NCBI RefSeq assembly: GCF_036241575.1
Contig: NZ_CP108455.1
Span: 558,001 to 622,000, forward strand
Reading direction: 5' to 3'
Length of the DNA: 64,000 bases
DNA from: Streptomyces sp. NBC_01267
GTDB taxonomy: Bacteria > Actinomycetota > Actinomycetes > Streptomycetales > Streptomycetaceae
Positions 1 to 64,000 of this stretch are shown in pieces; position 1 is the first letter of the stretch; each line of letters starts with the position of its first letter. The position numbers and the translations under genes were made by a program. The notes under the pieces are model-generated. The model saw nothing but the letters and a program-made list of their open reading frames with translations. It was not told the DNA's origin and made no database searches.

Positions 1-98
1 GCCACTCCCCCGTGTCCGTCGTGCCGGACGGTGAGGGCGAGATCGAGTACGAGAGTGCCGTCGGCCATGACCGTAATGCTAGCTCTGCCGATGACCAT
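1..98 (-). CDS. 5' end of an unidentified gene leaving the window
   Basis: An open frame runs off the left edge on the minus strand. It can start at the ATG at 98 or at an in-frame ATG at 68. The visible residues (about 32) alternate hydrophobic and polar positions like a beta-rich domain, starting MVIGRASITV, and contain no stop. No strong Shine-Dalgarno is visible; AGGG lies about 10 bases upstream of position 98. Too little remains to name a family. It lies downstream of the DUF397 gene on the same strand. This call depends on codon character only. Confidence 0.3.
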   Translation of the reverse strand, partial: MVIGRASITVMADGTLVLDLALTVRHDGHGGV

Positions 99-122
99 TA
101 GGAACGGGCCCTGGGCCCCGCC

Positions 123-180
123 CGACAGCGCCGACCGACAGCGCCGACCGACAGCTCCGCCCGACAGCCCCGTCCGACAG
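123..180. repeat. 13-bp tandem repeat, about 4.5 units
   Basis: Units begin at 123, 136, 149 and 162, with a partial unit at 175. The first two are identical (CGACAGCGCCGAC) and the next two differ at a few bases. The array fills the gap between the DUF397 gene and the gene leaving the window on the left. The unit length is not a multiple of three, so it is not a coding repeat. No function is apparent. Confidence 0.8.
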
Positions 181-182
181 CC

Positions 183-425
183 TCAGGTCAGATCGAAGTC
201 GCCGTCGCGCGCACCCAGGACGAAGGCCCGCCATTCGCCGGGGTCGAAGATCAGCGACGGGCTGTCCGGCCTGCCGCCGTTGCGCATCGCGATGAACCCC
301 TCGACGAAGGCGATCTGAACGTCGCCCCGCCCCTGGCTCCCCGACTGCCAGTCGGCGTCGGTGAGATCGAGATCCGGCTTGTCCCAGCCCACAAGGGGTC
401 GCTGAGGGGTGGTGCTGTCGGCCAC
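183..425 (-). CDS. DUF397 domain protein, orphan
   Basis: This 80-residue protein has the DUF397 outline: an early Trp-Gly-Ser stretch, a segment VEGFIAMRNGG in place of the usual VEVA...VAVRDS, and the closing FDPGEWRAFV motif. DUF397 proteins are small actinobacterial proteins usually encoded beside an XRE-type helix-turn-helix regulator, as in the whiJ/BldB-linked systems of Streptomyces, where they are thought to modulate development. No such partner lies beside it here; the upstream neighbour is the end of a thiolase operon. The start is GTG at 425, preceded by GGGAGGAG nine bases away. The family is fairly sure; the role is unknown. Confidence 0.8.
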   Translation of the reverse strand: MADSTTPQRPLVGWDKPDLDLTDADWQSGSQGRGDVQIAFVEGFIAMRNGGRPDSPSLIFDPGEWRAFVLGARDGDFDLT

Positions 426-487
426 GTCCGTGCTCCTCCCGGTTCGTCGTCCGAGGCCACACTAGCGATCGGCGCGCCCGCCGGACA

Positions 488-516
488 GGCCACGGCCGGC
501 CGCAGTGACCGTGGCC
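488..516 (-). terminator. Stem-loop after the thiolase operon
   Basis: GGCCACGG at 488-495 pairs perfectly with CCGTGGCC at 509-516, just downstream of the stop of the last thiolase gene. No U tract follows, as is common in Streptomyces. It is a plausible operon terminator and separates the operon from the DUF397 gene. Confidence 0.5.
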
Positions 517-523
517 GCGGCGG

Positions 524-1816
524 TCAGCCGGTGGGCGGTTCCGAGCCCACCAGCCACATGGAGAAGAACTGCGAGCCACCGCCGTAGGCGTGCCCGAGCG
601 CCTTGCGGGCACCGTCCACCTGGTGCTCCCCGGCCTGTCCGCGCACCTGCAGAGCCGCCTCGGCGAACCTGATCATGCCGGAGGCGCCGATGGGGTTGGT
701 GGAGAGAACACCCCCCGAGGGGTTCACCGGAAGGTCTCCGTCGAGTTCGGTGACGCCGGACTCGGTGAGTTTCCAGCCCTCGCCCTCGGCGGCGAATCCC
801 AGGTTCTCCAGCCACATCGGCTCGTACCAGGAGAACGGCACGTACATCTCGACGGCGTCGATCTCCCGGCGCGGGTCGGTGATACCGGCCTGCCGGTACA
901 CATCGGCCGCGCAGTCCTTGCCCGCCTGCGGTGACACGAAGTCCTTGCCCGCGAACAGCGTCGGCTCGCTGCGCATGGCACCGCCGTGCACCCAGGCGGG
1001 CGGCTGCGGTGAACGGGCCGCGCCCGCACGGTCGGTGAGGACCATCGCGCAGGCGCCGTCCGACGAGGGGCAGGTCTCGGAGTACCGGATCGGGTCCCAG
1101 AGCATCGGCGACGCCTGGACCTTCTCCAGGGTGATGTCCTTCTCGTGGAGATGCGCGTAGGGGTTCTTCAGCGCGTTGCGGCGGTCCTTGTACGCGACGA
1201 GCGAGCCCACGGTGTCGGGGGCTCCGGCCCGGCGCATGTACGCCCGCACGTGCGGGGCGAAGAATCCGCCCGCACCGGCGAGCAGGGGCTGCTGGAAGGG
1301 AACGGGCAGGGAGAGCCCCCACATGGCGTTGGACTCGGACTGCTTCTCGAAGGCGAGGGTGAGAACGGTCCGGTGCACCCGGGCCGCGACCAGGTTGGAC
1401 GCGACGAGCGCGGTGGATCCGCCCACCGAGCCCGCCGTGTGCACCCGCATCATCGGCTTGCCGACGGCGCCCAGCGCGTCGGCGAGGTAGAGCTCGGGCA
1501 TCATCACGCCCTCGAAGAAGTCCGGCGCCTTGCCGATGACGACCGCGTCGATGTCCGACCACGTCAACTGGGCGTCGTCGAGCGCCCGTCGGGCGGCCTC
1601 GCGGACCAGCCCGGCGATGGACACGTCGTGCCGGGCCGCGACATGGTGGGTCTGGCCGATACCGACGACCGCGACGGGTTCCTTGTGCGCCGCGCTCCGG
1701 GACCCGGCCGCGCCCTGCGGACCCGCTGCACCCCGCGGACCCGCTGCACCTTGCCGACTCACTGCGCCTTGCGGACTCGCTGCACCTTGCGGACTCACTG
1801 CGCCTTGTGGACTCAC
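524..1816 (-). CDS. SCP2-type thiolase (Ltp3-like)
   Basis: The 430-residue product is a thiolase-fold enzyme of the non-specific lipid-transfer (SCP2-thiolase) group, close in motifs and length to Ltp3 of mycobacterial cholesterol catabolism. Visible blocks are KAPDFFEGVMMPELYLAD, HTAGSVGGST, the WDPIRYSETCPSSDGACA region, YVPFSWYEPMWLENLGFA and VNPSGGVLS with GHAYGGGSQ near the C-terminus. It presumably acts on beta-keto or beta-hydroxy acyl-CoA together with its neighbours. Start: GTG at 1816, overlapping the TGA of the upstream thiolase (GTGA), so translation is probably coupled. The first 36 residues are an odd Ser/Gly-Pro-Gln-Gly-Ala repeat absent from the family; the conserved domain begins near residue 42. 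An internal GTG could be the true start. Confidence 0.85.
   Translation of the reverse strand: MSPQGAVSPQGAASPQGAVSRQGAAGPRGAAGPQGAAGSRSAAHKEPVAVVGIGQTHHVAARHDVSIAGLVREAARRALDDAQLTWSDIDAVVIGKAPDFFEGVMMPELYLADALGAVGKPMMRVHTAGSVGGSTALVASNLVAARVHRTVLTLAFEKQSESNAMWGLSLPVPFQQPLLAGAGGFFAPHVRAYMRRAGAPDTVGSLVAYKDRRNALKNPYAHLHEKDITLEKVQASPMLWDPIRYSETCPSSDGACAMVLTDRAGAARSPQPPAWVHGGAMRSEPTLFAGKDFVSPQAGKDCAADVYRQAGITDPRREIDAVEMYVPFSWYEPMWLENLGFAAEGEGWKLTESGVTELDGDLPVNPSGGVLSTNPIGASGMIRFAEAALQVRGQAGEHQVDGARKALGHAYGGGSQFFSMWLVGSEPPTG
1709..1816 (-). repeat. 18-bp tandem repeat covering the start of the Ltp3-like gene
   Basis: Six head-to-tail 18-base units run from 1816 down to 1709. Each encodes a hexapeptide of the type V/A-S/G-P-Q/R-G-A, giving a collagen-like leader. 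Units 1, 2 and 4 begin with GTG, and the unit before each later GTG ends with AAGG four bases upstream, so the array repeats a start codon with a weak Shine-Dalgarno. Loss or gain of units would keep the frame. Confidence 0.85.
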
Positions 1817-2859
1817 TGGGCCTCTCCTTCGAGGACGGCGACCAGGTTCTGTTGCAGACAGGGGCCGGACGTGGCGTGGGCCAGGGCGCGGTCGGACTCG
1901 CCCCGGTGGATCCGGGCCGCTGCCTCGCCGAGCCGGATGAGCCCGGCCGCCATGACGGGGTTGGCGGCGAGCGCGCCGCCCGACGGGTTGACGCGGACGT
2001 CGTCGCCGAGGTCCAGCGCCTTGCGCAGCACGACTTCCTGGGAGGAGAACGGGGCGTGCAGTTCGGCGGTGTCCACCGGGCGTTCGAAGGCCCCGGCGCG
2101 CTCGGCGGCGAGCCGGGCGGACGGCGAGTCGGTGAGGTCGCGCACGCCCAGGCTGTGCGCCTCGATGCGGTGGTCCATCCCGCGGATCCAGGCGGGCCGT
2201 CCGCACAGCTCACGGGCCCGGTCCCCCGCGGCGAGGACGACGGCCGCCGCGCCGTCCCCGACGGGCGGGCAGTCGCCGGTGCGCAGCGGCTGTACGACAT
2301 AGCCGCCCTGCGGCCGGGCGCCGCGCAGTTGGGCATGCGGGTTGTCCGCGGCGGCGCCCCGGCTGCGGGCCGCGATCTCGGCGAGCGCCGGTTCCCCGGT
2401 GTCCCCCGCGTCGATCAGTGCCTGTGCCTGGAGCGCGGCGAGCGCCACCGAGTCGGGCCAGAGCGGCGCGACGTAGTACGGGTCGAGCTGCCGGGTCAGT
2501 ACGTCCCTGACCACGCCGGGCGAGGACTTGCCGTACGAGTAGACGAGCGCGGTGTCCGCCTCGCCGGTGAGCAGTTTGACCCAGGCCTCGTACAGCGCCC
2601 AGGCCCCGTCCATCTCCACATGGGACTCCGAGATGGGCGGCCAGGCACCGACCCCGTCGAGCGTCATGGTGAAGGAGAAGGCCCGTCCGGCGAGGTAGTC
2701 GCTCGACCCGGAGCAGGTGAAGTCGATGTCGCTCGCCTTCAGCCCGGTCTGCGCGAGGACGCCGTGCAGGACGGGCATCACCATCTCGACCTCGGAGAGG
2801 TCGTCGGTGCTCCGCCGGTGGTCGGTCTGCGCGAAGGCGACGATCGCGACCTCTCGCAT
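1813..2859 (-). CDS. SCP2-type thiolase (Ltp4-like)
   Basis: This 348-residue thiolase-superfamily protein begins MREVAIVAFAQTDHRR and carries the family blocks SGSSDYLAGRAF, a PVGDGAAAVVLA acyl-CoA thiolase segment near residue 200, RVNPSGGALAANPVMA near residue 300 and a closing SGPCLQQN segment. It resembles Ltp4 of mycobacteria, which sits between a DUF35 gene and ltp3 exactly as here. The ATG at 2859 overlaps the TGA of the DUF35 gene (TGATG), and its own stop overlaps the next thiolase start, so the three genes form a tightly coupled unit. Substrate is not readable from sequence; a side-chain beta-oxidation intermediate is inferred from context. Confidence 0.85.
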   Translation of the reverse strand: MREVAIVAFAQTDHRRSTDDLSEVEMVMPVLHGVLAQTGLKASDIDFTCSGSSDYLAGRAFSFTMTLDGVGAWPPISESHVEMDGAWALYEAWVKLLTGEADTALVYSYGKSSPGVVRDVLTRQLDPYYVAPLWPDSVALAALQAQALIDAGDTGEPALAEIAARSRGAAADNPHAQLRGARPQGGYVVQPLRTGDCPPVGDGAAAVVLAAGDRARELCGRPAWIRGMDHRIEAHSLGVRDLTDSPSARLAAERAGAFERPVDTAELHAPFSSQEVVLRKALDLGDDVRVNPSGGALAANPVMAAGLIRLGEAAARIHRGESDRALAHATSGPCLQQNLVAVLEGEAQ

Positions 2860-3815
2860 CAGATCAGCTCCTTGTAGGTGTCGTAGTCGGCGTCGGGCTC
2901 GCCGGTGGGCCGGTAGTGGTCGGGGAAGCGCCCGCCCTCGGTCCACACCGGTTCGACGCGCAGCCCCATCCGCACCTGGTCGTACGGGATGCCGCCGATG
3001 CGGCCGTGCAGCGGGAGGCCGGCTCCGTCCAGCGCGATGTGCCCGTAGACGTAGGGCACTTCGATGTCGAGACCGCGGGCCTTGATGTTGACGATGCAGT
3101 ACGTCGTGAGGGTGCCCGCGGGGCCGACCTCGACCTGCTCGTCCGTCGCGACTCCGCAGGTGGGGCAGGCGCCGCGCGGAGGTACGTACACCTTGCGGCA
3201 GGACGGGCAGCGCTCGCCGACGGTCTTGCGTCCGGCGAGGGCGTTGATGTAGTCGCTCTGGGCGCGGCCGGGGCTGTAGACGTAGTCGAGGCGAGCCTGC
3301 GCGATGATGCCGGTGACCGTGTCCTCGAACTCGCCGGTGTGCGGGGTCGCGGCGCCGGGCTCGCCCTCGTACGGCTCGAAGCAGGCGATGTCCGTGATGG
3401 CGCCGGTGCGTTCACCGGCCCAGCGGATGCGGACCCGCTGCCCGGTGCGGACGGCGTCGGGGCCCGTCGCGTCGAGGACGTGGAGCAGCGCGGTGTCGGC
3501 TCCGTCGAGTTTCACCAGCACCCAGGCGAACGGGGTGGCCAGCGGCTGGTCGCGCCGCGGGTCCGGATTCCAGGCCCAGGTGGTGACCGTCCCGGTCGGG
3601 GCCACCTCGACGAGGTCGCGTATCTCGTCGGCGGTGACCGGGTCGTACTCGACCGGGGGTACCAGGACCTTGCCGTCGCTGGTCCGCACCCCCAGGACGG
3701 TGCGCTCGCGCAGTCCGGTCAGGAAGGCGCTCTGCACGGGCCCGAGGGAGCGGGTGAAGGGGAACTCGACGACGAGGGGGGCGCGGAGCACCTCCGGTGA
3801 GGGAGCGGCTGTCAT
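2859..3815 (-). CDS. DUF35 OB-fold zinc-ribbon protein (Rv3521-like)
   Basis: This 318-residue protein has two OB-like halves. The C-terminal half shows the DUF35 signature: a zinc ribbon CPSCRKVYVPPRGACPTCG near residue 210, then an OB fold (GTLTTYCIVNI...VYGHIALDG). The N-terminal half looks like a second, ribbon-less OB domain. DUF35 proteins are obligate partners of SCP2-type thiolases or aldolases (for example Ltp2 with the DUF35 part of ChsH2). Its position directly ahead of two thiolases, with a TGATG overlap, fits that role. The ATG at 3815 has GGAG nine bases upstream; a longer in-frame extension has no coding character. Length is close to mycobacterial Rv3521. Confidence 0.85.
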   Translation of the reverse strand: MTAAPSPEVLRAPLVVEFPFTRSLGPVQSAFLTGLRERTVLGVRTSDGKVLVPPVEYDPVTADEIRDLVEVAPTGTVTTWAWNPDPRRDQPLATPFAWVLVKLDGADTALLHVLDATGPDAVRTGQRVRIRWAGERTGAITDIACFEPYEGEPGAATPHTGEFEDTVTGIIAQARLDYVYSPGRAQSDYINALAGRKTVGERCPSCRKVYVPPRGACPTCGVATDEQVEVGPAGTLTTYCIVNIKARGLDIEVPYVYGHIALDGAGLPLHGRIGGIPYDQVRMGLRVEPVWTEGGRFPDHYRPTGEPDADYDTYKELI

Positions 3816-3912
3816 GGGTGGGCTCCAATTTCTCCGCGGCGGGCGGGGGTAGCTCCGGCGGCGCCGGAGGGGAGGGCGGGGCATGAGGAAGGGGGGCGAG
3901 GACGTCCCGGGG

Positions 3913-4713
3913 TCAGGCCCGGCGGTAGACCGGCGGGCGCTTCTCGGCGAAGGCCCGGGAGCCCTCCTTGGCGTCGGCCGTGTCGAACACCGGCCATCCA
4001 CGGGCCAGTTCGGCCTTCAGCCCCTCGGTCTCGGTCAGCTCGGCGGTCTCGTACACCGACGCCTTGACGGCCTCGACGGCGAGCGGCCCGCAGTCGTTGA
4101 TCTGTCCGGCGATCTCCAGGGCCTTCTCCAGTGCGGTGCCGTCGGGGACGACATGCCCGATGAGTCCGACGGCGGCGGCTTCGGCGGCGGTGTACGGGCG
4201 CCCGGTGAGCAGCATTTCCAGTGCGTGGGTACGGGGGATCTGGCGCTGGAGCCGGACGGTCGAACCGCCGATCGGGAACAGCCCCCGCTTGACCTCGAAG
4301 AGGCCGAAGGTGGCGCTCTCGCCACCGACCCGGATGTCGGTGCCCTGAAGGATTTCCGTGCCGCCCGCGACGCAGTACCCCTCGACCGCGGCGATCACCG
4401 GTTTCCGCGGGCGGTGGTGGCGGAGCATCGCCTTCCAGTGCAGATCGGGGTCGGCCTTCAACCGGTCCCGGTACTGGTCGCCCTCCATTCCGCGGCCCGC
4501 GAGGGCCTTGAGGTCCATGCCCGCGCAGAACGCGCCGCCCGCTCCGGTGAGTACCACCGAGCGGACCGTGTCGTCCTCGTCGGCCTCCAGCCAGCCGTCG
4601 TACAGGCCGACCAGCATCGGCAGCGAGAGCGCGTTCTTCGCCTCGGGCCTGTTCAGAGTGAGCACAAGTGTGGCGCCTTCACGCCGCACGGTGAGGTGTT
4701 CGGTACCACCCAT
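3913..4713 (-). CDS. Enoyl-CoA hydratase, crotonase family (EchA19-like)
   Basis: The 266-residue protein is a complete crotonase-fold enzyme. The first oxyanion-hole segment is GAGGAFCAGMDLKAL near residue 65, and the second is AVEGYCVAGGTEI near residue 115. Both catalytic glutamates expected for hydratases are present: GGTE and, about 20 residues later, FGLFEVKRG. It should hydrate trans-2-enoyl-CoA in beta-oxidation. It is the first gene of the operon with DUF35 and the thiolases (97-bp gap) and diverges from the FadD19-like gene, the same arrangement as echA19/fadD19 in Mycobacterium. Start ATG at 4713. A KstR-type box lies 24 bp upstream. Confidence 0.88.
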   Translation of the reverse strand: MGGTEHLTVRREGATLVLTLNRPEAKNALSLPMLVGLYDGWLEADEDDTVRSVVLTGAGGAFCAGMDLKALAGRGMEGDQYRDRLKADPDLHWKAMLRHHRPRKPVIAAVEGYCVAGGTEILQGTDIRVGGESATFGLFEVKRGLFPIGGSTVRLQRQIPRTHALEMLLTGRPYTAAEAAAVGLIGHVVPDGTALEKALEIAGQINDCGPLAVEAVKASVYETAELTETEGLKAELARGWPVFDTADAKEGSRAFAEKRPPVYRRA

Positions 4714-4736
4714 GACCGTCCTCCCGTCTCAAGACG

Positions 4737-4750
4737 TAGAACAGGTTGCA
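4737..4750. promoter_or_regulatory. KstR-type operator in the echA/fadD19 divergent promoter
   Basis: TAGAACAGGTTGCA is an exact match to the published KstR consensus TnnAACnnGTTnnA, the TetR-family repressor of cholesterol catabolism in mycobacteria. It lies between the divergent echA-like and fadD19-like genes, nearer the former. No kstR gene is in the window, so the cognate repressor is inferred. Confidence 0.6.
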
Positions 4751-4777
4751 GGAGGTGGGGTTCCAGTTCAATAGTTT

Positions 4778-4794
4778 TCTGACACTCAGTCAGA
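4778..4794. promoter_or_regulatory. Inverted repeat TCTGA-N7-TCAGA, copy 1
   Basis: TCTGACACTCAGTCAGA lies midway between the two divergent genes. The flanks also match the copy at 14218 (TTTT on the left, TT on the right). Size and symmetry fit a TetR-family operator distinct from the KstR-type box 28 bp away. Confidence 0.55.
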
Positions 4795-4878
4795 TTTCTT
4801 CGCGGGGCCTCTTCCCACTTTCCGTGCGCGGCGCTGTAATGACCGGCGGGTCACTGGACGCCGGCGTCAGGAGAAGTG

Positions 4879-6501
4879 GTGGAGTACAACCTTGCCGACC
4901 TGTTCGAGTCCGTCGTCGACGCGGTCCCGGACCGCGAGGCACTCGTCTTCATCGACCACCCCGGCACGGGGGCGGAGCGCAGACTCACCTATGCCGAACT
5001 GGACACCGCGGCCAACCGCATCGCGCACCATCTGATCGACAGCGGCATCGGCCCCGGCGAGCATCTGGGGCTCCACCTCTACAACGGGGTGGAGTACCTG
5101 CAGACGGTGCTCGGCTGCCTCAAGGCGCGCATCGTGCCGGTCAACGTCAACTACCGTTACGTGGAAGACGAGTTGGTCTACCTCTACCGCGACGCCGATC
5201 TCGCGGCGCTGGTCTTCGACGCGGAGTTCACCGAGCGGGTGGCGGCTGCCCTGCCGCAGACGGAGAAGCTGCGCCATCTCGTACGGGTCGGGGCGCCTCC
5301 CGAGGGGGCGCCGGAGCCCGGGATCGCGCCGGTGGCGTATGCGGAGGCCGAGGCGGCGGGAGCGCCCGGACGCGGCTTCGGACCCCGGTCCGCGGACGAC
5401 CAGTTCATCATCTACACCGGGGGCACCACGGGGATGCCCAAGGGGGTGATGTGGCGTGCGGAGGACCTGTTCTTCTCCGGGCTCGGCGGCGGCGCCCCGA
5501 CGGGTGAGCCGGTCGGCACGCCGGAGGAGCTGGCCGAGCGGGTGGCCGCGGGCGGCGACGGGATCACCTTCTTCCCCACGCCCCCGCTGATGCACGGCAC
5601 CTCCACCCTCACCGCCTTCATCGCCCTGAACTTCGGTCAGCGCATCGTCATCCACCGGAAGTTCGTGCCCGACGAGGTGCTCCGTACGATCGAGAAGGAG
5701 AAGGTCACCAGCGTGTCGCTGGTCGGCGACGCGATGCTGCGCCCGCTGGTCGACGCCCTCCGGGGGCCGCTCGAAGGCACGGACTGCTCGGCGCTGTTCA
5801 GCGTCTCCAGCTCGGGCGCGATCATGTCGGACACGGTGCGCGCGCAGTTCCAGGAACTCGTGCCGAACGCCATGCTGCTCAACAACTTCGGTTCGTCGGA
5901 GTCCGGGTTCAACGGCACCGCGACACCCGACTCGGGCCCGGACAAGGGGTTCAGGCTGCGGATGAACTCCCGTACGGCGGTGGTCGATCCGGCCACGTAC
6001 CGCCGGGTCGCCGTCGGGGAGGTGGGCCGGATCGCCCAGCGCGGGCATGTCCCGCTCGGCTACTACAACGACCCGAAGAAGACCGCGGAGACCTTCTTCG
6101 AGGCCGACGGGGAGCGCTGGGTGCTGCTCGGTGACATGGCAACCGTCGACGAGGAGGGCATCGTCACCGTCCTGGGGCGTGGCTCGCAGTGCATCAACAC
6201 CGGCGGCGAGAAGGTGTATCCGGAAGAGGTCGAGCAGGCGCTCAAGTCCCACCCCGATGTGTACGACGCCCTGGTGGCCGGGGTGCCGGACGCCAAGTGG
6301 GGCAACCATGTGGCGGCCGTGGTGCAGGTGCGCTCCGGGGCGGACGAGCCCAGCCTCGACGAGATCCAGGCCCACTGCCGCACCAGGATCGCCGGATACA
6401 AGGTCCCCCGCCAGCTGGTGATCGCGCCGGAGATCCAGCGGTCGCCGAGCGGCAAGGCCGACTACCGCTGGGCGCGCGGGGTGGCGGTGGCGGCCGAATA
6501 G
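4879..6501 (+). CDS. Acyl-CoA synthetase, FadD19-like
   Basis: A 540-residue ANL-superfamily acid:CoA ligase. The AMP-binding loop is YTGGTTGMPKG near residue 178, followed by FGSSESGFNG and the hinge/C-terminal segments GRGSQCINTGGEKVYPEEVE and SPSGKADYRW with the catalytic lysine. The opening NLADLFESVVDAVPDREAL strongly resembles mycobacterial FadD19, which activates the steroid side chain; the substrate here is inferred. Two adjacent GTG codons (4876, 4879) can start it; AGGAG at 4869-4873 fits 4879 better. It faces the enoyl-CoA hydratase operon across a promoter with two operators. Confidence 0.85.
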   Translation: MEYNLADLFESVVDAVPDREALVFIDHPGTGAERRLTYAELDTAANRIAHHLIDSGIGPGEHLGLHLYNGVEYLQTVLGCLKARIVPVNVNYRYVEDELVYLYRDADLAALVFDAEFTERVAAALPQTEKLRHLVRVGAPPEGAPEPGIAPVAYAEAEAAGAPGRGFGPRSADDQFIIYTGGTTGMPKGVMWRAEDLFFSGLGGGAPTGEPVGTPEELAERVAAGGDGITFFPTPPLMHGTSTLTAFIALNFGQRIVIHRKFVPDEVLRTIEKEKVTSVSLVGDAMLRPLVDALRGPLEGTDCSALFSVSSSGAIMSDTVRAQFQELVPNAMLLNNFGSSESGFNGTATPDSGPDKGFRLRMNSRTAVVDPATYRRVAVGEVGRIAQRGHVPLGYYNDPKKTAETFFEADGERWVLLGDMATVDEEGIVTVLGRGSQCINTGGEKVYPEEVEQALKSHPDVYDALVAGVPDAKWGNHVAAVVQVRSGADEPSLDEIQAHCRTRIAGYKVPRQLVIAPEIQRSPSGKADYRWARGVAVAAE

Positions 6502-6509
6502 GGTCTGCC

Positions 6510-6600
6510 CGGCCGGCCCTTGCCGGGCCCGCGGAACGTCGCACGGCAGGCGCTCGGGGACACCCCGAGCGCCTCGTGCAGATGGACACGAAACACCTTC
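6510..6600 (-). pseudogene. Relic of an AraC-family regulator C-terminus
   Basis: On the minus strand the translation contains HLHEALGVSPSACRATFRG, which matches the end of the AraC/GlxA DNA-binding domain (normally LGVSPSAYRRTFR). Nothing upstream in this frame continues the domain. A perfect 11-bp hairpin (6549-6573) lies inside this coding-like stretch and may also terminate the flanking CoA synthetase transcript. Confidence 0.5.
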
Positions 6601-6698
6601 GGCTCGTACGCGCCGCTCCGGGTCGCTGTCGGAGCTGCGTGCGGGGCGGCCACCTGCTGTCGCTGCTGATCGCGCGACCGGCCGCGGCCTCGCGTCCC

Positions 6699-7295
6699 TC
6701 AGCCGCAGACCGACCGCAGTGAGCGGGCCAGCGCCACCGTGTGCAGGGTGTCCAGCCGCTCGGTGCGACGCGCGTGCAGGGCCGAGAGCGCCAGTCCGGC
6801 GCCGCAGAACGGTGCGGCGCGGTCGGCCGACGCGTCGGCGACCGCCCGGACGAGCGCGCCGTTGACACGGTTGATCTCGGCGCGCACCACGGCCAGGTCC
6901 GGCCGCCGGGCCGGGGCCTTCGACGGCTCGGCGTCCCAGGCACGGATGAGTGCGCGCTGCACGTCCTTGTTCGCCTCGATCTGGTCCCGGAAGATCCGCC
7001 GGGTCGCTCCGGGGTCCACCCCCAGCCCGCGCACCTGCCGCGCCGCCGCGTCGAGGACCGACCGCTCCCGGGCCGGGTCGTCGACGGGGCTGCCCGTTCC
7101 GTACTTGGCTGCGGCCACCAGGTCGGCGGTGCGCAGCCGCTGGGCGGAGAGTGCGGCGACCGGATCGAGCCGGGCAACGGTTCCCGCGGGAGTACCGGGG
7201 CCCGGCGCCGCGGCAGCCGGTCCGGCCCCGGCGCTCAGCACGGCTGCCACGGCGCCCGCGGCCAGCACGGCGACAAGTGGTGTGGTCAGCTGCAC
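6699..7295 (-). CDS. Secreted chorismate mutase, AroQ-gamma type
   Basis: The 198-residue product starts with a Sec signal peptide (hydrophobic stretch residues 4-28, cleavage near AAAA). It continues into an AroQ-gamma fold with the expected active-site spacing: Arg53, Lys64 (AAAKYGTG), Asp73 and Arg76 (VDDPARER), then FRDQIEAN. Two cysteines in the C-terminal part (APFCGAG and the terminal SVCG) could form the disulfide known from the secreted M. tuberculosis enzyme Rv1885c. It converts chorismate to prephenate, but outside the cytoplasm, so its role is obscure. Start: GTG at 7295 with AAGGGG six bases upstream; a longer reading has no coding support. It is divergent from the phenylacetate-CoA ligase. 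Confidence 0.85.
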   Translation of the reverse strand: MQLTTPLVAVLAAGAVAAVLSAGAGPAAAAPGPGTPAGTVARLDPVAALSAQRLRTADLVAAAKYGTGSPVDDPARERSVLDAAARQVRGLGVDPGATRRIFRDQIEANKDVQRALIRAWDAEPSKAPARRPDLAVVRAEINRVNGALVRAVADASADRAAPFCGAGLALSALHARRTERLDTLHTVALARSLRSVCG

Positions 7296-7436
7296 GGTTC
7301 GCCCCTTGATCGGCCGGTTCGGCCTCGATCGTAGGGGCGTTGCCCACCACTCCCCCGGGAGGACGCGCGCCGCCGGGAGTCCCCGCACATCCCTTGACGC
7401 CCCACCCCGCTCCTGAATTACTGATCACGAACAGAT

Positions 7437-7454
7437 CGACCGAATGATCGGTCG
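7437..7454. promoter_or_regulatory. TetR-type operator (PaaR-like) before paaK
   Basis: CGACCGA-ATGA-TCGGTCG is a perfect 7-bp inverted repeat, 25 bp upstream of the ligase ATG. The core ACCG-N6-CGGT agrees with the core of the actinobacterial PaaR site as I recall it (ACCGNNCGNNCGGT), except for the central pair. Binding by a PaaR homologue encoded elsewhere is inferred. Confidence 0.55.
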
Positions 7455-7478
7455 TCCGGTTGGGACGGGAGTGACCCC

Positions 7479-8780
7479 ATGGCAGCTCTGCTGGACGCGG
7501 CGGAACGGCTCAGTCGTGAAGAGCTCGAAGCACTGCAGACCGAGCGCCTGCGCGCCTCGCTGCGGCACGCGTACGAGAACGTCGCCTTCTACCGCGAGTC
7601 CTTCGACCGGGCGGGGTTGCGCCCCGACGACTGCCGCACGCTCGCCGATCTCGCCCGTTTCCCGTTCACCGTCAAGGCCGATCTGCGCGACCACTACCCC
7701 TTCGGGATGTTCGCCGTACCGCAGGCCGACGTCCGCCGTATCCATGCCTCCAGCGGCACGACCGGCCGCCCGACGGTCGTCGGCTACACCGAAGGCGACC
7801 TGTCCACCTGGGCGGACCTGGTGGCCCGTTCGATCCGTGCGGCCGGCGGCCGGCCCGGTGACAAGGTGCATGTGGCGTACGGATACGGGCTGTTCACCGG
7901 CGGCCTCGGGGCGCATTACGGCGCCGAGCGGCTCGGCTGCACCGTGATCCCCGCGTCCGGCGGGATGACCTCACGTCAGGTTCAGCTGATCCAGGACTTC
8001 CGCCCCGAGATCATCATGGTGACGCCGACCTACCTGCTCACCCTGCTGGACGAGTTCGAACGTCAGGGCATCGACGCGCGGACCACCTCGCTCAAGGCCG
8101 GCATCCTGGGGGCCGAGCCGTGGACCGAGGAGATGCGGCGCGAGATCGAGGAGCGGTTCGCCATCGACGCCGTCGACATCTACGGGCTCTCGGAGGTCAT
8201 GGGGCCCGGTGTCGCATCGGAGTGCGTCGAGACCAAGGACGGGCTCCACATCTGGGAGGACCACTTCTACCCCGAGGTCGTCGACCCGGTCACCGGTGAG
8301 GTCCTGCCGGACGGGGAGCAGGGGGAGCTGGTGTTCACCTCGCTCACCAAGGAGGCCATGCCGGTGATCCGCTACCGGACGCGCGACCTGACCCGGCTGC
8401 TGCCCGGCACGGCCAGGGTGTTCCGGCGAATGGAGCGGATCACCGGGCGCAGCGACGACCTGATCATCGTTCGGGGAGTGAACCTCTTCCCCACGCAGGT
8501 CGAGGAGATCCTGCTCCGTACGCCCGGTCTCGCCCCGCACTTCCAGCTGCGGCTGACCCGGGAGGGCCGGCTGGACGCGCTGACCGTACGGGTGGAGGCG
8601 CGGCCGGACGCCGCGCCCGGGATCCGGGCCGCGGCGGCCCGTAGCGTCGCCGCGGCCGTGAAGGAGTCCATCGGGGTCTCGGCCGGGGTGGAGGTCGTCG
8701 ACCCCGAGGTGCTCGAACGGTCCGTCGGCAAGATCAGGCGGATCGTGGATCTGCGAAACGGTCCCGCAGCTCGCGCTTGA
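7479..8780 (+). CDS. paaK: Phenylacetate-CoA ligase
   Basis: The 433-residue protein matches PaaK in length and motifs: HASSGTTGRPTVVGYT (ATP loop, near residue 90), YGYGLFTGGLGAHYGAE, PASGGMTSRQ, DIYGLSEVMGPGVA, YRTRDLT and GRSDDLIIVRGVNLFPTQVE. It makes phenylacetyl-CoA, the entry step of the paa pathway. No other paa gene is in the window, so it is an orphan copy. The start is ATG 7479 with GGGACGGGAG upstream. Its 3' end overlaps the convergent CoA ligase by 47 bp. Control by the palindrome at 7437-7454 is likely. Confidence 0.9.
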   Translation: MAALLDAAERLSREELEALQTERLRASLRHAYENVAFYRESFDRAGLRPDDCRTLADLARFPFTVKADLRDHYPFGMFAVPQADVRRIHASSGTTGRPTVVGYTEGDLSTWADLVARSIRAAGGRPGDKVHVAYGYGLFTGGLGAHYGAERLGCTVIPASGGMTSRQVQLIQDFRPEIIMVTPTYLLTLLDEFERQGIDARTTSLKAGILGAEPWTEEMRREIEERFAIDAVDIYGLSEVMGPGVASECVETKDGLHIWEDHFYPEVVDPVTGEVLPDGEQGELVFTSLTKEAMPVIRYRTRDLTRLLPGTARVFRRMERITGRSDDLIIVRGVNLFPTQVEEILLRTPGLAPHFQLRLTREGRLDALTVRVEARPDAAPGIRAAAARSVAAAVKESIGVSAGVEVVDPEVLERSVGKIRRIVDLRNGPAARA

Positions 8781-10245
8781 GGATCTTCCCGCTGGCGTTG
8801 CGCGGCAGACCATCGACGAAGAGCACCCGTTTCGGGGCCTTGAAGTGCGGAAGCTTCTCCCGGGTGTGGGCGAGCAGTTCGGCCTCGGTGACGTCGCCGC
8901 GCGCCACGACCACGGCGGTGACGGCCTCGATCCAGCGCTCGTCGGGCAGCCCGACGACCGCCGCCTCGGCGACGCCGGGGTGGGTGTAGAGCGCGTCCTC
9001 GACCTGGCGCGAAGCGACCAGTACGCCACCGGAGTTGATGACGTCCTTCACCCGGTCGACGACCGTGAAGTACCCCTGTGCGTCGCGCACGGCCAGGTCA
9101 CCGGAGTGGAACCAGCCGTCGCGGAAGGCGTCCGCCGTCTCCTGCGGCTGGTCCCAGTAGCCTTCGCACAGCTGCGGGGAGCGGTAGACGACTTCGCCCG
9201 AGGTCCCGTCCGGCACCTCGGCGCCCTGCTCGTCGACCACCCTGGCCTCGACGAAGAGGACGGGCCTGCCGCAGGCGTCCATCCGGCCCTCGTGCTCGTC
9301 GGGGCCCAGGACCATGGCGAGCGGGCCGATCTCGCTCTGCCCGAAGCAGTTGGAGAAGCCCAGTCCCGGCAGGCGGGCGCGCAGCCGTCCCAGGACGGGC
9401 ACCGGCATGATCGAGGCGCCGTAGAACGCCTTGCGGAGTCCGGTCAGATCACGGGACCCGAAGTCGGGGTGGTTCGCGAGGGCGATCCACACGGTGGGCG
9501 GGGCGAAGAGGCTGTCCGCGCGTCCCGACTCGACCAGGTCGAAGATCCGCGTGGCGTCGGGGGCGTCCAGGATCGTGTTCTCGGCGCCCACCGCGAGGTA
9601 CGGCAGCAGGAAGACGTGCAGTTGGGCCGAGTGGTAGAGCGGCAGGGAGTGCAGCGGCCGGTCCGTCTCGTGCAGGCCCAGCGCGGTGATGGCGCTGACG
9701 TACTCGTGCACGAGTGCCCGGTGCGTCATCATCGCGCCCTTGGCGAGTGCGGTGGTGCCCGAGGTGTAGAGCAGTTGGACCAGGTCCTCGGCCTCGGGTT
9801 CGCGGTCCGGGGTGAAGGGCCGGGGCGTGGCCAGCTCGGCGAGCAGCGAGTCGTCGCTGTCGCGCAGCAGCCGTACCGCTACGCCTTCGGGGATCCGCGC
9901 CGCGAGGGCCGGATCGGTGAGGACCAGGGCGCTGCCCGACTGACCGAGGATGTACGCGAGGTCGTCACCGGTGAGGTTCTGGTTCACCGGGACGTGGATC
10001 AGGCCCGCGCGGGCGCAGGCGAGGAAGCCGATGAGGTAGGCGTCCGAGTTGTGGCCGTAGGAGGCGACCCGGTCGCCGGGGCGCAGGCCGTGCTCCGCCA
10101 GTACGGCGGCTGCGGTGGTGACCGCCTCGTCGAGCCGGGCGTAGGTCCACGAGCGGTCCCCGTAGTGGACCGCGGTGCGCTCGGGCACCCGCCTCGCGCT
10201 GCGGCGCAGGATTCCGTCGACTGTGCTGCTGCGTACACCTGTCAT
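8734..10245 (-). CDS. Long-chain fatty-acid/aryl-CoA ligase (FadD family)
   Basis: A complete 503-residue ANL ligase: LLYTSGTTALAKGAMMTH (near residue 165), LPLYHSAQ, NCFGQSEIGPLAM, DGWFHSGDLAV, RVKDVINSGG and the terminal NASGKILKREL with the adenylation lysine. It should activate a fatty or aryl carboxylate with ATP and CoA. The substrate is not readable. It overlaps paaK tail-to-tail by 47 bp and lies in a run of acyl-CoA genes. The start is ATG at 10245; no operator-like sequence is evident ahead of it. Confidence 0.88.
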   Translation of the reverse strand: MTGVRSSTVDGILRRSARRVPERTAVHYGDRSWTYARLDEAVTTAAAVLAEHGLRPGDRVASYGHNSDAYLIGFLACARAGLIHVPVNQNLTGDDLAYILGQSGSALVLTDPALAARIPEGVAVRLLRDSDDSLLAELATPRPFTPDREPEAEDLVQLLYTSGTTALAKGAMMTHRALVHEYVSAITALGLHETDRPLHSLPLYHSAQLHVFLLPYLAVGAENTILDAPDATRIFDLVESGRADSLFAPPTVWIALANHPDFGSRDLTGLRKAFYGASIMPVPVLGRLRARLPGLGFSNCFGQSEIGPLAMVLGPDEHEGRMDACGRPVLFVEARVVDEQGAEVPDGTSGEVVYRSPQLCEGYWDQPQETADAFRDGWFHSGDLAVRDAQGYFTVVDRVKDVINSGGVLVASRQVEDALYTHPGVAEAAVVGLPDERWIEAVTAVVVARGDVTEAELLAHTREKLPHFKAPKRVLFVDGLPRNASGKILKRELRDRFADPRSA

Positions 10246-10344
10246 GGCGTGATCCTGCGGTTTGCCGGGGCGGGGGTCAAGGGAGAGGAAGGGGTCGGGT
10301 CTAGGGACGGACGGTGCGCGGGTGGGCCGAGGGGGCGCGCAGGC

Positions 10345-11445
10345 TCAGGGGCTGACGGCCAGGAAGACGAAGGCCGCGAAGAGTACGAGATGGATTCCGC
10401 CCTGCATCAGGGTCGCCCTGCCGGGGAGGATGGTCAGGGCGCTCACCACGACGGTGAGCGTGAGCAGCACCATGTGGGTGGCTCCCAGGCCGAGCAGCAG
10501 CGGTCCGGGGAGCCAGATCGATGCCAGGGCGATGGCGGGGACCGTCAGCCCGATGCTCGCCATCGCGGAGCCCAGCCCCAGGTTGAGGCTGGTCTGCACG
10601 CGGTCCCGGCGGGCCGCCCGTACAGCCGCGAGCGTTTCGGGCAGGAGCACGAGCAGCGCGATGACCACGCCGACGACCGCGTGCGGCAGCCCCGCCGCCT
10701 CGACGCCCGACTCCAGTGTCGGCGAGATCGCTTTGGCGTTGCCGACCACGGCGACGAGTGCGACCAGCAGCAGCCCCAGGCTCTGCAGGGCCACCCGTCT
10801 GCTCGGCGGCGGCGCGTGGCCGTCCGTGCCCTGGATCTCGCCCTGCTGGGTGAGCGGCAGGAAGTAGTCACGGTGGCGCACGGTCTGCACGGCGACGAAG
10901 AGGCCGTACAGACAGAGCGAGGAGATCGCGGCGAAGGCCAGCTGCGGTCCGGAGAATTCCGGGCCGGGCTTGCTCGTGGTGAAGGTCGGCAGGACCAGGG
11001 TGAGGGTGGCCAGGGCGGCGACGGAGGACAGCGCGGTACCCGATCCCTCGGCGTTGAAGACGGCGAGGCCGCGGCGTAACGCCCCGACGAGCAGGGAGAG
11101 GCCGATGATGCCGTTGCACGTGATCATCACGGCGGCGAAGACGGTGTCCCGGGCGAGCGAGGAGTACTTGGTGCCCCCGTCGGCCATCAGGGTGACGATC
11201 AGCGCGACCTCGATGACGGTGACGGCCACGGCGAGCACCAGGGACCCGAAGGGCTCCCCCACCCGGTGGGCGATCACCTCCGCGTGGTGCACGGCGGCCA
11301 GCACCGCTCCGGCCAGGCACAGCGCCACCAGGACCACGGCGAACACCGGCAGGTGGCGGCCCCAGCTGAAGATCAGGGCCACCACCGCGACCACGGGGAC
11401 CACTACGGTCCACTGTTCCGCCAGTGTCCGGCTCGGCGCTCTCAT
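10345..11445 (-). CDS. Calcium/cation:proton antiporter, ChaA family
   Basis: The 366-residue protein has about 11 hydrophobic helices and two CaCA-type repeats. The first carries GEPFGSLVLAVAVTVIEVAL and the second LPHAVVGVVIALLVLLPET, the acidic helices that bind the cation. The layout matches bacterial ChaA, an inner-membrane Ca2+(Na+,K+)/H+ exchanger. The linker at 205-215 is short and hydrophilic. It sits between two CoA ligases with gaps of about 100 and 63 bp and seems functionally unrelated to them. Start ATG at 11445. Confidence 0.85.
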   Translation of the reverse strand: MRAPSRTLAEQWTVVVPVVAVVALIFSWGRHLPVFAVVLVALCLAGAVLAAVHHAEVIAHRVGEPFGSLVLAVAVTVIEVALIVTLMADGGTKYSSLARDTVFAAVMITCNGIIGLSLLVGALRRGLAVFNAEGSGTALSSVAALATLTLVLPTFTTSKPGPEFSGPQLAFAAISSLCLYGLFVAVQTVRHRDYFLPLTQQGEIQGTDGHAPPPSRRVALQSLGLLLVALVAVVGNAKAISPTLESGVEAAGLPHAVVGVVIALLVLLPETLAAVRAARRDRVQTSLNLGLGSAMASIGLTVPAIALASIWLPGPLLLGLGATHMVLLTLTVVVSALTILPGRATLMQGGIHLVLFAAFVFLAVSP

Positions 11446-11508
11446 GAGGCCACGCTGACAGAGGTGATCAGCTGTCGCCCGGTGAGCGTCCCCGCCGGGC
11501 CCGGCGGT

Positions 11509-13068
11509 TCACAGCGCGCGCTGGTGGCCCTCCCAGTACGGGTCGCGCAGACGCCTCTTGTAGAGCTTGCCGTTGGGGTCGCGCGGCATCGCCTCGGTGA
11601 AGTCGACGCTCTTCGGGCGTTTGTATCCGGCGAGCAGGGTCTCGCAGTGCGTGAGGATCTCGGCGGCGAGGGCCGCTCCGGGCTCGTGTCCCTCGGCGGG
11701 TTCGACGACGGCCTTCACCTCCTCGCCCCAGTCGGCGTGCGGTATGCCGAAGGCCGCGGCGTCGGCGACCGCCGGGTGGGTGAGCAGCGCGGACTCGATC
11801 TCGGCCGGGTAGATGTTGACGCCACCGGAGATGATCATGTCGATCTTGCGGTCGCGGAGGAAGAGATAGCCGTCCTCGTCGAGGATGCCGAGGTCGCCGA
11901 CGGTGAAGAAGTCACCGATGCGGTTCTTCTTCGTCTTGGATTCGTCCTTGTGGTAGCTGAACCCGCCGGTGGACATCTTCATGTACACGGTGCCGAGTTC
12001 GCCGGGCGGCAGCCGGTTCCCGTCGTCGTCGAAGACGGCTAGTTCACTGATGGGCCAGGCCTTGCCGACCGTGCCGGGCTTCTTCAGCCAGTCGTCGGCG
12101 GTGGCGAAGGCGCCGCCGCCCTCGCTGGCCGCGTAGTACTCCTCGACGCACCGCCCCCACCAGTCGATCATCGCCCGCTTGACGTGGTCGGGGCACGGCG
12201 CCGCCCCGTGGATGGCGTGGCGCATCGCCGTCACGTCGTAGCGCTGCTTGACCTCGTCGGGCAGCGCCAGGAGGCGGTGGAACTGGGTCGGCACCATGTG
12301 GGTATGCGTGCACCGGTACGCGTCCATCTGGCGCAGCATGTCCTCCGGGGTCCATTTGTCCATCAGGACCAGCGGGTGGCCGATGTGCAGGGCCGCTCCC
12401 GCGAACTGGAGTACGGCGGTGTGGTAGAGCGGCGAGCAGACCAGATGGACGTTGCCGTCGAAGGGCCGGATGCCGAAGATCCCGAGGAATCCACCGAGGT
12501 AGGTCTCCTCGGGCAGCTTGCCGGGCAGCGGGCGGCGGATGCCGCGGGGCCGCCCCGTGGTGCCCGAGGTGTAGTTCATGACCCAGCCGAGGGTGCGGTC
12601 CTCGGGTACGGATTCGGGCTGCCCGCCCGGGAGTTGGGCGTAGGGGCGGAATCCGGGGATGTCACCGACGGCGTAGCGGTGGTCGGCGGGCAGTCCGGCT
12701 TCCTCCGCGGCGGCCACGGCGGCCTCCGCGAACCGCTCGTGGGCGATGAGGACCTTCGCCCCCGAGTCGGAGACGATCCAGGCGATTTCCGGGCCGACGA
12801 AGTGGTGGTTGACGGGGACCAGGTAGAAACCGGCCTGGGAGGCGGCGAGGTACGCGGTGAGGAACTCGACGCCGTTCGGCAGTACGACCGCGAAGGCGTC
12901 ACCGCGTTCGAGACCGGCGGCGCGCAGCCCGTGCACCAGCTGGTTGGCGGACGCGTGCAGTTGTCCGGCGCTCCACTGCGCGCCGTCGGGCGCGGTCAGT
13001 ACCGTACGGCCGGGGTCGGCTGCGGCCTGGGCCCAGAAGCCGTTGGGGTTCTCGTTCTGCGACGCCAT
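11509..13068 (-). CDS. Acyl-CoA synthetase, FadD4-like
   Basis: A 519-residue ANL ligase with NYTSGTTGRPRGIRR (near residue 180), SPLYHTAVLQF, YYAASEGGGAFA in place of the usual YGxTE motif, TVGDLG, DRKIDMIISGGVNIYPAEIE and DPNGKLYKRRLRDPYWEGH. The last block is typical of the mycobacterial FadD4-like group. It should activate a carboxylic acid; the substrate is unknown. The ATG at 13068 shares bases with the stop of the preceding flavoprotein gene (TGATG), so the two are co-translated and their products probably act in one pathway. Both would answer to the palindrome at 14218. Confidence 0.85.
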   Translation of the reverse strand: MASQNENPNGFWAQAAADPGRTVLTAPDGAQWSAGQLHASANQLVHGLRAAGLERGDAFAVVLPNGVEFLTAYLAASQAGFYLVPVNHHFVGPEIAWIVSDSGAKVLIAHERFAEAAVAAAEEAGLPADHRYAVGDIPGFRPYAQLPGGQPESVPEDRTLGWVMNYTSGTTGRPRGIRRPLPGKLPEETYLGGFLGIFGIRPFDGNVHLVCSPLYHTAVLQFAGAALHIGHPLVLMDKWTPEDMLRQMDAYRCTHTHMVPTQFHRLLALPDEVKQRYDVTAMRHAIHGAAPCPDHVKRAMIDWWGRCVEEYYAASEGGGAFATADDWLKKPGTVGKAWPISELAVFDDDGNRLPPGELGTVYMKMSTGGFSYHKDESKTKKNRIGDFFTVGDLGILDEDGYLFLRDRKIDMIISGGVNIYPAEIESALLTHPAVADAAAFGIPHADWGEEVKAVVEPAEGHEPGAALAAEILTHCETLLAGYKRPKSVDFTEAMPRDPNGKLYKRRLRDPYWEGHQRAL

Positions 13069-14174
13069 CACTGACTCCGTCCGGCGATGCGGTTGATGCG
13101 GTCGACGGCCCGCTCGAAGCCGCGCGTCAGATCGTCGAAGACCGCCTGCACACTGCGCTCGGAGTTCATCCGGCCGACGATCTGGCCGACGGGGGTGCCG
13201 AGCAGCGGGTCGGTCTCGTACTTCTGGATTCGGGAGATGGCGTCGGCGACGAGCAGCCCCTGGAGCGGCATGGGCAGGGTGCCGGGGCCGCTGGGGTCGT
13301 CCCAGGCGTCGGTCCATTCGGTACGCAGCTGGCGGGCGGGCTTGCCGGTGAGGGCGCGGGAGCGCACGGTGTCGCCGGAGCCCGCGTCGAGGAGTTTCCG
13401 GGTGAGGGCGCGGGAGTGCATCTCGGCCTCGGTGGTGGTGAGCCAGAGCGAGCCGAGCCACACCCCCTGGGCGCCCAGCGCGATGCCCGCCGCGATCTGT
13501 TCCCCGCTGCCGATGCCTCCGGCTGCCAGGACGGGCAACGGGGACACGGCGTCGACCACTTCGGGTGTGAGCACCATGGAAGCGATGTCGCCGGTGTGGC
13601 CGCCCGCCTCGTACCCCTGCGCGACGACGACGTCGATGCCCGCTTCGGCGTGCCGCCGGGCGTGCTTGGCGCTGCCTGCCAGGGCTGCGACCAGGACGTC
13701 GTGCCGGTGGGCGCGCTCGATGACGTCGGCGGGCGGGGAGCCGAGGGCGTTGGCGAGGAGTCTGACGGGGTAGTCGAACGCGACGTCGAGCTGGTTGCGG
13801 GCGACCTGCTCCATCCAGCCGGTGATGCGCCAGCCGGAGACGTCGCCCTCGGCCAGTTCGGGGACGCCGTACTTGGCGAGGGTGTCCCGGACGAACTGGC
13901 GGTGTCCCTCCGGGATCATCGCCTCGACCTCGGCCTCGGTCACCCCCTCCACCTTCTTGGCCGGCATCACGACGTCGAGGCCGTACGGCAGCCCGTCGGT
14001 GTGCTCCTGCATCCAGTCGAGATCACGCGCCAGATCGTCGGGGGCGGTGTAGCGGACCGCTCCGAGTACGCCGAATCCGCCGGCCCTGGTGATGGCGGCG
14101 GCCACGGCGGGGAAGGGCGTGAAGCCGAAGATGGCGTGCTCGATCCCCAGTTTCTTACTCAGCTCCGTCTCCAT
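13068..14174 (-). CDS. Nitronate monooxygenase-family flavoprotein
   Basis: This 368-residue protein has the NMO/2-nitropropane-dioxygenase TIM barrel that binds FMN: FTPFPAVAAAITRAGGFGVLGA at the N-terminus, AQGYEAGGHTGD near residue 190, and VLAAGGIGSGEQIAAGIALGAQGVWLGS near 215. Members include true nitronate monooxygenases, FMN quinone reductases and IpdC, an enoyl-CoA-type reductase of mycobacterial steroid-ring degradation. Coupling to an acyl-CoA synthetase favours a CoA-thioester role over nitronate, but this is inference. The start is ATG at 14174, 43 bp from a palindrome shared with the fadD19/echA promoter. Confidence 0.82.
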   Translation of the reverse strand: METELSKKLGIEHAIFGFTPFPAVAAAITRAGGFGVLGAVRYTAPDDLARDLDWMQEHTDGLPYGLDVVMPAKKVEGVTEAEVEAMIPEGHRQFVRDTLAKYGVPELAEGDVSGWRITGWMEQVARNQLDVAFDYPVRLLANALGSPPADVIERAHRHDVLVAALAGSAKHARRHAEAGIDVVVAQGYEAGGHTGDIASMVLTPEVVDAVSPLPVLAAGGIGSGEQIAAGIALGAQGVWLGSLWLTTTEAEMHSRALTRKLLDAGSGDTVRSRALTGKPARQLRTEWTDAWDDPSGPGTLPMPLQGLLVADAISRIQKYETDPLLGTPVGQIVGRMNSERSVQAVFDDLTRGFERAVDRINRIAGRSQ

Positions 14175-14217
14175 GGGGCGCAGGATGCCCCAGCGGAGCG
14201 ACCGAGGGAAGAGATTT

Positions 14218-14234
14218 TCTGATGCTGTGTCAGA
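14218..14234. promoter_or_regulatory. Inverted repeat TCTGA-N7-TCAGA, copy 2
   Basis: TCTGATGCTGTGTCAGA has the same arms, spacing and flanks (TTTT before, TT after) as the element at 4778-4794. The seven-base spacers differ, which argues for conserved half-sites and not for a recent duplication. It is placed to control the flavoprotein/FadD4-like operon. Confidence 0.55.
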
Positions 14235-14378
14235 TTCTTTGACGCACCGGCCCCTTGAGACCCCGGGAACAACGGAGCACCGGGGACACGCGGGGCGAGG
14301 GTTGACAGCCTCGCACTGATGGCAGAAAGTTTCCGCAGTTGATCGAGGCGCCGAAAGATACTTTCAAGGAGTGCTGTG

Positions 14379-16190
14379 ATGAGCGCGAACGCAAGGGGCG
14401 GGGACCTCAGCAGACGTCGGCTCGGTGGCGGAATGCTGGCCCTGGGTGGCGCACTCGCTCTCGCGTCACTGCCCGCGGGACCGGCCGCCGCGGTCACCGG
14501 AGCCGCCACGGGCGCCGGAGCCCCTGGCGGATCCAGCCGTCCGACGCTGCGGCGCGGCACCGCGGAGCAGGCCGGGCTGCTGCCCCACCACCTGGAACTG
14601 CTCGTGAAGGACGCCGTGACGTTCCTCGGCCCCTCCCCCAAGCACCCGTGGTACGCGAGCGCCGTACTGCTGGCCGGACGCGGGGGCACGGTCGCGCTGC
14701 ACCAGCCGATCGGGCAGGCGGTGCGGTACTCGGCGTACGACGAGAAGTCCGACACCGGCGTCGAGTTCCCGGCGGACCAGCAGATCCCGGCGGCCGACGA
14801 CACCCTCTACGACCTGGCGTCCGTCTCCAAGCTGTTCACCTCGCTCCTGGCGGTGCAGCAGATCGAGCGCGGCGCGCTGGAACTGACGGCGAAGGTGGCC
14901 TCGTACCTCCCGGAGTTCGGAGCCGCGGGCAAGCAGGACGTGACGGTGCGCCAACTGCTCACGCACACCTCGGGGTTCCGCGCGACGCTGGCCCTCTACA
15001 AGGAGCCGACGCGGGAGGGGAAGCTGCGGCTGCTGTGGAACGAGGCGCCGATCAGTGCCCCCGGCACCGCGTACCTCTACTCCGACCTCAATCTCATCTC
15101 CGTGCAACTGGTCCTGGAGAAGATCACCGGCCGGACCCTGGACGTGCTGCTCCACGACGAGATCACCGCTCCGCTCGGAATGCACCGCACCCGTTACAAC
15201 CCGCCCGCCGCCTGGAAGCCGAAGATCGCCGCCACCGAGGACGCCCGGCTGCCCTGGTCGGGACTCGACCGCGGGCTCGTGTGGGGCGAGGTGCACGACG
15301 AGAACGCCTACAGCCTCGGCGGCGTCGCCGGTCATGCCGGAGTCTTCTCCTGCGCCTGGGACCTGGCGGTCCTCGCCCGCACCCTGCTGAACGGCGGCGC
15401 GTACGGAAAGGCCCGCATCCTCGGCGCGGAGTCGGTCGATCTGCTGTTCACCGACTTCAACACCGACTTCCCCGGCGACAACCACGGCCTGGGATTCGAG
15501 CTCTACCAGCACTGGTACATGGGGGCGCTGGCCACCCCGCGCACCGCGGGCCACACCGGATTCACCGGCACCAGCCTGGTGCTCGACCCGTCCACCGATT
15601 CCTTCCTGATCGTGCTGGGCAACTCGGTCCATCCGGTGCGCAACTGGCGTACCGGAAGCGCGCCCCGGGTCGCCGCGGGCAACCATCTGGCCCGAGCCGT
15701 GCCCGTGCGGCCCCCGCACGGGCGCACCGCGTGGTTCTCCGGGATGGAGAGCGCCACGACCGCCACGCTCACACTGCCCGGCCTCGGTCCGGTGTCGGAG
15801 CGGGCGCACCTCAGCGCCTCCGTCTGGTGGGACACCGAGCCGCACTCCGACTTCCTGCGCCTGGAGGCTTCCGCGGACGCCGGAGCGACCTGGCAGCCGG
15901 TGCCGTTCTCCACCACCCGCAAGGGCCAGGGCCCCGAGTCGCATCCGACGGGCTCGGTGGACGGGTGGTCCGGACGTGTCTGGCACCGGTTGGACGCGGA
16001 CCTGACGGCGTGGCACGGCAAGGAGATCCGGCTGCGCTGGCGGTACACCACCGATCCGCTGTACGTCGGCCGCGGCACGTACGTCGACGCGATCCTGGTC
16101 GAGGACGGCCGGCGTACGGTCTTCGACGGGACGCGGACCCGCGACGCCTCCCTGATCGAGGCGGTGGGCTGGACCCGGTCCGCCGACTGA
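14379..16190 (+). CDS. Tat-exported serine hydrolase, beta-lactamase/class C-like
   Basis: The 603-residue protein opens with a twin-arginine signal (SRRRLGGGMLALGG, cleavage near residue 35). The catalytic domain has SVSK (SxxK, about residue 150), YSDLN in place of YxN, and HTGFTGT in place of KTG near residue 390. It therefore belongs to the beta-lactamase/DD-peptidase/esterase fold, probably an esterase or peptidase and not a drug-hydrolysing enzyme. After about residue 450 there is a beta-rich C-terminal domain (SASVWWDTEPHSDFLRLEAS...YVDAILVEDG) of the kind that follows exported hydrolases. ATG 14379 with AAGGAG seven bases upstream is preferred to the GTG three bases earlier. Confidence 0.82.
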   Translation: MSANARGGDLSRRRLGGGMLALGGALALASLPAGPAAAVTGAATGAGAPGGSSRPTLRRGTAEQAGLLPHHLELLVKDAVTFLGPSPKHPWYASAVLLAGRGGTVALHQPIGQAVRYSAYDEKSDTGVEFPADQQIPAADDTLYDLASVSKLFTSLLAVQQIERGALELTAKVASYLPEFGAAGKQDVTVRQLLTHTSGFRATLALYKEPTREGKLRLLWNEAPISAPGTAYLYSDLNLISVQLVLEKITGRTLDVLLHDEITAPLGMHRTRYNPPAAWKPKIAATEDARLPWSGLDRGLVWGEVHDENAYSLGGVAGHAGVFSCAWDLAVLARTLLNGGAYGKARILGAESVDLLFTDFNTDFPGDNHGLGFELYQHWYMGALATPRTAGHTGFTGTSLVLDPSTDSFLIVLGNSVHPVRNWRTGSAPRVAAGNHLARAVPVRPPHGRTAWFSGMESATTATLTLPGLGPVSERAHLSASVWWDTEPHSDFLRLEASADAGATWQPVPFSTTRKGQGPESHPTGSVDGWSGRVWHRLDADLTAWHGKEIRLRWRYTTDPLYVGRGTYVDAILVEDGRRTVFDGTRTRDASLIEAVGWTRSAD

Positions 16191-16216
16191 CACCGTCCGG
16201 TGACCTCCGGTGACGG

Positions 16217-16259
16217 CCGGTCAGGAGGGCTTTCCCGCAAGGGTTGTTCTCCTGACCGG
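16217..16259 (+). terminator. Hairpin after the serine hydrolase
   Basis: CCGGTCAGGAG (16217-16227) pairs perfectly with CTCCTGACCGG (16249-16259) across a 21-base loop, 27 bp after the stop codon. It is a likely rho-independent-like terminator without a U tract. Confidence 0.55.
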
Positions 16260-16369
16260 ACGAGACCTATGTCACACCCATCAGTTCGGTCTTACTGCAA
16301 CCGCCCCGGGGATCCGGGCGTGATGACGGACGTAGATCATCTGCTGCCCACACCGGAGGCCCCACACCC

Positions 16370-17095
16370 ATGAACACACAGCTCAGCCGCCTTCCCCGCC
16401 GCGTCGCCGCGCTGCTCGCCGTCACGGCTCTGAGCCTGGGTGCCGCCGCCTGTTCGTCCTCCTCCGACAGCAAGGGATCGAGCGCGAAGGACAGTTCCGC
16501 CTCCGCCTCGGACTCCTCGGGCTCGTCCTCGTCCGACAGCACCAAGGACGGCAGCGGCAATCCCCCCGAGGCCGCGGGCACCGGGTCCACCGGTGGTGCG
16601 AAGCCCGCCGCCGCCCCCAACTCCTCCAGCGGCAAGGGCGCCCCGGCCGCTGCCTCTGCGTCGTCCCGCTGCCACACGTCCGAGCTGAAGGCCGGCTTCG
16701 CCATGGGCGGTGACGCCGCCCCGGACATGAAGTCCGACAACCAGACGCAGGCTTCGGTCGCGCTGACCAACATCAGCAAGCGCACCTGCACGCTGAGCGG
16801 GTTCCCGGGCGTCGACATCGTCGGCAACCAGGCAAGTGACGGCACCTGGTCGCTGGCCCGGTCGTCGAAGCCGGTCACCACGATCTCGCTGTCGCCCGGT
16901 GACACCACCGACTTCAGCATCACCCTCGGTGCCACCCTGGAGAAGGGCTCAGGCACGTTCGAGCCCGGTCTGGTGCGTATCACCCCGCCCAACGAGAAGA
17001 CGCAGTTCGCGCTCCAGTGGCCGTTCGGTGGTGCCATCACCAAGCAGGACGGCGCCACGCACCCGGCAACCTACGTGAACCCGATCGGTTCCTGA
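16370..17095 (+). CDS. DUF4232 lipoprotein
   Basis: The 241-residue product has a lipoprotein signal ending LSLGAAAC with the acylated cysteine near residue 28. A Ser/Asp/Gly-rich linker follows to about residue 100, then a compact DUF4232 domain (SRCHTSELKAGF, SVALTNISKRTCTLSGFPGVDI, closing ALQWPFGG). Two cysteine positions in the domain could pair. DUF4232 proteins are common surface lipoproteins of actinomycetes without an assigned activity. GGAGG lies ten bases before the ATG. It appears monocistronic and ends against a convergent oxidoreductase gene. Confidence 0.85.
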   Translation: MNTQLSRLPRRVAALLAVTALSLGAAACSSSSDSKGSSAKDSSASASDSSGSSSSDSTKDGSGNPPEAAGTGSTGGAKPAAAPNSSSGKGAPAAASASSRCHTSELKAGFAMGGDAAPDMKSDNQTQASVALTNISKRTCTLSGFPGVDIVGNQASDGTWSLARSSKPVTTISLSPGDTTDFSITLGATLEKGSGTFEPGLVRITPPNEKTQFALQWPFGGAITKQDGATHPATYVNPIGS

Positions 17096-17128
17096 CCTGC
17101 CGGACAGGTCCTGGTGCCGGTCGCGGCA

Positions 17129-18688
17129 CTAGTTTCCGAGGACCGCCATGGCGGCGTTGTGGCCGGGGATGCCACTGACACCGCCACCCCGGACGGCGCC
17201 CGCGCCACAGAGCAGGACATTCGCGTGCGCCGTCTCCACACCCCACCGGCCGGGGTGCTCGCCGTCCGGGTCCGCGTACGGGAAGGCGAGCGCCCGGTGG
17301 AAGATGTTGCCGCCGGGCAGCCGGAGTTCACGTTCCAGGTCCAGTGGCGTCTTCGCCTCGATACACGGACGGCCGTCCGCGTCGAGCGCGAGGCAGTCGG
17401 TGACCGGATCCTCCAGATGCGCGTCGAGCTGGGCGAGCGTCGCCTTCAACAGGGCATCGCGCGCCGCGTCGTTGTCGTGGGCGAAGAGCCGGGCCGGGGT
17501 GTGCAGACCGAAGAGGGTGAGTGTCTGGTACCCCTCCGCGGCAAGGCCGGGACCGAGGATCGACGGGTCGCTCAGCGAGTGGCAGTAGATCTCGGACGGC
17601 GGCGCGGCCGGGAGCCCGCCGGCCGCCGCCTGCGCGTGGGCCGTGGCCAGTTGCCCGTACCCCTCGGCGATGTGGAAGGTACCCGCGAAGGCCTCGCACG
17701 GGTCGACGGTACGGTCGCGCAGCCTGGGCAGCCTGCGCAGCAGCATGTTGACCTTGAGCTGAGCACCCTCGGCAGGCGGGGGCCGCTCCTCCCCGAGGAG
17801 TGTCGCGAGGACCTCGGGCGACGCGTTCACCAGCACATGACCCGCGGCGACGCTCGCCTCACGGTCCTCCGTACGGAACGTCACCTCGGCCCGGACACCG
17901 TCCGTCTCGATACGGGTCGCCTCGTGCCCGGTGACGATCTCGGCGCCCGCGTCACGGGCGGCCGTCGCGAGGGCGTCGGTGAGCGCGCCCATGCCGCCCA
18001 CCGGGACGTCCCAGTCGCCCGTGCCGTTGCCGATGACGTGGTAAAGGAAGCAGCGGTTCTGTTCCAGTGACGGATCGTGCGCGTCGGCGAACGTGCCGAT
18101 GAGCGCGTCGGTGAGCACCACCCCGCGGACCAGGTCGTCGTCGAACCGCTCCTCGATCGTGGCGCCGATGGGCTCCTCGAAGAGCATCCGCCAGGCCTGG
18201 TCGTCGGCGATCCGCTCCCGCAGCTCCGCGCGGCCGGGCAGCGGTTCGGTGAGTGTCGGGAACACCCGCTCGGCGACCTGCCGGGTCGTCCCGTAGAACG
18301 AGCGCCACGCCTCGTACTCCGCGTCCCCGCCGGTCAGCGCCGCGAAGGACGCGCGGGTACGGTCCGCTCCCCCGCCGACGAGCAGCCCGGTGGGCCGGCC
18401 GCCCCGCACCGCCGGGGTGTACGAGGAGACCGTGCGCCCGCGGACCTCGAACCGGAGCCCCAGCTCCCGCACGATCTTCCGCGGCAACAGGCTGACCAGG
18501 TACGAGTAGCGCGAGAGCCGTACGTCGACACCGTCGAACGGCCGGGTGGACACGGCGGCCCCGCCGGTGTGCCCCAGCCGTTCGACGACCAGGACGGAGC
18601 GTCCGGCGCGGGCGAGGTAGGCGGCGGCGACGAGTCCGTTGTGGCCGCCGCCGACGATCACGATGTCGTACGAGTCCTGTGCGGGCAT
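17129..18688 (-). CDS. Phytoene-desaturase-like NAD(P)/FAD oxidoreductase
   Basis: The 519-residue protein starts with a Rossmann FAD-binding motif (IVIVGGGHNGLVAAAYLARAG) and a second GG doublet segment VVERLGHTGGAAVSTR. It ends with CGAGAVRGGGVSGIPGHNAA, the C-terminal FAD-contact motif of the carotenoid-desaturase/PYROXD2 group. The substrate is unknown; no carotenoid genes are nearby. The start is uncertain. ATG 18688 follows AAGGGG almost without spacer, and a GTG at 18703 has no Shine-Dalgarno. It is convergent with the lipoprotein gene and 24 bp downstream of nothing transcribed toward it except the kinase operon's opposite end. Confidence 0.8.
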   Translation of the reverse strand: MPAQDSYDIVIVGGGHNGLVAAAYLARAGRSVLVVERLGHTGGAAVSTRPFDGVDVRLSRYSYLVSLLPRKIVRELGLRFEVRGRTVSSYTPAVRGGRPTGLLVGGGADRTRASFAALTGGDAEYEAWRSFYGTTRQVAERVFPTLTEPLPGRAELRERIADDQAWRMLFEEPIGATIEERFDDDLVRGVVLTDALIGTFADAHDPSLEQNRCFLYHVIGNGTGDWDVPVGGMGALTDALATAARDAGAEIVTGHEATRIETDGVRAEVTFRTEDREASVAAGHVLVNASPEVLATLLGEERPPPAEGAQLKVNMLLRRLPRLRDRTVDPCEAFAGTFHIAEGYGQLATAHAQAAAGGLPAAPPSEIYCHSLSDPSILGPGLAAEGYQTLTLFGLHTPARLFAHDNDAARDALLKATLAQLDAHLEDPVTDCLALDADGRPCIEAKTPLDLERELRLPGGNIFHRALAFPYADPDGEHPGRWGVETAHANVLLCGAGAVRGGGVSGIPGHNAAMAVLGN

Positions 18689-18726
18689 GCCCCTTCGTAG
18701 CACGTGCCGATCACCGGCCGCCGGAG

Positions 18727-20964
18727 TCAGTGGCCCTGCGCGCTCCGCTGCTGCCGCCGCGCGGCGACCTGCCGGTAGAGCTCGGCGGCCTCGCTGCCGC
18801 GGCCGAGCTGTTCCAGGCAGTGCGCCTCGTCGTTGCGGCTGGCCAGTGCGTCGGGGTGGTCGACGCCGAGCACCCGCTCACGGTCCGCGGCGACCTGCCG
18901 GTAGACCAGGAGGGCATCCGCCCAGCGGCCCAGCCAGCCCAGCCCCACCGCGATCTCGCGGCGGCTGACGAGCGTGTCGGGGTGATCGGCGCCGAGCACC
19001 TGCGCACGGAGCGCGCCGACCTCGCGCGCCTCGGCGAGCGCCTCCTCCCAGCGGGTGAGGCGGCCGAGGTTCACCCCCAGGCCGTGGCGGGCGCGCAGCG
19101 TCTCCGGGTCGGCGGGGCCGTGGACCCGGGTGCGATCGGCGACCAGGGTGCGGAAGAGTTCGAGCGCTTCGGCGCTGCGGCCCAGCCTGCCGAGGCTGAT
19201 CCCGACCTCGTAGCGGGCCGCGAGGGTGTCGGGGTGGTCGGCGCCGAGCGCCTGCGCACGGGCCGCCGCCACTTCCTGGTAGGTCGCCAGCGCCTCCGGC
19301 CACCGCCCCAACTGGCCCAGCGTGTAGGCCACTTCGTACCGGGTGACCAACGTGTCCGGGTGACCCGCACCGAGCAACCGGGCCCGCACCGCGGCGACGT
19401 CGCACGCCATCCGGTAGGAGTCCTCCAGCCGTCCGAGCCTGCTGAGGTTGAACGCGAGGTTGTGGCGACAGCGCAGCGTGTCCGGGTGATCGGGGCCGAC
19501 GGTGCGCTGCCGTGCGGCGAGCACCGACGCGTACACCTGGTGCGCCTCGAAGTGCCTGCCCAACTGCCCGAGGACGTACGCCATCTCCTGGCGGGCGGCG
19601 AGGGTCTCCGGGTGGTCGGCGCCCAGGGCCCGTTCACGGCCGTCGGCGACCCGGGTGAACTCGCGCAGCGCGTCCGCCGCCCGCCCGGTGCGGCTGAGCG
19701 TGAACCCGACCTCGTAGTGGCTGGCCAGGGTGTCCGGGTGGCCGGGGCCCAGTACATGTTCCCGCTCGGCCGCCACCGCGCGGTGCACCTCACCCGCCTC
19801 CGCCCAGCGGCCCAGCCTGCTCAGGCTGAGGCCCGCGTTGTGGCGGCCGGTGAGCGTGGCCACGAGCCCCGGGTCCGGGGTGGGGCGCTGCCCGGTGGAC
19901 GACAGCGGGACCGGGCCGGTACCGCGCGGCGCCGCCGTGGTCCATTCGCCGGTCAGCGCCGTGGCCCGGTCGGTCGGGGTGGAGGTCACCGTCCAGGTGC
20001 CGGTCGCCTTGTGGCCGGTGGTCATCCCGCGGGTCCAGGACGGCAGCGCCGGGGCGGCGGACGGCAGTTGCTCCGGGGGCCGCGGCGCGGGGACCGCGGG
20101 CAGCTCCGGGGCGGGAGCACCGGCGGCGAGACGCCGGCCGAGTTCCCTGGCGTCCCTGGGCCGGTCGTCCGGGCTCTTGGCGAGCAGTTCCAGGACGACC
20201 CGGTCGAAGAACGCGGGCAGTTCGGCCCGGTGGCTGCGCGGCGGCTCGGGCACGGTGTCCCGGTGGCTCACCAGGATCGCCCAGGCGTCGTCGAGGTCGA
20301 AGGGCGGCTGCCCGGTGGCGATCTCGTAGAGCACGCAGCCCAGCGAGTAGAGATCGCTGCGGTGGTCGACCTCGCCCCCGCCGCCGATCTGTTCCGGCGA
20401 CATGTAGTGCGGGGTTCCCATGGCGATGCCGGTTCCGGTGAGCCGGGAGGTGAAGCCGATGTCGTGGCCCAGCCGGGCGATCCCGAAGTCGCAGATCTTC
20501 ACGGTGCCGTCGGCGAGCCGCATGATGTTGGCGGGCTTCAGGTCCCGGTGGACGATGCCCTGTTCATGGGTGTACGCGAGGGCCGAGGCCACCTGACGCG
20601 CGATGTCGACGACCACGGGCACCGGCAGCTGATGCTGTTCGTCGGCCTCGAGGAGCTGGCTGAGGTTACGGCCGTCCAGCAGTTCCATGACGAGGTAGAG
20701 GACACCCTCGTACTCCCCGAAGTCATGGACGACGGTGACACCGCGGTGCTGGAGTGCGGCTGCCACCCGGGCCTCCCGCCGGAAGCGTTCGCGCAGCACC
20801 CTGGTGAAGGACTGGTCGTGCTGGGGTCCCAGCGGCTTGAGGCACTTGACCGCGACGAGGCGGCCCAGTGACTCGTCACGTGCCCGCCACACCTCGCCCA
20901 TGCCCCCGCGCCCGATCAGATCGAGCAGCCGGTACCGGCCGTGGATCAGCCTGGTGTCCGCCAT
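18727..20964 (-). CDS. Soluble Ser/Thr protein kinase with nine TPR units
   Basis: This 745-residue protein has an N-terminal Hanks-type kinase: glycine loop GRGGMGEVW at 18-26, Lys40, HRDLKPAN with Asp141, DFG at 159-161, then GTPHYMSPEQ. A Pro/Thr-rich linker (about 285-370) leads to nine 42-residue repeats of the pattern LGxxHPDTLxxRxExxxxLGxLGR (kinesin-light-chain/TPR_12 style). There is no transmembrane or PASTA segment, so it is probably cytosolic and recruited through the TPR arm. ATG at 20964. The start lies inside the end of the DUF2236 gene (19-bp overlap), so the two are translated as an operon. Confidence 0.88.
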   Translation of the reverse strand: MADTRLIHGRYRLLDLIGRGGMGEVWRARDESLGRLVAVKCLKPLGPQHDQSFTRVLRERFRREARVAAALQHRGVTVVHDFGEYEGVLYLVMELLDGRNLSQLLEADEQHQLPVPVVVDIARQVASALAYTHEQGIVHRDLKPANIMRLADGTVKICDFGIARLGHDIGFTSRLTGTGIAMGTPHYMSPEQIGGGGEVDHRSDLYSLGCVLYEIATGQPPFDLDDAWAILVSHRDTVPEPPRSHRAELPAFFDRVVLELLAKSPDDRPRDARELGRRLAAGAPAPELPAVPAPRPPEQLPSAAPALPSWTRGMTTGHKATGTWTVTSTPTDRATALTGEWTTAAPRGTGPVPLSSTGQRPTPDPGLVATLTGRHNAGLSLSRLGRWAEAGEVHRAVAAEREHVLGPGHPDTLASHYEVGFTLSRTGRAADALREFTRVADGRERALGADHPETLAARQEMAYVLGQLGRHFEAHQVYASVLAARQRTVGPDHPDTLRCRHNLAFNLSRLGRLEDSYRMACDVAAVRARLLGAGHPDTLVTRYEVAYTLGQLGRWPEALATYQEVAAARAQALGADHPDTLAARYEVGISLGRLGRSAEALELFRTLVADRTRVHGPADPETLRARHGLGVNLGRLTRWEEALAEAREVGALRAQVLGADHPDTLVSRREIAVGLGWLGRWADALLVYRQVAADRERVLGVDHPDALASRNDEAHCLEQLGRGSEAAELYRQVAARRQQRSAQGH

Positions 20965-21893
20965 CTCGTGCTGTCGCCCCCGTCGCGTAGCTGCACCCTC
21001 TCCGGCCCGTCCAGTATGGCGTCCGGTGTCCGGAGTTTGTACGGTGCCGGGCGGCTGCCGGGGCCCAGGCGTGCCATGGCTTTCAGAATATGGCCTGGTG
21101 GCAGCTGCCAGCGAAGCCGGGCAGGGATGCAGCGCAGGGCGTTGCCCGCGACGGTGAGCCGACGGGTGACGGTCTCCTCGGCGGGCGCCGGTCTGCCGTA
21201 GAGCTCGTGGGCGTACGGAGGCAGGGAGGCGTAAGCGAGCGCGGCCACCCGTCGCCAGAGCACTTCGCGCGCCGGCGTGAGCAGGGCGGGGACGGGCGGC
21301 CTGCGCAGGAAGTCGTCGACCTCGCGTGATTCCGCGGTGGCGGCGAGCTCGGGGCGCACGGCCGCGAAGTACCCCTCGAGTGCGGCCCGGTCGGCGGGCA
21401 CCGCGGCCGGGTCGAGACCGACCAGCCGGGCGCTCTCCCGGTTCTCGTCGATGTAGCGGTCGGCCCGGTCGTCGCCGGTCAGCGCCCCCGAACGGCGCAG
21501 GACGCTCACGTACGAGTCGACCTCCGCGCAGTGCACCCAGAGCAGCAGTGCGGGCTCGTCGACCCCGTACCGCTCCCCGGTGTCCGGATCGGTGGCCCCG
21601 AGGTGGCGGTGGATCCTCCGGACCCGGGCCCCCGCCTGCTCGGCGGCCTCCGTCGTCCCGTAGGTGACCGTCCCGACGAAACCCGCGGTACGCATCAGCC
21701 GGCCCCAGGCGTCCCGGCGGAAGTCCGAGTTCTGTATGACGCCGCGCACCGCCCGGGGGTGCAGCGCCTGGAGGTAGAGGGCGCGGATCCCGGCCACCCA
21801 CATGATCGGGTCGGAGTGCAGCTGCCAGGTCACCGAGGCGGGGCCGAAGAGGCCGGGATCCGCTCCGTACGTCGTCCGGGGTGCATCGCTCAT
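20946..21893 (-). CDS. DUF2236 oxygenase-like protein (MpaB/latex-clearing family)
   Basis: The 315-residue protein fits DUF2236, the haem-binding domain shared by the fungal oxygenase MpaB and bacterial rubber oxygenase Lcp. It shows the opening GPASVTWQLHSDPIMWVAGIRALYLQALHPRAV, a central LLLWVHCAEVDSYV helix, and a C-terminal ALRCIPARLRWQLPPG segment. The histidines in HPRAV and WVHC are the obvious haem-ligand candidates. The substrate is unknown. Start ATG at 21893. It is the first gene of a two-gene unit with the TPR kinase, which suggests regulation or partnership, though the link is not established. Confidence 0.8.
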   Translation of the reverse strand: MSDAPRTTYGADPGLFGPASVTWQLHSDPIMWVAGIRALYLQALHPRAVRGVIQNSDFRRDAWGRLMRTAGFVGTVTYGTTEAAEQAGARVRRIHRHLGATDPDTGERYGVDEPALLLWVHCAEVDSYVSVLRRSGALTGDDRADRYIDENRESARLVGLDPAAVPADRAALEGYFAAVRPELAATAESREVDDFLRRPPVPALLTPAREVLWRRVAALAYASLPPYAHELYGRPAPAEETVTRRLTVAGNALRCIPARLRWQLPPGHILKAMARLGPGSRPAPYKLRTPDAILDGPERVQLRDGGDSTRWRTPG

Positions 21894-22101
21894 GCTCCGC
21901 AGTATGACCGCAGCCTCCTTGGGGGCGTTGACGGCCTTCGGCGTTCCTCTGTGCAATGCGGGAGCCGACCGGCTGTGCGGCTTCGGCGACCCGCGTGATG
22001 CCGCGCCCGGCCGTGGTCCCGGTACGCCTCGGACGGGTACCGCCCCCTGCTGGTCGCACTTCCGCGAACAGCAGACGGCGGTACCCGTGTGGTGCCGTCG
22101 G

Positions 22102-24567
22102 CTACGCCTGGGGGCGAACCTCGGCCCGCAGTGCCGCGACGGCGGCCGAGGACCCGACCTGGACGTCGAAGGTTCCCGGTTCGACCTGCCAGGCGTGGGC
22201 CTCGACGTCCCAGTGGGCGAACACCCGGGCCGGCAGGGCGATACGCACCCGGACGGACTCGCCGGGCTGCGCGGTGGCGGCGGCGAAGCCCGCGAACCAC
22301 TGCACCGGCCGCTCGACGGCGGACTCCGGGCGGCCGAGATACGCCTGGACGACCTCCCGGCCGGGCCGCGTCCCGGTGTTGGTCACCTCGACGAGCAACT
22401 CGCAGCTGCCGTCGGCGCCCTGGTGAACGGCGAGGGAGTCGTAGGACCAGGTGGTGTAGCCGAGGCCGTGGCCGAACCAGAACGCCGGCTCCGCGCCGCT
22501 GCGCAGCCACGCCCGGTGGCCGATGTGCAGTCCCTCGCCGTAGCGCAGCACCCCGTCGGCGGGGGTGACATCGATGACCGGGACGTCCTCCTGGCGGGCG
22601 GCCCAGGTGGTGGGCAGCCGGCCGCCGGGCTCGCGGTGACCGAGCAGAACGTCTGCCAGGGCGTTGCCGTACTCCTGGCCGGGGAACCAGTTGAGCAGTA
22701 CGGCCGGGGCCCGGTCGGCCCAGGGCATCAGGACCGGACCGCCGGAGTTGATGGCGACCACGGTGGTCGGGGCGACGGCCAGGATGCGGGCCGCGAGCTC
22801 GTCCTGCCCCTCGGGGAGGGCGAGAGTGGTGCGGTCGTAGCCCTCGCTCTCGACCTGCTCGTTGGTGCCGAGCACCAGGACCACGGCGTCGGCGGAGGCT
22901 GCCAGCTCGACGGCGTGGTCGAGTTCGGCCGCGCTGTCCCGGCGCGGGGTGCGCAGCGCGGCGGTCAGGATGACCGCGCCGAGAGCGTTGCTGACCACGG
23001 TGTGGACCAGCCGGTAGGCCACCTCCTGCCCGGCTTCCAGATGCATCTCGGTGTAGCGCTGCGGGGGGTTGAGGAAGGCCTCGACCGGGTCACCGCTCTC
23101 CAGGGTGACGGTCTCGTCGATGCGGACCTCTCCGTCGATCTCCAGCCGCATCGAGCCGGCGCCGGCCAGGCCGATGCGGTGCACGCCGGCCTCCTCGGCG
23201 CGCAGGCGTGCGGTGACCTCGACCGTCGCCGTGTGCTCCAGGGCAGGGACGCCCAGGTAGACGAGGCGGCCACTGGTGCGGTGCTCGCTGAGGAGTTCCG
23301 CGCCGTCGGCGTCCAGCAGGCGGGCCCGTACGCCGGGGAGTCCGCTGACCGGGTCGACGACCTGGTCGGTGGTGAAGGGGGCCATGGTGGTGGTCGCGTA
23401 GGCGCCGGGAGTGTGGACGACCTCGACGCCGTGGGCGGACAGCGCGTCGGTGAGGCCCTGGAGCGGGGAGATCGCGTAGGGGGCGTTGACGGTGGCACTG
23501 CCGCCGCCCTGGATACGGGCGTGGGCGGCGTTGGGGCCGATCACGGCGACCCGGCGCAGGGCGCCGGGGTTCAGCGGGAGGGTACCGGCGTCGTTGCGCA
23601 GCAGGACGGTACCGGCGGCTGCGGCTTCGCGGAGCAGGGCGGCGATGTCCTGGTCGGCCACGGGTGCGGGGGCCGGGGCAGCCGGTGCGAAGCCGTCCAG
23701 CGCACCGACCCGGGCGGCGAGGCGGAGCAGGCGGCGTACCTTCTCGTCGATCGCCGACTGCGGGACCCGTCCCTCGCGCACGGCGGTCACCAGGGCGTCG
23801 CCCCAGGGCCCGGCGGGTCCGGGCATCGCCAGGTCGTTGCCCGCGGCCCCCGCCGCGTCGGTGGAGCGCACCGCGGTCCAGTCGGAGACGACCGCGCCGT
23901 CGAAGCCCCACTCCGCCTTGAGGACGTCGTCGATCAGCGGGTTCTCGGTCATGGTGGGTCCGTTGACCGCGTTGTAGGAGGCCATCACCAGCCAGGGACC
24001 GGCGTCGGCGACGATCTGCTCGAACGGGGCCAGGTAGAGCTCGCGCAGGGTGCGCTCGTCGACCTGGACATCGACGGTCATCCGTTCGGTCTCGGAGTCG
24101 TTGCCGACGAAGTGCTTGGGCGTGGCGGCCACACCGTGCTCCTGCACGCCGTTGACGTAGGCCGCGCCGATGCGGGCGGTGAGCAGCGGGTCCTCGGAGA
24201 AGCACTCGAAGTGGCGGCCGCCCAGCGGGCTGCGGTGCAGGTTGACGGTGGGGCCGAGCAGGACGTCCACGCCCTTGCGGCGGGCCTCGGCCGCCAGCAG
24301 CGCGCCGAGCCGGTGGACCAGTTCCTCGTCCCAGGTCGCCGCGACAGCGGTGGGAGAGGGGAGGTTGGCCGAGGTGTCCCGCTCGTCCCACGCCTCACCG
24401 CGGACGCCGGCCGGGCCGTCGGACAGCACCATGCGGCGCAGACCGACCGCTGCTTCGGGATGGGTGCTCCACATCCCTTCGCCGGTCAGCAGGCGGACCT
24501 TGCCTTCGAGATCGAGTCCGGTGAGCAGTTCTTCGATACGGGCCTCGACGGCCTCGTTGTGCTGCAT
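22102..24567 (-). CDS. GH3 beta-glycosidase with PA14 insert
   Basis: This 821-residue cytoplasmic enzyme (no signal peptide) shows a complete GH3 architecture. The TIM barrel carries KHFVGNDSE and the nucleophile Asp229 in GAVVSDW. The second domain carries NEQVESEGYDR, where the acid/base glutamate lies. A PA14-like beta domain lies between (about 390-520), and a C-terminal fibronectin-III-like domain follows (VEVTNTGTRPGREVVQAYLGRP). It probably removes terminal beta-linked glucose or xylose from imported oligosaccharides or glycosides. It follows the MFS gene (137-bp gap) in a unit controlled by the divergent LacI regulator. Start ATG 24567. Confidence 0.9.
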   Translation of the reverse strand: MQHNEAVEARIEELLTGLDLEGKVRLLTGEGMWSTHPEAAVGLRRMVLSDGPAGVRGEAWDERDTSANLPSPTAVAATWDEELVHRLGALLAAEARRKGVDVLLGPTVNLHRSPLGGRHFECFSEDPLLTARIGAAYVNGVQEHGVAATPKHFVGNDSETERMTVDVQVDERTLRELYLAPFEQIVADAGPWLVMASYNAVNGPTMTENPLIDDVLKAEWGFDGAVVSDWTAVRSTDAAGAAGNDLAMPGPAGPWGDALVTAVREGRVPQSAIDEKVRRLLRLAARVGALDGFAPAAPAPAPVADQDIAALLREAAAAGTVLLRNDAGTLPLNPGALRRVAVIGPNAAHARIQGGGSATVNAPYAISPLQGLTDALSAHGVEVVHTPGAYATTTMAPFTTDQVVDPVSGLPGVRARLLDADGAELLSEHRTSGRLVYLGVPALEHTATVEVTARLRAEEAGVHRIGLAGAGSMRLEIDGEVRIDETVTLESGDPVEAFLNPPQRYTEMHLEAGQEVAYRLVHTVVSNALGAVILTAALRTPRRDSAAELDHAVELAASADAVVLVLGTNEQVESEGYDRTTLALPEGQDELAARILAVAPTTVVAINSGGPVLMPWADRAPAVLLNWFPGQEYGNALADVLLGHREPGGRLPTTWAARQEDVPVIDVTPADGVLRYGEGLHIGHRAWLRSGAEPAFWFGHGLGYTTWSYDSLAVHQGADGSCELLVEVTNTGTRPGREVVQAYLGRPESAVERPVQWFAGFAAATAQPGESVRVRIALPARVFAHWDVEAHAWQVEPGTFDVQVGSSAAVAALRAEVRPQA

Positions 24568-24704
24568 GAGATCTCCTTGCGGGGTGCGGTGCCCGCCGTC
24601 GACCGGTGTCAGGTCCGGCCGACGGCGGATCCTCGGGAAAGAGCGGCGGTCACGGTGTCACCCCGTGTCCACTGCTGTTCCGTTTTTTGGGGGGTGGTCA
24701 GGGG

Positions 24705-25994
24705 TCAGCGGACCGAGCGGATCGGCTGCACGCTCAGCGCCGCGGCCACGACCAGGACGATCGCGACGGCGAACAGCGGGCGGTACCCGCCGAGCAGGCC
24801 GATGACGGCGGCAGCCACGGCCGGGGCCAGGGCCTGGGGTGCGGAGTTGGCGATGTTGAGGACGCCCATGTCCTTGGCGGCGTCGCCCTGGTTCGGCAGG
24901 ACCTGGGTCATCAGGGCGGTGTCCACGGCCATGTAGGTGCCGAAGGCGAATCCCGCGATCACGGCGAAGGCGAACATGGCCCCCTCCGAGCGGACGATGA
25001 ACGGCACGACCAGCGCGACCGCCATGCCCAGGGAGGAGGCGACGACGAAGGGCTTGCGGCGGCCGACGCGGTCCGACAGCGGTCCCATCACCAAGATCAT
25101 GACGATCATGCCGGGCAGCATCGCGAGGCTCAGCAGCGGCACCAGGTCGTTGGCGCGGCTGTGACTCAGGCCGATGTAGTCCTCCAGGATGTAGAGCTGG
25201 TAGGACGAGACGCTGTAGTAGCCCAGGATCATCAGGAAGCGGCCCAGGAAGGCCCAGGCGAAGTCCGGGTGGCGACGCGGGCTGACCCAGAAGCCGGCCA
25301 GGAACGCCTTCAGGTGGAAGGGGGCGACCTCGGCGCCGGCGGTGGAGGGTTCCCTGTTGAGCAGGAGGAACACGGCCGTACCGGCGATGACCAGCAGGCC
25401 GAAGACGGCGAATCCGAGGCCCAGCGCGTTGGCGAAACCGGCGGCGAGTGCGGTACCGAGAGTCGCGCCGAGCATCTGCGCCAGGCCGGCCGCCGAGGAG
25501 AAGACGCCTCGCCGGTGCACGGGGGTGCGGTCAGGGACGACCGCGGTCAGCGGCGCCTGCAGGCCGTTGAAACATATCTGCGCGAGGGTCCAGGCGACGG
25601 CGATCCACAGGAGGCTGTTGCCCGACCCGACCGCGATCAGCGACAGTCCGCCCAGCAGGGCTCCGCCCGCCATCCACGGCGCGCGCCGCCCGAAGCGGCT
25701 GCGGGTGCGGTCGGACAGCGCCCCGGCGATCGGGTTGGCCAGCATCGCGGCGATCGCGCCGATGGCGCTGATGACTCCCAGCGCGGTGGACTTGTTCTCG
25801 GGGTCCACCTGGCCGACCAGGTCGGCCAGCAGCACGGCCGGTACCGCGCCGTAGACGGCGTACAGCGCGACGCTGTTGGCCATGAGGCCGCCCAGCAGGC
25901 GGCGCTCGCCGGGCTGCCGTCCGGGGCTGGTGCCCGGCTCGTCCACGAGCGCGGTACCGGAGTCGGCGCGGTGCCCGGATCTCGAAGTGATCAT
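24705..25994 (-). CDS. MFS transporter, sugar/glycoside uptake inferred
   Basis: The 429-residue protein has 12 predicted membrane helices, the MFS loop 2-3 motif GALSDRTRSRFGRRAPW and its counterpart GPLSDRVGRRKP in the second half. Pairing with a GH3 glycosidase and a LacI regulator makes a glycoside or oligosaccharide the likely substrate. Two upstream in-frame ATGs exist, but the ATG at 25994 has GAGGT four bases ahead and is preferred. The promoter region holds two palindromic operators. It is the first gene of the MFS-GH3 operon. Confidence 0.85.
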   Translation of the reverse strand: MITSRSGHRADSGTALVDEPGTSPGRQPGERRLLGGLMANSVALYAVYGAVPAVLLADLVGQVDPENKSTALGVISAIGAIAAMLANPIAGALSDRTRSRFGRRAPWMAGGALLGGLSLIAVGSGNSLLWIAVAWTLAQICFNGLQAPLTAVVPDRTPVHRRGVFSSAAGLAQMLGATLGTALAAGFANALGLGFAVFGLLVIAGTAVFLLLNREPSTAGAEVAPFHLKAFLAGFWVSPRRHPDFAWAFLGRFLMILGYYSVSSYQLYILEDYIGLSHSRANDLVPLLSLAMLPGMIVMILVMGPLSDRVGRRKPFVVASSLGMAVALVVPFIVRSEGAMFAFAVIAGFAFGTYMAVDTALMTQVLPNQGDAAKDMGVLNIANSAPQALAPAVAAAVIGLLGGYRPLFAVAIVLVVAAALSVQPIRSVR

Positions 25995-26075
25995 GGTGAC
26001 CTCGTTGTCAGTCATGCGGAGGGCGTCGGCGTCCTGGCACGGTTCGCGCGGCTCGTACGGCTCCGGGGAAGGCAT

Positions 26076-26093
26076 TGCTCACACGTGTGAGCA
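26076..26093. promoter_or_regulatory. LacI-type operator 1
   Basis: TGCTCACACGTGTGAGCA is a perfect 18-bp palindrome with the central CG typical of LacI/GalR sites. It lies between the divergent MFS and lacI-type genes. Its centre is 27 bp from the centre of operator 2. Confidence 0.85.
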
Positions 26094-26102
26094 CCTCCAT
26101 GA

Positions 26103-26120
26103 TGTTCACACGTGTGAGCA
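26103..26120. promoter_or_regulatory. LacI-type operator 2
   Basis: TGTTCACACGTGTGAGCA is the same palindrome with one mismatch in the left arm. Two sites between divergent promoters would let one repressor control both its own gene and the MFS-GH3 operon. Confidence 0.83.
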
Positions 26121-26189
26121 GATTTGTGAAGCCCCACCGGAGGCCCGGCTAGGATTCGGGACCGAAGCCACAGATTCGCAGGAGACGCC

Positions 26190-27200
26190 GTGAACTCAGC
26201 CGCCGGACGGGCACCCACCAGCGCGGACGTCGCGCGGCTGGCACGCGTGTCGCGCTCCACGGTCTCGCTCGTCGTCAACGACGTCCCCAACTCCCGCATC
26301 GCGCCATCCACACGTGAACGCGTCCTGGCCGCCGTGCGGGAGCTCGGCTACGCCCCCAATGTGTCGGCGCGCCAACTACGCGCGGGAACCAGCCGGCTGG
26401 TGGTGATGCCGCTGCCCGAGCTCCCGCTCGGTCCCATCATCGACGCCACCATCGAGCACCTCTCCGACAAGCTCCGGGCCGACGGCCTGACCCTGCTGGT
26501 GCACGGGGATCGCGGGACCACCGGCATGGCGGCGGCACGCATGTGGGCGGAACTGCACCCCGCGGCGGTCCTGGTGACGGCCGACCGGTGTACGAAATCC
26601 TCCGTCGCCCTGCTGCGCCGCGCCGGGACCGAGGTTCTGATGATCTCCAGCGGCCCCACGCCCTGGGCCGACACGCTGGAGTTCGACCAGGGACGGATCG
26701 GCGCCGAAGCAGCAGCGCACCTGCTCGCCGTCGGGCACCGGCGCCTCGCGGCGATCATCCCCGCCGGGCCGCTGGAGGGCCTGGGCCGTGCCCGCGCCGA
26801 AGGGCTGGAGAACGCGGCTCGCGCGGCCGGCGCGCGCGGTGAGGAGATCACCATGGAGGCCACCCACGAATCAGCGGCCTCCGCAGCCGCCACCGTGCGG
26901 CGGCCCGGCGGTCCGACCGCCGTATTCACCTACAACGACGAGTACGGGGCGCTGCTGCACCGCGCCCTGAACGACCAGGGCGCGACGATACCGGGCGATG
27001 TCGCCCTGGTGGGCGCCGACAACCTGGCCATCGCCACATTCCTGCGGCCGATGCTCTCCTCGGTCGCCCTCGATCCCGTGGAGATCGCCGACCATCTGTG
27101 CGTTGCGGTGCGTTCCGTGCTGGAACGGCCCGCACGCACGGAATCGGTAGTGGCCGGCGTGCTGGCCACCCCCTTCCTGGTCCGCCGCGAGACGTCCTGA
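26190..27200 (+). CDS. LacI-family transcriptional regulator
   Basis: The 336-residue protein has an N-terminal LacI helix-turn-helix (TSADVARLARVSRSTVSLVVND, then the hinge VRELGYAPNVSARQLRAG) and a periplasmic-binding-protein-like sensor domain ending with GDVALVGADN and ATPFLVRRE. It should repress the divergent MFS-GH3 operon and itself through the two operators at 26076 and 26103, and release on binding a sugar. GTG at 26190 is preceded by AGGAG five bases away. Confidence 0.92.
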   Translation: MNSAAGRAPTSADVARLARVSRSTVSLVVNDVPNSRIAPSTRERVLAAVRELGYAPNVSARQLRAGTSRLVVMPLPELPLGPIIDATIEHLSDKLRADGLTLLVHGDRGTTGMAAARMWAELHPAAVLVTADRCTKSSVALLRRAGTEVLMISSGPTPWADTLEFDQGRIGAEAAAHLLAVGHRRLAAIIPAGPLEGLGRARAEGLENAARAAGARGEEITMEATHESAASAAATVRRPGGPTAVFTYNDEYGALLHRALNDQGATIPGDVALVGADNLAIATFLRPMLSSVALDPVEIADHLCVAVRSVLERPARTESVVAGVLATPFLVRRETS

Positions 27201-27213
27201 GCCGCGCGTCCCC

Positions 27214-27254
27214 CGCCCACGAGCGGTCGGCGCGGGGGCGGCCACTCGTGGGCG
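27214..27254 (+). terminator. Hairpin after lacI-type gene
   Basis: CGCCCACGAG at 27214-27223 and CTCGTGGGCG at 27245-27254 form a perfect 10-bp stem, 13 bp past the stop. From 27255 to 27488 I see nothing supportable. Confidence 0.6.
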
Positions 27255-27488
27255 AGGGCGTCGGAGCCGGTCCGGGTTCGACCGGGGTTCGGTCAGCGCC
27301 ACGTCGCGGTTCGGGGCGCTCCTGCGGGAGCCCTGGCCACCGAGCCGGCGGCGGGCCAGGCCCGGCCGTCCGTACTCCTCCGGTGCGAGCGCGACGGCCG
27401 GCGCTCCGCCCAGGACGATTCCGCGAGGCTCGGCACGTCGGCGCGCGGCGGTTCCTCCACAGGTGCGAAGGCCGGGTGAGCGGCCTGG

Positions 27489-28250
27489 TCAACGGGACAG
27501 TACGCAGTCCCCGCACAGAGCCCCTGAGGCACCGGGCGCGGCGCGGTAGATCAGGCAGCAGCTGCGCCGCCGGAACGCTCCGTCGGGCCCCGTACAGCTC
27601 GCGTCGCGCAGTGGGGGCCGTTCCAGGAGACGTGAGGTGATGGCACGGGTCCGTGCGGTGAGGTCCGGGCGGGTAGTCGTGATCATGGACGCGGCTCCGT
27701 TGACGGCCGAGGCGGTGTTGCCCCACAGGATGCGCCGGGAGACCGTGAACTCCGCCATCGCATCGGCGAGTTCACGCAGTGGGCCGTCCAGCAGACGACT
27801 GCTCAGCTCGTCGGCGAGCCGGGTCGGCGCAACCGTGGATCCGCCGGTGCAGGCACCGGCGGGCAGCGACAGGTCGGTGAAGGCATCGCTGGGCAGCGAC
27901 AGGGGGATCTGGCCGCCGATCACGGGCTGCCACCGGAGATCCGCGAGGCCGGGGGCGGGTACCAGGCCGTGCAGGACGGCGGCGGCCAGTGCGGGTGAGA
28001 TCAGCCGGGCGGCCAGTCCCAGGTGGGCGACGGATGCCGCGACCCGGATCTCGACCGCGTCGGGCGACTGCCCGCCGGCCGCGGCCAGCCAGTCCCGTAC
28101 ACCCGTCACACGGGCTTCGAGCAGCGGGCGGGTGATCCGCTGCCAGGGCTCGGGCGGCTCCACGCCGGGCGGGTGGGCCTGCACGGCGAAGAACGGACCG
28201 AGCTCGGCGATCTCCCCGATCACCGCGCTCGCCGCAGGAGGGCTGCTCAT
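27489..28250 (-). CDS. FhuF-like (2Fe-2S)-binding protein under a cobalamin riboswitch
   Basis: The 253-residue protein ends with RRSCCLIYRAAPGASGALCGDC, the Cys-Cys-x10-Cys-x2-Cys cluster motif of the ferric-iron reductase FhuF family. The rest is helical and matches the FhuF-like pattern only loosely (the central LRWQPVIGGQIPLSLP segment). FhuF proteins reduce ferric siderophores in the cytosol. Here the mRNA leader is a cobalamin riboswitch, which suggests a substrate connected with cobalt or corrinoids, such as reduction of cob(III)alamin. That role is my inference. The ATG at 28250 overlaps the stop of a 29-codon ORF (ATGA), so translation depends on that leader. Confidence 0.78.
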   Translation of the reverse strand: MSSPPAASAVIGEIAELGPFFAVQAHPPGVEPPEPWQRITRPLLEARVTGVRDWLAAAGGQSPDAVEIRVAASVAHLGLAARLISPALAAAVLHGLVPAPGLADLRWQPVIGGQIPLSLPSDAFTDLSLPAGACTGGSTVAPTRLADELSSRLLDGPLRELADAMAEFTVSRRILWGNTASAVNGAASMITTTRPDLTARTRAITSRLLERPPLRDASCTGPDGAFRRRSCCLIYRAAPGASGALCGDCVLSR

Positions 28251-28336
28251 GCCGGAACAGGGTCCGGCTGCTGCGAGGTGGCGGTCCCGATCGCGCCCGG
28301 TGCGGCCACCGGACGGAATGTGGAAACGGTACTCAA
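28247..28336 (-). CDS. 29-residue ORF between riboswitch and FhuF-like gene
   Basis: A TTG at 28336 is preceded at seven bases by GGGAGG and opens a 29-codon frame (MSTVSTFRPVAAPG...) that ends in an ATGA overlap with the FhuF-like gene. The riboswitch hairpin would hide exactly this ribosome-binding site, so this ORF is probably what the switch controls directly, with the next gene following by coupling. The peptide has no cysteine, membrane segment or recognisable family. It may be only a coupling leader. Confidence 0.6.
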   Translation of the reverse strand: MSTVSTFRPVAAPGAIGTATSQQPDPVPA

Positions 28337-28337
28337 G

Positions 28338-28490
28338 GTGAGCCCTCCCTCTGGGATCGTGCGTCCCTTGCGTGTACGGGCGGAGTGAGGGCTCAGTGTC
28401 CGACTCGCCGGCCACCTTCCGGTGGCGTGGCTCACAGTGGCGCGACCGTGCTGGAATCTCACCAGCTTCCTTGTGCCATCACTCCACGGG
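28338..28490 (-). promoter_or_regulatory. Cobalamin riboswitch
   Basis: The minus-strand RNA contains the B12-box core: GGAAGCTGGTGAGATTCC, then CGGTCGCGCCACTGT, a variable hairpin, and GAGTCGGACAC. The P1 arms are GGAGTGA (28485-28479) and TCACTCC (28388-28382). Downstream, GAGCCCTC (28394-28387) is complementary to GAGGGCTC (28347-28340), which contains the Shine-Dalgarno of the 29-codon ORF. This indicates control of translation initiation. The arrangement of conserved blocks is the basis; folding was not computed. Confidence 0.85.
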
Positions 28491-28542
28491 GAGCGTAGGG
28501 CCCGTTTCTCCGGCGGGTCAATCAAGCCGTTCCACATCCGGA

Positions 28543-28761
28543 TCAGCGCTGCTCCTTGTCGGGTGCCGCCGGGCGGGCCGGCGTGAAGTGCACCGGAGCC
28601 TGGAACCGGGCCCGTCGGGCAGCGCGCCGGAACGTGGTCAGCACCGCAGGTCCGGCCGGCATGATGCAGACGAAGTTGGTGACGGCCCGCCCGGTGTCCC
28701 AGCCGAAGGAGGCCGCCAGGGCGATGACGAGCGAGACGCAGGCGTTGAGTCGGACGGCGGA
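28543..28761 (-). pseudogene. Possible C-terminal relic of an ECF-type S component
   Basis: The minus-strand frame reads VRLNACVSLVIALAASFGWD, then GRAVTNFVCIMPAGPAVLTTFRRAARRARFQAPVHF, a helix-plus-basic-tail pattern like the end of actinobacterial ECF transporter S components. The frame loses coding character upstream, so it is at most a fragment. It lies directly upstream of the cobalamin riboswitch, where a vitamin transporter would make sense. The family call is tentative. Confidence 0.35.
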
Positions 28762-28958
28762 AAGAAATGGCCTGGTCCTCGGCGGAAGAGCCCTGCACCC
28801 TGGGGCCATTGAGACGCCACGGCCTGCTGGTGGCCCCATGAAACGCAGCCGCCGGAAAGCCGCCACTGCAGCAGGATCTCGTCGAGTCCCGGCTCACCGG
28901 CGGTCTCCATCGGCATTCGCCGGGCAGGAGTTTGATCACCGCTCGGGCTGGTCGTGTA

Positions 28959-29219
28959 CTACGCCGCCTCGGCGGTCCCAGGCGTATCCACGATGTGGAG
29001 CAACCGGTCCAGCTCCTGCCGCCCATGCCTGATCAAATCGAACGCCTCCCTTGGGTCCGTTCCCGGCGGCAACGCGGTGTCGGTCATCACATCGGTCAGG
29101 GTGAACCTGCCGAGCAGCCATCGCTGCAACGCTCGCCGGTCCGTGCTCCGTTCAGGGGAGAGGCCCCTGGCCCCACAACACCCCCATCCCACGGTGCCGC
29201 CCCCGCCACCCTCAGCCAT
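28959..29219 (-). CDS. Small hypothetical ORF, doubtful
   Basis: An 86-codon frame whose last 42 residues, from an internal ATG at 29087, look protein-like (ALPPGTDPREAFDLIRHGRQ, then an amphipathic helix). The first part is Gly-rich and unconvincing. No Shine-Dalgarno is clear and no family is recognised. It sits in a 1-kb stretch (28.56-29.49 kb) with no convincing gene, so it may be another relic. Confidence 0.25.
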   Translation of the reverse strand: MAEGGGGGTVGWGCCGARGLSPERSTDRRALQRWLLGRFTLTDVMTDTALPPGTDPREAFDLIRHGRQELDRLLHIVDTPGTAEAA

Positions 29220-29392
29220 GGCAACAGATCAAGCGACCCACAGGTAGGGCGGGATTCGGCCAGCCCTACCAGGGGAGCCTTCCTCTACCGCGAGCACGGC
29301 CCTGCACACGCTCGGCCCCCGCGCGCAGCCGGGCCACCTCCTCGCGGACCTTTCTTCTCCCGTTCTCCCGGGCCTCCGGCATTCCGAGCCCC

Positions 29393-29454
29393 CGCGCCAC
29401 CGCGCCACCGCGCCACCGCGCCACCGCGCCACCGCGCCACCGCGCCACCGCCAC
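29393..29454. repeat. 8-bp microsatellite, seven units
   Basis: CGCGCCAC is repeated seven times without error from 29393 to 29448, followed by a 6-base partial unit. The array lies about 45 bp beyond the stop of the acyl-CoA dehydrogenase, in non-coding DNA. It is a simple slippage-type repeat, not a CRISPR. Confidence 0.9.
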
Positions 29455-29498
29455 GGTCGAGACGAGCGGGCAGACTGCGTCCGTCCCGCCCGCAGGGC

Positions 29499-30689
29499 CT
29501 ACCGCCGCACGCGGGGCATCCCCAGCCCGATCCAGGAGATGATTTCCCGCTGGATCTCGTTGTTGCCGCCGCCGAAGGTGAAGATGACGGCCGAGCGGTA
29601 GCCGCGCTCCAGTTCACCGTGGAGCACCGCGCCCGTGGATCCCTCCTTGAGAGATCCTGCCGCGCCGACGACCTCCATGAGCCAGGCGTAGGCGTCCCGG
29701 CGGGCCTCCGATCCGTACACCTTGACCGCCGAGGCGTCCTGCGGGGTGAGCGTCCCGTTCTGCACGGCGTTGACCATCTGCCAGTTCAGGAGCTTCATCG
29801 CGTCGAGCCTGGTGTGGGTCCTCGCGAGGCGCCCGCGCACCCAGCCCAGGTCGATGACCCGGCGCCCGTCGGCGAGCTCGGTGTCGGCCGCCCAGCACTG
29901 CACGTTGTGCAGGGCGCGGATGGCCATGGTGCCGTGGGCGGCCAGGGTGACGCGCTCGTGGTTGAGCTGGTTGGTGATCAGCCGCCAGCCCTTGTTCTCC
30001 TCGCCGACGCGGCGGGAGGCGGGGACCGTGATGTTCTCGTAGTAGCTGGCGGTGGTGTCGTGCGAGGCGAGGGTGTTGATGAGGGTGCAGGAGTACCCGG
30101 GGTCGTCGGTCGGCACCAGCAGCATCGTGATGCCCTTGTGCGCGGGGGCGGCCGGGTCCGTACGGACAGCGAGCCAGACCCAGTCGGCGGTGTCGCCGTT
30201 GGTGGTCCAGATCTTCTGCCCGTTCACCGTGTAGTGCCCGGTGGTCACGTCGCCCTCGCGTACGGCCCGGGTCTTGAGCGCGGCGAGATCGGTGCCCGCG
30301 TCGGGCTCGCTGTAGCCGATCGCGAAGTCGATCTCGCCCTTGAGGATCTTCGGCAGGAAGTACGCCTTCTGCTCGTCGGTGCCGAACCGCATGAGGGTCG
30401 GACCCACGGTGTTGAGCGCCATGAGCGGCAGCGGTACGCCCGCCTGCGCGGCCTCGTCGAAGAAGATGAACTGCTCCATCGGGGAGAGTCCGCGACCGCC
30501 GAACTCCTCGGGCCAGCCGACGCCCAGCCAGCCGTCGGTGCCCAGTCTGCGCACCGTCTCGCGGTAGAAGCGTTTCTGGGCTCCCGCGTCCGCGTAGCGC
30601 GCGTAGGCGTTGTCCGGCACCAGTTCGGCGAAGTAGGTGCGCAGTTCGGCGCGCAGCCGCTGCTGCTCGGGGGTGTATTCGAGGTGCAC
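29499..30689 (-). CDS. Acyl-CoA dehydrogenase, FadE26/ChsE4-alpha-like
   Basis: The 396-residue protein is a full-length acyl-CoA dehydrogenase with IGYSEPDAGTDLAALKT (FAD/substrate loop, near residue 120), GQKIWTTNGDTADWVWLAVRT, NQLNHERVTLA, and the C-terminal FGGGNNEIQREIISWIGLG. The sequence strongly recalls FadE26, which pairs with FadE27 as the ChsE4-ChsE5 heterotetramer for cholesterol side-chain oxidation. No FadE27-like partner is adjacent. No glutamate is evident at the usual catalytic position in the C-terminal EGST region, which reads KEGSTGAV. GTG at 30689 with GAGGAGG upstream. A KstR-type box lies 40 bp ahead of the start. Confidence 0.88.
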   Translation of the reverse strand: MHLEYTPEQQRLRAELRTYFAELVPDNAYARYADAGAQKRFYRETVRRLGTDGWLGVGWPEEFGGRGLSPMEQFIFFDEAAQAGVPLPLMALNTVGPTLMRFGTDEQKAYFLPKILKGEIDFAIGYSEPDAGTDLAALKTRAVREGDVTTGHYTVNGQKIWTTNGDTADWVWLAVRTDPAAPAHKGITMLLVPTDDPGYSCTLINTLASHDTTASYYENITVPASRRVGEENKGWRLITNQLNHERVTLAAHGTMAIRALHNVQCWAADTELADGRRVIDLGWVRGRLARTHTRLDAMKLLNWQMVNAVQNGTLTPQDASAVKVYGSEARRDAYAWLMEVVGAAGSLKEGSTGAVLHGELERGYRSAVIFTFGGGNNEIQREIISWIGLGMPRVRR

Positions 30690-30728
30690 GGCCCCTCCTC
30701 GGTAACGGCATCGGATCGAGGGGCACAG

Positions 30729-30742
30729 TAGAACGCGTTCCA
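30729..30742. promoter_or_regulatory. KstR-type operator before the FadE26-like gene
   Basis: TAGAACGCGTTCCA matches TnnAACnnGTTnnA at every fixed position, with a 10-bp perfect core GAACGCGTTC. A second inverted repeat, TTCCA-N6-TGGAA (30738-30753), overlaps its right half. It is 40 bp upstream of the dehydrogenase and could also influence the divergent aldo/keto reductase. Confidence 0.65.
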
Positions 30743-30922
30743 GTCTTTTGGAATGGCGATGACCGGTCTTCTTCGGATCTCCGGAATCGGCCGGGCCGTA
30801 CGAAGGACCGCCGTCCGGGCAGCCGATGCGACAGGGGCCCTGGGCCGTTGCACTCTGGATCCAGTGGGTCGGCGCGGGCCGCCCCTGCCCGAGGCATCAT
30901 CCGGACGAGGCAAGGAATGATC

Positions 30923-31756
30923 GTGAACGCGGTTCCCACCATCACCCTGAACAACGGCGTCCAGATCCCCCAGCTGGGCTTCGGCACCTTCCAGATCGAG
31001 CCGGCCGACACGAAGGCGGCGACGCTGGCCGCGCTGGAGATCGGCTACCGGCACATCGACACCGCCGAGATGTACGGCAACGAGAAGGAAGTCGGTCAGG
31101 CGGTCGTCGCGTCCGGACTCCCCCGTACGGACGTCTTCGTCACCAGCAAGTTGAACAACGGCTTCCACGCGCACGACGACGCGCTCAAGGCCTTCGACCG
31201 GACCCTCTCCGAGCTGGGCTTCGACTACCTCGACCTGTTCCTGATCCACTGGCCGCTGCCCGAGGTCGGTGACTTCGTCGAGACCTGGAAGGCCATGGAG
31301 GAGATCTACCGCTCCGGACGGGCCAAGGCCATCGGGGTGTCCAATTTCCAGCCGCACCATCTGCGGCGGCTCCTCCAGGAGACCGAGATCGTGCCCGCGG
31401 TGAACCAGATCGAGGTGCACCCCTATCTGACGCAGGACGAGGTCCGCGCTTTCGGCGCCGGGCACCGGATCGCCACCGAGGCCTGGTCCCCGATCGCCCA
31501 GGGCAAGGTCCTCGACGACCCGACGATCACCGGCATCGCCCGGCGGCTGGGGCGTTCCACGGCCCAGGTCACGCTGCGCTGGCACCTCCAGCGGGACGAC
31601 ATCGTGTTCCCGAAGTCCGTCACGCGCTCCCGCGTCGAGGAGAACTTCGCGCTCTTCGACTTCGAGCTGACCGAGGCCGACATGGCGGCGATCACCGCCC
31701 TGGACCGCGGGGAGCGCACCGGTCCCGACCCGGACACCTTCAACTACGTGCCGTAG
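30923..31756 (+). CDS. Aldo/keto reductase
   Basis: A 277-residue AKR5-like enzyme: LNNGVQIPQLGFGTF at the start, catalytic Asp and Tyr in HIDTAEMYGNE, Lys in VFVTSKL and His in LFLIHWP. The family signature GVSNFQ and the NADPH-binding FPKSVTRSRVEENF close to the C-terminus are also present. It reduces aldehydes or ketones with NADPH; the physiological substrate is unknown. GTG 30923 has AAGGA six bases ahead and is preferred to the ATG at 30917, which has no spacer. It diverges from the acyl-CoA dehydrogenase. Confidence 0.9.
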   Translation: MNAVPTITLNNGVQIPQLGFGTFQIEPADTKAATLAALEIGYRHIDTAEMYGNEKEVGQAVVASGLPRTDVFVTSKLNNGFHAHDDALKAFDRTLSELGFDYLDLFLIHWPLPEVGDFVETWKAMEEIYRSGRAKAIGVSNFQPHHLRRLLQETEIVPAVNQIEVHPYLTQDEVRAFGAGHRIATEAWSPIAQGKVLDDPTITGIARRLGRSTAQVTLRWHLQRDDIVFPKSVTRSRVEENFALFDFELTEADMAAITALDRGERTGPDPDTFNYVP

Positions 31757-31805
31757 GGCGGTGGACCCGTGGGGTACTGGCGGGCGGTGGACCCGTGGTA
31801 CCGGC
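31756..31805. repeat. Imperfect 26/24-bp tandem duplication
   Basis: Two head-to-tail copies start GGGCGGTGGACCCGTGG at 31756 and 31782, directly after the aldo/keto reductase stop. The second is two bases shorter. No function is apparent. Confidence 0.75.
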
Positions 31806-31812
31806 GGGCGTG

Positions 31813-31849
31813 ACCGGTCCGCCCGGCCGGACAGCCGGGCCGGACCGGT
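31813..31849. terminator. Bidirectional hairpin between aldo/keto reductase and PLA2
   Basis: Arms at 31813-31827 and 31834-31849 pair over 15 positions with one bulged base around a 6-base loop. The two flanking genes converge here, so it can serve both. Confidence 0.65.
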
Positions 31850-31858
31850 ACGTGGGGG

Positions 31859-32335
31859 TCAGCCCACGACGGTGGGAGCGAGGGAGCCGAGCTTGTCGAC
31901 GGCCTGGTAGTACGTCCAGGCCAGCCCGGTGCAAGCGGCCCCGCTCGCACCCGAGTACCCGGCGCACACCCGCTTGAGGTCTGCGTACAGCGCGCTGTCG
32001 ATACGCGCCTTGTTGGCGGCGAAGGTGCCCGCGGCCTTGTAGTTGCGGTAGCCGAAGTCGTGGCGCGCGCAGGCGGTCTTGAACGGGAACCCGAAGGGGT
32101 TGTCGGGCGAGCTGGAGCAGTAGTCGGTGGACCAGTCGAAGCCGTACGCGCTCCAGGCGCCCTGGTTCTGGTGGGCGGCGTTCCAGGAGTTGTAACTAGC
32201 CGCGCTGGTCTGGGTCCAGCTGCTGAGTACCTGGCCCTTGTCCGCCGGGGCGGCGACCGCGGGAGAGGCGGCCAGTACGGCGGCGCAGAGGGAAAGGGCG
32301 AGAGCGGCGAGCCGCCCTGCGGATCGGGTACGCAT
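31859..32335 (-). CDS. Secreted phospholipase A2
   Basis: The 158-residue protein has a Sec signal (residues 1-29, cleavage after AVAA) and a small PLA2 domain like that of S. violaceoruber. It shows DYCSSSPDNPFGFPF, then CARHDFGYRNYK with the catalytic His92-Asp93 pair, and four cysteines for two disulfides. Asp71 is placed to bind Ca2+. It hydrolyses the sn-2 ester of extracellular phospholipids. GGAGG lies eight bases before the ATG at 32335. The 170 bp up to the next gene holds its promoter; no operator stands out. Confidence 0.92.
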   Translation of the reverse strand: MRTRSAGRLAALALSLCAAVLAASPAVAAPADKGQVLSSWTQTSAASYNSWNAAHQNQGAWSAYGFDWSTDYCSSSPDNPFGFPFKTACARHDFGYRNYKAAGTFAANKARIDSALYADLKRVCAGYSGASGAACTGLAWTYYQAVDKLGSLAPTVVG

Positions 32336-32508
32336 GAGGAAGTCCTCCGTGGGGGGATACGTGCGGTGCGGGGGATGCGGGGGATGCGTGGGGGCATACC
32401 AGCAGGAACGGTCCCGGGTGATGGCGCCCGGGACACTTCCATGATGGCGCCCGTCATCCTCAACGGAACAGATGCAAAAGGGTGTTGCCGGGAGGTGTAG
32501 GGGCTTGC

Positions 32509-34560
32509 TCAGTCCTCTGCACCGGGCGGTTCGAATTCGCACCAGACGGCCTTGCCGTCGCCGCGCGGCTCCACGCCCCACCGCGCCGATACGGCGTCGA
32601 TGAGCATCAGGCCACGTCCCGAGGTCGCCGCTTCGCCGGGCGTCCGCCGTCGCGGCCAGGCGCTCGACCGGTCCTTGACCCAGAGCCTGATCCGCCGCAC
32701 CGGCTCGGGCAGCACCTCCAGGGTGAGCACGGCGCCGCCCTCCGTATGGAGCAGGACGTTCACGAGCAGTTCGCCCGCGGCGAGTTCCACGTCGTCGACG
32801 AGTTCCGCCATCCCCCACGCCTCAAGGGCGTTGCGCAGTACGGTGCGTGCCTCCGCCAGACCTTCCGGGTCCGCCTGGTGGATGTACTGATGGATACGGG
32901 GAGCCTGCGGCGTCCCGGGGTCGGGCGCCCTGCGCAGTACCAGCAGCGCGACGTCGTCGCCGGTGCCCCAGCGTTCCCACAGCCGGTCCGCCAGGTGATC
33001 GGCGAGCTGCTCCGCCCCCACCGGCCCGCCGCCCACCGCGTCGGCGAGGGCCTCCATACCGACGCCGATGTCGGCCCCGGGTTCCTCGACCAGGCCGTCG
33101 GTGCACAGCACGAGTGTCTCCCCGGGCACCAGGTCCAGCCGGGTTTCGGGGTACTCCTCCCGCCCGAAGTCAGTGGCGAGGCCGAGTGGCAGGCCACCGC
33201 GGAGATTCGGCCAGCCGACTCGTCCGTCGGTATGCCGGATGAGCGGACCGAGGTGCCCGGCCCGAACCGCCCTGATCCCGCCGGACGTCAGGTCGATCTG
33301 GGCGTAGGTGCAGGTGGCGAACCGTTCGGTGTCGAGCTCCGCCAGGAAGCGGGAGGCCCGTGCGAGCACGGTCGCCGGGGAGTGTCCCTCGCCCGCGTAC
33401 GCCCGCAGGGCGATGCGCAGTTGGCCCATGATGGCGGCGGCGTGGGTGTCGTGTCCCTGTACGTCGCCGACGACGATGCCGACCCTGCCGCGCGGCAGCG
33501 GGACGACGTCGTACCAGTCGCCGCCCACCTCCCGGCCGCTCCAGGCCGCGTGGTAGCGCACCGCGATCTCGGCGCCCGGGACCTCCGGAATGCGCCGGGG
33601 CAACATGAACGACTGGAGTCCGGTCGCGAACTCCCGCTCCTGGTCGAAGAGCATGGCGCGCTGCAAGGACTGGGCGACGATGCCCGCCAGGCCCAGACAG
33701 AGGTTGCGGTCCTCGGAGGAGAAGCTGTTACGGCCCCGGTAGAAGAGCGCCAGCGCACCGATGGAACGGGCCTGGGCGATCAGCGGGAGGAACGCCGCCG
33801 CGTCGGCCTCCAGCCGCCGGGCATACGGACGCAGCCGGGGGAACCGCTGCGACAGCTCCGCCGGTGAGGTCACGAATCGGGGCCGCTGGGTGAGGACCAC
33901 CTCGGCGAGCGGAAGCGAATCGTCCAGCCGGTGGCGTCGCAGATCCTCCAGGACGTTCATCGAGTCGCCGGAGAGCGCCACCAGATCGAGCGCTCCGCCC
34001 ACGACCAGTCCCAGGGCGAGTCCGTCGGCACCGAAGCGTTCAAGACCGCCCTCGCCGGTCAGCACCGCGGTGACGTCGTCGACGGTGACGGCCCTCGACA
34101 GGGCGTCCGTGGTGCCCTGGAGCATCGTGGTCAGCCGTCGGCGGCCCGCCTCGACGGGGCTGATCGTGGTGAATTCGGTGAGTTCGGCCGTGGCATTGCG
34201 GACGATGCCGACGACCCGGTACGGGACGCCCTGCTCGTCGCGCAGGACCCGCCCCCGTACGTGGGTCCACTGCCGGACCCCGGTACGGCGGCGGAGCTGG
34301 AAGTACACCCCGTAGGAGGACCGGCCGTCGCGGATCGCCTGCATCAGAGCGGCGTCGAGACGGCTCCCCTCCTCGGACGGTATCCGGCTGACGAGGGACT
34401 CCGGTCTGCCGTCGTACTCACCGGGACGCAGATCGAACACGGCCAGGCCCGGCTCGTCGAACTCCAGCGTGCCGCTGCGCAGATCCCAGTCGAAGCTGCC
34501 CATGCGGTTCAGGGCCAGTCGCTCGCCCGGCCCGATCAGCGGAAGATCTCGTCCTGCCAT
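32509..34560 (-). CDS. PAS-GAF-SpoIIE phosphatase-ATPase regulator
   Basis: The 683-residue protein has four domains: a PAS fold (about 15-135), a GAF domain (about 150-325), a PP2C/SpoIIE phosphatase (about 345-545), and a C-terminal RsbW-type histidine-kinase-like ATPase (about 565-680, with AAGELLVNVLLHT). The phosphatase part holds GGDWYDVVPL, VGDVQGHD and GTGDDVALLVLR, the metal-binding aspartates. Such proteins control anti-anti-sigma/sigma partner switches by dephosphorylating STAS proteins and phosphorylating them through the ATPase half. No sigma, STAS or anti-sigma gene is adjacent, so its partners are elsewhere. Start ATG 34560 with GGAG seven bases away. Confidence 0.9.
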   Translation of the reverse strand: MAGRDLPLIGPGERLALNRMGSFDWDLRSGTLEFDEPGLAVFDLRPGEYDGRPESLVSRIPSEEGSRLDAALMQAIRDGRSSYGVYFQLRRRTGVRQWTHVRGRVLRDEQGVPYRVVGIVRNATAELTEFTTISPVEAGRRRLTTMLQGTTDALSRAVTVDDVTAVLTGEGGLERFGADGLALGLVVGGALDLVALSGDSMNVLEDLRRHRLDDSLPLAEVVLTQRPRFVTSPAELSQRFPRLRPYARRLEADAAAFLPLIAQARSIGALALFYRGRNSFSSEDRNLCLGLAGIVAQSLQRAMLFDQEREFATGLQSFMLPRRIPEVPGAEIAVRYHAAWSGREVGGDWYDVVPLPRGRVGIVVGDVQGHDTHAAAIMGQLRIALRAYAGEGHSPATVLARASRFLAELDTERFATCTYAQIDLTSGGIRAVRAGHLGPLIRHTDGRVGWPNLRGGLPLGLATDFGREEYPETRLDLVPGETLVLCTDGLVEEPGADIGVGMEALADAVGGGPVGAEQLADHLADRLWERWGTGDDVALLVLRRAPDPGTPQAPRIHQYIHQADPEGLAEARTVLRNALEAWGMAELVDDVELAAGELLVNVLLHTEGGAVLTLEVLPEPVRRIRLWVKDRSSAWPRRRTPGEAATSGRGLMLIDAVSARWGVEPRGDGKAVWCEFEPPGAED

Positions 34561-34741
34561 ACGGTCGCTCCGAGGAGGGCTGAGGGGGCCAAAGCGTAAC
34601 TTTCCGCCGTTCTGCTCGCACTGCGGCTGCCGCCTATCGGGGACTGGAGTCCCGCCGCGGCCCGCCGTACGGCCGCACCCGGCGGGCACCGGCCCCGCAG
34701 GTTCGCGGGAAGACCGGGAACCTGCTCCCCGGGTGCAGCGG

Positions 34742-35248
34742 CTAACGGCGGGCCAGGGCCCCCCGGACGAAGGCCGCCTGGCCGGCATGCTGCAGGTCGT
34801 CGGCGATGACACTGACCAGCCGGACCCCGAGGGTGACCGGCGGCGACCACGTCTCGTCGACCACCCGGTCGAGCGCGGCGTCGTCGAGCCCGCGGACGAA
34901 CCCGGCCGTCTGCTCGTGCACCGCGTCGAAGTAGCCGAGCAGCAGATCGGCGCCCACCCGCACCTGCGTCACCTGCTTGCTGTTCTGGCCGTATCCGGTC
35001 TCGCCCTCCGGGAAGGGCAGACCGAAGCGGTCCGCCCAGCCCCCGGTGAGCCACACCTGTTCCAGACCGGCGGCTCCGGCCACATGGTCGTCCTGGATCC
35101 GCGACAGATGCCATACGAGCCAAGCGATCGAATTCGCCCCGCCGTCCAGTCTGGTGGAGAGGGCTTCCTCCGACAGCCCTTCGACCGCGCCGTGCACGGA
35201 CTCCTGAATGCGCTCGAATGCGTCTGCCAGGACCTCTGCGGTGTTCAT
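34742..35248 (-). CDS. DinB-family protein (DUF664/mycothiol-transferase-like)
   Basis: The 168-residue protein is a DinB four-helix bundle. The metal-site histidines are visible in WLVWHLSRIQDDH (near residue 45) and in VIADDLQHAGQAAF near the C-terminus. DinB-like proteins include mycothiol- and bacillithiol-dependent thiol transferases and many of unknown activity. ATG 35248 follows GGGGAG. A longer frame upstream is Ser/Gly/Pro-rich and is unlikely to be translated. It is divergent from GH92, with a 272-bp gap in which I see no clear operator. Confidence 0.82.
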   Translation of the reverse strand: MNTAEVLADAFERIQESVHGAVEGLSEEALSTRLDGGANSIAWLVWHLSRIQDDHVAGAAGLEQVWLTGGWADRFGLPFPEGETGYGQNSKQVTQVRVGADLLLGYFDAVHEQTAGFVRGLDDAALDRVVDETWSPPVTLGVRLVSVIADDLQHAGQAAFVRGALARR

Positions 35249-35520
35249 CGGCTGCTCCCCGGCCGGAAGAGTGGGCCGCCCCGGTCGGCCGCGCCCGGAG
35301 TGGTCGTCTGCGGAACCACCTTGGCCGCTCGCCCGCTCCGGCTGTGTGTTCGACACGCGCCGGACCGCACAACCCTGCCGGACGTCTCACGCGCTCCCTG
35401 CCTCGCCCTTCACCCGTCGTTCACCGGATGGGCCTCAGGGGTCATTTCCCGTACCGCACAAGCGACTTAAGATCTCCGACGCCCCCCACTTCCGCTTCGC
35501 TTCACGGAAGGCTCCGCTCC

Positions 35521-37950
35521 ATGCTCTTCAGACCGTCCCGCGCCCCCGGCAGAACCGCGGCGTCAGCGACCGCCGTCGGGCTGGCCGCCGCACTGGCCGC
35601 CACCCTGCTCGCACCGGCGGCCGAGGCCGCATCGGCCGTGGCACACCCGACCGCCTATGTCGATCCGCTGATCGGCACGGCGAACGGCGGCAACACCTAT
35701 CCGGGGGCCGACGCGCCGTACGGAATGATCGGCTGGTCCCCGACCAGCACGGCCGGCGACCAGACGAACACCGCCGCCGCCAACGGCTACTCGTACGACA
35801 CGACCCGGATGCGGGGCCTGAGCCTCACCCATGTCAACGGCGCCGGATGCGCGCCCGGCGCCGCGGGAGACATCCCGATCATGCCGTTCGTGGGGGACGT
35901 CACCACCTCGCCCTCGGCGGACACCAAGGACGCCGTCTACGCCGCCGACTTCACCCACGCGGACGAGAGCGCCACTCCGGGCCGCTACCAGGTCGGCCTC
36001 GCCTCCGGGGCCTCCGCCGATCTCGCCGTGAGCGAGCGGGCCGGGGTGGGCGATTTCGCCTTTCCCGCGGGCAAGCCCGCGAATCTGCTCTTCCGCGTCT
36101 CCAACTCGCTCAACGGCAGCGAGGACGCACATGTCGACATCGACACCGTGCACCGCAAGGTGACCGGCTGGGTGCTCACCGGAGCCTTCTGCGGCCGACG
36201 CGCCAACGGGGGTACCAACAACCGTAAGAGCTACTACAAGCTCTACTTCAGCGCCTCCTTCGACCGGGCCTTCTCCACCACGGGCACCTGGAAGGACGGA
36301 ACGCTCTCCCCCGGATCGGTCACGGGTTCGGGCGGCGAGGGATACGCGACGGGGGCGGACCGCGCGGGCCGCGGTTCGGGCGGCTGGGTCGGCTTCGACA
36401 CCTCGTCCGACAACGATGTCAGGATGCGTCTCGGCATCTCGTACGTCAGCCTCGCGGGCGCCGAGACCAACCTCCGCAAGGAGATCGTGCCGCGTGCGAG
36501 CGCCGCCGACGTCGCGAAGCGCACCCGCGCGGCCTGGGACCGCGAACTGCGCGCCGTGCGGATCAGCGGCGGCAGCACCGCACAGCGCACCGCCTTCTAC
36601 ACCGCGCTGTACCACGCGCTGATGCAGCCGAGCCTGATCAGTGACACCGACGGCCGCTACCCCGGCATGGACGGCGTGCCGCACCGGATCGGCCGGGGCC
36701 AGCAGGCGCAGTACAGCAACTTCTCGGGCTGGGACCAGTACCGTGCGCAGATCCAGCTGCTGGCCGCGCTGAAGCCGGAGGTGGCCGGCGACTTCGCGCA
36801 GTCGCTGTACAACTTCTCCCGCCAGAACGGCGGTGTGTGGGACCGCTGGGTGCACATCAACGGCGCCACGCACGTCATGACGGGTGATCCCACGGCGGCG
36901 ACGCTGGCCACCTTCTACGCCATGGGCGTCCGCAACTTCGACTACCGCGGCGCCTTCGACTCGCTGGTGCGCCAGGCCACCGTTCCGGTGCCGGACGATC
37001 TGTCGGACGCCGGGTGCCCCGGACAGTGCACCGGACAACGCCCCAACCTGGCACAGTACTTGACCTCGCACTACGCGCCCCAGGACACCTGCCACTGCTG
37101 GGGCGGCGCGGCCGAGACCCTGGAGGACGCGGTCGCCGACTCCGCACTCGCGAAGTGGGCCCAGCTGCTCGGCCGTACGAAGGAGGCCGCCGACTTCACC
37201 GAACGCGGCGGCTGGTGGCGCAATGTCTTCAACCCGGAGGCCACCGCGGACGGCGGTTACATCCAGGCCCGCAACACCGACGGTTCCTGGGTGACGCCCT
37301 TCAGCCCCGGCAGCGAGCTCGGCTTCGCGCAGGGCACCAGCGCGACCTACAGCTGGATGGTCCCGCAGGATGTCCAGGGCCTGGCCGGCGCGATGGGCGG
37401 GCGGGAGACCGCGGCGCAGCGGCTGGACGGATTCTTCCACCGGGCGGACGGCTCCTGGTCGGTCAAGGGCGGTGACGCCCTGCGCTACGACCCGACCAAC
37501 GAGCCCGGTATCCACGCCCCGTGGCTCTACAACGGGCTCGGCCAGCCGTGGAAGACCCAGGCCACGGTCCGGGAGATCCTCGACACCGTCTACGGCACCG
37601 GTCCGGCCGGCCTGCCGGGCAACGACGACCTGGGCACGATGTCCGCCTGGTACGTGTTCTCGGCGCTCGGCCTGTATCCGCAGACCCCGGGCAGCGCCAC
37701 CATGCTCGTGGGCGCACCGCTGTTCCCGAAGGCGGTGATCAGCCGCGCGGGCCGGGGTGACATCACGGTCAGCGCTCCTGGCGCCGATTCCGCGCACCGC
37801 TACATCGGCGGCCTGTCGGTCAACGGCCGTGGCAGCGACCGTTCCTGGACCGACGCGTCCCTGATCACCTCGGGCGGCAGCCTCACCTACCGGCTGACGG
37901 ACCGGCCCGACACCACCTGGGCCACCGCGCCGGGCAGCCTTCCGCACTGA
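35521..37950 (+). CDS. Secreted GH92 alpha-mannosidase
   Basis: The 809-residue protein has a Sec-type signal (hydrophobic residues 12-36) and a GH92 catalytic unit: VDPLIGTANGGNTYPGADAP at the start of the mature part, THVNGAGC, HCWGGAAETLEDAVADSALA, NEPGIHAPWLYN and GNDDLGTMSAWYVFSALGLYP. GH92 enzymes are Ca2+-dependent exo-alpha-mannosidases with inversion, often alpha-1,2. It probably trims mannose from fungal or yeast glycans outside the cell. Start ATG 35521, GGAAGG upstream. It stands alone; a terminator follows. Confidence 0.92.
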   Translation: MLFRPSRAPGRTAASATAVGLAAALAATLLAPAAEAASAVAHPTAYVDPLIGTANGGNTYPGADAPYGMIGWSPTSTAGDQTNTAAANGYSYDTTRMRGLSLTHVNGAGCAPGAAGDIPIMPFVGDVTTSPSADTKDAVYAADFTHADESATPGRYQVGLASGASADLAVSERAGVGDFAFPAGKPANLLFRVSNSLNGSEDAHVDIDTVHRKVTGWVLTGAFCGRRANGGTNNRKSYYKLYFSASFDRAFSTTGTWKDGTLSPGSVTGSGGEGYATGADRAGRGSGGWVGFDTSSDNDVRMRLGISYVSLAGAETNLRKEIVPRASAADVAKRTRAAWDRELRAVRISGGSTAQRTAFYTALYHALMQPSLISDTDGRYPGMDGVPHRIGRGQQAQYSNFSGWDQYRAQIQLLAALKPEVAGDFAQSLYNFSRQNGGVWDRWVHINGATHVMTGDPTAATLATFYAMGVRNFDYRGAFDSLVRQATVPVPDDLSDAGCPGQCTGQRPNLAQYLTSHYAPQDTCHCWGGAAETLEDAVADSALAKWAQLLGRTKEAADFTERGGWWRNVFNPEATADGGYIQARNTDGSWVTPFSPGSELGFAQGTSATYSWMVPQDVQGLAGAMGGRETAAQRLDGFFHRADGSWSVKGGDALRYDPTNEPGIHAPWLYNGLGQPWKTQATVREILDTVYGTGPAGLPGNDDLGTMSAWYVFSALGLYPQTPGSATMLVGAPLFPKAVISRAGRGDITVSAPGADSAHRYIGGLSVNGRGSDRSWTDASLITSGGSLTYRLTDRPDTTWATAPGSLPH

Positions 37951-37956
37951 TCCTGT

Positions 37957-37988
37957 GTGGGGGCCGGGTCACGTACCCCGGCCCCCAC
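37957..37988. terminator. Bidirectional hairpin after GH92
   Basis: GTGGGGGCCGGG (37957-37968) and CCCGGCCCCCAC (37977-37988) form a perfect 12-bp stem with an 8-base loop between two convergent genes. Confidence 0.75.
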
Positions 37989-38001
37989 CGGTGACCGGCC
38001 G

Positions 38002-38700
38002 TCAGCGCTCCTCGTCCTGCGCCGCCGCACCGTCGGCGACCTCTTGCAGGGTGCGTCCGGTACGGACCGAGCGGGCCCGGCGCGGATCCGTCGGACCCGC
38101 ACTCCCGCCGGTCCGTTCCTTGCCCGTCCCGTGCGACGTGGAGCCGTCCCGGGCCTCGGCCGGGGCACCCCTCTCCTTGCCGGTTTTCTCCCTCGCCTTG
38201 ACCAGGAGCCACGCCTCGGGGTCGGTGCTGTCGGCGCCACCGTGGAAGCGGGTGAGCGCGTACTCACCGTGCAGCTTGGTCCCGTCGAGCCAGAAGGTGG
38301 CGTGACCGCGCTCCAGGGACTCCGCGAACGGGATGCCACGGCCCCGGCGGTCGTGGCTGAGCGGGCGGTAGGTCCCCTCGTCCCACACGATGACGGTGCC
38401 GCCGCCGTACTCGCCGCGCGGGATCACCCCCTCGAACTCCCGGTACTCCAGCGGGTGGTCCTCGGTCGGTACGGCGAGCCGCTTGTCCCGCGGGTCGGCC
38501 GACGGGCCCTTCGGCACGGCCCAGGACTTCAGTACGCCCGCCACCTCCAGCCGGAAGTCGAAGTGCATCCGGCGCGCGTCATGGATCTGCACCACGAAAC
38601 AGGGGGCGTCACCGGACCCGCCGGTCTCACCGCGGGGCTCCGACGTCGTATCGAAATGCCGTTTGCCACGGTAGGTCCGCAGCGCCTCTTCATCGCTCAT
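38002..38700 (-). CDS. LigD-type 3'-phosphoesterase domain protein
   Basis: The 232-residue protein is a stand-alone phosphoesterase domain of DNA ligase D: FVVQIHDARRMHFDFRLE with the metal-binding His/Asp pair, then SWAVPKGPS, TEDHPLEYREFEG and GGGTVIVWDEGTY. It ends in a 60-residue polar, probably disordered tail. The domain removes 3' phosphates and ribonucleotides at break ends in non-homologous end joining. No Ku, ligase or polymerase domain gene lies nearby. ATG 38700 with GGGAGG nine bases upstream is preferred to an upstream ATG at 38727. It lies 67 bp downstream of the MFS gene's end. Confidence 0.88.
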   Translation of the reverse strand: MSDEEALRTYRGKRHFDTTSEPRGETGGSGDAPCFVVQIHDARRMHFDFRLEVAGVLKSWAVPKGPSADPRDKRLAVPTEDHPLEYREFEGVIPRGEYGGGTVIVWDEGTYRPLSHDRRGRGIPFAESLERGHATFWLDGTKLHGEYALTRFHGGADSTDPEAWLLVKAREKTGKERGAPAEARDGSTSHGTGKERTGGSAGPTDPRRARSVRTGRTLQEVADGAAAQDEER

Positions 38701-38767
38701 GTCCGGCGCCTCCCTGGGGGCTGTCATCGGGGTACCGCCCGGCCGCGACGGTCGGGCCCCTCGGCGG

Positions 38768-40258
38768 TCATACGGCCTGCGCGTCCGGCGGGCCGGCCTG
38801 CGCGGGCGGCCGTTCGGAGAGTGGTCCGGCGATGTCCTCCAGCGACCTGCCCTCGGCGTCCACGGCGAACACCACGGCGACCAGGCCCGCCGCGACCATC
38901 AGTGCGGCGCCGATGCAGAACGCGAGGACCGCGTCGCCGACCACACCGCTCGACGTGAGACCGGAGAAGACCAGCGGCCCCGAGATCCCGCCCGCCGCGG
39001 TGCCGAGTGCGTAGAACAGCGCGATCGCCATGGCGCGGGTCTCCATCGGGAAGATCTCACTCACCGTCAGGTAGGCCGAACTGGCACCGGCCGACGCGAA
39101 GAACAGCACACCGCACCAGCACACCGTCATCGTGGTGGCGTCGAGCCAGCCCTGGTCGAACACCCAAGCGGTGACGAAGAGCAGCAACCCGGAGAGGATG
39201 TACGTCCCCGAGATCATCTTCTTGCGCCCGACGGTGTCGAAGAGCCTGCCGAGCAGCAGGGGTCCGAGGAAGTTCCCGAATGCGATGACAGCGAAGAAAT
39301 AGCCGGTCGTACCGCTGGACACACCGAAGAACTTCACCAGGATCGAACTGAACCCGAAGGTGATGGCGTTGTAGAGGAACGCCTGTCCGATGAAGAGGGA
39401 GAAGCCGAGTGTGGCGCGCTTGGGATACGAGCGGAAGAGGGTCCTGCCGATCTCCACGAAGCTGACGCTCGTCCGCTGTTCGATGGTGATGGACCGCCCC
39501 GCTTCCGGCAGTTCGATGCCCTTCTCCTGCTCGATCTCCCGCTCCACGCCGTCCACGATCGCGTTCGCGCCGTCGGACCTGCCGTGGATGAACATCCACC
39601 GCGGGCTCTCCGGCACGTGCCGGCGGACCAGCAGGATCACCAGGCCGAGGACGACGCCGAGTGCGAAGGTGAGCCGCCAGCCGATGTTCTCGGGGAAGAT
39701 GCCGGTGTCGAGCGCCAGGACGGAGAGCAGCGCACCGCCCATCGCGCCGAGCCAGTAACTGCCGTTGATGATCAGGTCGACCCGGCCGCGGTACTTACCG
39801 GGGATCAGTTCGTCGATGGCCGAGTTGATGGCCGCGTACTCGCCACCGATCCCGAAACCGGTGAGGAACCGGAAGAGGAAGAACCACCACGCCGAGAAGG
39901 ACAGGGCTGTCATCGCGGTCGCCGCGAGGTAGACGGCGAGCGTGACGAGGAAGAGTTTCTTGCGGCCGAAGCGGTCGGTGAGCCAGCCGAAGACCAGTGC
40001 GCCGGAACACGCGCCCGCCACGTAGAGGGCGGCGCCGAGGCCCGTCACCTGGGAGTCGGTGATGGAGAGCCCGCTGCCGCTCTCGGAGAGCCTGCTGGCG
40101 ATGTTGCCCACGACGGTGACTTCGAGGCCGTCCAGGATCCAGACGGTCCCGAGACCGATCACGATCATCCAGTGCCAGCGGGACCAGGGCAGCCGGTCCA
40201 GCCGTGCGGGAACCTCGGTGGTGATGATGTGCGTCCCGGAGGTAGCGGCGTGGCTCAT
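38768..40258 (-). CDS. MFS sugar-porter-like transporter
   Basis: The 496-residue protein has 12 membrane helices and sugar-porter-family signatures: GWLTDRFGRKKLFL (loop 2-3), RFLTGFGIGGEYAAINSAIDELIPGKYRGR (after helix 4), PESPRWMF before the central loop, and GRLFDTVGRKKM in the second half. The group includes transporters of sugars, aromatic acids and metabolites, and the substrate cannot be read here. ATG 40258 has AGGAGGAG upstream. The upstream gap to the cold-shock gene contains that gene's terminator. Confidence 0.88.
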   Translation of the reverse strand: MSHAATSGTHIITTEVPARLDRLPWSRWHWMIVIGLGTVWILDGLEVTVVGNIASRLSESGSGLSITDSQVTGLGAALYVAGACSGALVFGWLTDRFGRKKLFLVTLAVYLAATAMTALSFSAWWFFLFRFLTGFGIGGEYAAINSAIDELIPGKYRGRVDLIINGSYWLGAMGGALLSVLALDTGIFPENIGWRLTFALGVVLGLVILLVRRHVPESPRWMFIHGRSDGANAIVDGVEREIEQEKGIELPEAGRSITIEQRTSVSFVEIGRTLFRSYPKRATLGFSLFIGQAFLYNAITFGFSSILVKFFGVSSGTTGYFFAVIAFGNFLGPLLLGRLFDTVGRKKMISGTYILSGLLLFVTAWVFDQGWLDATTMTVCWCGVLFFASAGASSAYLTVSEIFPMETRAMAIALFYALGTAAGGISGPLVFSGLTSSGVVGDAVLAFCIGAALMVAAGLVAVVFAVDAEGRSLEDIAGPLSERPPAQAGPPDAQAV

Positions 40259-40475
40259 CGGGCTCCTCCTGGGTGCGGTGACTCCGGTGGCTCCGCAGCA
40301 GCACGAACTGCGGGCATCCAGCAGATCATCCACACAAAAAGGACAGCGCGCCCGCCGGGCGCACCCGCGCGGCCCATTCCCCGGAACGGCTCGTGGCGAC
40401 GGGGTGGCGGCGGGGTTCGTTCCGCCCCGGTACGGCTTCGGCGTACGAACACCGCGTGAAGATCCTGAAACGACA

Positions 40476-40510
40476 GCGCCCGCCCCCGGCCGGAAGCCGG
40501 GGGCGGGCGC
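40476..40510 (-). terminator. Strong hairpin after the cold-shock gene
   Basis: GCGCCCGCCCCCGGC (40476-40490) and its exact complement (40496-40510) form a 15-bp stem with a CGGAA loop, 12 bp past the cold-shock gene stop. Confidence 0.85.
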
Positions 40511-40521
40511 GAACCGCCGGA

Positions 40522-40878
<357 letters not shown>

Positions 40879-41130
40879 CTACACGGCCGAACGTGCGACG
40901 ACCCCGTCGGCCGGTCCGTTGCACCCCTCCTGGCGGACATCCGACCCTCGCATTGCGTTCGATATGGCGAGCAATGCCCCCACTCGCCCCTGCCTGGGCG
41001 CTCACGAAAACCGGGACGAAAGAAATCGGGCGCCCGTCGGCTCGCGAATTCGGCCGGATCCCGACGGCGGGACAGTCATTGGCATGGACCTGCCCAACCG
41101 GTGTGGGCTACGCTCCGCTGCGGCACACTC

Positions 41131-41144
41131 TGAGAGCGCTCTCA
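41131..41144. promoter_or_regulatory. CebR-like palindrome before the secreted protease
   Basis: TGAGAGCGCTCTCA is a perfect 14-bp palindrome, 69 bp before the protease start. It differs from the Streptomyces CebR box TGGGAGCGCTCCCA by one symmetric transition in each arm. A LacI/GalR-family regulator is therefore likely. Confidence 0.6.
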
Positions 41145-41212
41145 CTCGAAAGTGTTCACGGACGCCTGCTGTTCCACCCCCACGATGCTGGAACAACAGA
41201 AGGGCCAGACCC

Positions 41213-42364
41213 TTGAGACGCAGCACGCTCACCCGCACCGCCCTGTCCGCACTCCTCGTTCTGGGAACCTGGGCGACCGTCGGACTCGCCCCGGCCTCCG
41301 CAGCCGATCACTCCGCCCCCTCCGCCGCGAGGCCGGCCTCCGACGGTCTGCTCTCGGCCATGCAGCACGATCTGGGCCTGACGAAGAGCCAGGCCCAGAG
41401 CCGCCTGACCGCAGAGAAGACCGCAACCTCCGTCCAGCCGAAGGCGCGTCGCGCCGCAGGCTCCTCGTACGGCGGCTCCTGGTTCGACGCGGCCACCGGG
41501 AAACTGACGGTCGCCCTCACCGACTCCACGAAGGCGGACGCCGTACGGGCGACCGGCGCGGCCGTCGAACAGGTGGCGCACAGCGCCCGCCAACTCGACG
41601 CGACCAAGAAGCAGATGGACAGAGGCACCGCGCCGGCGGGCGTCAACAGCTGGCACGTGGACCCCGAGGCCAGCCGGGTCGTCGTGGACATCGTCGCTTC
41701 AGCAAAGAATGACAACGATGTCCAAGCTTTTGTCGCACGCGCCAGGAAGACCGGACCCGTCTCGGTGGAGCTCGCCCCCGAGGCGGCGAAGACCCTGTCC
41801 GCGGGCACGGTGGGCGGAGATCCGTACTACACGGGCAACGTCCGCTGCTCCATCGGCTTCTCCGTCAACGGCGGTTTCGTCACCGCGGGCCACTGCGCGC
41901 AGCCGGGCGCGGCGGTCAGCGGCTGGGACGGCTCGGCCATAGGTACGTTCCAGGGTTCGTCGTTCCCAGGAGACGACTACGCCTGGGTCGGCGTCGGCAA
42001 CGGCTGGTGGACGGTTCCGGTGGTCCTCGGCTGGGGCACGGTCTCCGACCAGCTGGTCCGCGGCTCCGCGGAGGCGCCCATCGGGGCCTCGATCTGCCGC
42101 TCCGGCTCCACGTCGCACTGGCACTGCGGGAACGTCCTGGCCACCGACGAGACCGTGAACTACAGCCAGGGCGCGGTCAGTCAGCTGACCAGGACCAACG
42201 TCTGCGCCGAGCCGGGCGACTCGGGCGGCTCCTTCATCAGTGGTGACCAGGCCCAGGGTGTCACCTCGGGCGGCTGGGGCGACTGCACCGGCGGGGGCGA
42301 GACCTGGTTCCAGCCGGTCAACGAGATCCTGAGCAGGTACGGCCTCACCCTCACCACGGCCTGA
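41213..42364 (+). CDS. Secreted S1 serine protease, streptogrisin type
   Basis: The 383-residue preproprotein has a Sec signal (residues 1-32), an alpha-lytic-protease-type pro-region (to about 195, including DLGLTKSQAQSRL) and a chymotrypsin-fold domain. The triad lies in FVTAGHCAQ, FPGDDYAWVGV and CAEPGDSGGSFISG. Cysteine pairs around the His (VRCSIGF...GHC) and Ser motifs match streptogrisins. It is activated by self-cleavage of the pro-region. The only frame-consistent start that leaves a signal peptide is TTG 41213, with AAGGG eight bases ahead. Expression may be under the CebR-like palindrome at 41131. Confidence 0.92.
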   Translation: MRRSTLTRTALSALLVLGTWATVGLAPASAADHSAPSAARPASDGLLSAMQHDLGLTKSQAQSRLTAEKTATSVQPKARRAAGSSYGGSWFDAATGKLTVALTDSTKADAVRATGAAVEQVAHSARQLDATKKQMDRGTAPAGVNSWHVDPEASRVVVDIVASAKNDNDVQAFVARARKTGPVSVELAPEAAKTLSAGTVGGDPYYTGNVRCSIGFSVNGGFVTAGHCAQPGAAVSGWDGSAIGTFQGSSFPGDDYAWVGVGNGWWTVPVVLGWGTVSDQLVRGSAEAPIGASICRSGSTSHWHCGNVLATDETVNYSQGAVSQLTRTNVCAEPGDSGGSFISGDQAQGVTSGGWGDCTGGGETWFQPVNEILSRYGLTLTTA

Positions 42365-42413
42365 CCGCCGCCGCACCCGGACCGGCCCACCGCACGGGCC
42401 GGAACGGCAGCGC

Positions 42414-42438
42414 GCCCCGGCGATCGGATCGCCGGGGC
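42414..42438 (+). terminator. Hairpin after the S1 protease
   Basis: G/CCCCGGCGATC and GATCGCCGGGG/C form a 12-bp perfect palindrome followed by CGTTGTCAAAAA. It ends the protease transcript. Confidence 0.7.
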
Positions 42439-42455
42439 CGTTGTCAAAAAGACGC

Positions 42456-42500
42456 TGCCATGTCGTTGTCACGAGGCGTTGCCATGCCGTTGTCACGAGG
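42456..42500. repeat. Two 21-bp direct repeats, period 24
   Basis: Copies at 42456-42476 and 42480-42500 differ at one base and share CGTTGTCACGAGG. A shorter echo, CGTTGTCA, sits just upstream at 42439. They lie between the protease terminator and the SpoIIE phosphatase gene and could be repeated regulator sites. Confidence 0.7.
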
Positions 42501-42561
42501 GACGGCCCGGCCCCGCGCTTCCGGCCGCCCTGACGCGTCCTGCACAAAGCGCGCCCCGGAA

Positions 42562-42577
42562 ATAAGATGGTTCTTAT
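42562..42577. promoter_or_regulatory. AT-rich inverted repeat ATAAGA-N4-TCTTAT
   Basis: A perfect 6-bp inverted repeat with a 4-bp spacer stands out in this G+C-rich gap, 129 bp before the SpoIIE phosphatase gene. It may be an operator or promoter element. Confidence 0.4.
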
Positions 42578-42705
42578 CTCTTCCACACGGTGCGGGCCGT
42601 GGTCGCCGGAGAGGAAGGACCCGATCGACTGCCCGCACAGCCTGCTCCGCGGCGGGCAGGCCCTGTCCGCCGCAGCCTGGGCACGAACGCACCGCGGAGC
42701 GGCAC

Positions 42706-43536
42706 ATGAACCGGCGTCGTCCCTCCAGCGCAGCAAGCGCCGACGAGCTCCTCACCACGCTGCAGCAGCTCACCGCCCAGGCGCGGCGGGAGGTGGAACT
42801 GCACCAGGCACGGGTCGAGCTGGCCGAGGCCCTGCAGCGCGGCATGCTCACGCGTACCCTCCCCTCGCCCCCCGGCCTCCGGGCGGCGGCTCGCTACAGC
42901 CCCGCGCGCAGCGGTCTGGACATCGGCGGTGACTGGTACGACGGGTTCCCGCTGCCGGACGGATCCTTCGGCTACGCCATCGGGGACGTACAGGGCCATG
43001 ACGTCGAGGCCGCCGCGTTCATGGGGCAGATCCGTATCGGTATGCGTGCCGTGGCCACCACCACGGCGGATCCGGGCAAGATCATGGGCCGGACCAACAA
43101 CCTGCTGCTGTCCGCGGACTCCGCGCTCTTCGCCACCTGTACCTTTCTGCGTTTCGACCCGGTCACCTGGGAACTGGACTCCGCCCGAGCCGGACACGTC
43201 CCCTCGGTCTGGGCCTCGGTCGACGGACGGGCGGTCGTCGCGGAGGACGCCGGGGGTCTGCCGCTCGGTATCCAGGCGGACCAGTCGTACCCCGTCACCC
43301 GGCGGAAGCTGAGGCAGGCGGGCGCGTTCGTGCTCTTCACCGACGGGGTGATCGAGGGGCCGTCCTTCTCGATCGAGGACGGTCTGGAGAACGTGATGCG
43401 CAGGGTGGCCTCGCACGCCGCCGACGAGGCCGACGAACTGGCAGACGCGGTCATCCTGACCGCGGCGCTCACCGGGCATCAGGACGACGCCGCCGTTCTC
43501 GTTCTGCGCCACGACGCCGCGCCCGGCGGCGGGTGA
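42706..43536 (+). CDS. SpoIIE/PP2C-type protein phosphatase
   Basis: The 276-residue protein is essentially a bare PP2C_SIG phosphatase domain after a short coiled-coil-like N-terminus (residues 10-50, rich in Leu/Gln/Glu). Metal-site motifs are GGDWYDGFPL, IGDVQGHDVEAA, FTDGVIEGP and GHQDDAAVLVLR. It should dephosphorylate a STAS-type anti-anti-sigma factor or similar Ser-P protein. It has no sensor of its own, but a MASE1 membrane protein gene begins 57 bp downstream, which suggests a split receptor. Start ATG 42706 with GGAG. Confidence 0.88.
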   Translation: MNRRRPSSAASADELLTTLQQLTAQARREVELHQARVELAEALQRGMLTRTLPSPPGLRAAARYSPARSGLDIGGDWYDGFPLPDGSFGYAIGDVQGHDVEAAAFMGQIRIGMRAVATTTADPGKIMGRTNNLLLSADSALFATCTFLRFDPVTWELDSARAGHVPSVWASVDGRAVVAEDAGGLPLGIQADQSYPVTRRKLRQAGAFVLFTDGVIEGPSFSIEDGLENVMRRVASHAADEADELADAVILTAALTGHQDDAAVLVLRHDAAPGGG

Positions 43537-43593
43537 CGGCCTTCGCCCGCCCGCGCGTGTCATGTCCGGCCCGGACCTCGGGCGCGGTGTCTG

Positions 43594-44598
43594 ATGAGCT
43601 GCGTGATCCGGAGCGAGACAACCAGACGTACGACCGTGACCGTACTGCGGGTCCTGGCCGTCGCCGCCGTGTACTACGGGTCCGGGCGGCTCGGCCTGCT
43701 GAGCCGGGTCACCGTGCGCGGCGCGACCGTCACACCGCTGTGGCCTCCCACCGGAATCGCGCTGGGCAGCCTGTTGCTCTGGGGCACCCGGATGTGGCCG
43801 GGGATCGCGCTCGGCGCCCTGCTCGTGATCACCGCGACCGGAGACGTCTTCGACCGCGGCGACCTCACCATCATCGCGGGCAACACCCTGGCTCCGGTCC
43901 TCGCCTTCGTCATGCTCCGCCGGGTCGGCTTCCGTACGGACCTGGCCCATCTGCGGGACGGCACCGTCCTGGTCTTCGTAGGGGCGCTCGGCGGGATGCT
44001 CATCAGCGCGACGACCGGGACCACCGTGCTGCTGTTCGAGGACAAGCTCCCGGAGGGCGGCTACTGGCCGGTCTGGTTCGCCTGGTGGGTGGGGGACGCC
44101 ATGGGCGTGCTCGTCGTCACCCCGCTGCTCCTGGTACTGCGCAGGGTGCGGTGGCCCCGGGCTTCCGACCGGTGGGCCGAGGCCATCACGCTGACCCTTG
44201 CGGTCGCCGTCGTCGCTCCGCTGGCGACCCGGAGTCACCTCACCTTGCTCTTCACGGTCTTTCCGCTGCTGATCTGGGCGGCCCTGCGCTTCCAGCTCGC
44301 CGGAAGCGCTCCCAGTGCGCTGCTGGTCACCGTGCTGGCGGTCGTGTCCGCCACCCACCGGCTGGGGCCCTTCGACAACCTCACCCTGTTCGAGGCGATG
44401 ATCAACGTCGCGGTGCTCAACGGATCGGTGGCACTGACCTCGCTGCTCCTGGCCGCCGTCGTCACCGAGCAGCGGAACATCCGCCTCAGGATCGAGCGGG
44501 CCTGCGAGGAACTGGCCGATGTGGTCGACCACCTCGCGCCGGGCAAGTCCGCGCAGACCTGGCTTCCCCCTGAGGACGGGTCGCGCTGGGGTCTCTGA
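43594..44598 (+). CDS. MASE1-domain membrane sensor
   Basis: The 334-residue protein is a MASE1 domain with eight or so membrane helices: LWPPTGIALGSLLLWG near residue 50, WWVGDAMGVLVVTPLLLV near 165, and FPLLIWAALRF. It ends with a short amphipathic tail (about 295-334) and no output domain. MASE1 usually precedes a histidine kinase, GGDEF or PP2C domain in one chain. Here the output is probably the SpoIIE phosphatase encoded just upstream. The ATG at 43594 has no good Shine-Dalgarno, so the exact start is uncertain. Confidence 0.85.
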   Translation: MSCVIRSETTRRTTVTVLRVLAVAAVYYGSGRLGLLSRVTVRGATVTPLWPPTGIALGSLLLWGTRMWPGIALGALLVITATGDVFDRGDLTIIAGNTLAPVLAFVMLRRVGFRTDLAHLRDGTVLVFVGALGGMLISATTGTTVLLFEDKLPEGGYWPVWFAWWVGDAMGVLVVTPLLLVLRRVRWPRASDRWAEAITLTLAVAVVAPLATRSHLTLLFTVFPLLIWAALRFQLAGSAPSALLVTVLAVVSATHRLGPFDNLTLFEAMINVAVLNGSVALTSLLLAAVVTEQRNIRLRIERACEELADVVDHLAPGKSAQTWLPPEDGSRWGL

Positions 44599-44636
44599 CG
44601 GGACTCGATCGGCGGCCACGGCCAGGGGCGTCTTCA

Positions 44637-44665
44637 CCTGCCGGACGGGTCACGGATCCGGCAGG
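44637..44665. terminator. Hairpin between MASE1 and isochorismatase-like genes
   Basis: CCTGCCGGA (44637-44645) and TCCGGCAGG (44657-44665) pair perfectly between two convergent genes. Confidence 0.55.
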
Positions 44666-44670
44666 CGGTC

Positions 44671-45249
44671 TCACTTCCCGGCAGCACGCACCCATGCGTC
44701 AGCGGTGAGGACATCCGCCTGCCGGGGGAACACCTTCCCGGTGAGCACCCGGTGCACCTCGGGGTCGGCGTCCAGACAGCAGTCCTCCAGCACCGTGAGA
44801 ACGAAGTCGAGGTCAGCGGCCTGGCGCAGCGTGGAGAGCACCACACCGCTGGTGGCGATGCCGGTGAGGACGAGGCTGTCGATGCCGCCCGCCCTCAGCA
44901 CCATGTCGAGGTCGCTGCCCGCGAACGCGCTGACGCGCTTCTTCGTGACGACGACGTCCCCCGGCTGCGGTGCCACATCGGGATGGATCCGGGCGGCCGG
45001 ATCGCCTTCGGCGAAGCCCCCGCCGTGCAGGGCGCTCTCGCTGCCCGGGAGTGCGCCGAAGTTCTTGTTGCGGGAGGTGATCTCGGGGTGTCCGGTACGG
45101 AATCCGACGACCACGTAGACCACGGGGAGGCCACCCGTCCGCGCCGCGTCGATCACCTCCCGCAGCCGCGACAGATACGCGGGGTCCTCGCCGAACCGTT
45201 CCACGATGCCCTGCTGGACGTCCATCACGAGGAGTGCGCTCTTCGTCAT
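44671..45249 (-). CDS. Isochorismatase-like domain with its own internal start
   Basis: Read from ATG 45249 (GGAAGAG four bases upstream), the product has 192 residues. It shows the family's LLVMDVQQGIV (catalytic Asp) and DVVVTKKRVSAF (catalytic Lys). The usual nucleophile motif GxATxxCV is replaced by GIATSGVVLST, which has no cysteine. It may therefore not hydrolyse isochorismate-type substrates by the usual mechanism. It is in frame with the upstream MFS gene without an intervening stop, so it may exist free, fused, or both. Confidence 0.5.
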   Translation of the reverse strand: MTKSALLVMDVQQGIVERFGEDPAYLSRLREVIDAARTGGLPVVYVVVGFRTGHPEITSRNKNFGALPGSESALHGGGFAEGDPAARIHPDVAPQPGDVVVTKKRVSAFAGSDLDMVLRAGGIDSLVLTGIATSGVVLSTLRQAADLDFVLTVLEDCCLDADPEVHRVLTGKVFPRQADVLTADAWVRAAGK

Positions 45250-47043
45250 GTTCTCTTCCTGGTCATTGGAGCCGCCGGGGCTGCTGACGTCGGGCCGGCT
45301 GCTCGCACCGGTCGGGTCGCTGGAGTTGGTGGGGCCGACGGGGCTGGTGGGACGACGGCCGCGCAACGCCGAGGCGAGCGCGGCCACCACCGCCATGGCC
45401 GCGGCAGCGCTGAAGACGGTGACGAGGCCGTGGTGGAACGGGCCCGAGACCAGTTCGGGGAAGAACCGGGTCCCGGTCAGGGTGCGCGCCGCAGACTCGG
45501 GGAGTCTGTCCAACACGCCGCTGGGACCGAGCAGTTGACTGATCGGGTTCTTACCGAGGAACGTCGCGAACAGCGTGCTCACCGGAGGCAGCCCCGCCAC
45601 CTTTTCAGCCGTACCTGCGGGTACCCCCTGTCCCTGCAGACCACTGCTCAGCGTGTGCGGAAGCGTTCCGGCGAGACCGGAGATCATCAGCGAGAACGAC
45701 AGGCCGATCGACAGCGCCGTACCCGAGTTCTGGAACGTCGCGCGCATGCCGGACGCCACCCCGCGCTGTTCCGGCGGGACACTGCCCATGATCGCGGAGG
45801 TGTTCGGGGCGGAGAACATTCCCTGCCCGATCCCGCTGAGCAGCAGCAGCGCCGCGAAGTAGAGGTACGAGAAGTTCACCGGCAGGATCAGCAGACCGAC
45901 GAAAGCGGCGGCCACCAGCGCGAGCCCGGTGGTGGAGAACAGCCGCGCGCCGTAACGGTCCGACAGGATGCCGGACATCGGCCCGGCGATGAGGAATCCG
46001 ACGGTCAGCGGCAGCATGAAGATGCCGGCCCACAGCGGCGTCTGTTCGAAGTCGTATCCGCGCAGGGGCAGCCAGATCCCCTGCAACCAGATGATCAGCA
46101 TGAACTGGAGCCCGCCACGGGCAATCGCGGTGAGCAGCGCGGCCAGGTTCCCGGCGGCGAAGGCGCGGATGCGGAACAGGCCGAGCTGGAACATCGGTTC
46201 GGCGACCCGGGTCTCGACGAGACAGAAGGCCACGAGCAGCAGCACTCCCCCACCGAGCCCGCCGAGCACCCAGGGGTTGGTCCAGCCCGTCGGATGGCCG
46301 CCGTAGGGCTGGATCCCGTAGGTGATGGCGGCGAGCAGGATGCCCGCGCCCGCGGTGAACGTGAGGTTGCCCGCCCAGTCGATGCGCCCCGGCTTGCGGG
46401 AACCGGTCTCGCGCAGACTGCGGTACGACCAGATCGTGCCGAACACCCCGATCGGCACGCTGATCCAGAACACCGCACGCCAGTCGATGGTGGCCAGCAG
46501 CCCACCCGCGAGCAGCCCGAGGAACTGTCCGGCCAGCGCGGTGATCTGGTTGACGCCCAGGGCCATGCCGCGCTGCTCGGCGGGGAAGGCGTCGGTGAGG
46601 ATGGCTGCGGAGTTCGCGGTCAGCATCGACCCGCCGACGGCCTGCACGATGCGGAAGCCGATCAGCCACAGCGCGCCGGGGCCGCCTTTCAGCGGGTCGA
46701 GCGAGAGGGCGAGCGAGGCGCAGGCGAAGATCGCGAAGCCCATGTTGTACATCCGGACCCGGCCGAACATGTCGCCGAGCCGGCCGAGGACGACCACCAG
46801 CACCGCGGAGACCAGCAGATAGCCCAGGATCATCCAGAGCAGGTAGCCGATGTTGCCCGGAGCGAGCGGGTCGAGACCGATCCCGCGGAAGATGGCCGGG
46901 AGGGAGATGATCACGATCGACGCGTCCATGGTCGCGATCAGCACACCGAGCGTGGTGTTGGAGAGCGCGACCCATTTGTAACGCTCACCGACCGCGGCGT
47001 CGCCGCTCCGCCGGGCAGCGTTCCCGCGGCGTCGCGCGGCCAT
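44671..47043 (-). CDS. MFS drug pump fused in frame to an isochorismatase-like domain
   Basis: One uninterrupted 790-codon frame encodes two proteins' worth of sequence. Residues 1-570 are a DHA2-type 14-helix MFS exporter (LGRLGDMFGRVRMYNMGF, GSMLTANSAAILTDAFPAEQRGMALG, and GIGQGMFSAPNTSAIMGSVP). A Ser/Pro-rich linker follows, and residues 599-790 are a cysteine-hydrolase (isochorismatase) fold. The ATG at 47043 overlaps the stop of the MarR gene (TGATG), so regulator and pump are co-expressed. The linker also contains a ribosome-binding site and ATG at 45249, so the hydrolase may be made separately as well. The fused form would place the hydrolase at the membrane. Confidence 0.8.
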   Translation of the reverse strand: MAARRRGNAARRSGDAAVGERYKWVALSNTTLGVLIATMDASIVIISLPAIFRGIGLDPLAPGNIGYLLWMILGYLLVSAVLVVVLGRLGDMFGRVRMYNMGFAIFACASLALSLDPLKGGPGALWLIGFRIVQAVGGSMLTANSAAILTDAFPAEQRGMALGVNQITALAGQFLGLLAGGLLATIDWRAVFWISVPIGVFGTIWSYRSLRETGSRKPGRIDWAGNLTFTAGAGILLAAITYGIQPYGGHPTGWTNPWVLGGLGGGVLLLVAFCLVETRVAEPMFQLGLFRIRAFAAGNLAALLTAIARGGLQFMLIIWLQGIWLPLRGYDFEQTPLWAGIFMLPLTVGFLIAGPMSGILSDRYGARLFSTTGLALVAAAFVGLLILPVNFSYLYFAALLLLSGIGQGMFSAPNTSAIMGSVPPEQRGVASGMRATFQNSGTALSIGLSFSLMISGLAGTLPHTLSSGLQGQGVPAGTAEKVAGLPPVSTLFATFLGKNPISQLLGPSGVLDRLPESAARTLTGTRFFPELVSGPFHHGLVTVFSAAAAMAVVAALASALRGRRPTSPVGPTNSSDPTGASSRPDVSSPGGSNDQEENMTKSALLVMDVQQGIVERFGEDPAYLSRLREVIDAARTGGLPVVYVVVGFRTGHPEITSRNKNFGALPGSESALHGGGFAEGDPAARIHPDVAPQPGDVVVTKKRVSAFAGSDLDMVLRAGGIDSLVLTGIATSGVVLSTLRQAADLDFVLTVLEDCCLDADPEVHRVLTGKVFPRQADVLTADAWVRAAGK

Positions 47044-47498
47044 CACAGCCGCTCCGCCAGGCGTTCGAGCAGCGGTACGACCGCGAGCAGTCGTCGCCGC
47101 TCGGCGGTGGTGAACTCCTCGTCGAGGACTTCGGTGAGGCGCTGGACGGATTCCGAGCGCCGTTCCCGCAGCACGCTGCGGCCCGCGTCGGTGACCGTCA
47201 TCACCGCGCGTCTGCGGTCGGCGGGATCCTGTCGGCGGCTCACCAGGCCGCGCTCCTCAAGTGCGGCCAGAGTGGATGCCATGGCCTGTGGGCGCACCCG
47301 TTCCAGTTCGGCGAGCGAGCCGGGGGAATCCGCGCCGTCGCGGCTCAGCCTGGCCAGTACGGACACCTCCGAAAGGGTCACGTCGCCCACGGCATGGGTC
47401 TGTCGCAGCCTCCGTGCGATGCGGGCCACGGCCAGCCGGACCGCCGCTCCGGTGCGGGCGGCGTCGTCCGCTGCTTCCGACTCCTCAACCCCATCCAC
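47043..47498 (-). CDS. MarR-family transcriptional regulator
   Basis: The 151-residue protein has a winged helix of the MarR type: TLSEVSVLARLSRDGADSPG, LAELERVRPQAMASTLAALEERGLVSR and DRRRAVMTVTDAGR (wing). It likely represses the MFS/hydrolase gene, with which it overlaps, and responds to a small aromatic compound. The start is probably GTG 47498. No Shine-Dalgarno precedes it, so a leaderless transcript is possible. The AT-rich stretch at 47499-47530 probably contains promoter and operator. Confidence 0.88.
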   Translation of the reverse strand: MDGVEESEAADDAARTGAAVRLAVARIARRLRQTHAVGDVTLSEVSVLARLSRDGADSPGSLAELERVRPQAMASTLAALEERGLVSRRQDPADRRRAVMTVTDAGRSVLRERRSESVQRLTEVLDEEFTTAERRRLLAVVPLLERLAERL

Positions 47499-47735
47499 AA
47501 TTACTAACAATAGGCTTATCAAGCAGTCGTAACTAGTAGGGCGGTTCTCGGCCGGTGCAGAGATCCCCCGTCCGGCGGTATGCCGCGACGACACGGCCGT
47601 CTGCCGGGCGGGCTTGGCCGCCCGCCCGCAGACCTCGGCCATAGCCTTCCGAGCACGAGACCTCACGGCAGCCACGTCTGTCCACGCGATGGCGTTAGTT
47701 ACTTTCCGGGTCGGGTTCACCAAGAAGGAAGCTGC

Positions 47736-49658
47736 ATGGACGACTCCCTGCCCACCCGTCCCAGGCGTACCGGAACCCGTCGGCTCGTCACCGTGCCGGT
47801 CCGGGCGGAGCAGCGCGATCGGCTACCCGACGCCGCGCCACCGCAGTGGCACCGGGGCCTGACCCTGATCGCCGTCACCAGCCTGTTCATCGGTACCCGC
47901 GCCCTCTGGACGCAGGCGACCGCGTCCCACCCGCCGCTCGCCGCGATCGTCACCGTCTGCTACGCCGGGATCCTGGTGTGCGGTGTCCTGGCCCTGGCCG
48001 TACGCGGACGCCGCGCCCTGGCCGGAGTGGACCTTGGCGTGCTGGTCCTGGCGATCGTGCTGGTGCTCGGCCACTACTGGCTGGACCACGCGGGCTCGGA
48101 CGAAGGCGTACTCACCGCGCAGGCCGCGAAGGCGATCCTGCACGGTCAGCCCGTCTACGGTCAGCCCTGGCCGTGGCTCTTCGGCACATCGAGCGTCGGC
48201 GTCACCAAGACGATGTCCGGTGGCGTCGACTACACGTACGCCTATCCGCCACTGACCGCCCTGCTCACCGCGCCGGTGCATGCCTTCGTGCACACCACGG
48301 CTGCCGCGACCCTGGTGACCACCGCCGCGCTGCTCGTCGGGACGGTCACACTGTGGTGGCTGCTCCCGGCGCCGTGGCGGTCGTCGGCCACCGCGGTCTG
48401 TCTCGGATTCGGTCTGCTGCCCGGTTACGCGCGCTCCGGCTACCCGGCCGTCCTCGCGCTCGCCTTCCTCGTCCCGACAGTGGTCCGCTGGCCCGACACG
48501 GGGGCGGGCGGACGCCTCGGGCGGTACGGGGTGCTGCGCGCCGTCTGCCTCGGCGCGGCCTGCGCAAGCCAGCAACTGGCCTGGTTCCTGGTCCCGTTCC
48601 TGCTGGTCGGCATCCACGCCGTGCGCCGGGGGGAGCTGGGCGGGCGCGCCGCGCTCGCCCTGATCGCCCGCTATGCCGGCATCGCCGCCCTGGTCTGGCT
48701 GCTGATCAACGCGTACTTCGCCGCTCAGGACTTCCACGACTGGCTGGAGGGGTCCTTCCTGCCCATCACGCAGGGGGCGATCCTGCACGGCCAGGGCGCC
48801 ATGGGCCTGACGTACTACTTCACCGACGGCAGTCGCCATCTGGACTTCTACTCGTACGCGAGCCTGCTGCTGTTCCTCGGGCTGCTCACCGCCACGGTTC
48901 TCTTCGTCCGGCGGCTGGGTCCCGCCCTCACCGTCATGCCGTGGCTGTCCTTCTATCTCGCCACGCGTTCGCAGGACGGCTACTTCCTGTTGATGACACC
49001 GCTGTGGCTGGCGGCAGCCGCCACCGTGCCCGCCACCGCACTGGCCACCGCCTGGCAGCCGCGGATTCCCCAGCTGCGCAGCCGCCGGGTCAAAGCCACC
49101 CTGGCTGTCGGGCTGCTGGTGCCGTCCCTGCTGTGCTTCACGGTGGCGGCGGCGAGCGCGCCGCCGCTGCGGATGACCGTCACTCCCCGGCTCACCGACC
49201 GGCCCCACCGGGGAATCACCTCGGTGCTCGTCCGGGCCGTGAACACCACCGGGACCGCGCTCCGTCCCCACTTCGCCAGCCGGACCGGCCAGGGCGCCTC
49301 CAGTTGGTGGAGCATCCGCTCGGGCCCGGCCACGCTCGGCCCGCATGCCTCCGCCACGTACGTCGTGCGGCCACCGGGCGGCTTCCGTGCACTGCCCCGC
49401 TCCCGCTTCTATCTGATCGCGGTGACCGACAAACCGATGACCATCACCACCGTCGGGCTGCCCTCCGCGCCGTCCGCGGCACCGGTCCCGTCGGGAGGCT
49501 CCTCGCGCGAACACCCGGCGTACGCCCCGGGGTTGTTCAGTACGTACGTCAACTCCGGTGGTGATCAGCGTTCCTGCCCGTGTGCCGCCGGGACGGGGGA
49601 ACCGGGTGTCCGGGCTGTCCGGGCTGTCCGGGCTGTCCGAAGGGTCTCGCAGTCGTGA
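47736..49658 (+). CDS. Polytopic membrane glycosyltransferase (GT-C type)
   Basis: The 640-residue protein has about 11 membrane helices. The first extracytoplasmic loop carries the acidic pair SDEGVLTAQAAKAILHG followed by PVYGQPWPW, as in GT-C mannosyl- and arabinosyltransferases that use polyprenyl-phosphate sugars. After residue 470 there is a beta-rich extracellular domain. The last 20 or so residues (VRAVRAVRAVRRV) come from a 9-bp tandem repeat. The ATG at 47736 has AAGGAA upstream. Its stop shares GTGA with the next gene's start, so translation is coupled to the permease. Donor and acceptor are unknown. Confidence 0.75.
   Translation: MDDSLPTRPRRTGTRRLVTVPVRAEQRDRLPDAAPPQWHRGLTLIAVTSLFIGTRALWTQATASHPPLAAIVTVCYAGILVCGVLALAVRGRRALAGVDLGVLVLAIVLVLGHYWLDHAGSDEGVLTAQAAKAILHGQPVYGQPWPWLFGTSSVGVTKTMSGGVDYTYAYPPLTALLTAPVHAFVHTTAAATLVTTAALLVGTVTLWWLLPAPWRSSATAVCLGFGLLPGYARSGYPAVLALAFLVPTVVRWPDTGAGGRLGRYGVLRAVCLGAACASQQLAWFLVPFLLVGIHAVRRGELGGRAALALIARYAGIAALVWLLINAYFAAQDFHDWLEGSFLPITQGAILHGQGAMGLTYYFTDGSRHLDFYSYASLLLFLGLLTATVLFVRRLGPALTVMPWLSFYLATRSQDGYFLLMTPLWLAAAATVPATALATAWQPRIPQLRSRRVKATLAVGLLVPSLLCFTVAAASAPPLRMTVTPRLTDRPHRGITSVLVRAVNTTGTALRPHFASRTGQGASSWWSIRSGPATLGPHASATYVVRPPGGFRALPRSRFYLIAVTDKPMTITTVGLPSAPSAAPVPSGGSSREHPAYAPGLFSTYVNSGGDQRSCPCAAGTGEPGVRAVRAVRAVRRVSQS
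49604..49638 (+). repeat. 9-bp tandem repeat at the glycosyltransferase C-terminus
   Basis: GGGCTGTCC occurs three times from 49612 to 49638 after a shortened first unit at 49604. It codes for the VRA repeats at the end of the glycosyltransferase and lies just ahead of the permease start. Confidence 0.85.
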
Positions 49659-51943
49659 ACAGAGAAGAGAGCGAAAACCCGGCGGGCCGGAACGACCGGA
49701 GCAGCCGGAACGGTCAGAACGGCCCGGACACCGCCTCCAGCTCGATCGTCTCCGTACCGAAGCTCAGCGAGGAACAGTCCAGGCTGCTGCGGGTGGTCGG
49801 GTACGAGTGGGGGCGGGTGTCCGCGGCGCCCGACGCCTGGCGCCGCGCCCTGCCCGTCGACCCCGATGTCGGCAGCTACCCGGAGCCCGCGCAGGTCGTA
49901 CCGGCCCGCTTCGGCCGTATCGTCCCCGTGGCGCCGCTCCTCGGGCAGCCTTCCGGTGCGCAACCCCGTGAACTGGAGGTGAGCTGGGAGGACTCGGGCC
50001 GGAAGGCCGGCATCGGGGCTCGCGTCCGACGTGCGGTGCTGGGGGCGCCACTGCGGAGCACGGCCCTCGCGCGGGAGCGGATGCGCAAACTGGTGGCGCT
50101 GCCGGTCCTCTCGGCGGACGCGTTGTCGTCGGTGGCGTACGGTCCCGAGGCGCTGCTGGCGGTGCTGGTGCTGGGCGGCAGCGCGGGGCTCTCCTACTCG
50201 CTGCCGGTGTCCCTGGCGATCGTGTTCCTGATGCTGGCCGTCGGGGTGTCGTACCGCCAGACGATCCGTGCGTACCCGAAGGGCGGTGGTTCCTACATCG
50301 TCGCCACCGACAACCTCGGGCGGATCCCCGGGCTGGTGGCCGCGGCCGGTCTGATGACCGACTACATCCTGACCGTCGCCGTCTCCATCTCGTCCGGGAC
50401 CGCGGCCGTCACCTCGGCGCTCCCGCAGCTCTCCGGGGACATCGTCCCGATCGGCGTGCTGGTCATCGCCGTCCTGCTCGCCGGGAACCTGCGCGGGGTC
50501 CGGCAGGCAGGCGCGTTGTTCGCCGCGCCGACGTACGCCTTCATCATCGCCGTCCTGGCGATGATGGCCGTCGGCCTGCACCAGGCGGCCGGGCGCGGCT
50601 TCACTTCACTTCCGACCCCACCCTCGCACGCGGTCGAAGGAGCCGGTCTGCTGCTGGTCATGCGGGCCTTCGCCTCCGGGTCGACCGCCATGACCGGTAT
50701 CGAGGCGATCTCCAACGCTGTACCCGTGTTCCAGCCCGTCACCTGGCGCAACGCGCGCACCACCCTGACCTGGATGATCGGGCTCCTGATCGCGCTGTTC
50801 GCCGGAACCGTCGCCATCGCCCATCTGAACGGGGTCCTCCCGGAGTCGAAGGAGACCGTGCTGTCGCAGCTCGCCCACCACAGCTTCGGGTCGGGCGGGA
50901 TGTACGTGTTCACCCAGACGGCGACCGCGCTGGTGCTCCTGCTCGCGGCGAACACCGCGTACAACGACTTTCCGCGGGTGCTCTTCCTGCTGGCGCGCGA
51001 CAACCACGCGCCCCGGGTCTTCCTGCGGCTCGGTGACCGGCTGGCGTTCAGCAACGGGGTCATCGTGCTGTCGCTGGCGGCGGCCGTGGTCTACATCGCG
51101 TTCAGCGGTCTGACGGCTTCGCTGATTCCGCTGTACGCCGTCGGGGTCTTCCTCGCGTTCACGCTGTCCCAGAGCGGCATGGTCGTGCACTGGTGGCGCA
51201 GCCGCGCCAAGCACTGGCGCAAGAGTCTGTGCTTCAACGCCACCGGCGCCCTGCTCTCCGCCATCGTCTTCGTCACCGCCGGGATCACCAAGTTCACCGC
51301 CGGGGCATGGCTCGCCCTTGTCGCCGTGGGGCTGTTCCTGCTGGTGACGACGAGGATCCGGCGTCACTACGACATGGTGACCGCGGCGCTGCGGCTGCAC
51401 ACGCAGACGATCGAGATCCCGAGCCGTTCGATCTCGCCGCGCTCCTGTGACGCGCCTCCGGCCGCTCCGCCCGTACCCCCACCTGCGACGGGCCCGTCCG
51501 GGTCCGGGGAGGAGAACGGTGAGTCCGAGGACTCGCCGGAGGAGATCAGCCATCTGTCCGTCGTACTGATCGACGCACTGCACCAGGCGAGCATGCGTGC
51601 GCTCGCCTACGCCGCCTCCCTCCAGCAGCCGGTCCTCGCTCTGCACGTCAGCGCCAGCGACGAGGACGCCGAGCGCTTCCGTGAGGCCTGGCATCTCTGG
51701 GGGGACCATCTGCCGCTGCGGATCGTCATCTCCCCGTACCGCGCGACCGTGGCCCCGCTGATCGGCTACATCGGGTCGCTGCACCACCAGCGTCCGGACC
51801 TGACCATCACGGTCATCCTCCCGGAGATCGTGGTGCGCCACTGGCGGCACCGCCTGCTGCACAGCCCGCTCGGCGGGCGGCTGCGGCGCGCGCTGCGTCC
51901 CCTGCCGAAGATCGTGGTGACGACCGTCCCCTTCCACGTCTGA
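49655..51943 (+). CDS. APC permease, KimA-like potassium importer
   Basis: The 762-residue protein has a 100-residue hydrophilic N-terminus, 12 membrane helices (about 135-570) and a cytosolic tail with an alpha/beta domain (about 650-760: LSVVLIDALHQASMRALAYA, VTVILPEI-like strands). The helix-1 motif SADALSSVAYGPEALLAVL and YPKGGGSYIVA match the KUP/KimA branch of APC transporters. KimA of Bacillus imports K+ and is inhibited by c-di-AMP through its tail. The Streptomyces role is inferred. The start is GTG 49655, overlapping the glycosyltransferase stop, with GAAGGG ten bases before it. Confidence 0.82.
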   Translation: MNREESENPAGRNDRSSRNGQNGPDTASSSIVSVPKLSEEQSRLLRVVGYEWGRVSAAPDAWRRALPVDPDVGSYPEPAQVVPARFGRIVPVAPLLGQPSGAQPRELEVSWEDSGRKAGIGARVRRAVLGAPLRSTALARERMRKLVALPVLSADALSSVAYGPEALLAVLVLGGSAGLSYSLPVSLAIVFLMLAVGVSYRQTIRAYPKGGGSYIVATDNLGRIPGLVAAAGLMTDYILTVAVSISSGTAAVTSALPQLSGDIVPIGVLVIAVLLAGNLRGVRQAGALFAAPTYAFIIAVLAMMAVGLHQAAGRGFTSLPTPPSHAVEGAGLLLVMRAFASGSTAMTGIEAISNAVPVFQPVTWRNARTTLTWMIGLLIALFAGTVAIAHLNGVLPESKETVLSQLAHHSFGSGGMYVFTQTATALVLLLAANTAYNDFPRVLFLLARDNHAPRVFLRLGDRLAFSNGVIVLSLAAAVVYIAFSGLTASLIPLYAVGVFLAFTLSQSGMVVHWWRSRAKHWRKSLCFNATGALLSAIVFVTAGITKFTAGAWLALVAVGLFLLVTTRIRRHYDMVTAALRLHTQTIEIPSRSISPRSCDAPPAAPPVPPPATGPSGSGEENGESEDSPEEISHLSVVLIDALHQASMRALAYAASLQQPVLALHVSASDEDAERFREAWHLWGDHLPLRIVISPYRATVAPLIGYIGSLHHQRPDLTITVILPEIVVRHWRHRLLHSPLGGRLRRALRPLPKIVVTTVPFHV

Positions 51944-52083
51944 ATCCGGCGGTACTGCCGCCCCCGCTCCGCTGAGCGCGGCAATACCGCACGAGGAATA
52001 CAGTGGAACCAAGGACGGGAATCACCTGTCGGCCGAGGCCGCTTCCCCAGCGGGAATCGCGGCACAGGGAGGCCGTATCGCCC

Positions 52084-52497
52084 ATGAATTCGGAACGTGC
52101 CACTCGTCTGGTATCGGCACTGCGCGCCCGTGGGGTGATGGCTCATGTGGCCGAGGTGGGTGTCTATCAATTCGGTGTGCGTGTCGTGATCGACTGGAAC
52201 ATCGAGGCGGTCTGGGACACCGATGGTGCTGCGGGGCTCGATGCGCAGGTACTCAGCGACGGAATGCTCGTGGGTTTCGTGCCGCATATCGAAGGCTCGG
52301 AGGATTTCACCGAACAGCAATTGGTGGACGCCATTGCGACCACCGGCTATTCCACCGAAGGTCTCCGTCCGCCGACCGACACGGAACGGCGTGGTGACGC
52401 GGCCCCGTCGGCGCCTGCCGAACCGCCATCGGCCCCGGCGCCGTCGTCGGCGCCCCGGCACCGTAAGCCCCGCAAGGACCGCTGGTGGCGCAGCTGA
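52084..52497 (+). CDS. Hypothetical protein with Pro/Ala-rich tail
   Basis: The 137-residue protein has a compact N-terminal alpha/beta domain (residues 1-100) that looks like a small dimeric fold: RLVSALRARGVMAHVAEVGV, then VVIDWNIEAVWDTDG, then a helix TEQQLVDAIATTGY. A disordered Pro/Ala tail ends in basic RHRKPRKDRWWRS. I do not recognise a family. The first 100 codons use more A/T-ending codons than neighbouring genes. GGGAGG is ten bases before the ATG. It is convergent with the pspAB gene. No signal or membrane segment is present. Confidence 0.7.
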   Translation: MNSERATRLVSALRARGVMAHVAEVGVYQFGVRVVIDWNIEAVWDTDGAAGLDAQVLSDGMLVGFVPHIEGSEDFTEQQLVDAIATTGYSTEGLRPPTDTERRGDAAPSAPAEPPSAPAPSSAPRHRKPRKDRWWRS

Positions 52498-52538
52498 CGC
52501 GTACCGAAAACCCGGAGGCCTCGGCAACGGGTTGACTG

Positions 52539-53123
52539 CTACAGGCCGGGTGCCCCCCATACGGGGAACCACCGCGCGAGGTCGGGTTCGATCCGGAGAT
52601 CGTCGCCCAGTACCGCTCTGACCTGGAGTTCTCGCTGGCTGTCCCGCTTCTCACCGCCGCCCGGTACAGGTGCGAACGGGAAGAAAGTGCCTCGTTTGTA
52701 GAGGTAGACAAGGGCCAGGGGCCGCTCGTCGGCGTCCTTGAAGGCGAGCAGCGAGCAGAGGAGCTGCGGGCCGAATCCGCCGTCCTCCAGGAGCGTGTTG
52801 ACCGCGTGCAGGTCGTTGACGAGAGCTGCCGTGTCGTCGGGATCCTGCTGGGCGAGCAGCCAGGTGTAGCCGTACGAGTCGTTACTGAACCGCACCGGGG
52901 AGCCGCCCCGCCCGGTGTCGGCGTCGAGCAGTTCCTCCACGTCCTGTTTGATCCGGGCGAAGCCCCCGCCCTCGACGCCCGCGAAGCAGACCGAACCCAG
53001 CCCGGTGGGTGTGAATCCGGCACCCGCTTGCAGGGTGAGCGCGGCGGACGGCAGGGCGAAGAGCTGATCCAGATCGGGGCGGACCGGCTTGCTCCGGCCG
53101 AGGATGCTGTCGAGAAGGCCCAC
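52539..53123 (-). CDS. PspA-associated protein PspAB
   Basis: The 194-residue protein opens MGLLDSILGRSKPVRPDLDQLFALPSAA, contains FVxI-like beta strands (GFARIKQDVEELLDAD), FSNDSYGYTWLL and a C-terminal VLGDDLRIEPDLARWFP. This matches the actinobacterial family annotated as PspAB, which travels with HtpX and PspA-type membrane-stress genes. Its molecular activity is unknown. It lies 78 bp downstream of htpX on the same strand, so both probably form a membrane-stress operon. Start ATG 53123. Confidence 0.8.
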   Translation of the reverse strand: MGLLDSILGRSKPVRPDLDQLFALPSAALTLQAGAGFTPTGLGSVCFAGVEGGGFARIKQDVEELLDADTGRGGSPVRFSNDSYGYTWLLAQQDPDDTAALVNDLHAVNTLLEDGGFGPQLLCSLLAFKDADERPLALVYLYKRGTFFPFAPVPGGGEKRDSQRELQVRAVLGDDLRIEPDLARWFPVWGAPGL

Positions 53124-53201
53124 GAGTCGTACTCCTACGGTCCAGGCGGTTCAGGTTCAGGGGGCCGCGGTCAGCGGCACGGCACGGAGCGGAGCGGGTC
53201 G

Positions 53202-54125
53202 TCACCGCGGTGCGCCGTCACCCCCGCGGGAGAGTTCGGTGGAGATGCGGGCCAGCTGGTCCAGGCGCTGTTCGAGCGTCGGGTGCGAGGAGAACAGGCG
53301 GCCCAGGCTCTCCTTCGAGGAGAAGGCCGGCATGAAGTAGAAGGCGTTGTACGGCTCGGCCTGCCGCAGGTCCTCCGTCGGGATCCGCGCCATCTGGCCG
53401 TTCACCTTGGTGAGCGCCGACGCGAGCGCCGAGGGGCGGCCGGTGAGCAGTGCGGCGGCCCGGTCGGCGGAGAGTTCCCGGTAGCGGGAGAGCAGCCGGG
53501 TCAGCAGGAAGCTGAGCGCGTACACCACGGCGCTGGCCAGCGGGACCAGCAGGATCGCGATACCGAGCGGACCGGCGTTGCGGCTGCCCCGGGCGAGGCC
53601 GCTCCACAGGGTGATCCTGGTGATCAGACCGGCGAGCACACCGAGGAACGAGGCGATGGTCATGACCGCGGCGTCACGGTGGGCGACGTGCGACATCTCG
53701 TGGGCCAGCACGCCTTCCAGCTCTTCGGGCTCCAGTCTGCGCATCAGTCCGGTGGTGGCGCAGACGAGTGCCGTGCGTTCGCTGCGGCCGGTCGCGAACG
53801 CGTTCGGAATGTCACTCCGGGCGATCGCCACCCGTGGTTTCTCCATATCGGCCAGCGCGCAGATACGGTCGACCGCGCCGTGCAGTTCCGGCGCCTCCTC
53901 GGCGGTGACTTCCCGCGCCCCCATGCTCAGAGCCGCGATCTTGTCGCTGAACCAGAATTGCGCGACGAAGAGCACACCCGCGATGATCAGAATGGCCGGC
54001 CAGGCACCACGCAACAGAACCAGCAGCACGCCGACCAGTACGACGTACAGCAGGCCGATGAGAAACATGGTGGTCACCATGCGCGTGGTGAGACCACGAT
54101 CAAGGGTGTAGCGGCTTCGCTTCAT
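53202..54125 (-). CDS. htpX: Zinc metalloprotease HtpX
   Basis: The 307-residue M48 peptidase has two N-terminal membrane helices (about 15-58), the zinc site H142-E143-x2-H146 in LAHEMSHVAHRD and the third ligand Glu217 in SRYRELSADR. Further hydrophobic segments lie at about 160-210. HtpX cleaves misfolded integral membrane proteins at the cytoplasmic face. ATG 54125 with AGGAGA six bases upstream. It forms a unit with pspAB. Confidence 0.92.
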   Translation of the reverse strand: MKRSRYTLDRGLTTRMVTTMFLIGLLYVVLVGVLLVLLRGAWPAILIIAGVLFVAQFWFSDKIAALSMGAREVTAEEAPELHGAVDRICALADMEKPRVAIARSDIPNAFATGRSERTALVCATTGLMRRLEPEELEGVLAHEMSHVAHRDAAVMTIASFLGVLAGLITRITLWSGLARGSRNAGPLGIAILLVPLASAVVYALSFLLTRLLSRYRELSADRAAALLTGRPSALASALTKVNGQMARIPTEDLRQAEPYNAFYFMPAFSSKESLGRLFSSHPTLEQRLDQLARISTELSRGGDGAPR

Positions 54126-54265
54126 CGTTGTCTCCTGTCGCGTTTCTCCCCGTACCCAATTCTCCTCCTTCCGCATAAGGAGAGGGTATGCAGTGACGCG
54201 TCAGGATGTGCGGCAAGCCGGTGCCGCGGTCCCCCGGTGGCGGGCGATCCGCGGCACCGGGCGGT

Positions 54266-55480
54266 TCACCAGACGACCGGCAGCTCGTGGACGCCGTACA
54301 CGGCCATGTCGGTACGGAAGGAAATCTCTTCCAGCGGGCGGGCCAGCCGGAGGCCGGGCAGCCGCCGCAGGAGTGCGGGGTAGGCGAGCTGGAGCTCGAT
54401 CCGGGCGAGGTTCTGGCCCAGGCACTGGTGCGGACCGGAGCCGAAGGCGAGGTGGCGGCGGGCCTGCCGGTCGATGTTCAGCCTGTCCGGCTCGTCGAAG
54501 ACCTCCGGGTCCCGGTTGGCGATGTCGTTGGCGCAGATGACCGCGTCGCCCGCCTTGATGGTCTGTCCGCCGATCTCGATGTCCTGAGCGGCGACCCGCC
54601 GCCGTCCCATGTGGGTGATGGACAGGTATCGCAGCAGTTCCTCGACCGCGCCCGCGACGCGCTCGGGGCTGCCGTCGCGAACGGCTGCCAGCTGCTCGGG
54701 GTTCTGGAGCAGCGCGCAGGTACCGAGGGCGATCATGTTGGCCGTCGTCTCGTGTCCGGCCACCAGCAGCAGCCGGGCCTGCTTGGCGCACTCGTCGCGA
54801 GTGCTCTGCCCGGTCACCAGATACTGCGCGGCCAGTCGGCTGAGCAGGTCGTCCCCGGGATTCTTGGCTTTCGACTCGACCAGGTCGCCCAGGTACTCGA
54901 CCAGTTCCTGGGAGGCGGCGAGGGCGTCCGGCACGGAGCTGCGCGTGTCGATGATGACGGAGCTGGCCCGCTGGAAGAACCCGTGGTCCTCGTACGGGAC
55001 ACCGAGCAGTTCGCAGATCACCAGCGAGGGAAGCGGCAGGGCGAAGGAGGTGACCAGATCGGCCGGGGGGCCCGCCTTCTCCATGGCGTCGAGCAGGTCG
55101 TCGATGATGCGCTCGACGCGTACCCGCAGTGCTTGGGTGCGCTTGATGGTGAAGTCGCCGGTGAACCGTTTGCGCTGCTCGTTGTGTTCCGGCTCGTCCA
55201 TCGTGATGAACGTGCGGTTGTGCGCGCGGGTGGCCTCGTTGCCCGCGCTCACGCTCGGATAGTTCGGCCGCTGGTTGTCCGCGCTGATGCGCTCGTCCCG
55301 CAGCAGCGAGACCTGATCGGCGTGACGTGTCACGAACCAGGCCTGCTCCCCGTTCCACAGGGTGACGCGGGACAAAGGCTCCGCTTCCTGCAGCCGGGAC
55401 ATCTCGGGAGGCGGGTCGAACGGACACCCGGAGGCGCGACGGGTGGTGAAGGCGGGTGCTGCGGTGGGGACCTCGGTCAT
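54266..55480 (-). CDS. Cytochrome P450, CYP105-like
   Basis: The 404-residue P450 has the I-helix AGHETTANM (near residue 240), the K-helix ExxR in EELLR, and the haem loop FGSGPHQCLGQNLA with Cys353. The N-terminal region (FDPPPEMSRLQ...LWNGEQAWFVTRH) fits the CYP105 group of broad-substrate Streptomyces P450s. It is a soluble class I enzyme, receiving electrons from the ferredoxin encoded 45 bp upstream. Start ATG 55480 with GGAAGGA. The substrate is unknown. Control is probably through the inverted repeat ahead of the ferredoxin gene. Confidence 0.92.
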   Translation of the reverse strand: MTEVPTAAPAFTTRRASGCPFDPPPEMSRLQEAEPLSRVTLWNGEQAWFVTRHADQVSLLRDERISADNQRPNYPSVSAGNEATRAHNRTFITMDEPEHNEQRKRFTGDFTIKRTQALRVRVERIIDDLLDAMEKAGPPADLVTSFALPLPSLVICELLGVPYEDHGFFQRASSVIIDTRSSVPDALAASQELVEYLGDLVESKAKNPGDDLLSRLAAQYLVTGQSTRDECAKQARLLLVAGHETTANMIALGTCALLQNPEQLAAVRDGSPERVAGAVEELLRYLSITHMGRRRVAAQDIEIGGQTIKAGDAVICANDIANRDPEVFDEPDRLNIDRQARRHLAFGSGPHQCLGQNLARIELQLAYPALLRRLPGLRLARPLEEISFRTDMAVYGVHELPVVW

Positions 55481-55525
55481 CGTTGTCCTTCCACGGTGGG
55501 TCACGGTGGGGGGTGCGGGGCCGGA

Positions 55526-55717
55526 TCAGGTGAGGGTGATCGCAGCGGCCGGACAGATCTGCGCGGCCTCTTCCACTGCCGCGTGCTGGTCGGCGGGCGG
55601 CGTGGCGTTCAGCACCACGACGATCCCGTCCTCGTCACGCTGATCGAATACTTCGGGGGCGGCGAGTACGCACTGGCCGGCAGCACAGCACTTGTCGGTG
55701 TCCACGGCGATCTGCAC
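55526..55717 (-). CDS. [3Fe-4S] ferredoxin
   Basis: The 63-residue protein has cluster ligands Cys10, Cys16 (in CCAAGQC) and Cys55 followed by Pro, the pattern of the [3Fe-4S] ferredoxins that serve Streptomyces P450s. It is the first gene of a two-gene operon with the P450. The start is ATG 55717. No reductase gene is present, so a housekeeping ferredoxin reductase must supply electrons. Confidence 0.93.
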   Translation of the reverse strand: MQIAVDTDKCCAAGQCVLAAPEVFDQRDEDGIVVVLNATPPADQHAAVEEAAQICPAAAITLT

Positions 55718-55762
55718 GTCGTTCCTCCAGGGGACTGGGGCTGGCAGGACTTGAGCAGGTGC

Positions 55763-55781
55763 GTTACTTAACTAAAGTAAC
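55763..55781. promoter_or_regulatory. Inverted repeat GTTACTT-N5-AAGTAAC before ferredoxin-P450
   Basis: A perfect 7-bp inverted repeat with a 5-bp spacer lies 46 bp upstream of the ferredoxin start. It is AT-rich in a GC-rich context, as expected for an operator. No regulator gene lies beside it. The rest of the 348-bp gap holds only this repeat and the terminator at 55991. Confidence 0.7.
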
Positions 55782-55990
55782 TTCCTGTCGCGGACGGTAG
55801 TACTCCGTTCACGCACGGGGGAACCCCAAGTTCATGCATAGGGCATCTTTTTGGCCACGCCCCTTGCACCGTGCCGTGGCCCTCCCGGCCACGCCGGCCG
55901 CACACGGCGGGACCGGCGGCCTCATCGGCCGTGACCCGTCGGCGCGTAAATTGGCCCGAACGGATCCGCCCGGCGGGCCCGCGGAACGCA

Positions 55991-56025
55991 GTACGCCCCC
56001 GGCGTCCGTGACGTCGGGGGCGTAC
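55991..56025 (-). terminator. Hairpin after the M20 peptidase gene
   Basis: GTACGCCCCCG (55991-56001) pairs exactly with CGGGGGCGTAC (56015-56025), downstream of the peptidase stop on the minus strand. Confidence 0.75.
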
Positions 56026-56065
56026 GCGTATGCGGTGACCGGTGCCGGTCGCTTGGGCAGTGCCG

Positions 56066-57403
56066 TCAGGCGCTCTGCCAGAGCCGGGTCATGACGCGGA
56101 CACCGAACCGCAGCCCCTCCAGCGGCACGCGCTCGTCCACTCCGTGGAAGAGCCGGCCGTAGTCCAGGTCGTGCGGGAGCTTGAGCCCCTTGAAACCGAA
56201 GCACCGGATGCCCAGGTGCGTGAAGGCCTTGGCGTCCGTGCCGCCCGGGTTGCAGTACGGCACGGGGTGCCCGTCCGGGTCCTCCGCGCGTACCGCCGCA
56301 CACATCGCGTCGACCAGCGGGCCGTCGAACGTGGTCTCCATGGCGATGTCGTGGTTGACCCACTCCCGGCTGACCGAAGGCAGCAGCAGGGCGTCGATGG
56401 CGTCGATCAGTTCCTGCTCGTGGCCGGGCAGGAAGCGGCCGTCGACACGGGCGGTGGCCCGGCCGGGGATGACGTTCGTCTGGTATCCGGCCTGGAACAT
56501 GGTGGGGTTCGCCGAGTTGCGGAGCACCACCTGCATGAAGTCCGAGACCGGGCCGAGCCGGGCGAGGCTGCCCTCGATGTCGTTCTCGTCGAACTCGACA
56601 CCGTACAGCCGGGCGGCCTCGACGAGCAGGGCCCGCACCGGCTCGATGAGACGGATGGGGAACGTGTGACGACCGATGCGGTTGATCGACTCGGCCAGGT
56701 CGGTGACCGCGTTCTCGTCGTTGGGCGACGAGCCGTGACCCGCCCGGCCGGTGGCCGTCAGCTCCATCCACGCCATGCCGCGCTGGGCGTTCTCGATCGG
56801 GTAGAGCCTGCGGTCGTCGTCGATCGCGAAGGAGAATCCGCCGCCCTCGCCGATCGCCTCGGTGACTCCGGCGAAGAGTTCGGGACGGTGCTCGACCAGC
56901 CAGTGGCCGCCGAACTTGCCGCCCGCCTCCTCGTCGGCGAGGAAGGCCAGCACCAGGTCCCTGGACGGGCGGATTCCGGTCCGTGCGAAGTGCCGGGCGG
57001 TGGCCAGCATCACGGCCACCGTGTCCTTCATGTCGATGGCTCCGCGGCCCCACAGGTAGCCGTCGCGGATCTCCCCGGAGAACGGCGGCACCTGCCACTC
57101 GGCGGCGTCCGCCGGGACGACGTCGAGGTGGCCGTGGACCAGCAGCGCGCCGCGCTCACGATCCGCGCCCTCGATCCGGGCGATGACGCTGGCCCGGCCG
57201 GGCGCGCTCTCGATCAGTTCCGAGTCGATGCCGACCTCCGCCAGCCGGGCCACGACCCAGTCGGCGCAGGCCCGCTCGTTGCTGATGGGGTTGGATGTGT
57301 CGAAGCGGATCAGCTCGGCGCAGAGTTCGACGACCTCGCGCTGTGCCTCTTCGGAAGCGGGGATCGGCTCCGTGCTGATCGGGTCGGGGTCAGGGGTGTT
57401 CAT
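56066..57403 (-). CDS. M20 family metallopeptidase/dipeptidase
   Basis: The 445-residue protein is a complete M20 peptidase: VHGHLDVVPAD (metal His/Asp), GRGAIDMKD (bridging Asp), LADEEAGGKFGGHW (catalytic Glu pair), a dimerisation lid with GRAGHGSSP, and the C-terminal metal His in KLPHDLDYGRLFHG. It hydrolyses a dipeptide, N-acyl or carbamoyl amino acid; which one is not readable. The ATG at 57403 overlaps the permease stop (ATGA), so it is coupled to the NCS1 permease. It is the last gene of the DUF1177-permease-peptidase operon. Confidence 0.9.
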   Translation of the reverse strand: MNTPDPDPISTEPIPASEEAQREVVELCAELIRFDTSNPISNERACADWVVARLAEVGIDSELIESAPGRASVIARIEGADRERGALLVHGHLDVVPADAAEWQVPPFSGEIRDGYLWGRGAIDMKDTVAVMLATARHFARTGIRPSRDLVLAFLADEEAGGKFGGHWLVEHRPELFAGVTEAIGEGGGFSFAIDDDRRLYPIENAQRGMAWMELTATGRAGHGSSPNDENAVTDLAESINRIGRHTFPIRLIEPVRALLVEAARLYGVEFDENDIEGSLARLGPVSDFMQVVLRNSANPTMFQAGYQTNVIPGRATARVDGRFLPGHEQELIDAIDALLLPSVSREWVNHDIAMETTFDGPLVDAMCAAVRAEDPDGHPVPYCNPGGTDAKAFTHLGIRCFGFKGLKLPHDLDYGRLFHGVDERVPLEGLRFGVRVMTRLWQSA

Positions 57404-58776
57404 GCCGCTCCCACGGGGGTGTTGGTGTCGTGAACGGGGAGTTCCGGGGTGGTCTCCACGGCGGAGGTGCCGTACGGCTTGATCCAGCCCAGCAGGCCGA
57501 GTCCCGCGTACAGCACGAAGGCGGTGATCAGTGAGTTGAGCGCCGGGATGCCGCCGTCGTAGAACTTGCCGACGCAGAACGCCGCCACCCAGATGACCAG
57601 GGACATCGGGACCCAGGTGGGCGAGCTGGTGGGCAGGGTCTGCGCCTCGCGGGTCTCGTCCAGCGGCTTGCGCATCCGCCGGACGATCCAGTACTCGGCC
57701 ACGATGATGCCGCCGATGGGCGGAATGGCGACGCCCAGCAGGGACAGGAAGTCCGTGAAGTGCGTCATGATGCCGACCGCCGACAGCAGGGTGCCCGCCA
57801 GGCCCAGCACGATGGTGACCGCGCCGCGGTGCAGACGCTTGCCGAAGACGACCTGGAAGAAGTTGACGACGCCGAGCGAGGAGCCGTACAGGTTCCAGTC
57901 GTTGACCTTGGCGGTCGACATCAGCACGACGATCACGCCGATCGCGCCCGAGGTGCTCAGCACGATGTGCGAGACCTGGTTGCTCTTGACGAGGTGGCCC
58001 AGGAGCACGCCGGTCATGCCGACGATGTACTCCGAGAGGATCATCGACGAAGCGCTCTGCAGGAAGACGTGCGAGCCCTTCTTGTTGAAACGGGTCATCT
58101 CGGGGGCGACGATCGCACCGGTCATGAACCCGCCCGCGATGGCGGTGGCCGCCACTGCCAGCGAGATCGGCTCGCCGGGCGGCGGCGAGTGGACCAGGTC
58201 CGTGAAGGAGTGCTTGGTCAGGGTGGAGATGACCGACCAGGCGACCAGCGCGAAGAAGAGCGGCGTGACGATCTTGGCGAAGACGGCCATGTACTTGAAG
58301 CCGAAGATCACCAGCACCGTGACGGCCAGTCCGGCCACCACGCACCACATCCAGGACGGGCCTCCCACCAGGGAGGAGACGCTGTCACCGAAGATCGTGT
58401 TCTGTACGCCGAACCAGCCCACCAGGCTGACCGCGATGACGAAGCTGACCAGGGCGGAGCCGTTGCGGCCGAAGCCGACCCAGCGGGTGAGCAGCGGGGT
58501 CGCCAGTCCTTCGCGCATTCCGGCCAGGCCGATCGCGAAGATCACGATCTCCAGCGTCACCGCGCCCAGGGTGAAGGCGAGGAAGGCGTTACCGAAGGTC
58601 ATCCCCACGCCGATGGTGGCGCCGAGCGTGAACTGCGAGATCGAGCCGGACTGGGCCAGCCACTGGAGCAGCATGCTCCCGAAGCCGAAGCGCTTGTCAC
58701 GCGGAACGCGGGAGAGCGCGTAGTCGTCGCTTCCGATACCTGTGGTGTCCTCGGCAGCGGGTGGTGAAGTTGCCAT
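57400..58776 (-). CDS. NCS1 permease, CodB-like
   Basis: The 458-residue protein has 12 membrane helices. Features of the purine-cytosine permease group are GFGSMLLQWLAQSGSISQFTLGATIGVG at helix 1, GGFMTGAIVAPEMTRF near residue 215, and a Pro-rich break near residue 330 (GVAIPPIGGIIVAEYW). NCS1 members import nucleobases, hydantoins, allantoin or thiamine with H+ or Na+. It starts directly after the DUF1177 stop (TAAATG) and ends overlapping the peptidase. The substrate is probably the compound these enzymes degrade. Confidence 0.9.
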   Translation of the reverse strand: MATSPPAAEDTTGIGSDDYALSRVPRDKRFGFGSMLLQWLAQSGSISQFTLGATIGVGMTFGNAFLAFTLGAVTLEIVIFAIGLAGMREGLATPLLTRWVGFGRNGSALVSFVIAVSLVGWFGVQNTIFGDSVSSLVGGPSWMWCVVAGLAVTVLVIFGFKYMAVFAKIVTPLFFALVAWSVISTLTKHSFTDLVHSPPPGEPISLAVAATAIAGGFMTGAIVAPEMTRFNKKGSHVFLQSASSMILSEYIVGMTGVLLGHLVKSNQVSHIVLSTSGAIGVIVVLMSTAKVNDWNLYGSSLGVVNFFQVVFGKRLHRGAVTIVLGLAGTLLSAVGIMTHFTDFLSLLGVAIPPIGGIIVAEYWIVRRMRKPLDETREAQTLPTSSPTWVPMSLVIWVAAFCVGKFYDGGIPALNSLITAFVLYAGLGLLGWIKPYGTSAVETTPELPVHDTNTPVGAA

Positions 58777-59730
58777 TTATGACTCCCGTGACGGGTGGCC
58801 GAGGGTCTGCAGATGCGTCAGTGACCCGTAGCGGTTGACGAGGTTGTCGAACTCCCCCACGTCGTGGAAGTCCAGTTGGCCACCGCCGAAGACCTTGGCG
58901 GTCTCGACGGCGAACCGTGCGGCGGACGCGATGTCCGTCTCGTGGCTGGCGCCCGTCTGGCAGCCGGGAACCGCGGCGGCCGACGTGATCGCGAGTCCGA
59001 CGACCGGGGCGGCGGTTGCCGTCGCGGGCTGGAGGATCGAATTGATGTGGTGTGCACCATTACCGTACGGAGTGATGTCCTGTGTCGTCACGGGGTAAGT
59101 GACCAACGGCTCACCCGTCACGACGGCCAGCAGCTCACCGAGCTGCTCGCTCACCCGCAGGACCCAGCCCTCCTTGACCGTGGGAGAGAGGGCGAGTCCC
59201 TTGTGGTTGATGATCCGGTTGCCCTTGGTGGTGTCGATGGAGAGCACGGCCTCCATGTCATCGGTCACCTCGTGGCGGTTCATCGTGGCGATGTCCACGG
59301 GCGAGCCCATGAACGGCACCGGGTCGTGCGGCTCGGTGGGCGCGCTGGGGCAGACGTGCGTGGCGACGATCACGTCACCGGGCAGGACGTCGCCCCGGCG
59401 GTGCATGTCGAGCAGTTTGGCGGCGGTGGCCAGCGCGGCGGCGGCGCCGTCCGCGTCCGAGACCAGTCCGGTCACCTCGGGCCGGGCGCCGACTCCACCG
59501 AGGCGGCCGACCACACCGAGGGTGCGGGCCGTGCCGCCCGAGGTGCGGCCCCGGCTGCCGGGGATGCGGATCTGTACGAAGTCGGTGGAGCCCCGCTCAC
59601 CGGCCACCGTGGTGACCCGGGCCCCCGAGCCCTCGGAACCGGCTACGGCGTCGAGGTACTCGACGACGCGCTTGCCGTCGGCCGCGGGATCGTCCAGCAG
59701 ATCCACGATGTCCAGGACGTACTTCAACAT
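58777..59730 (-). CDS. DUF1177 protein
   Basis: The 317-residue protein belongs to DUF1177 by its overall pattern: LKYVLDIVDLLDDPAADGKRV, then DFVQIRIPG, a GDVIVATHVCPSAPT segment near residue 120, NRIINHKGLALSPTVKEGW near 170, and PYGNGAHHIN near 225. The conserved His/Cys/Asp residues suggest a metallo- or cysteine-dependent enzyme, but none is characterised that I can name. It is the first gene of the minus-strand operon, adjacent to the NCS1 permease (no gap) and divergent from the IclR gene. Confidence 0.78.
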   Translation of the reverse strand: MLKYVLDIVDLLDDPAADGKRVVEYLDAVAGSEGSGARVTTVAGERGSTDFVQIRIPGSRGRTSGGTARTLGVVGRLGGVGARPEVTGLVSDADGAAAALATAAKLLDMHRRGDVLPGDVIVATHVCPSAPTEPHDPVPFMGSPVDIATMNRHEVTDDMEAVLSIDTTKGNRIINHKGLALSPTVKEGWVLRVSEQLGELLAVVTGEPLVTYPVTTQDITPYGNGAHHINSILQPATATAAPVVGLAITSAAAVPGCQTGASHETDIASAARFAVETAKVFGGGQLDFHDVGEFDNLVNRYGSLTHLQTLGHPSRES

Positions 59731-59749
59731 GGGGGGCCTTTCTCGCTAC

Positions 59750-59829
59750 GTCAGCACCCGCTGAGTTCCGGTAGGTGCTTCCGGGGGGTGCTGACAGCAG
59801 ATTCGGGATCCGATAGCGTTGAGCGCAAC
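59750..59829. promoter_or_regulatory. Divergent promoter of DUF1177 and iclR-type genes
   Basis: The 137-bp gap contains two symmetric elements: GTCAGCACCC (59750-59759) with its exact complement at 59786-59795, and GTTG-AGCG-CAAC at 59818-59829. ATTCGGG occurs twice, near 59801 and 59849. One or more of these may be the IclR operator. The first could also be a transcript hairpin. Confidence 0.45.
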
Positions 59830-59867
59830 TGTTTCCCTCTATTTGCAATTCGGGTCTGGATGGTGAG

Positions 59868-60686
59868 ATGACGTTGGCCGAGATCGATCTGGACCGGCGC
59901 AAGCCCGCAGGGGCACTGCAGACCGTCGACCGGGCACTGCTCGTCCTGCTGGCCTTCGAGCGGACCCGACCCGACTGGGGCGTCACCGAGGTGGCGAGCG
60001 AGTTCGGCTGGGACACCTCCGTCGCGCAGCGGCTGCTGTCGACGCTGGCGGGCCGCGGTTTCCTGGTCTCCGACCCCGCGACCCGGCGCTACCGGATCGG
60101 TCCGGCCGTGCTGCGGCTGAGCCGGCAGTGGGAGCGCTCGGGCTCGCTGGAGCTGCTGGCCGGCCCGGTGCTGGAGGAGCTGTGCCGCACCACCGGCGAC
60201 ACCGTGCTGTTCTGCCTGCCGGACAGCTACCACATGCGCTGCGTGGCGGCGGAGGAGGGCGAGGCCGGGCCGCTGCGGTACTACCCGCTGGTCGGTGAGC
60301 TGTATCCGGCGCACGCGGGCGCCACCAGCAAGTCGTACTACGCGTTCCTCCCCGACGAGCAGCGGCACCGCCTCTTCCGCGCCCGCCCGATGGCCCGCTT
60401 CACCGACCGCACGGTCACCGACGCCGACGAGTTGGAGCGGGAGTTCCTGCGTATCCGCGCCCAGGGGTACGCGTGGACGGTCGGCGAGTACGACCGCGGA
60501 ATCGCCACCGTCGCCGTCCCGGTGTTCCTCGGCCGGGAGCCGTACGGCAGCCTCAGCCTGGGCGGGGCCGAACAACTCTTCGCGCAGGGACCCGAGTCCC
60601 GGCTCGACAGCCTCCGGCAGGCGGCCCAGCTCCTGGAGAAGCGGCTCACCCACCCGCCCCAGCGCACCCGCCGCCCGCGCACCTGA
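59868..60686 (+). CDS. IclR-family transcriptional regulator
   Basis: The 272-residue protein has the IclR winged helix (residues 18-80: ALQTVDRALLVLLAF, VTEVASEFGWDTSVAQRLLSTLAGRGFL, RRYRIGPAVLRLSRQW) and a GAF-like effector domain with PAHAGATSKSYYAFLP and the closing AVPVFLG. Members bind carboxylic acid or amino acid-type effectors. Divergent placement makes the DUF1177-permease-peptidase operon its likely target. It is followed by peptidase E 54 bp later on the same strand. Start ATG 59868. Confidence 0.9.
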   Translation: MTLAEIDLDRRKPAGALQTVDRALLVLLAFERTRPDWGVTEVASEFGWDTSVAQRLLSTLAGRGFLVSDPATRRYRIGPAVLRLSRQWERSGSLELLAGPVLEELCRTTGDTVLFCLPDSYHMRCVAAEEGEAGPLRYYPLVGELYPAHAGATSKSYYAFLPDEQRHRLFRARPMARFTDRTVTDADELEREFLRIRAQGYAWTVGEYDRGIATVAVPVFLGREPYGSLSLGGAEQLFAQGPESRLDSLRQAAQLLEKRLTHPPQRTRRPRT

Positions 60687-60740
60687 CCCCCTTTTTTCCT
60701 CCCGCTACAACACCTGTCCCCTCGCTGAGAAAGCACCACC

Positions 60741-61469
60741 GTGAATCTGCTGCTTCTTTCCAACTCCACCCAGCACGGCCGTGGTTACCTGGAACACGCC
60801 CTGGACACCGTCACCGGGTTCCTGCCCCGGGGCGCCCGACTGGCCTTCGTCCCCTACGCCCTGGCCGACCACGACACGTACACGGCGCGGGTGCGCGGCG
60901 CCCTCGAACCGGTCGGCATCACGGTGCGCGGTGTCCACGAGAACGCCGACCCGGTGGCCGAACTGGCGGCCGCGGACGCCGTGTTCATCGGTGGCGGCAA
61001 CTCCTTCCGGCTGTTGAGCGCGCTGTACCGTACGGGGCTGCGCGAGGCGGTGCGCGACGCCGTGCGCGGCGGGCTGCCCTACATGGGCGCCAGCGCGGGC
61101 ACGAACATGGCCGCGCCCACGCTCCGCACCTCCAACGACATGCCCATCGTCCAGCCGCCGTCCTTCGAGACGCTGGGCCTGGTCCCGTTCCAGATCAACC
61201 CGCACTACCTCGACCCGGATCCGGGCAGCACGCACAAGGGCGAGACCCGCGCGGAGCGCCTGACGGAGTTCCTGGAGGACAACGACGTCCCGGTACTCGG
61301 ACTGCGCGAGGGAAGCTGGCTCCGGGTGACCGGGGCCGAGGCCCGGCTGGCCGGGGAGCGTCCGGCGCGCCTGTTCACGCGGGGCGAGCCCGCCCGGGAG
61401 CTCCCGGTGGGCTCCGACGTGTCCGCGCTGCTCGGCACGGAACCGCACTTCGACTCACCGGTGGCGTAA
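60741..61469 (+). CDS. Peptidase E (S51 family)
   Basis: The 242-residue protein has the S51 layout: Ser118 nucleophile in YMGASAGTNMA, His155 in QINPHYLDPDPGSTHKGETR and the preceding VFIGGGNSFRLL motif. Peptidase E cleaves dipeptides with N-terminal Asp and is a Ser-His-Glu hydrolase. With an M20 peptidase and amidohydrolase nearby, it may process an aspartyl or related amide product. The start is GTG 60741. It probably shares a transcript with the IclR gene. Confidence 0.9.
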   Translation: MNLLLLSNSTQHGRGYLEHALDTVTGFLPRGARLAFVPYALADHDTYTARVRGALEPVGITVRGVHENADPVAELAAADAVFIGGGNSFRLLSALYRTGLREAVRDAVRGGLPYMGASAGTNMAAPTLRTSNDMPIVQPPSFETLGLVPFQINPHYLDPDPGSTHKGETRAERLTEFLEDNDVPVLGLREGSWLRVTGAEARLAGERPARLFTRGEPARELPVGSDVSALLGTEPHFDSPVA

Positions 61470-61479
61470 CCACGGCCGC

Positions 61480-61516
61480 CGGGGCCGGGCCGCCGTCCGG
61501 GCGGCCCGGCCCCGGG
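61480..61516. terminator. Strong bidirectional hairpin
   Basis: A perfect 16-bp G+C stem (61480-61495 with 61501-61516, 5-base loop) lies between the convergent peptidase E and amidohydrolase genes. Confidence 0.85.
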
Positions 61517-61527
61517 GCCGTTCCGTC

Positions 61528-63192
61528 TCAGCCCGCGGTGTGCACCACTTCCCCGCCCACCACCACGATCTGGGCGACGGTTCCCGGGGTCCGCTCGATG
61601 GGCAGGCCGAGGATGTCCCGGGAGAACACGGCGAAGTCGGCCAGCTTGCCGACCGTCAGCGAACCCCGCTCGTGCTCCAGGAAGTTGGCGTAGGCGGAGC
61701 CCATCGTGTAGCCGTGCACCGCGGTCCGTACGTCCACCGTCTCCTCGGGTATCCACGCCGGGCCGCCGGACAACGGCCGCCGGGTGACGGCGGTGTAGAT
61801 GCCGACCATGGGGTCCATCTCCGCGACGTTCCAGTCGCTGGAGAAGGCCAGCACGGTACCGGCCTCGTGCAGGGAGCGCATGGGCCATGCCTTGTGCCAG
61901 CGTTCCTCGCCGACGTTCTCCGCCCAGTCCTGGCCGGGGCCGGCGATCTCCGGCGCGCAGTGCCGGGGCTGCATGCAGGCCACGACGTCGAGCGCCGCGA
62001 AGCGCGGGAGGTCCTCGGGGTCCAGGCATTCGACATGGACGACCTGGTGGCGGGCGTCCCGGGGGCCGTTGACGGCGCGGGCCTGCTCGATGGCGTCCAG
62101 TACGGTGCGGATGCCACGGTCGCCGGTGGCGTGCACGAAGCACTGGAAGCCACGGGCGTCGAGCGCGGTGAGCAGGTCCGCGAACTCCTCGGGCGGGTAG
62201 AAGGTGTCGCCCCGGTGGTGGGCGCACCCTGCGTAGGGCTGGAGCATGGCGGCGGTGCGCGGCTCCACCACGTCGTCGATGTAGAGCTTGAGCGGTCCCA
62301 GCCGCAGCCGGTCGTCGGCGTGTTCGCGCGCCGCCGCCGCGAAGTCGTCGAGGTCCGCGCCGGTGGTGCCACGCGGGTGGAAGAGGGCGGCGACGATCCT
62401 CGAACGCAGCCGCCCCTCGGCGCGGGCGCGCTCGAACAGGGGCAGGTCGTCGAGGGAGTTCTGCGGTTCGACGACGGTGGTGATACCGAAGCTGATGGCG
62501 TCGTCGAGCGAGGCGGCGAGGCGCTGGTACTGGCGGTCCGGGGAGGCCCAGGGCACCCCGAGGGCGTGCAGGGCGCGGTATCCGTCGCGCGAGAGCCCCT
62601 TGACCGCGAAGTCGGTGAAGAAGCCGGTCGGTTCGCCGGTCGCGGGGTCCGTCCTCGCGGTGCCGAACGGCAGGTCCGGCTGGGCCGCGGTGACACCGAG
62701 CAGCCGCAGGGCGGCGGTGTTGAGCCAGACGGTGTGGACGTCGTAGCTGAGGACGAACGCGGGGGTGTCCCCGGTGGCCGGGTCGAGATCGCGGGCGGTG
62801 GGCATCCTGCCGTCCGGGACGGCGGAGTAGTCGAAGGCTTCGGCCTCGATCCACGTGGCGTCGGGATTCGCTGCGCGCCAGCGGAGGATGCGGGCGTGGA
62901 TCTCCTCCAGTGACTGCGCTCCGGCCAACTGGACGCAGGCGTCGTCCGAGCCCAGCCGGACATGGTTGTGGGCGTCGATGAACCCGGGCAGCACCAGGCG
63001 CCCTTCTCCTTCGATGACCTGGGTGTCCGGCCCGATCCACGCCGCGGCCCCCTCGTCGTCACCGATCCAGGCGATGCGCCCGTCGCGCACGGCGAGCGCC
63101 TCGGCCCGGGGCAGGCCGGGGTCGACGGTGTGGATCCGGGCTCCGCGCAGAACGAGTGTCGCGGCCGGGGCGGAGGGGGTGCGAGGTGTCAT
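61528..63192 (-). CDS. Amidohydrolase, YtcJ-like
   Basis: The 554-residue protein is a metal-dependent amidohydrolase of the large YtcJ/NfdA type (amidohydrolase_3): LVLPGFIDAHNHVRLGSDD (metal site HxH, but reading HNH), KLYIDDVVEPRTAAM with the family's lysine, CFVHATGDRGI and HQVVHVEC (metal His), and FSSDWNVAEMDP (metal Asp). Related enzymes hydrolyse N-substituted formamides, amides or cyclic ureas. The ATG 63192 has AGGAG eight bases away. An NCS1 permease gene ends 80 bp upstream on the same strand, so both probably form an operon. Confidence 0.88.
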   Translation of the reverse strand: MTPRTPSAPAATLVLRGARIHTVDPGLPRAEALAVRDGRIAWIGDDEGAAAWIGPDTQVIEGEGRLVLPGFIDAHNHVRLGSDDACVQLAGAQSLEEIHARILRWRAANPDATWIEAEAFDYSAVPDGRMPTARDLDPATGDTPAFVLSYDVHTVWLNTAALRLLGVTAAQPDLPFGTARTDPATGEPTGFFTDFAVKGLSRDGYRALHALGVPWASPDRQYQRLAASLDDAISFGITTVVEPQNSLDDLPLFERARAEGRLRSRIVAALFHPRGTTGADLDDFAAAAREHADDRLRLGPLKLYIDDVVEPRTAAMLQPYAGCAHHRGDTFYPPEEFADLLTALDARGFQCFVHATGDRGIRTVLDAIEQARAVNGPRDARHQVVHVECLDPEDLPRFAALDVVACMQPRHCAPEIAGPGQDWAENVGEERWHKAWPMRSLHEAGTVLAFSSDWNVAEMDPMVGIYTAVTRRPLSGGPAWIPEETVDVRTAVHGYTMGSAYANFLEHERGSLTVGKLADFAVFSRDILGLPIERTPGTVAQIVVVGGEVVHTAG

Positions 63193-63272
63193 CTGTGGTG
63201 CTCCTGCGTGGTTCTTGTCGGTGGGGCATCGGAGTGCGGTGCGGGCTCGACTGCCCGCGTTCCGCAGGGAGT

Positions 63273-64000
63273 TCAGGCCTGTTTCCGGTACGGCTTCGTC
63301 GTGCGGCGGGCGAGCGCCCAGTAGAGGAGGCCGGAGACGGGCGCGCCGAGGGCAGTGAGGTCCATTCCGCCCAGCGGCGCCACCCACGGGCCGGTCCACA
63401 GGGCGCTGTCACAGGTGAGCGCGGCGAAGGTCATCCCGCCGAGGAGGGCGACGATTCCCGGGGCGTGCCAGCCCGCGCGGTACCAGTACGCGCCGTCGCG
63501 CCCGCCGTGCAGGGCGTCGCTGTCGTAGTGGCAGCGCCGCAGCAGCATGTCGGCGAGGAAGACGCCGCCCCACGGGGCGAACACGATGACCAGCAGGGAG
63601 AGGAACGAGAGCAGCGATTCGGTGAAGTCGAGTACGAACAGCGCGGCCAGCGAACCCAGCGCGGTGACGGCGGCGCTGATGAGGATGGCCTTGGCGCGGC
63701 TCCAGGGGATGCCGAGCACTTGCAGGTTAAGGCTGGAGGAGTACAGCGTGATGATCGAGTTGGTGACCGATCCGCCGAGTACCAGCACGAGGAACACCGG
63801 CTGGAACCACACCGGGAGAAGCTTCTGGGTTCCGGCGACGGCGTCGCCCAGGTCCGCCTGGGTGGCTGCCGCGGCCCCGGCGATGCCGAGGACCACGGAG
63901 GAGACGAAGCCGCCCGCCGCGCCGTTGAGGGTGAGGGAGCGCAGCGTGGTGGTGCGCGGCAGGTAGCGGGTGTAGTCGGCGGGCATGGGCACATAGCTGA
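63273..64000 (-). CDS. NCS1 permease, 5' part beyond the window
   Basis: About 240 C-terminal residues are visible. They include SYVPMPADYTRYLP (helix 5-6 region typical of NCS1 transporters), GGSVTNSIITLYSSSLNLQVLG, and FAPWGGVFLADMLLRR. The start lies past the right edge. It resembles the allantoin/uracil/hydantoin branch. It is the second NCS1 permease of this region, about 4.5 kb from the first and not a close duplicate of it. It probably feeds the amidohydrolase encoded downstream. Confidence 0.88.
   Translation of the reverse strand, partial: SYVPMPADYTRYLPRTTTLRSLTLNGAAGGFVSSVVLGIAGAAAATQADLGDAVAGTQKLLPVWFQPVFLVLVLGGSVTNSIITLYSSSLNLQVLGIPWSRAKAILISAAVTALGSLAALFVLDFTESLLSFLSLLVIVFAPWGGVFLADMLLRRCHYDSDALHGGRDGAYWYRAGWHAPGIVALLGGMTFAALTCDSALWTGPWVAPLGGMDLTALGAPVSGLLYWALARRTTKPYRKQA

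Follow-up and report, generated by a model that had tools for sequence, protein, structure and literature searches.

Within the 64,000-nucleotide stretch of the Streptomyces sp. NBC_01267 genome analysed here (the window), we identified five adjacent genes that probably constitute the Streptomyces form of an actinobacterial module for activating and shortening the side chains of C24-branched sterols under a KstR-type repressor. Its substrates would be plant sterols and perhaps ergosterol. Since FadD19 and Ltp3/Ltp4 have been reported as C24-branched-sterol enzymes, branched-sterol side-chain activation and retro-aldol cleavage is the best reading of the unit, and the comparison genes point to C24-branched sterols rather than cholesterol itself. 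In Mycobacterium smegmatis, FadD19 is reported to be required for beta-sitosterol and dispensable for cholesterol, and echA19 to be non-essential for sitosterol use (PMC6273163).

The five-gene unit and its relatives

Genes for Ltp3-, Ltp4-, Rv3521 (DUF35)- and EchA19-like proteins all lie on the minus strand of positions 524-6501, and a FadD19-like gene diverges from them on the plus strand:

524..1816, minus strand: Ltp3-like predicted aldolase subunit, SCP2-thiolase fold (PRK08313, 723 bits; cut-off 514)
1813..2859, minus strand: Ltp4-like predicted partner subunit (PRK07937, 568 bits; cut-off 419)
2859..3815, minus strand: Rv3521-type DUF35 protein, 318 aa (PF01796 + PF12172)
3913..4713, minus strand: EchA19-like enoyl-CoA hydratase (PRK07799, 423 bits; cut-off 316)
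4737..4750: KstR-type box TAGAACAGGTTGCA, 23 bp upstream of the echA start, matching all eight fixed bases
4779..4793: second palindrome CTGAC-N5-GTCAG, conserved, candidate operator
4876..6501, plus strand: FadD19-like acyl-CoA ligase, divergent (PRK07798, 747 bits; cut-off 543)

Family models and PF domains bore out the gene kinds, the order and the fadD19/echA divergence that an earlier note had read from the letters. The PRK models of the Ltp3-, Ltp4- and FadD19-like genes are, we take it, those covering mycobacterial Ltp3, Ltp4 and FadD19. The EchA19-like protein scored 371 bits with the EchA19 equivalog NF051848, below its cut-off of 400, and its best solved relative is EchA19 (6wyi, 267 bits); for the FadD19-like protein, no solved relative was found at E<=1e-40. 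The Ltp3-like gene has a putative GTG start at 1816, overlapping the ltp4 stop (the gene caller's start is at 1762), and its product carries an N-terminal PQGA-type repeat tail.

As judged from family matches and partial reciprocal matches, all five orthologues of the FadD19/EchA19/Rv3521/Ltp4/Ltp3 module are present. The proposed kinship with pieces of the mycobacterial locus held up, with all 18 proteins of four Mycobacteriales-type loci finding their best match in this unit when sections of its own genome were searched. The Ltp3-like protein is 67-71% identical to Ltp3 proteins from seven non-Streptomyces loci, and the Ltp4-like protein 53-61% to their Ltp4. The DUF35 protein shares 45% with its counterparts in the Mycobacterium-type loci L283-L285, and the FadD19-like protein shares 44-45% with the ligase adjoining echA19 in these loci and 51% with that of L288.

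In Mycobacterium and Rhodococcus, the KstR regulon contains the same five genes, with KstR-type boxes, in two segments (fadD19/echA19 and Rv3521-ltp4-ltp3), and the fadD19/echA19 divergence and the DUF35-ltp4-ltp3 order are as found here. The present unit is contiguous and shares one box, whereas in L283-L285 the five genes have two KstR-type boxes, one for each half, with a P450 gene and others between the halves and kshA close by (within about 6 kb). The five-gene order is kept in 75 of 80 Streptomyces loci, and the fused unit is therefore a common Streptomyces arrangement and not specific to this strain. Four of the other loci run into a contig end; in L157 the Ltp4 match is partial and Ltp3 is absent.

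Alignment places Gly in Ltp3 and Glu in Ltp4 at the position of the nucleophilic cysteine of SCP2-type thiolases, and this loss of the cysteine rules out a thiolase role for either protein. The Ltp3 motif YVPF occupies the place of the SCP2-thiolase HDCF (HD-x-F), and both this motif and the Gly are conserved in 7/7 non-Streptomyces Ltp3 relatives. By the same alignment to SCP2-thiolase, YVPF would be the counterpart of Ltp2 YDHF. Ltp4 has HAPF at the HD-x-F place, where its relatives show H, Y, A or Q. The DUF35 protein has a ChsH2-type OB fold and zinc ribbon, with two DUF35 modules (two PF01796 matches at the locus). Ltp3-Ltp4 has been described as a C24-branch aldol-lyase (PMC6678751). An SCP2-thiolase fold with a DUF35 partner is common to the unit and to the Ltp2-ChsH2 (DUF35) and Sal-Shy aldolases; in CtSal, Gly replaces the thiolase Cys as it does in the unit's Ltp3, which also has a Tyr at the inferred place of the YDHF/YDCY base. 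Unlike these aldolases, the unit has two different thiolase-fold chains, and its double-DUF35 protein stands alone, without a MaoC domain.

Candidate operators and the KstR-like TetR

Two KstR-type boxes occur in the window, compared with a shuffle mean of 0.05, and two were reached in 1 of 100 shuffles. The genome scan that the earlier note had proposed gave 31 sites versus 16 for the reversed pattern, many of them inside genes, so a single exact match is weak evidence, and the idea that every match in the genome is an operator is ruled out (TTGAACnCGTTCAA-type sites were left out of the follow-up). The case for the 4737-4750 box is one of conservation, not of exact match. Of the 30 best loci from relatives, 29 contain a box with at most one mismatch, and the core GAACAGGTTGCA is present in 76/78 Streptomyces intergenic regions; the full TnnAACnnGTTnnA is conserved in only 44/78, since the outer base varies. 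In L154 and L155 the box is short of one base in its right half. The exact match reported earlier stands, with the core conserved in relatives. The half-sites of the box recur in TAGAACGTGTTGCA, an M. tuberculosis site positive by EMSA (PMC1995591).

Nor does the box stand alone among sterol genes: with at most one mismatch it lies at 34 of 46 sterol promoters (some sites are counted twice in these promoter counts, as a single intergenic stretch serves both FadA5 and CYP125) versus 4 of 213 control genes, which were taken from within the same seven stretches of 60-80 kb. A strict box lies upstream of the kstR-like gene in 28/30 loci (this strain's own copy has one mismatch), and a TnGAACnnGTTCnA box at FadE34 in 19/30. 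The second palindrome, CTGAC-N5-GTCAG, occurs at 30/46 of the sterol promoters versus 1/213 control genes, and its loose form, CTGA-N7-TCAG, in 78/78 Streptomyces intergenic regions; L283-L285 lack it. Its presence on the same promoters as the KstR box points to a second regulator. No candidate gene for this regulator was singled out, and a targeted literature search showed none.

A KstR-family TetR is encoded at C1:2109230, with 145/137 bits to 3bjb/KstR and 41 for the next best. The kstR homologue called for by the earlier note is therefore present as a family member, while its 194 bits with NF033703 (its sole NCBIfam family at E<=1e-30) fall below the equivalog cut-off of 280; the genome's other TetR genes score 131, 115 and then 43. 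The best matches are to related systems, a KstR-family TetR is present, if below the equivalog cut-off, and the box is conserved, the reverse in each case of what that note had listed as counting against its reading. The TetR is found in 187/199 same-genus genomes. As 52 of these lack the DUF35 marker, it must control other targets.

Further steroid genes and the proposed route

Elsewhere in the window we identified three more genes with relatives in the comparison loci:

11509..13074, minus strand: FadD4-like acyl-CoA ligase, overlapping the NMO gene
13068..14174, minus strand: nitronate-monooxygenase-like flavoprotein (NMO), possible ene-reductase (PF03060)
14219..14233: CTGATGCTGTGTCAG, differing from the second palindrome by one mismatch, 44 bp upstream of NMO
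29499..30689, minus strand: FadE26-like acyl-CoA dehydrogenase (PF02771/02770/00441)
30729..30742: putative second KstR-type box, TAGAACGCGTTCCA, 39 bp upstream of the FadE26-like gene

The FadD4-like ligase is 55% identical to the L288 ligase whose gene immediately precedes DUF35-ltp4-ltp3, and the NMO 52-54% to the product of the gene that comes next after fadD19 in L283-L285. Three relatives' loci that reach NMO break off within that gene, short of the upstream palindrome copy. The FadE26-like protein shares 47-50% with a FadE that adjoins a second, FadE27-sized FadE in L287 and L288; no FadE27 partner was recognised adjoining the gene here. Elsewhere in the genome are CYP125, FadA5 (507 bits), Ltp1, FadE34-like and Rv3520c-like genes.

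The substrate, chemistry and repression we infer from what was observed directly, namely kinship, gene order, boxes, conservation and co-occurrence. The sterol tail would be converted to a C26 acid by CYP125 and by alcohol and aldehyde dehydrogenases, whose genes all lie elsewhere in the genome, and FadD19 would turn this acid into its CoA ester. The FadE26-like enzyme would desaturate the ester and EchA19 then hydrate it. Ltp3-Ltp4 and the DUF35 protein are predicted to cleave the branch in a retro-aldol reaction instead of by thiolysis, and Hsd4A-like and FadA5 proteins would complete the beta-oxidation round. The KstR-family TetR would repress the set through TnnAACnnGTTnnA-type boxes, with the second, candidate regulator acting on the same promoters through CTGAC-N5-GTCAG.

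A sterol substrate had been doubted in the earlier note for want of ring-degradation genes. Their absence is true of the window only, since the genome encodes KshA, HsaA and HsaD, and a sterol cannot be dismissed on this ground. Two genes encode KshA, and 78 kb separates the unit from the closer one (KshA_C 312 and 292 bits, cut-off 23; for one of the proteins, no NCBIfam model matched at E<=1e-60). HsaA (602/450) and HsaD (449/400) pass their cut-offs, an HsaC-like protein (350/450) falls below, and KstD-like proteins are also encoded. This strain can probably degrade the steroid nucleus as well, after the side chain.

Distribution and rival readings

The DUF35 marker and CYP125 occur together in 134 of 199 same-genus genomes, one alone in 3 and neither in 62, and CYP125 accompanies the marker in 134/136 (the DUF35 count leaves out G003, a 42% partial match, and keeps fragmented or cut matches in G008, G030, G036, G058, G060, G114 and G144). 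The doubt about sterols returns here in another form: 117 of the 134 genomes have no strong KshA match (17 of 36 genus matches, at <=101 bits, are left out of the KshA count, and 13 of these sit in genomes among the 117). Ring degradation is therefore not the usual partner. No KshA was found even at E<=1e-20 in 104 of the 134, and 112 have neither a strong KshA nor an HsaC match (E<=1e-50). In the phylum sample outside the genus and family f3, 14/14 DUF35-positive genomes are without KshA at E<=1e-50. FadE34 is present in only 67/136 DUF35-positive genomes (in one at 49%), its absence being weak evidence because only five candidates were scored per genome.

These KshA and HsaC counts, within the genus and beyond it, favour the idea that the substrate of the unit is a branched isoprenoid acid other than a steroid (phytol-type, a methyl-branched lipid or the organism's own polyterpenoid) and that the unit merely resembles sterol machinery. 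We consider this unlikely. The P450 is nearest to CYP125 structures and not to the methyl-branched-lipid hydroxylase CYP124 (513 versus 323 bits), FadA5 scores 692 with the steroid-thiolase model NF005889, above its cut-off of 515, and in family f3 all 13 DUF35-positive genomes also have KshA. CYP125A13 of S. peucetius, a Streptomyces CYP125 like the one whose gene co-occurs here with the DUF35 marker, is reported to hydroxylate cholesterol (PMC9728343); the accessible text of that report makes no connection to a KstR-like regulon or a FadD19/Ltp3/Ltp4 unit.

Use of the unit for bile acids, i.e. catabolism of the C5 side chain of cholate-type steroids as by the Sal-Shy aldolases, seems very improbable. 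A second cluster in the genome (KstD-, KshA- and FadE34-like genes, and a protein that bears DUF35 and has the size of MaoC+DUF35) may be cholate-type, but it is separate from the unit, with a DUF35 protein of its own. Moreover, the unit's relatives FadD19, Ltp3 and Ltp4 are the reported C24-branch enzymes, and CYP125, the near-constant companion of the marker, starts on alkyl tails. It is also rather improbable that the enzyme reading is right and the KstR reading wrong, with another regulator binding the box. The sub-cut-off score of the TetR, its occurrence in genomes without the marker, the right half-site GTTGC and the 31 genome matches versus 16 controls would fit such a regulator. Against it, the strict box at the kstR-like gene recalls the autoregulated mycobacterial kstR, the box shares its half-sites with the EMSA-positive mycobacterial site (PMC1995591), and the boxes recur at the same orthologous promoters.

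Returning to the C24-branched sterol reading, we tentatively suggest that in most unit-bearing Streptomyces it may take the form of side-chain-only catabolism under a two-operator regulon (KstR-type box and CTGAC-N5-GTCAG), in which acetyl- and propionyl-CoA would be taken off C24-branched fungal or plant sterols and the nucleus or a truncated acid left, with a minority, including this strain, having ring pathways. If so, Streptomyces would release steroid cores into the soil and obtain polyketide precursors from fungal and plant sterol tails. A ring-enzyme genome screen reported no steroid pathway in 55/57 Streptomyces genomes (PMC4810484); should a regulated side-chain pathway be present in about two thirds of the genus, mostly without a ring marker, such a screen would be blind to it. 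The unit would offer a ready test of the use of fungal and plant sterols by Streptomyces. It might also supply propionyl-CoA for polyketides and serve as a natural producer of side-chain-cleaved steroid synthons. With the second palindrome as bait, its regulator becomes directly searchable by pull-down.

A conserved, probable sterol side-chain unit and its mycobacterial kin

The five genes that the earlier note placed at window positions 524-6501 were borne out as Ltp3-, Ltp4-, DUF35 (Rv3521-type)- and EchA19-like genes on the minus strand and a divergent FadD19-like gene on the plus strand. Four of the five proteins passed PRK subfamily or equivalog cut-offs in profile models, domain search gave the DUF35 protein a ChsH2-type zinc ribbon and OB fold, and the best structure matches of the EchA protein were EchA19 structures. 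By DUF35 protein, the best 80 named loci of 469 relatives were all Streptomyces, the nearest being Streptomyces sp. A 4/2 (99%); the same-genus genomes below are accordingly taken to be Streptomyces. The unit is real and conserved, probably a sterol side-chain module of a known kind, and its fusion is common in Streptomyces; its chief interest lies in the frequent absence of the ring pathway and in a second candidate operator.

In one non-Streptomyces family (f3) of the phylum sample, the DUF35 protein matched at 45-50% over almost its full length in 12 of 13 positive genomes and partially in the thirteenth. Three f3 loci (L283-L285), which we take to be Mycobacterium-type from the M. tuberculosis gene order, read ltp3-ltp4-DUF35, box TAGAAC(AG/CT)GTTCTA, P450, echA19, TnnAACnnGTTnnA box, fadD19 and then a nitronate-monooxygenase-like gene (NMO); in L283, an Rv3520c-like gene comes after the first box. 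When stop-to-stop frames of L283-L286 (three only from L286) were searched back against selected pieces of the unit's own genome, 18/18 proteins matched the unit best.

At the ltp4/ltp3 junction (1710-1823), an 18-bp tandem repeat of 6.3 copies encodes a PQGA-type tail at the N-terminus of Ltp3. In the near-identical locus of Streptomyces sp. A 4/2 (L153), the two genes are separated by a gap of 126 bp; among 76 measured loci the median was 0 and the next largest 48 bp. In Streptomyces violascens (L157), where the unit lies well inside the contig, the Ltp4 match was partial (residues 2-117) and an Ltp3 match was absent.

Two candidate operators between echA and fadD19

The KstR-type box noted earlier at 4737-4750 does fit at all eight fixed bases, and its pattern occurs twice in the window (0.05 expected). 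A whole-genome scan gave 31 matches, many within genes, versus 16 for the reversed pattern, so the motif alone is little proof. Both window matches and those at C1:2077078 and C1:2093258 (C1, the window's contig) lie upstream of lipid-catabolic genes. The half-sites of the box are identical to those of the M. tuberculosis Rv0551c/Rv0552 site TAGAACGTGTTGCA, described as EMSA-positive together with the Rv3515c/Rv3516 (fadD19/echA19) site TAGAACGTGTTACA and the Rv3520c/Rv3521 site TAGAACCTGTTCTA (PMC1995591). Conservation of the box held up: 137 genomes had a DUF35 match, and in the 30 best of them the 14-mer (≤1 mismatch) was in the same place in 29, exact in 12 of these, G023 being the exception. 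Of 78 named Streptomyces intergenic regions, drawn from the 80 top-ranking loci among 469 relatives, 76 keep the core GAACAGGTTGCA and 44 match the strict consensus. The echA-fadD19 intergenic box of loci L154 and L155 is TGCAACCTGTCTA, with a right half-site one base short, which offers a natural test of box necessity.

A second palindrome, CTGAC-N5-GTCAG, lies at 4779-4793; 0.12 copies are expected in the window, and 11 of 100 shuffles contain one. The loose form CTGA-N7-TCAG was present in 78/78 of the named Streptomyces intergenic regions. In seven genomes (our own and six without strong KshA, a steroid ring enzyme) we surveyed the 250 bp preceding each of eight sterol genes. The palindrome (≤1 mismatch) was found at 30/46 sterol promoters and the KstR box at 34/46; for the other genes of these stretches the figures were 1/213 and 4/213. 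The Rv3520c-like gene had the palindrome in 7/7 genomes and the box in 0/7; the kstR-like gene had the box in 7/7 and the palindrome in 0/7. All but one of 26 palindrome matches in these stretches, including one-step variants, were near a gene of the sterol set, the exception (G129:38905) being nowhere near a gene start. Because their spacing varies, box and palindrome are taken to be two independent candidate sites. Among seven non-Streptomyces loci scanned, six had no palindrome and one a single copy.

KstR, whose release is triggered by a sterol-CoA ester, has a relative in our genome: the KstR-like TetR scored 194 bits against the cut-off of 280 for the KstR equivalog model, which points to a member of the KstR family and not a certified equivalog. 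A KstR-like gene was present in 187 of 199 same-genus genomes, and since 52 of these lack the DUF35 marker, the regulator either predates the unit or extends beyond it. Only one DUF35-positive genome of the 199 (G071) lacked it. Kendall 2007 mentions a possible S. coelicolor KstR orthologue, SCO2319 (32%, no synteny).

Side-chain genes with and without ring genes

The genome (8.07 Mb, three contigs, with the window at C1:558001-622000) holds further sterol genes.

Sterol-related features outside the unit (bits, score/model cut-off)
Window 11509-14174: FadD4-NMO pair, recurring beside DUF35-ltp4-ltp3 in locus L288
Window 29499-30689: FadE26-like gene, own KstR-type box at 30729-30742
C1:2.07-2.12 Mb: MaoC hydratase-ADH-SDR operon
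C1:2.07-2.12 Mb: Ltp1 (PRK08256, 630/436)
C1:2.07-2.12 Mb: FadE34-like fused dehydrogenase
C1:2.07-2.12 Mb: Rv3520c-type F420 oxidoreductase (TIGR03559, 449/335)
C1:2.07-2.12 Mb: KstR-family TetR
C1:2.07-2.12 Mb: aldehyde dehydrogenase and small ferredoxin-like gene
C1:2.07-2.12 Mb: FadA5 (NF005889, 692/515)
C1:2.07-2.12 Mb: CYP125
C1:357764 and C1:479761: KshA_C
Own genome: HsaA (602/450)
Own genome: HsaD (449/400)
Own genome: HsaC-like (350/450)

The names Hsd4A (SDR, NF005862) and FadE34 are putative, read from family and neighbourhood. KstD-like proteins are also present, and visual inspection of the gene calls at C1:501-512k suggests a ring C/D cluster; NCBIfam at E≤1e-60 gave nothing for two scanned proteins of that region or for one KshA-like protein. 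Two separate steroid ring gene clusters were seen, L033/L034 (C1:350-370k) and L035-L037 (C1:462-512k). The latter also encodes a DUF35 protein matching MaoC+DUF35 in size, and two TetR genes that score 131 and 115 bits against the KstR model; it is possibly a cluster of the bile-acid type.

Across 199 evenly drawn same-genus genomes, DUF35 served as proxy for the unit, the other four genes being checked in named loci only. DUF35 was found in 136 (leaving out G003, a weak match), CYP125 in 135 and both in 134. Strong KshA (>250 bits) was found in 19, 17 of them with DUF35, and weak matches of 78-101 bits in 17 further genomes. HsaC (E≤1e-50) matched in 24 genomes, among them 18 of the 19 with strong KshA. 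DUF35 and CYP125 occurred without strong KshA in 117 genomes; at E≤1e-20, 104 of these had no KshA match at all, and at E≤1e-50, 112 had none to HsaC. All six examined genomes without strong KshA had MaoC-ADH-Hsd4A-like, KstR-like, AldDH-ferredoxin and FadA5/CYP125 genes, and in each of the six both the MaoC operon and kstR carried a strict box; FadE34 and Ltp1 were seen in one of the six, within 60 kb stretches.

In the phylum sample (n=396), the 13 DUF35-positive f3 genomes were exactly the 13 extra-genus genomes with KshA; it was absent (E≤1e-50) from 14 other extra-genus DUF35-positive genomes, several with partial DUF35 matches. One locus from another class of the phylum (L288, genome G417) held EchA, FadA5, NMO, FadD4, DUF35, Ltp4, Ltp3, two FadE and FadD19 in 16 kb; it had one strict box, and its host no KshA at E≤1e-50. 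A screen based on ring enzymes (Bergstrand 2016, PMC4810484) reports that 55/57 Streptomyces lacked a steroid pathway. In the open-access papers searched we found no description of the Streptomyces unit, of its regulon without ring genes or of the second palindrome.

Predicted catalysis and other window genes

Ltp3-Ltp4 is described as an aldol-lyase for the C24 branch, acting after desaturation, carboxylation and hydration (PMC6678751). In M. smegmatis, FadD19 is reported to be needed for beta-sitosterol and not cholesterol, and loss of echA19 to cause only a delay (PMC6273163); CYP125 of S. peucetius hydroxylates cholesterol (PMC9728343). The window Ltp3 shares with CtSal, as reported, a Gly at the aligned thiolase cysteine, and its alignment places the Tyr of YVPF where SCP2-thiolase has the His of HDCF. 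By analogy with reported Ltp2 (YDHF) and CtSal (YDCY), this Tyr may occupy the catalytic-base place. In Ltp4 the thiolase cysteine aligns with Glu, and the residue at the base place is variously H, Y, A or Q. Because Gly and Tyr are both kept in 7/7 non-Streptomyces Ltp3 relatives and the base place varies in Ltp4, Ltp3 would be the catalytic chain, with Ltp4-DUF35 as partners.

The window FadE is 47-50% identical to a FadE adjoining a second FadE in L287 and L288, a neighbourhood that suggests the name FadE26-like; no FadE27-like neighbour was recognised beside it. The second palindrome recurs with one mismatch at 14219-14233, 44 bp upstream of NMO. With 6 kb flanks included, 7 of the 80 named loci showed FadD4 and 3 showed NMO, so close linkage of these genes to the unit is not general. 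Speculatively, NMO could act as an ene-reductase on double bonds of the side chain. The window also encodes an MPAB/rubber-oxygenase catalytic domain protein (20946-21833) adjoining a kinase-TPR gene, and a prokaryotic phospholipase A2 domain protein (31859-32335).
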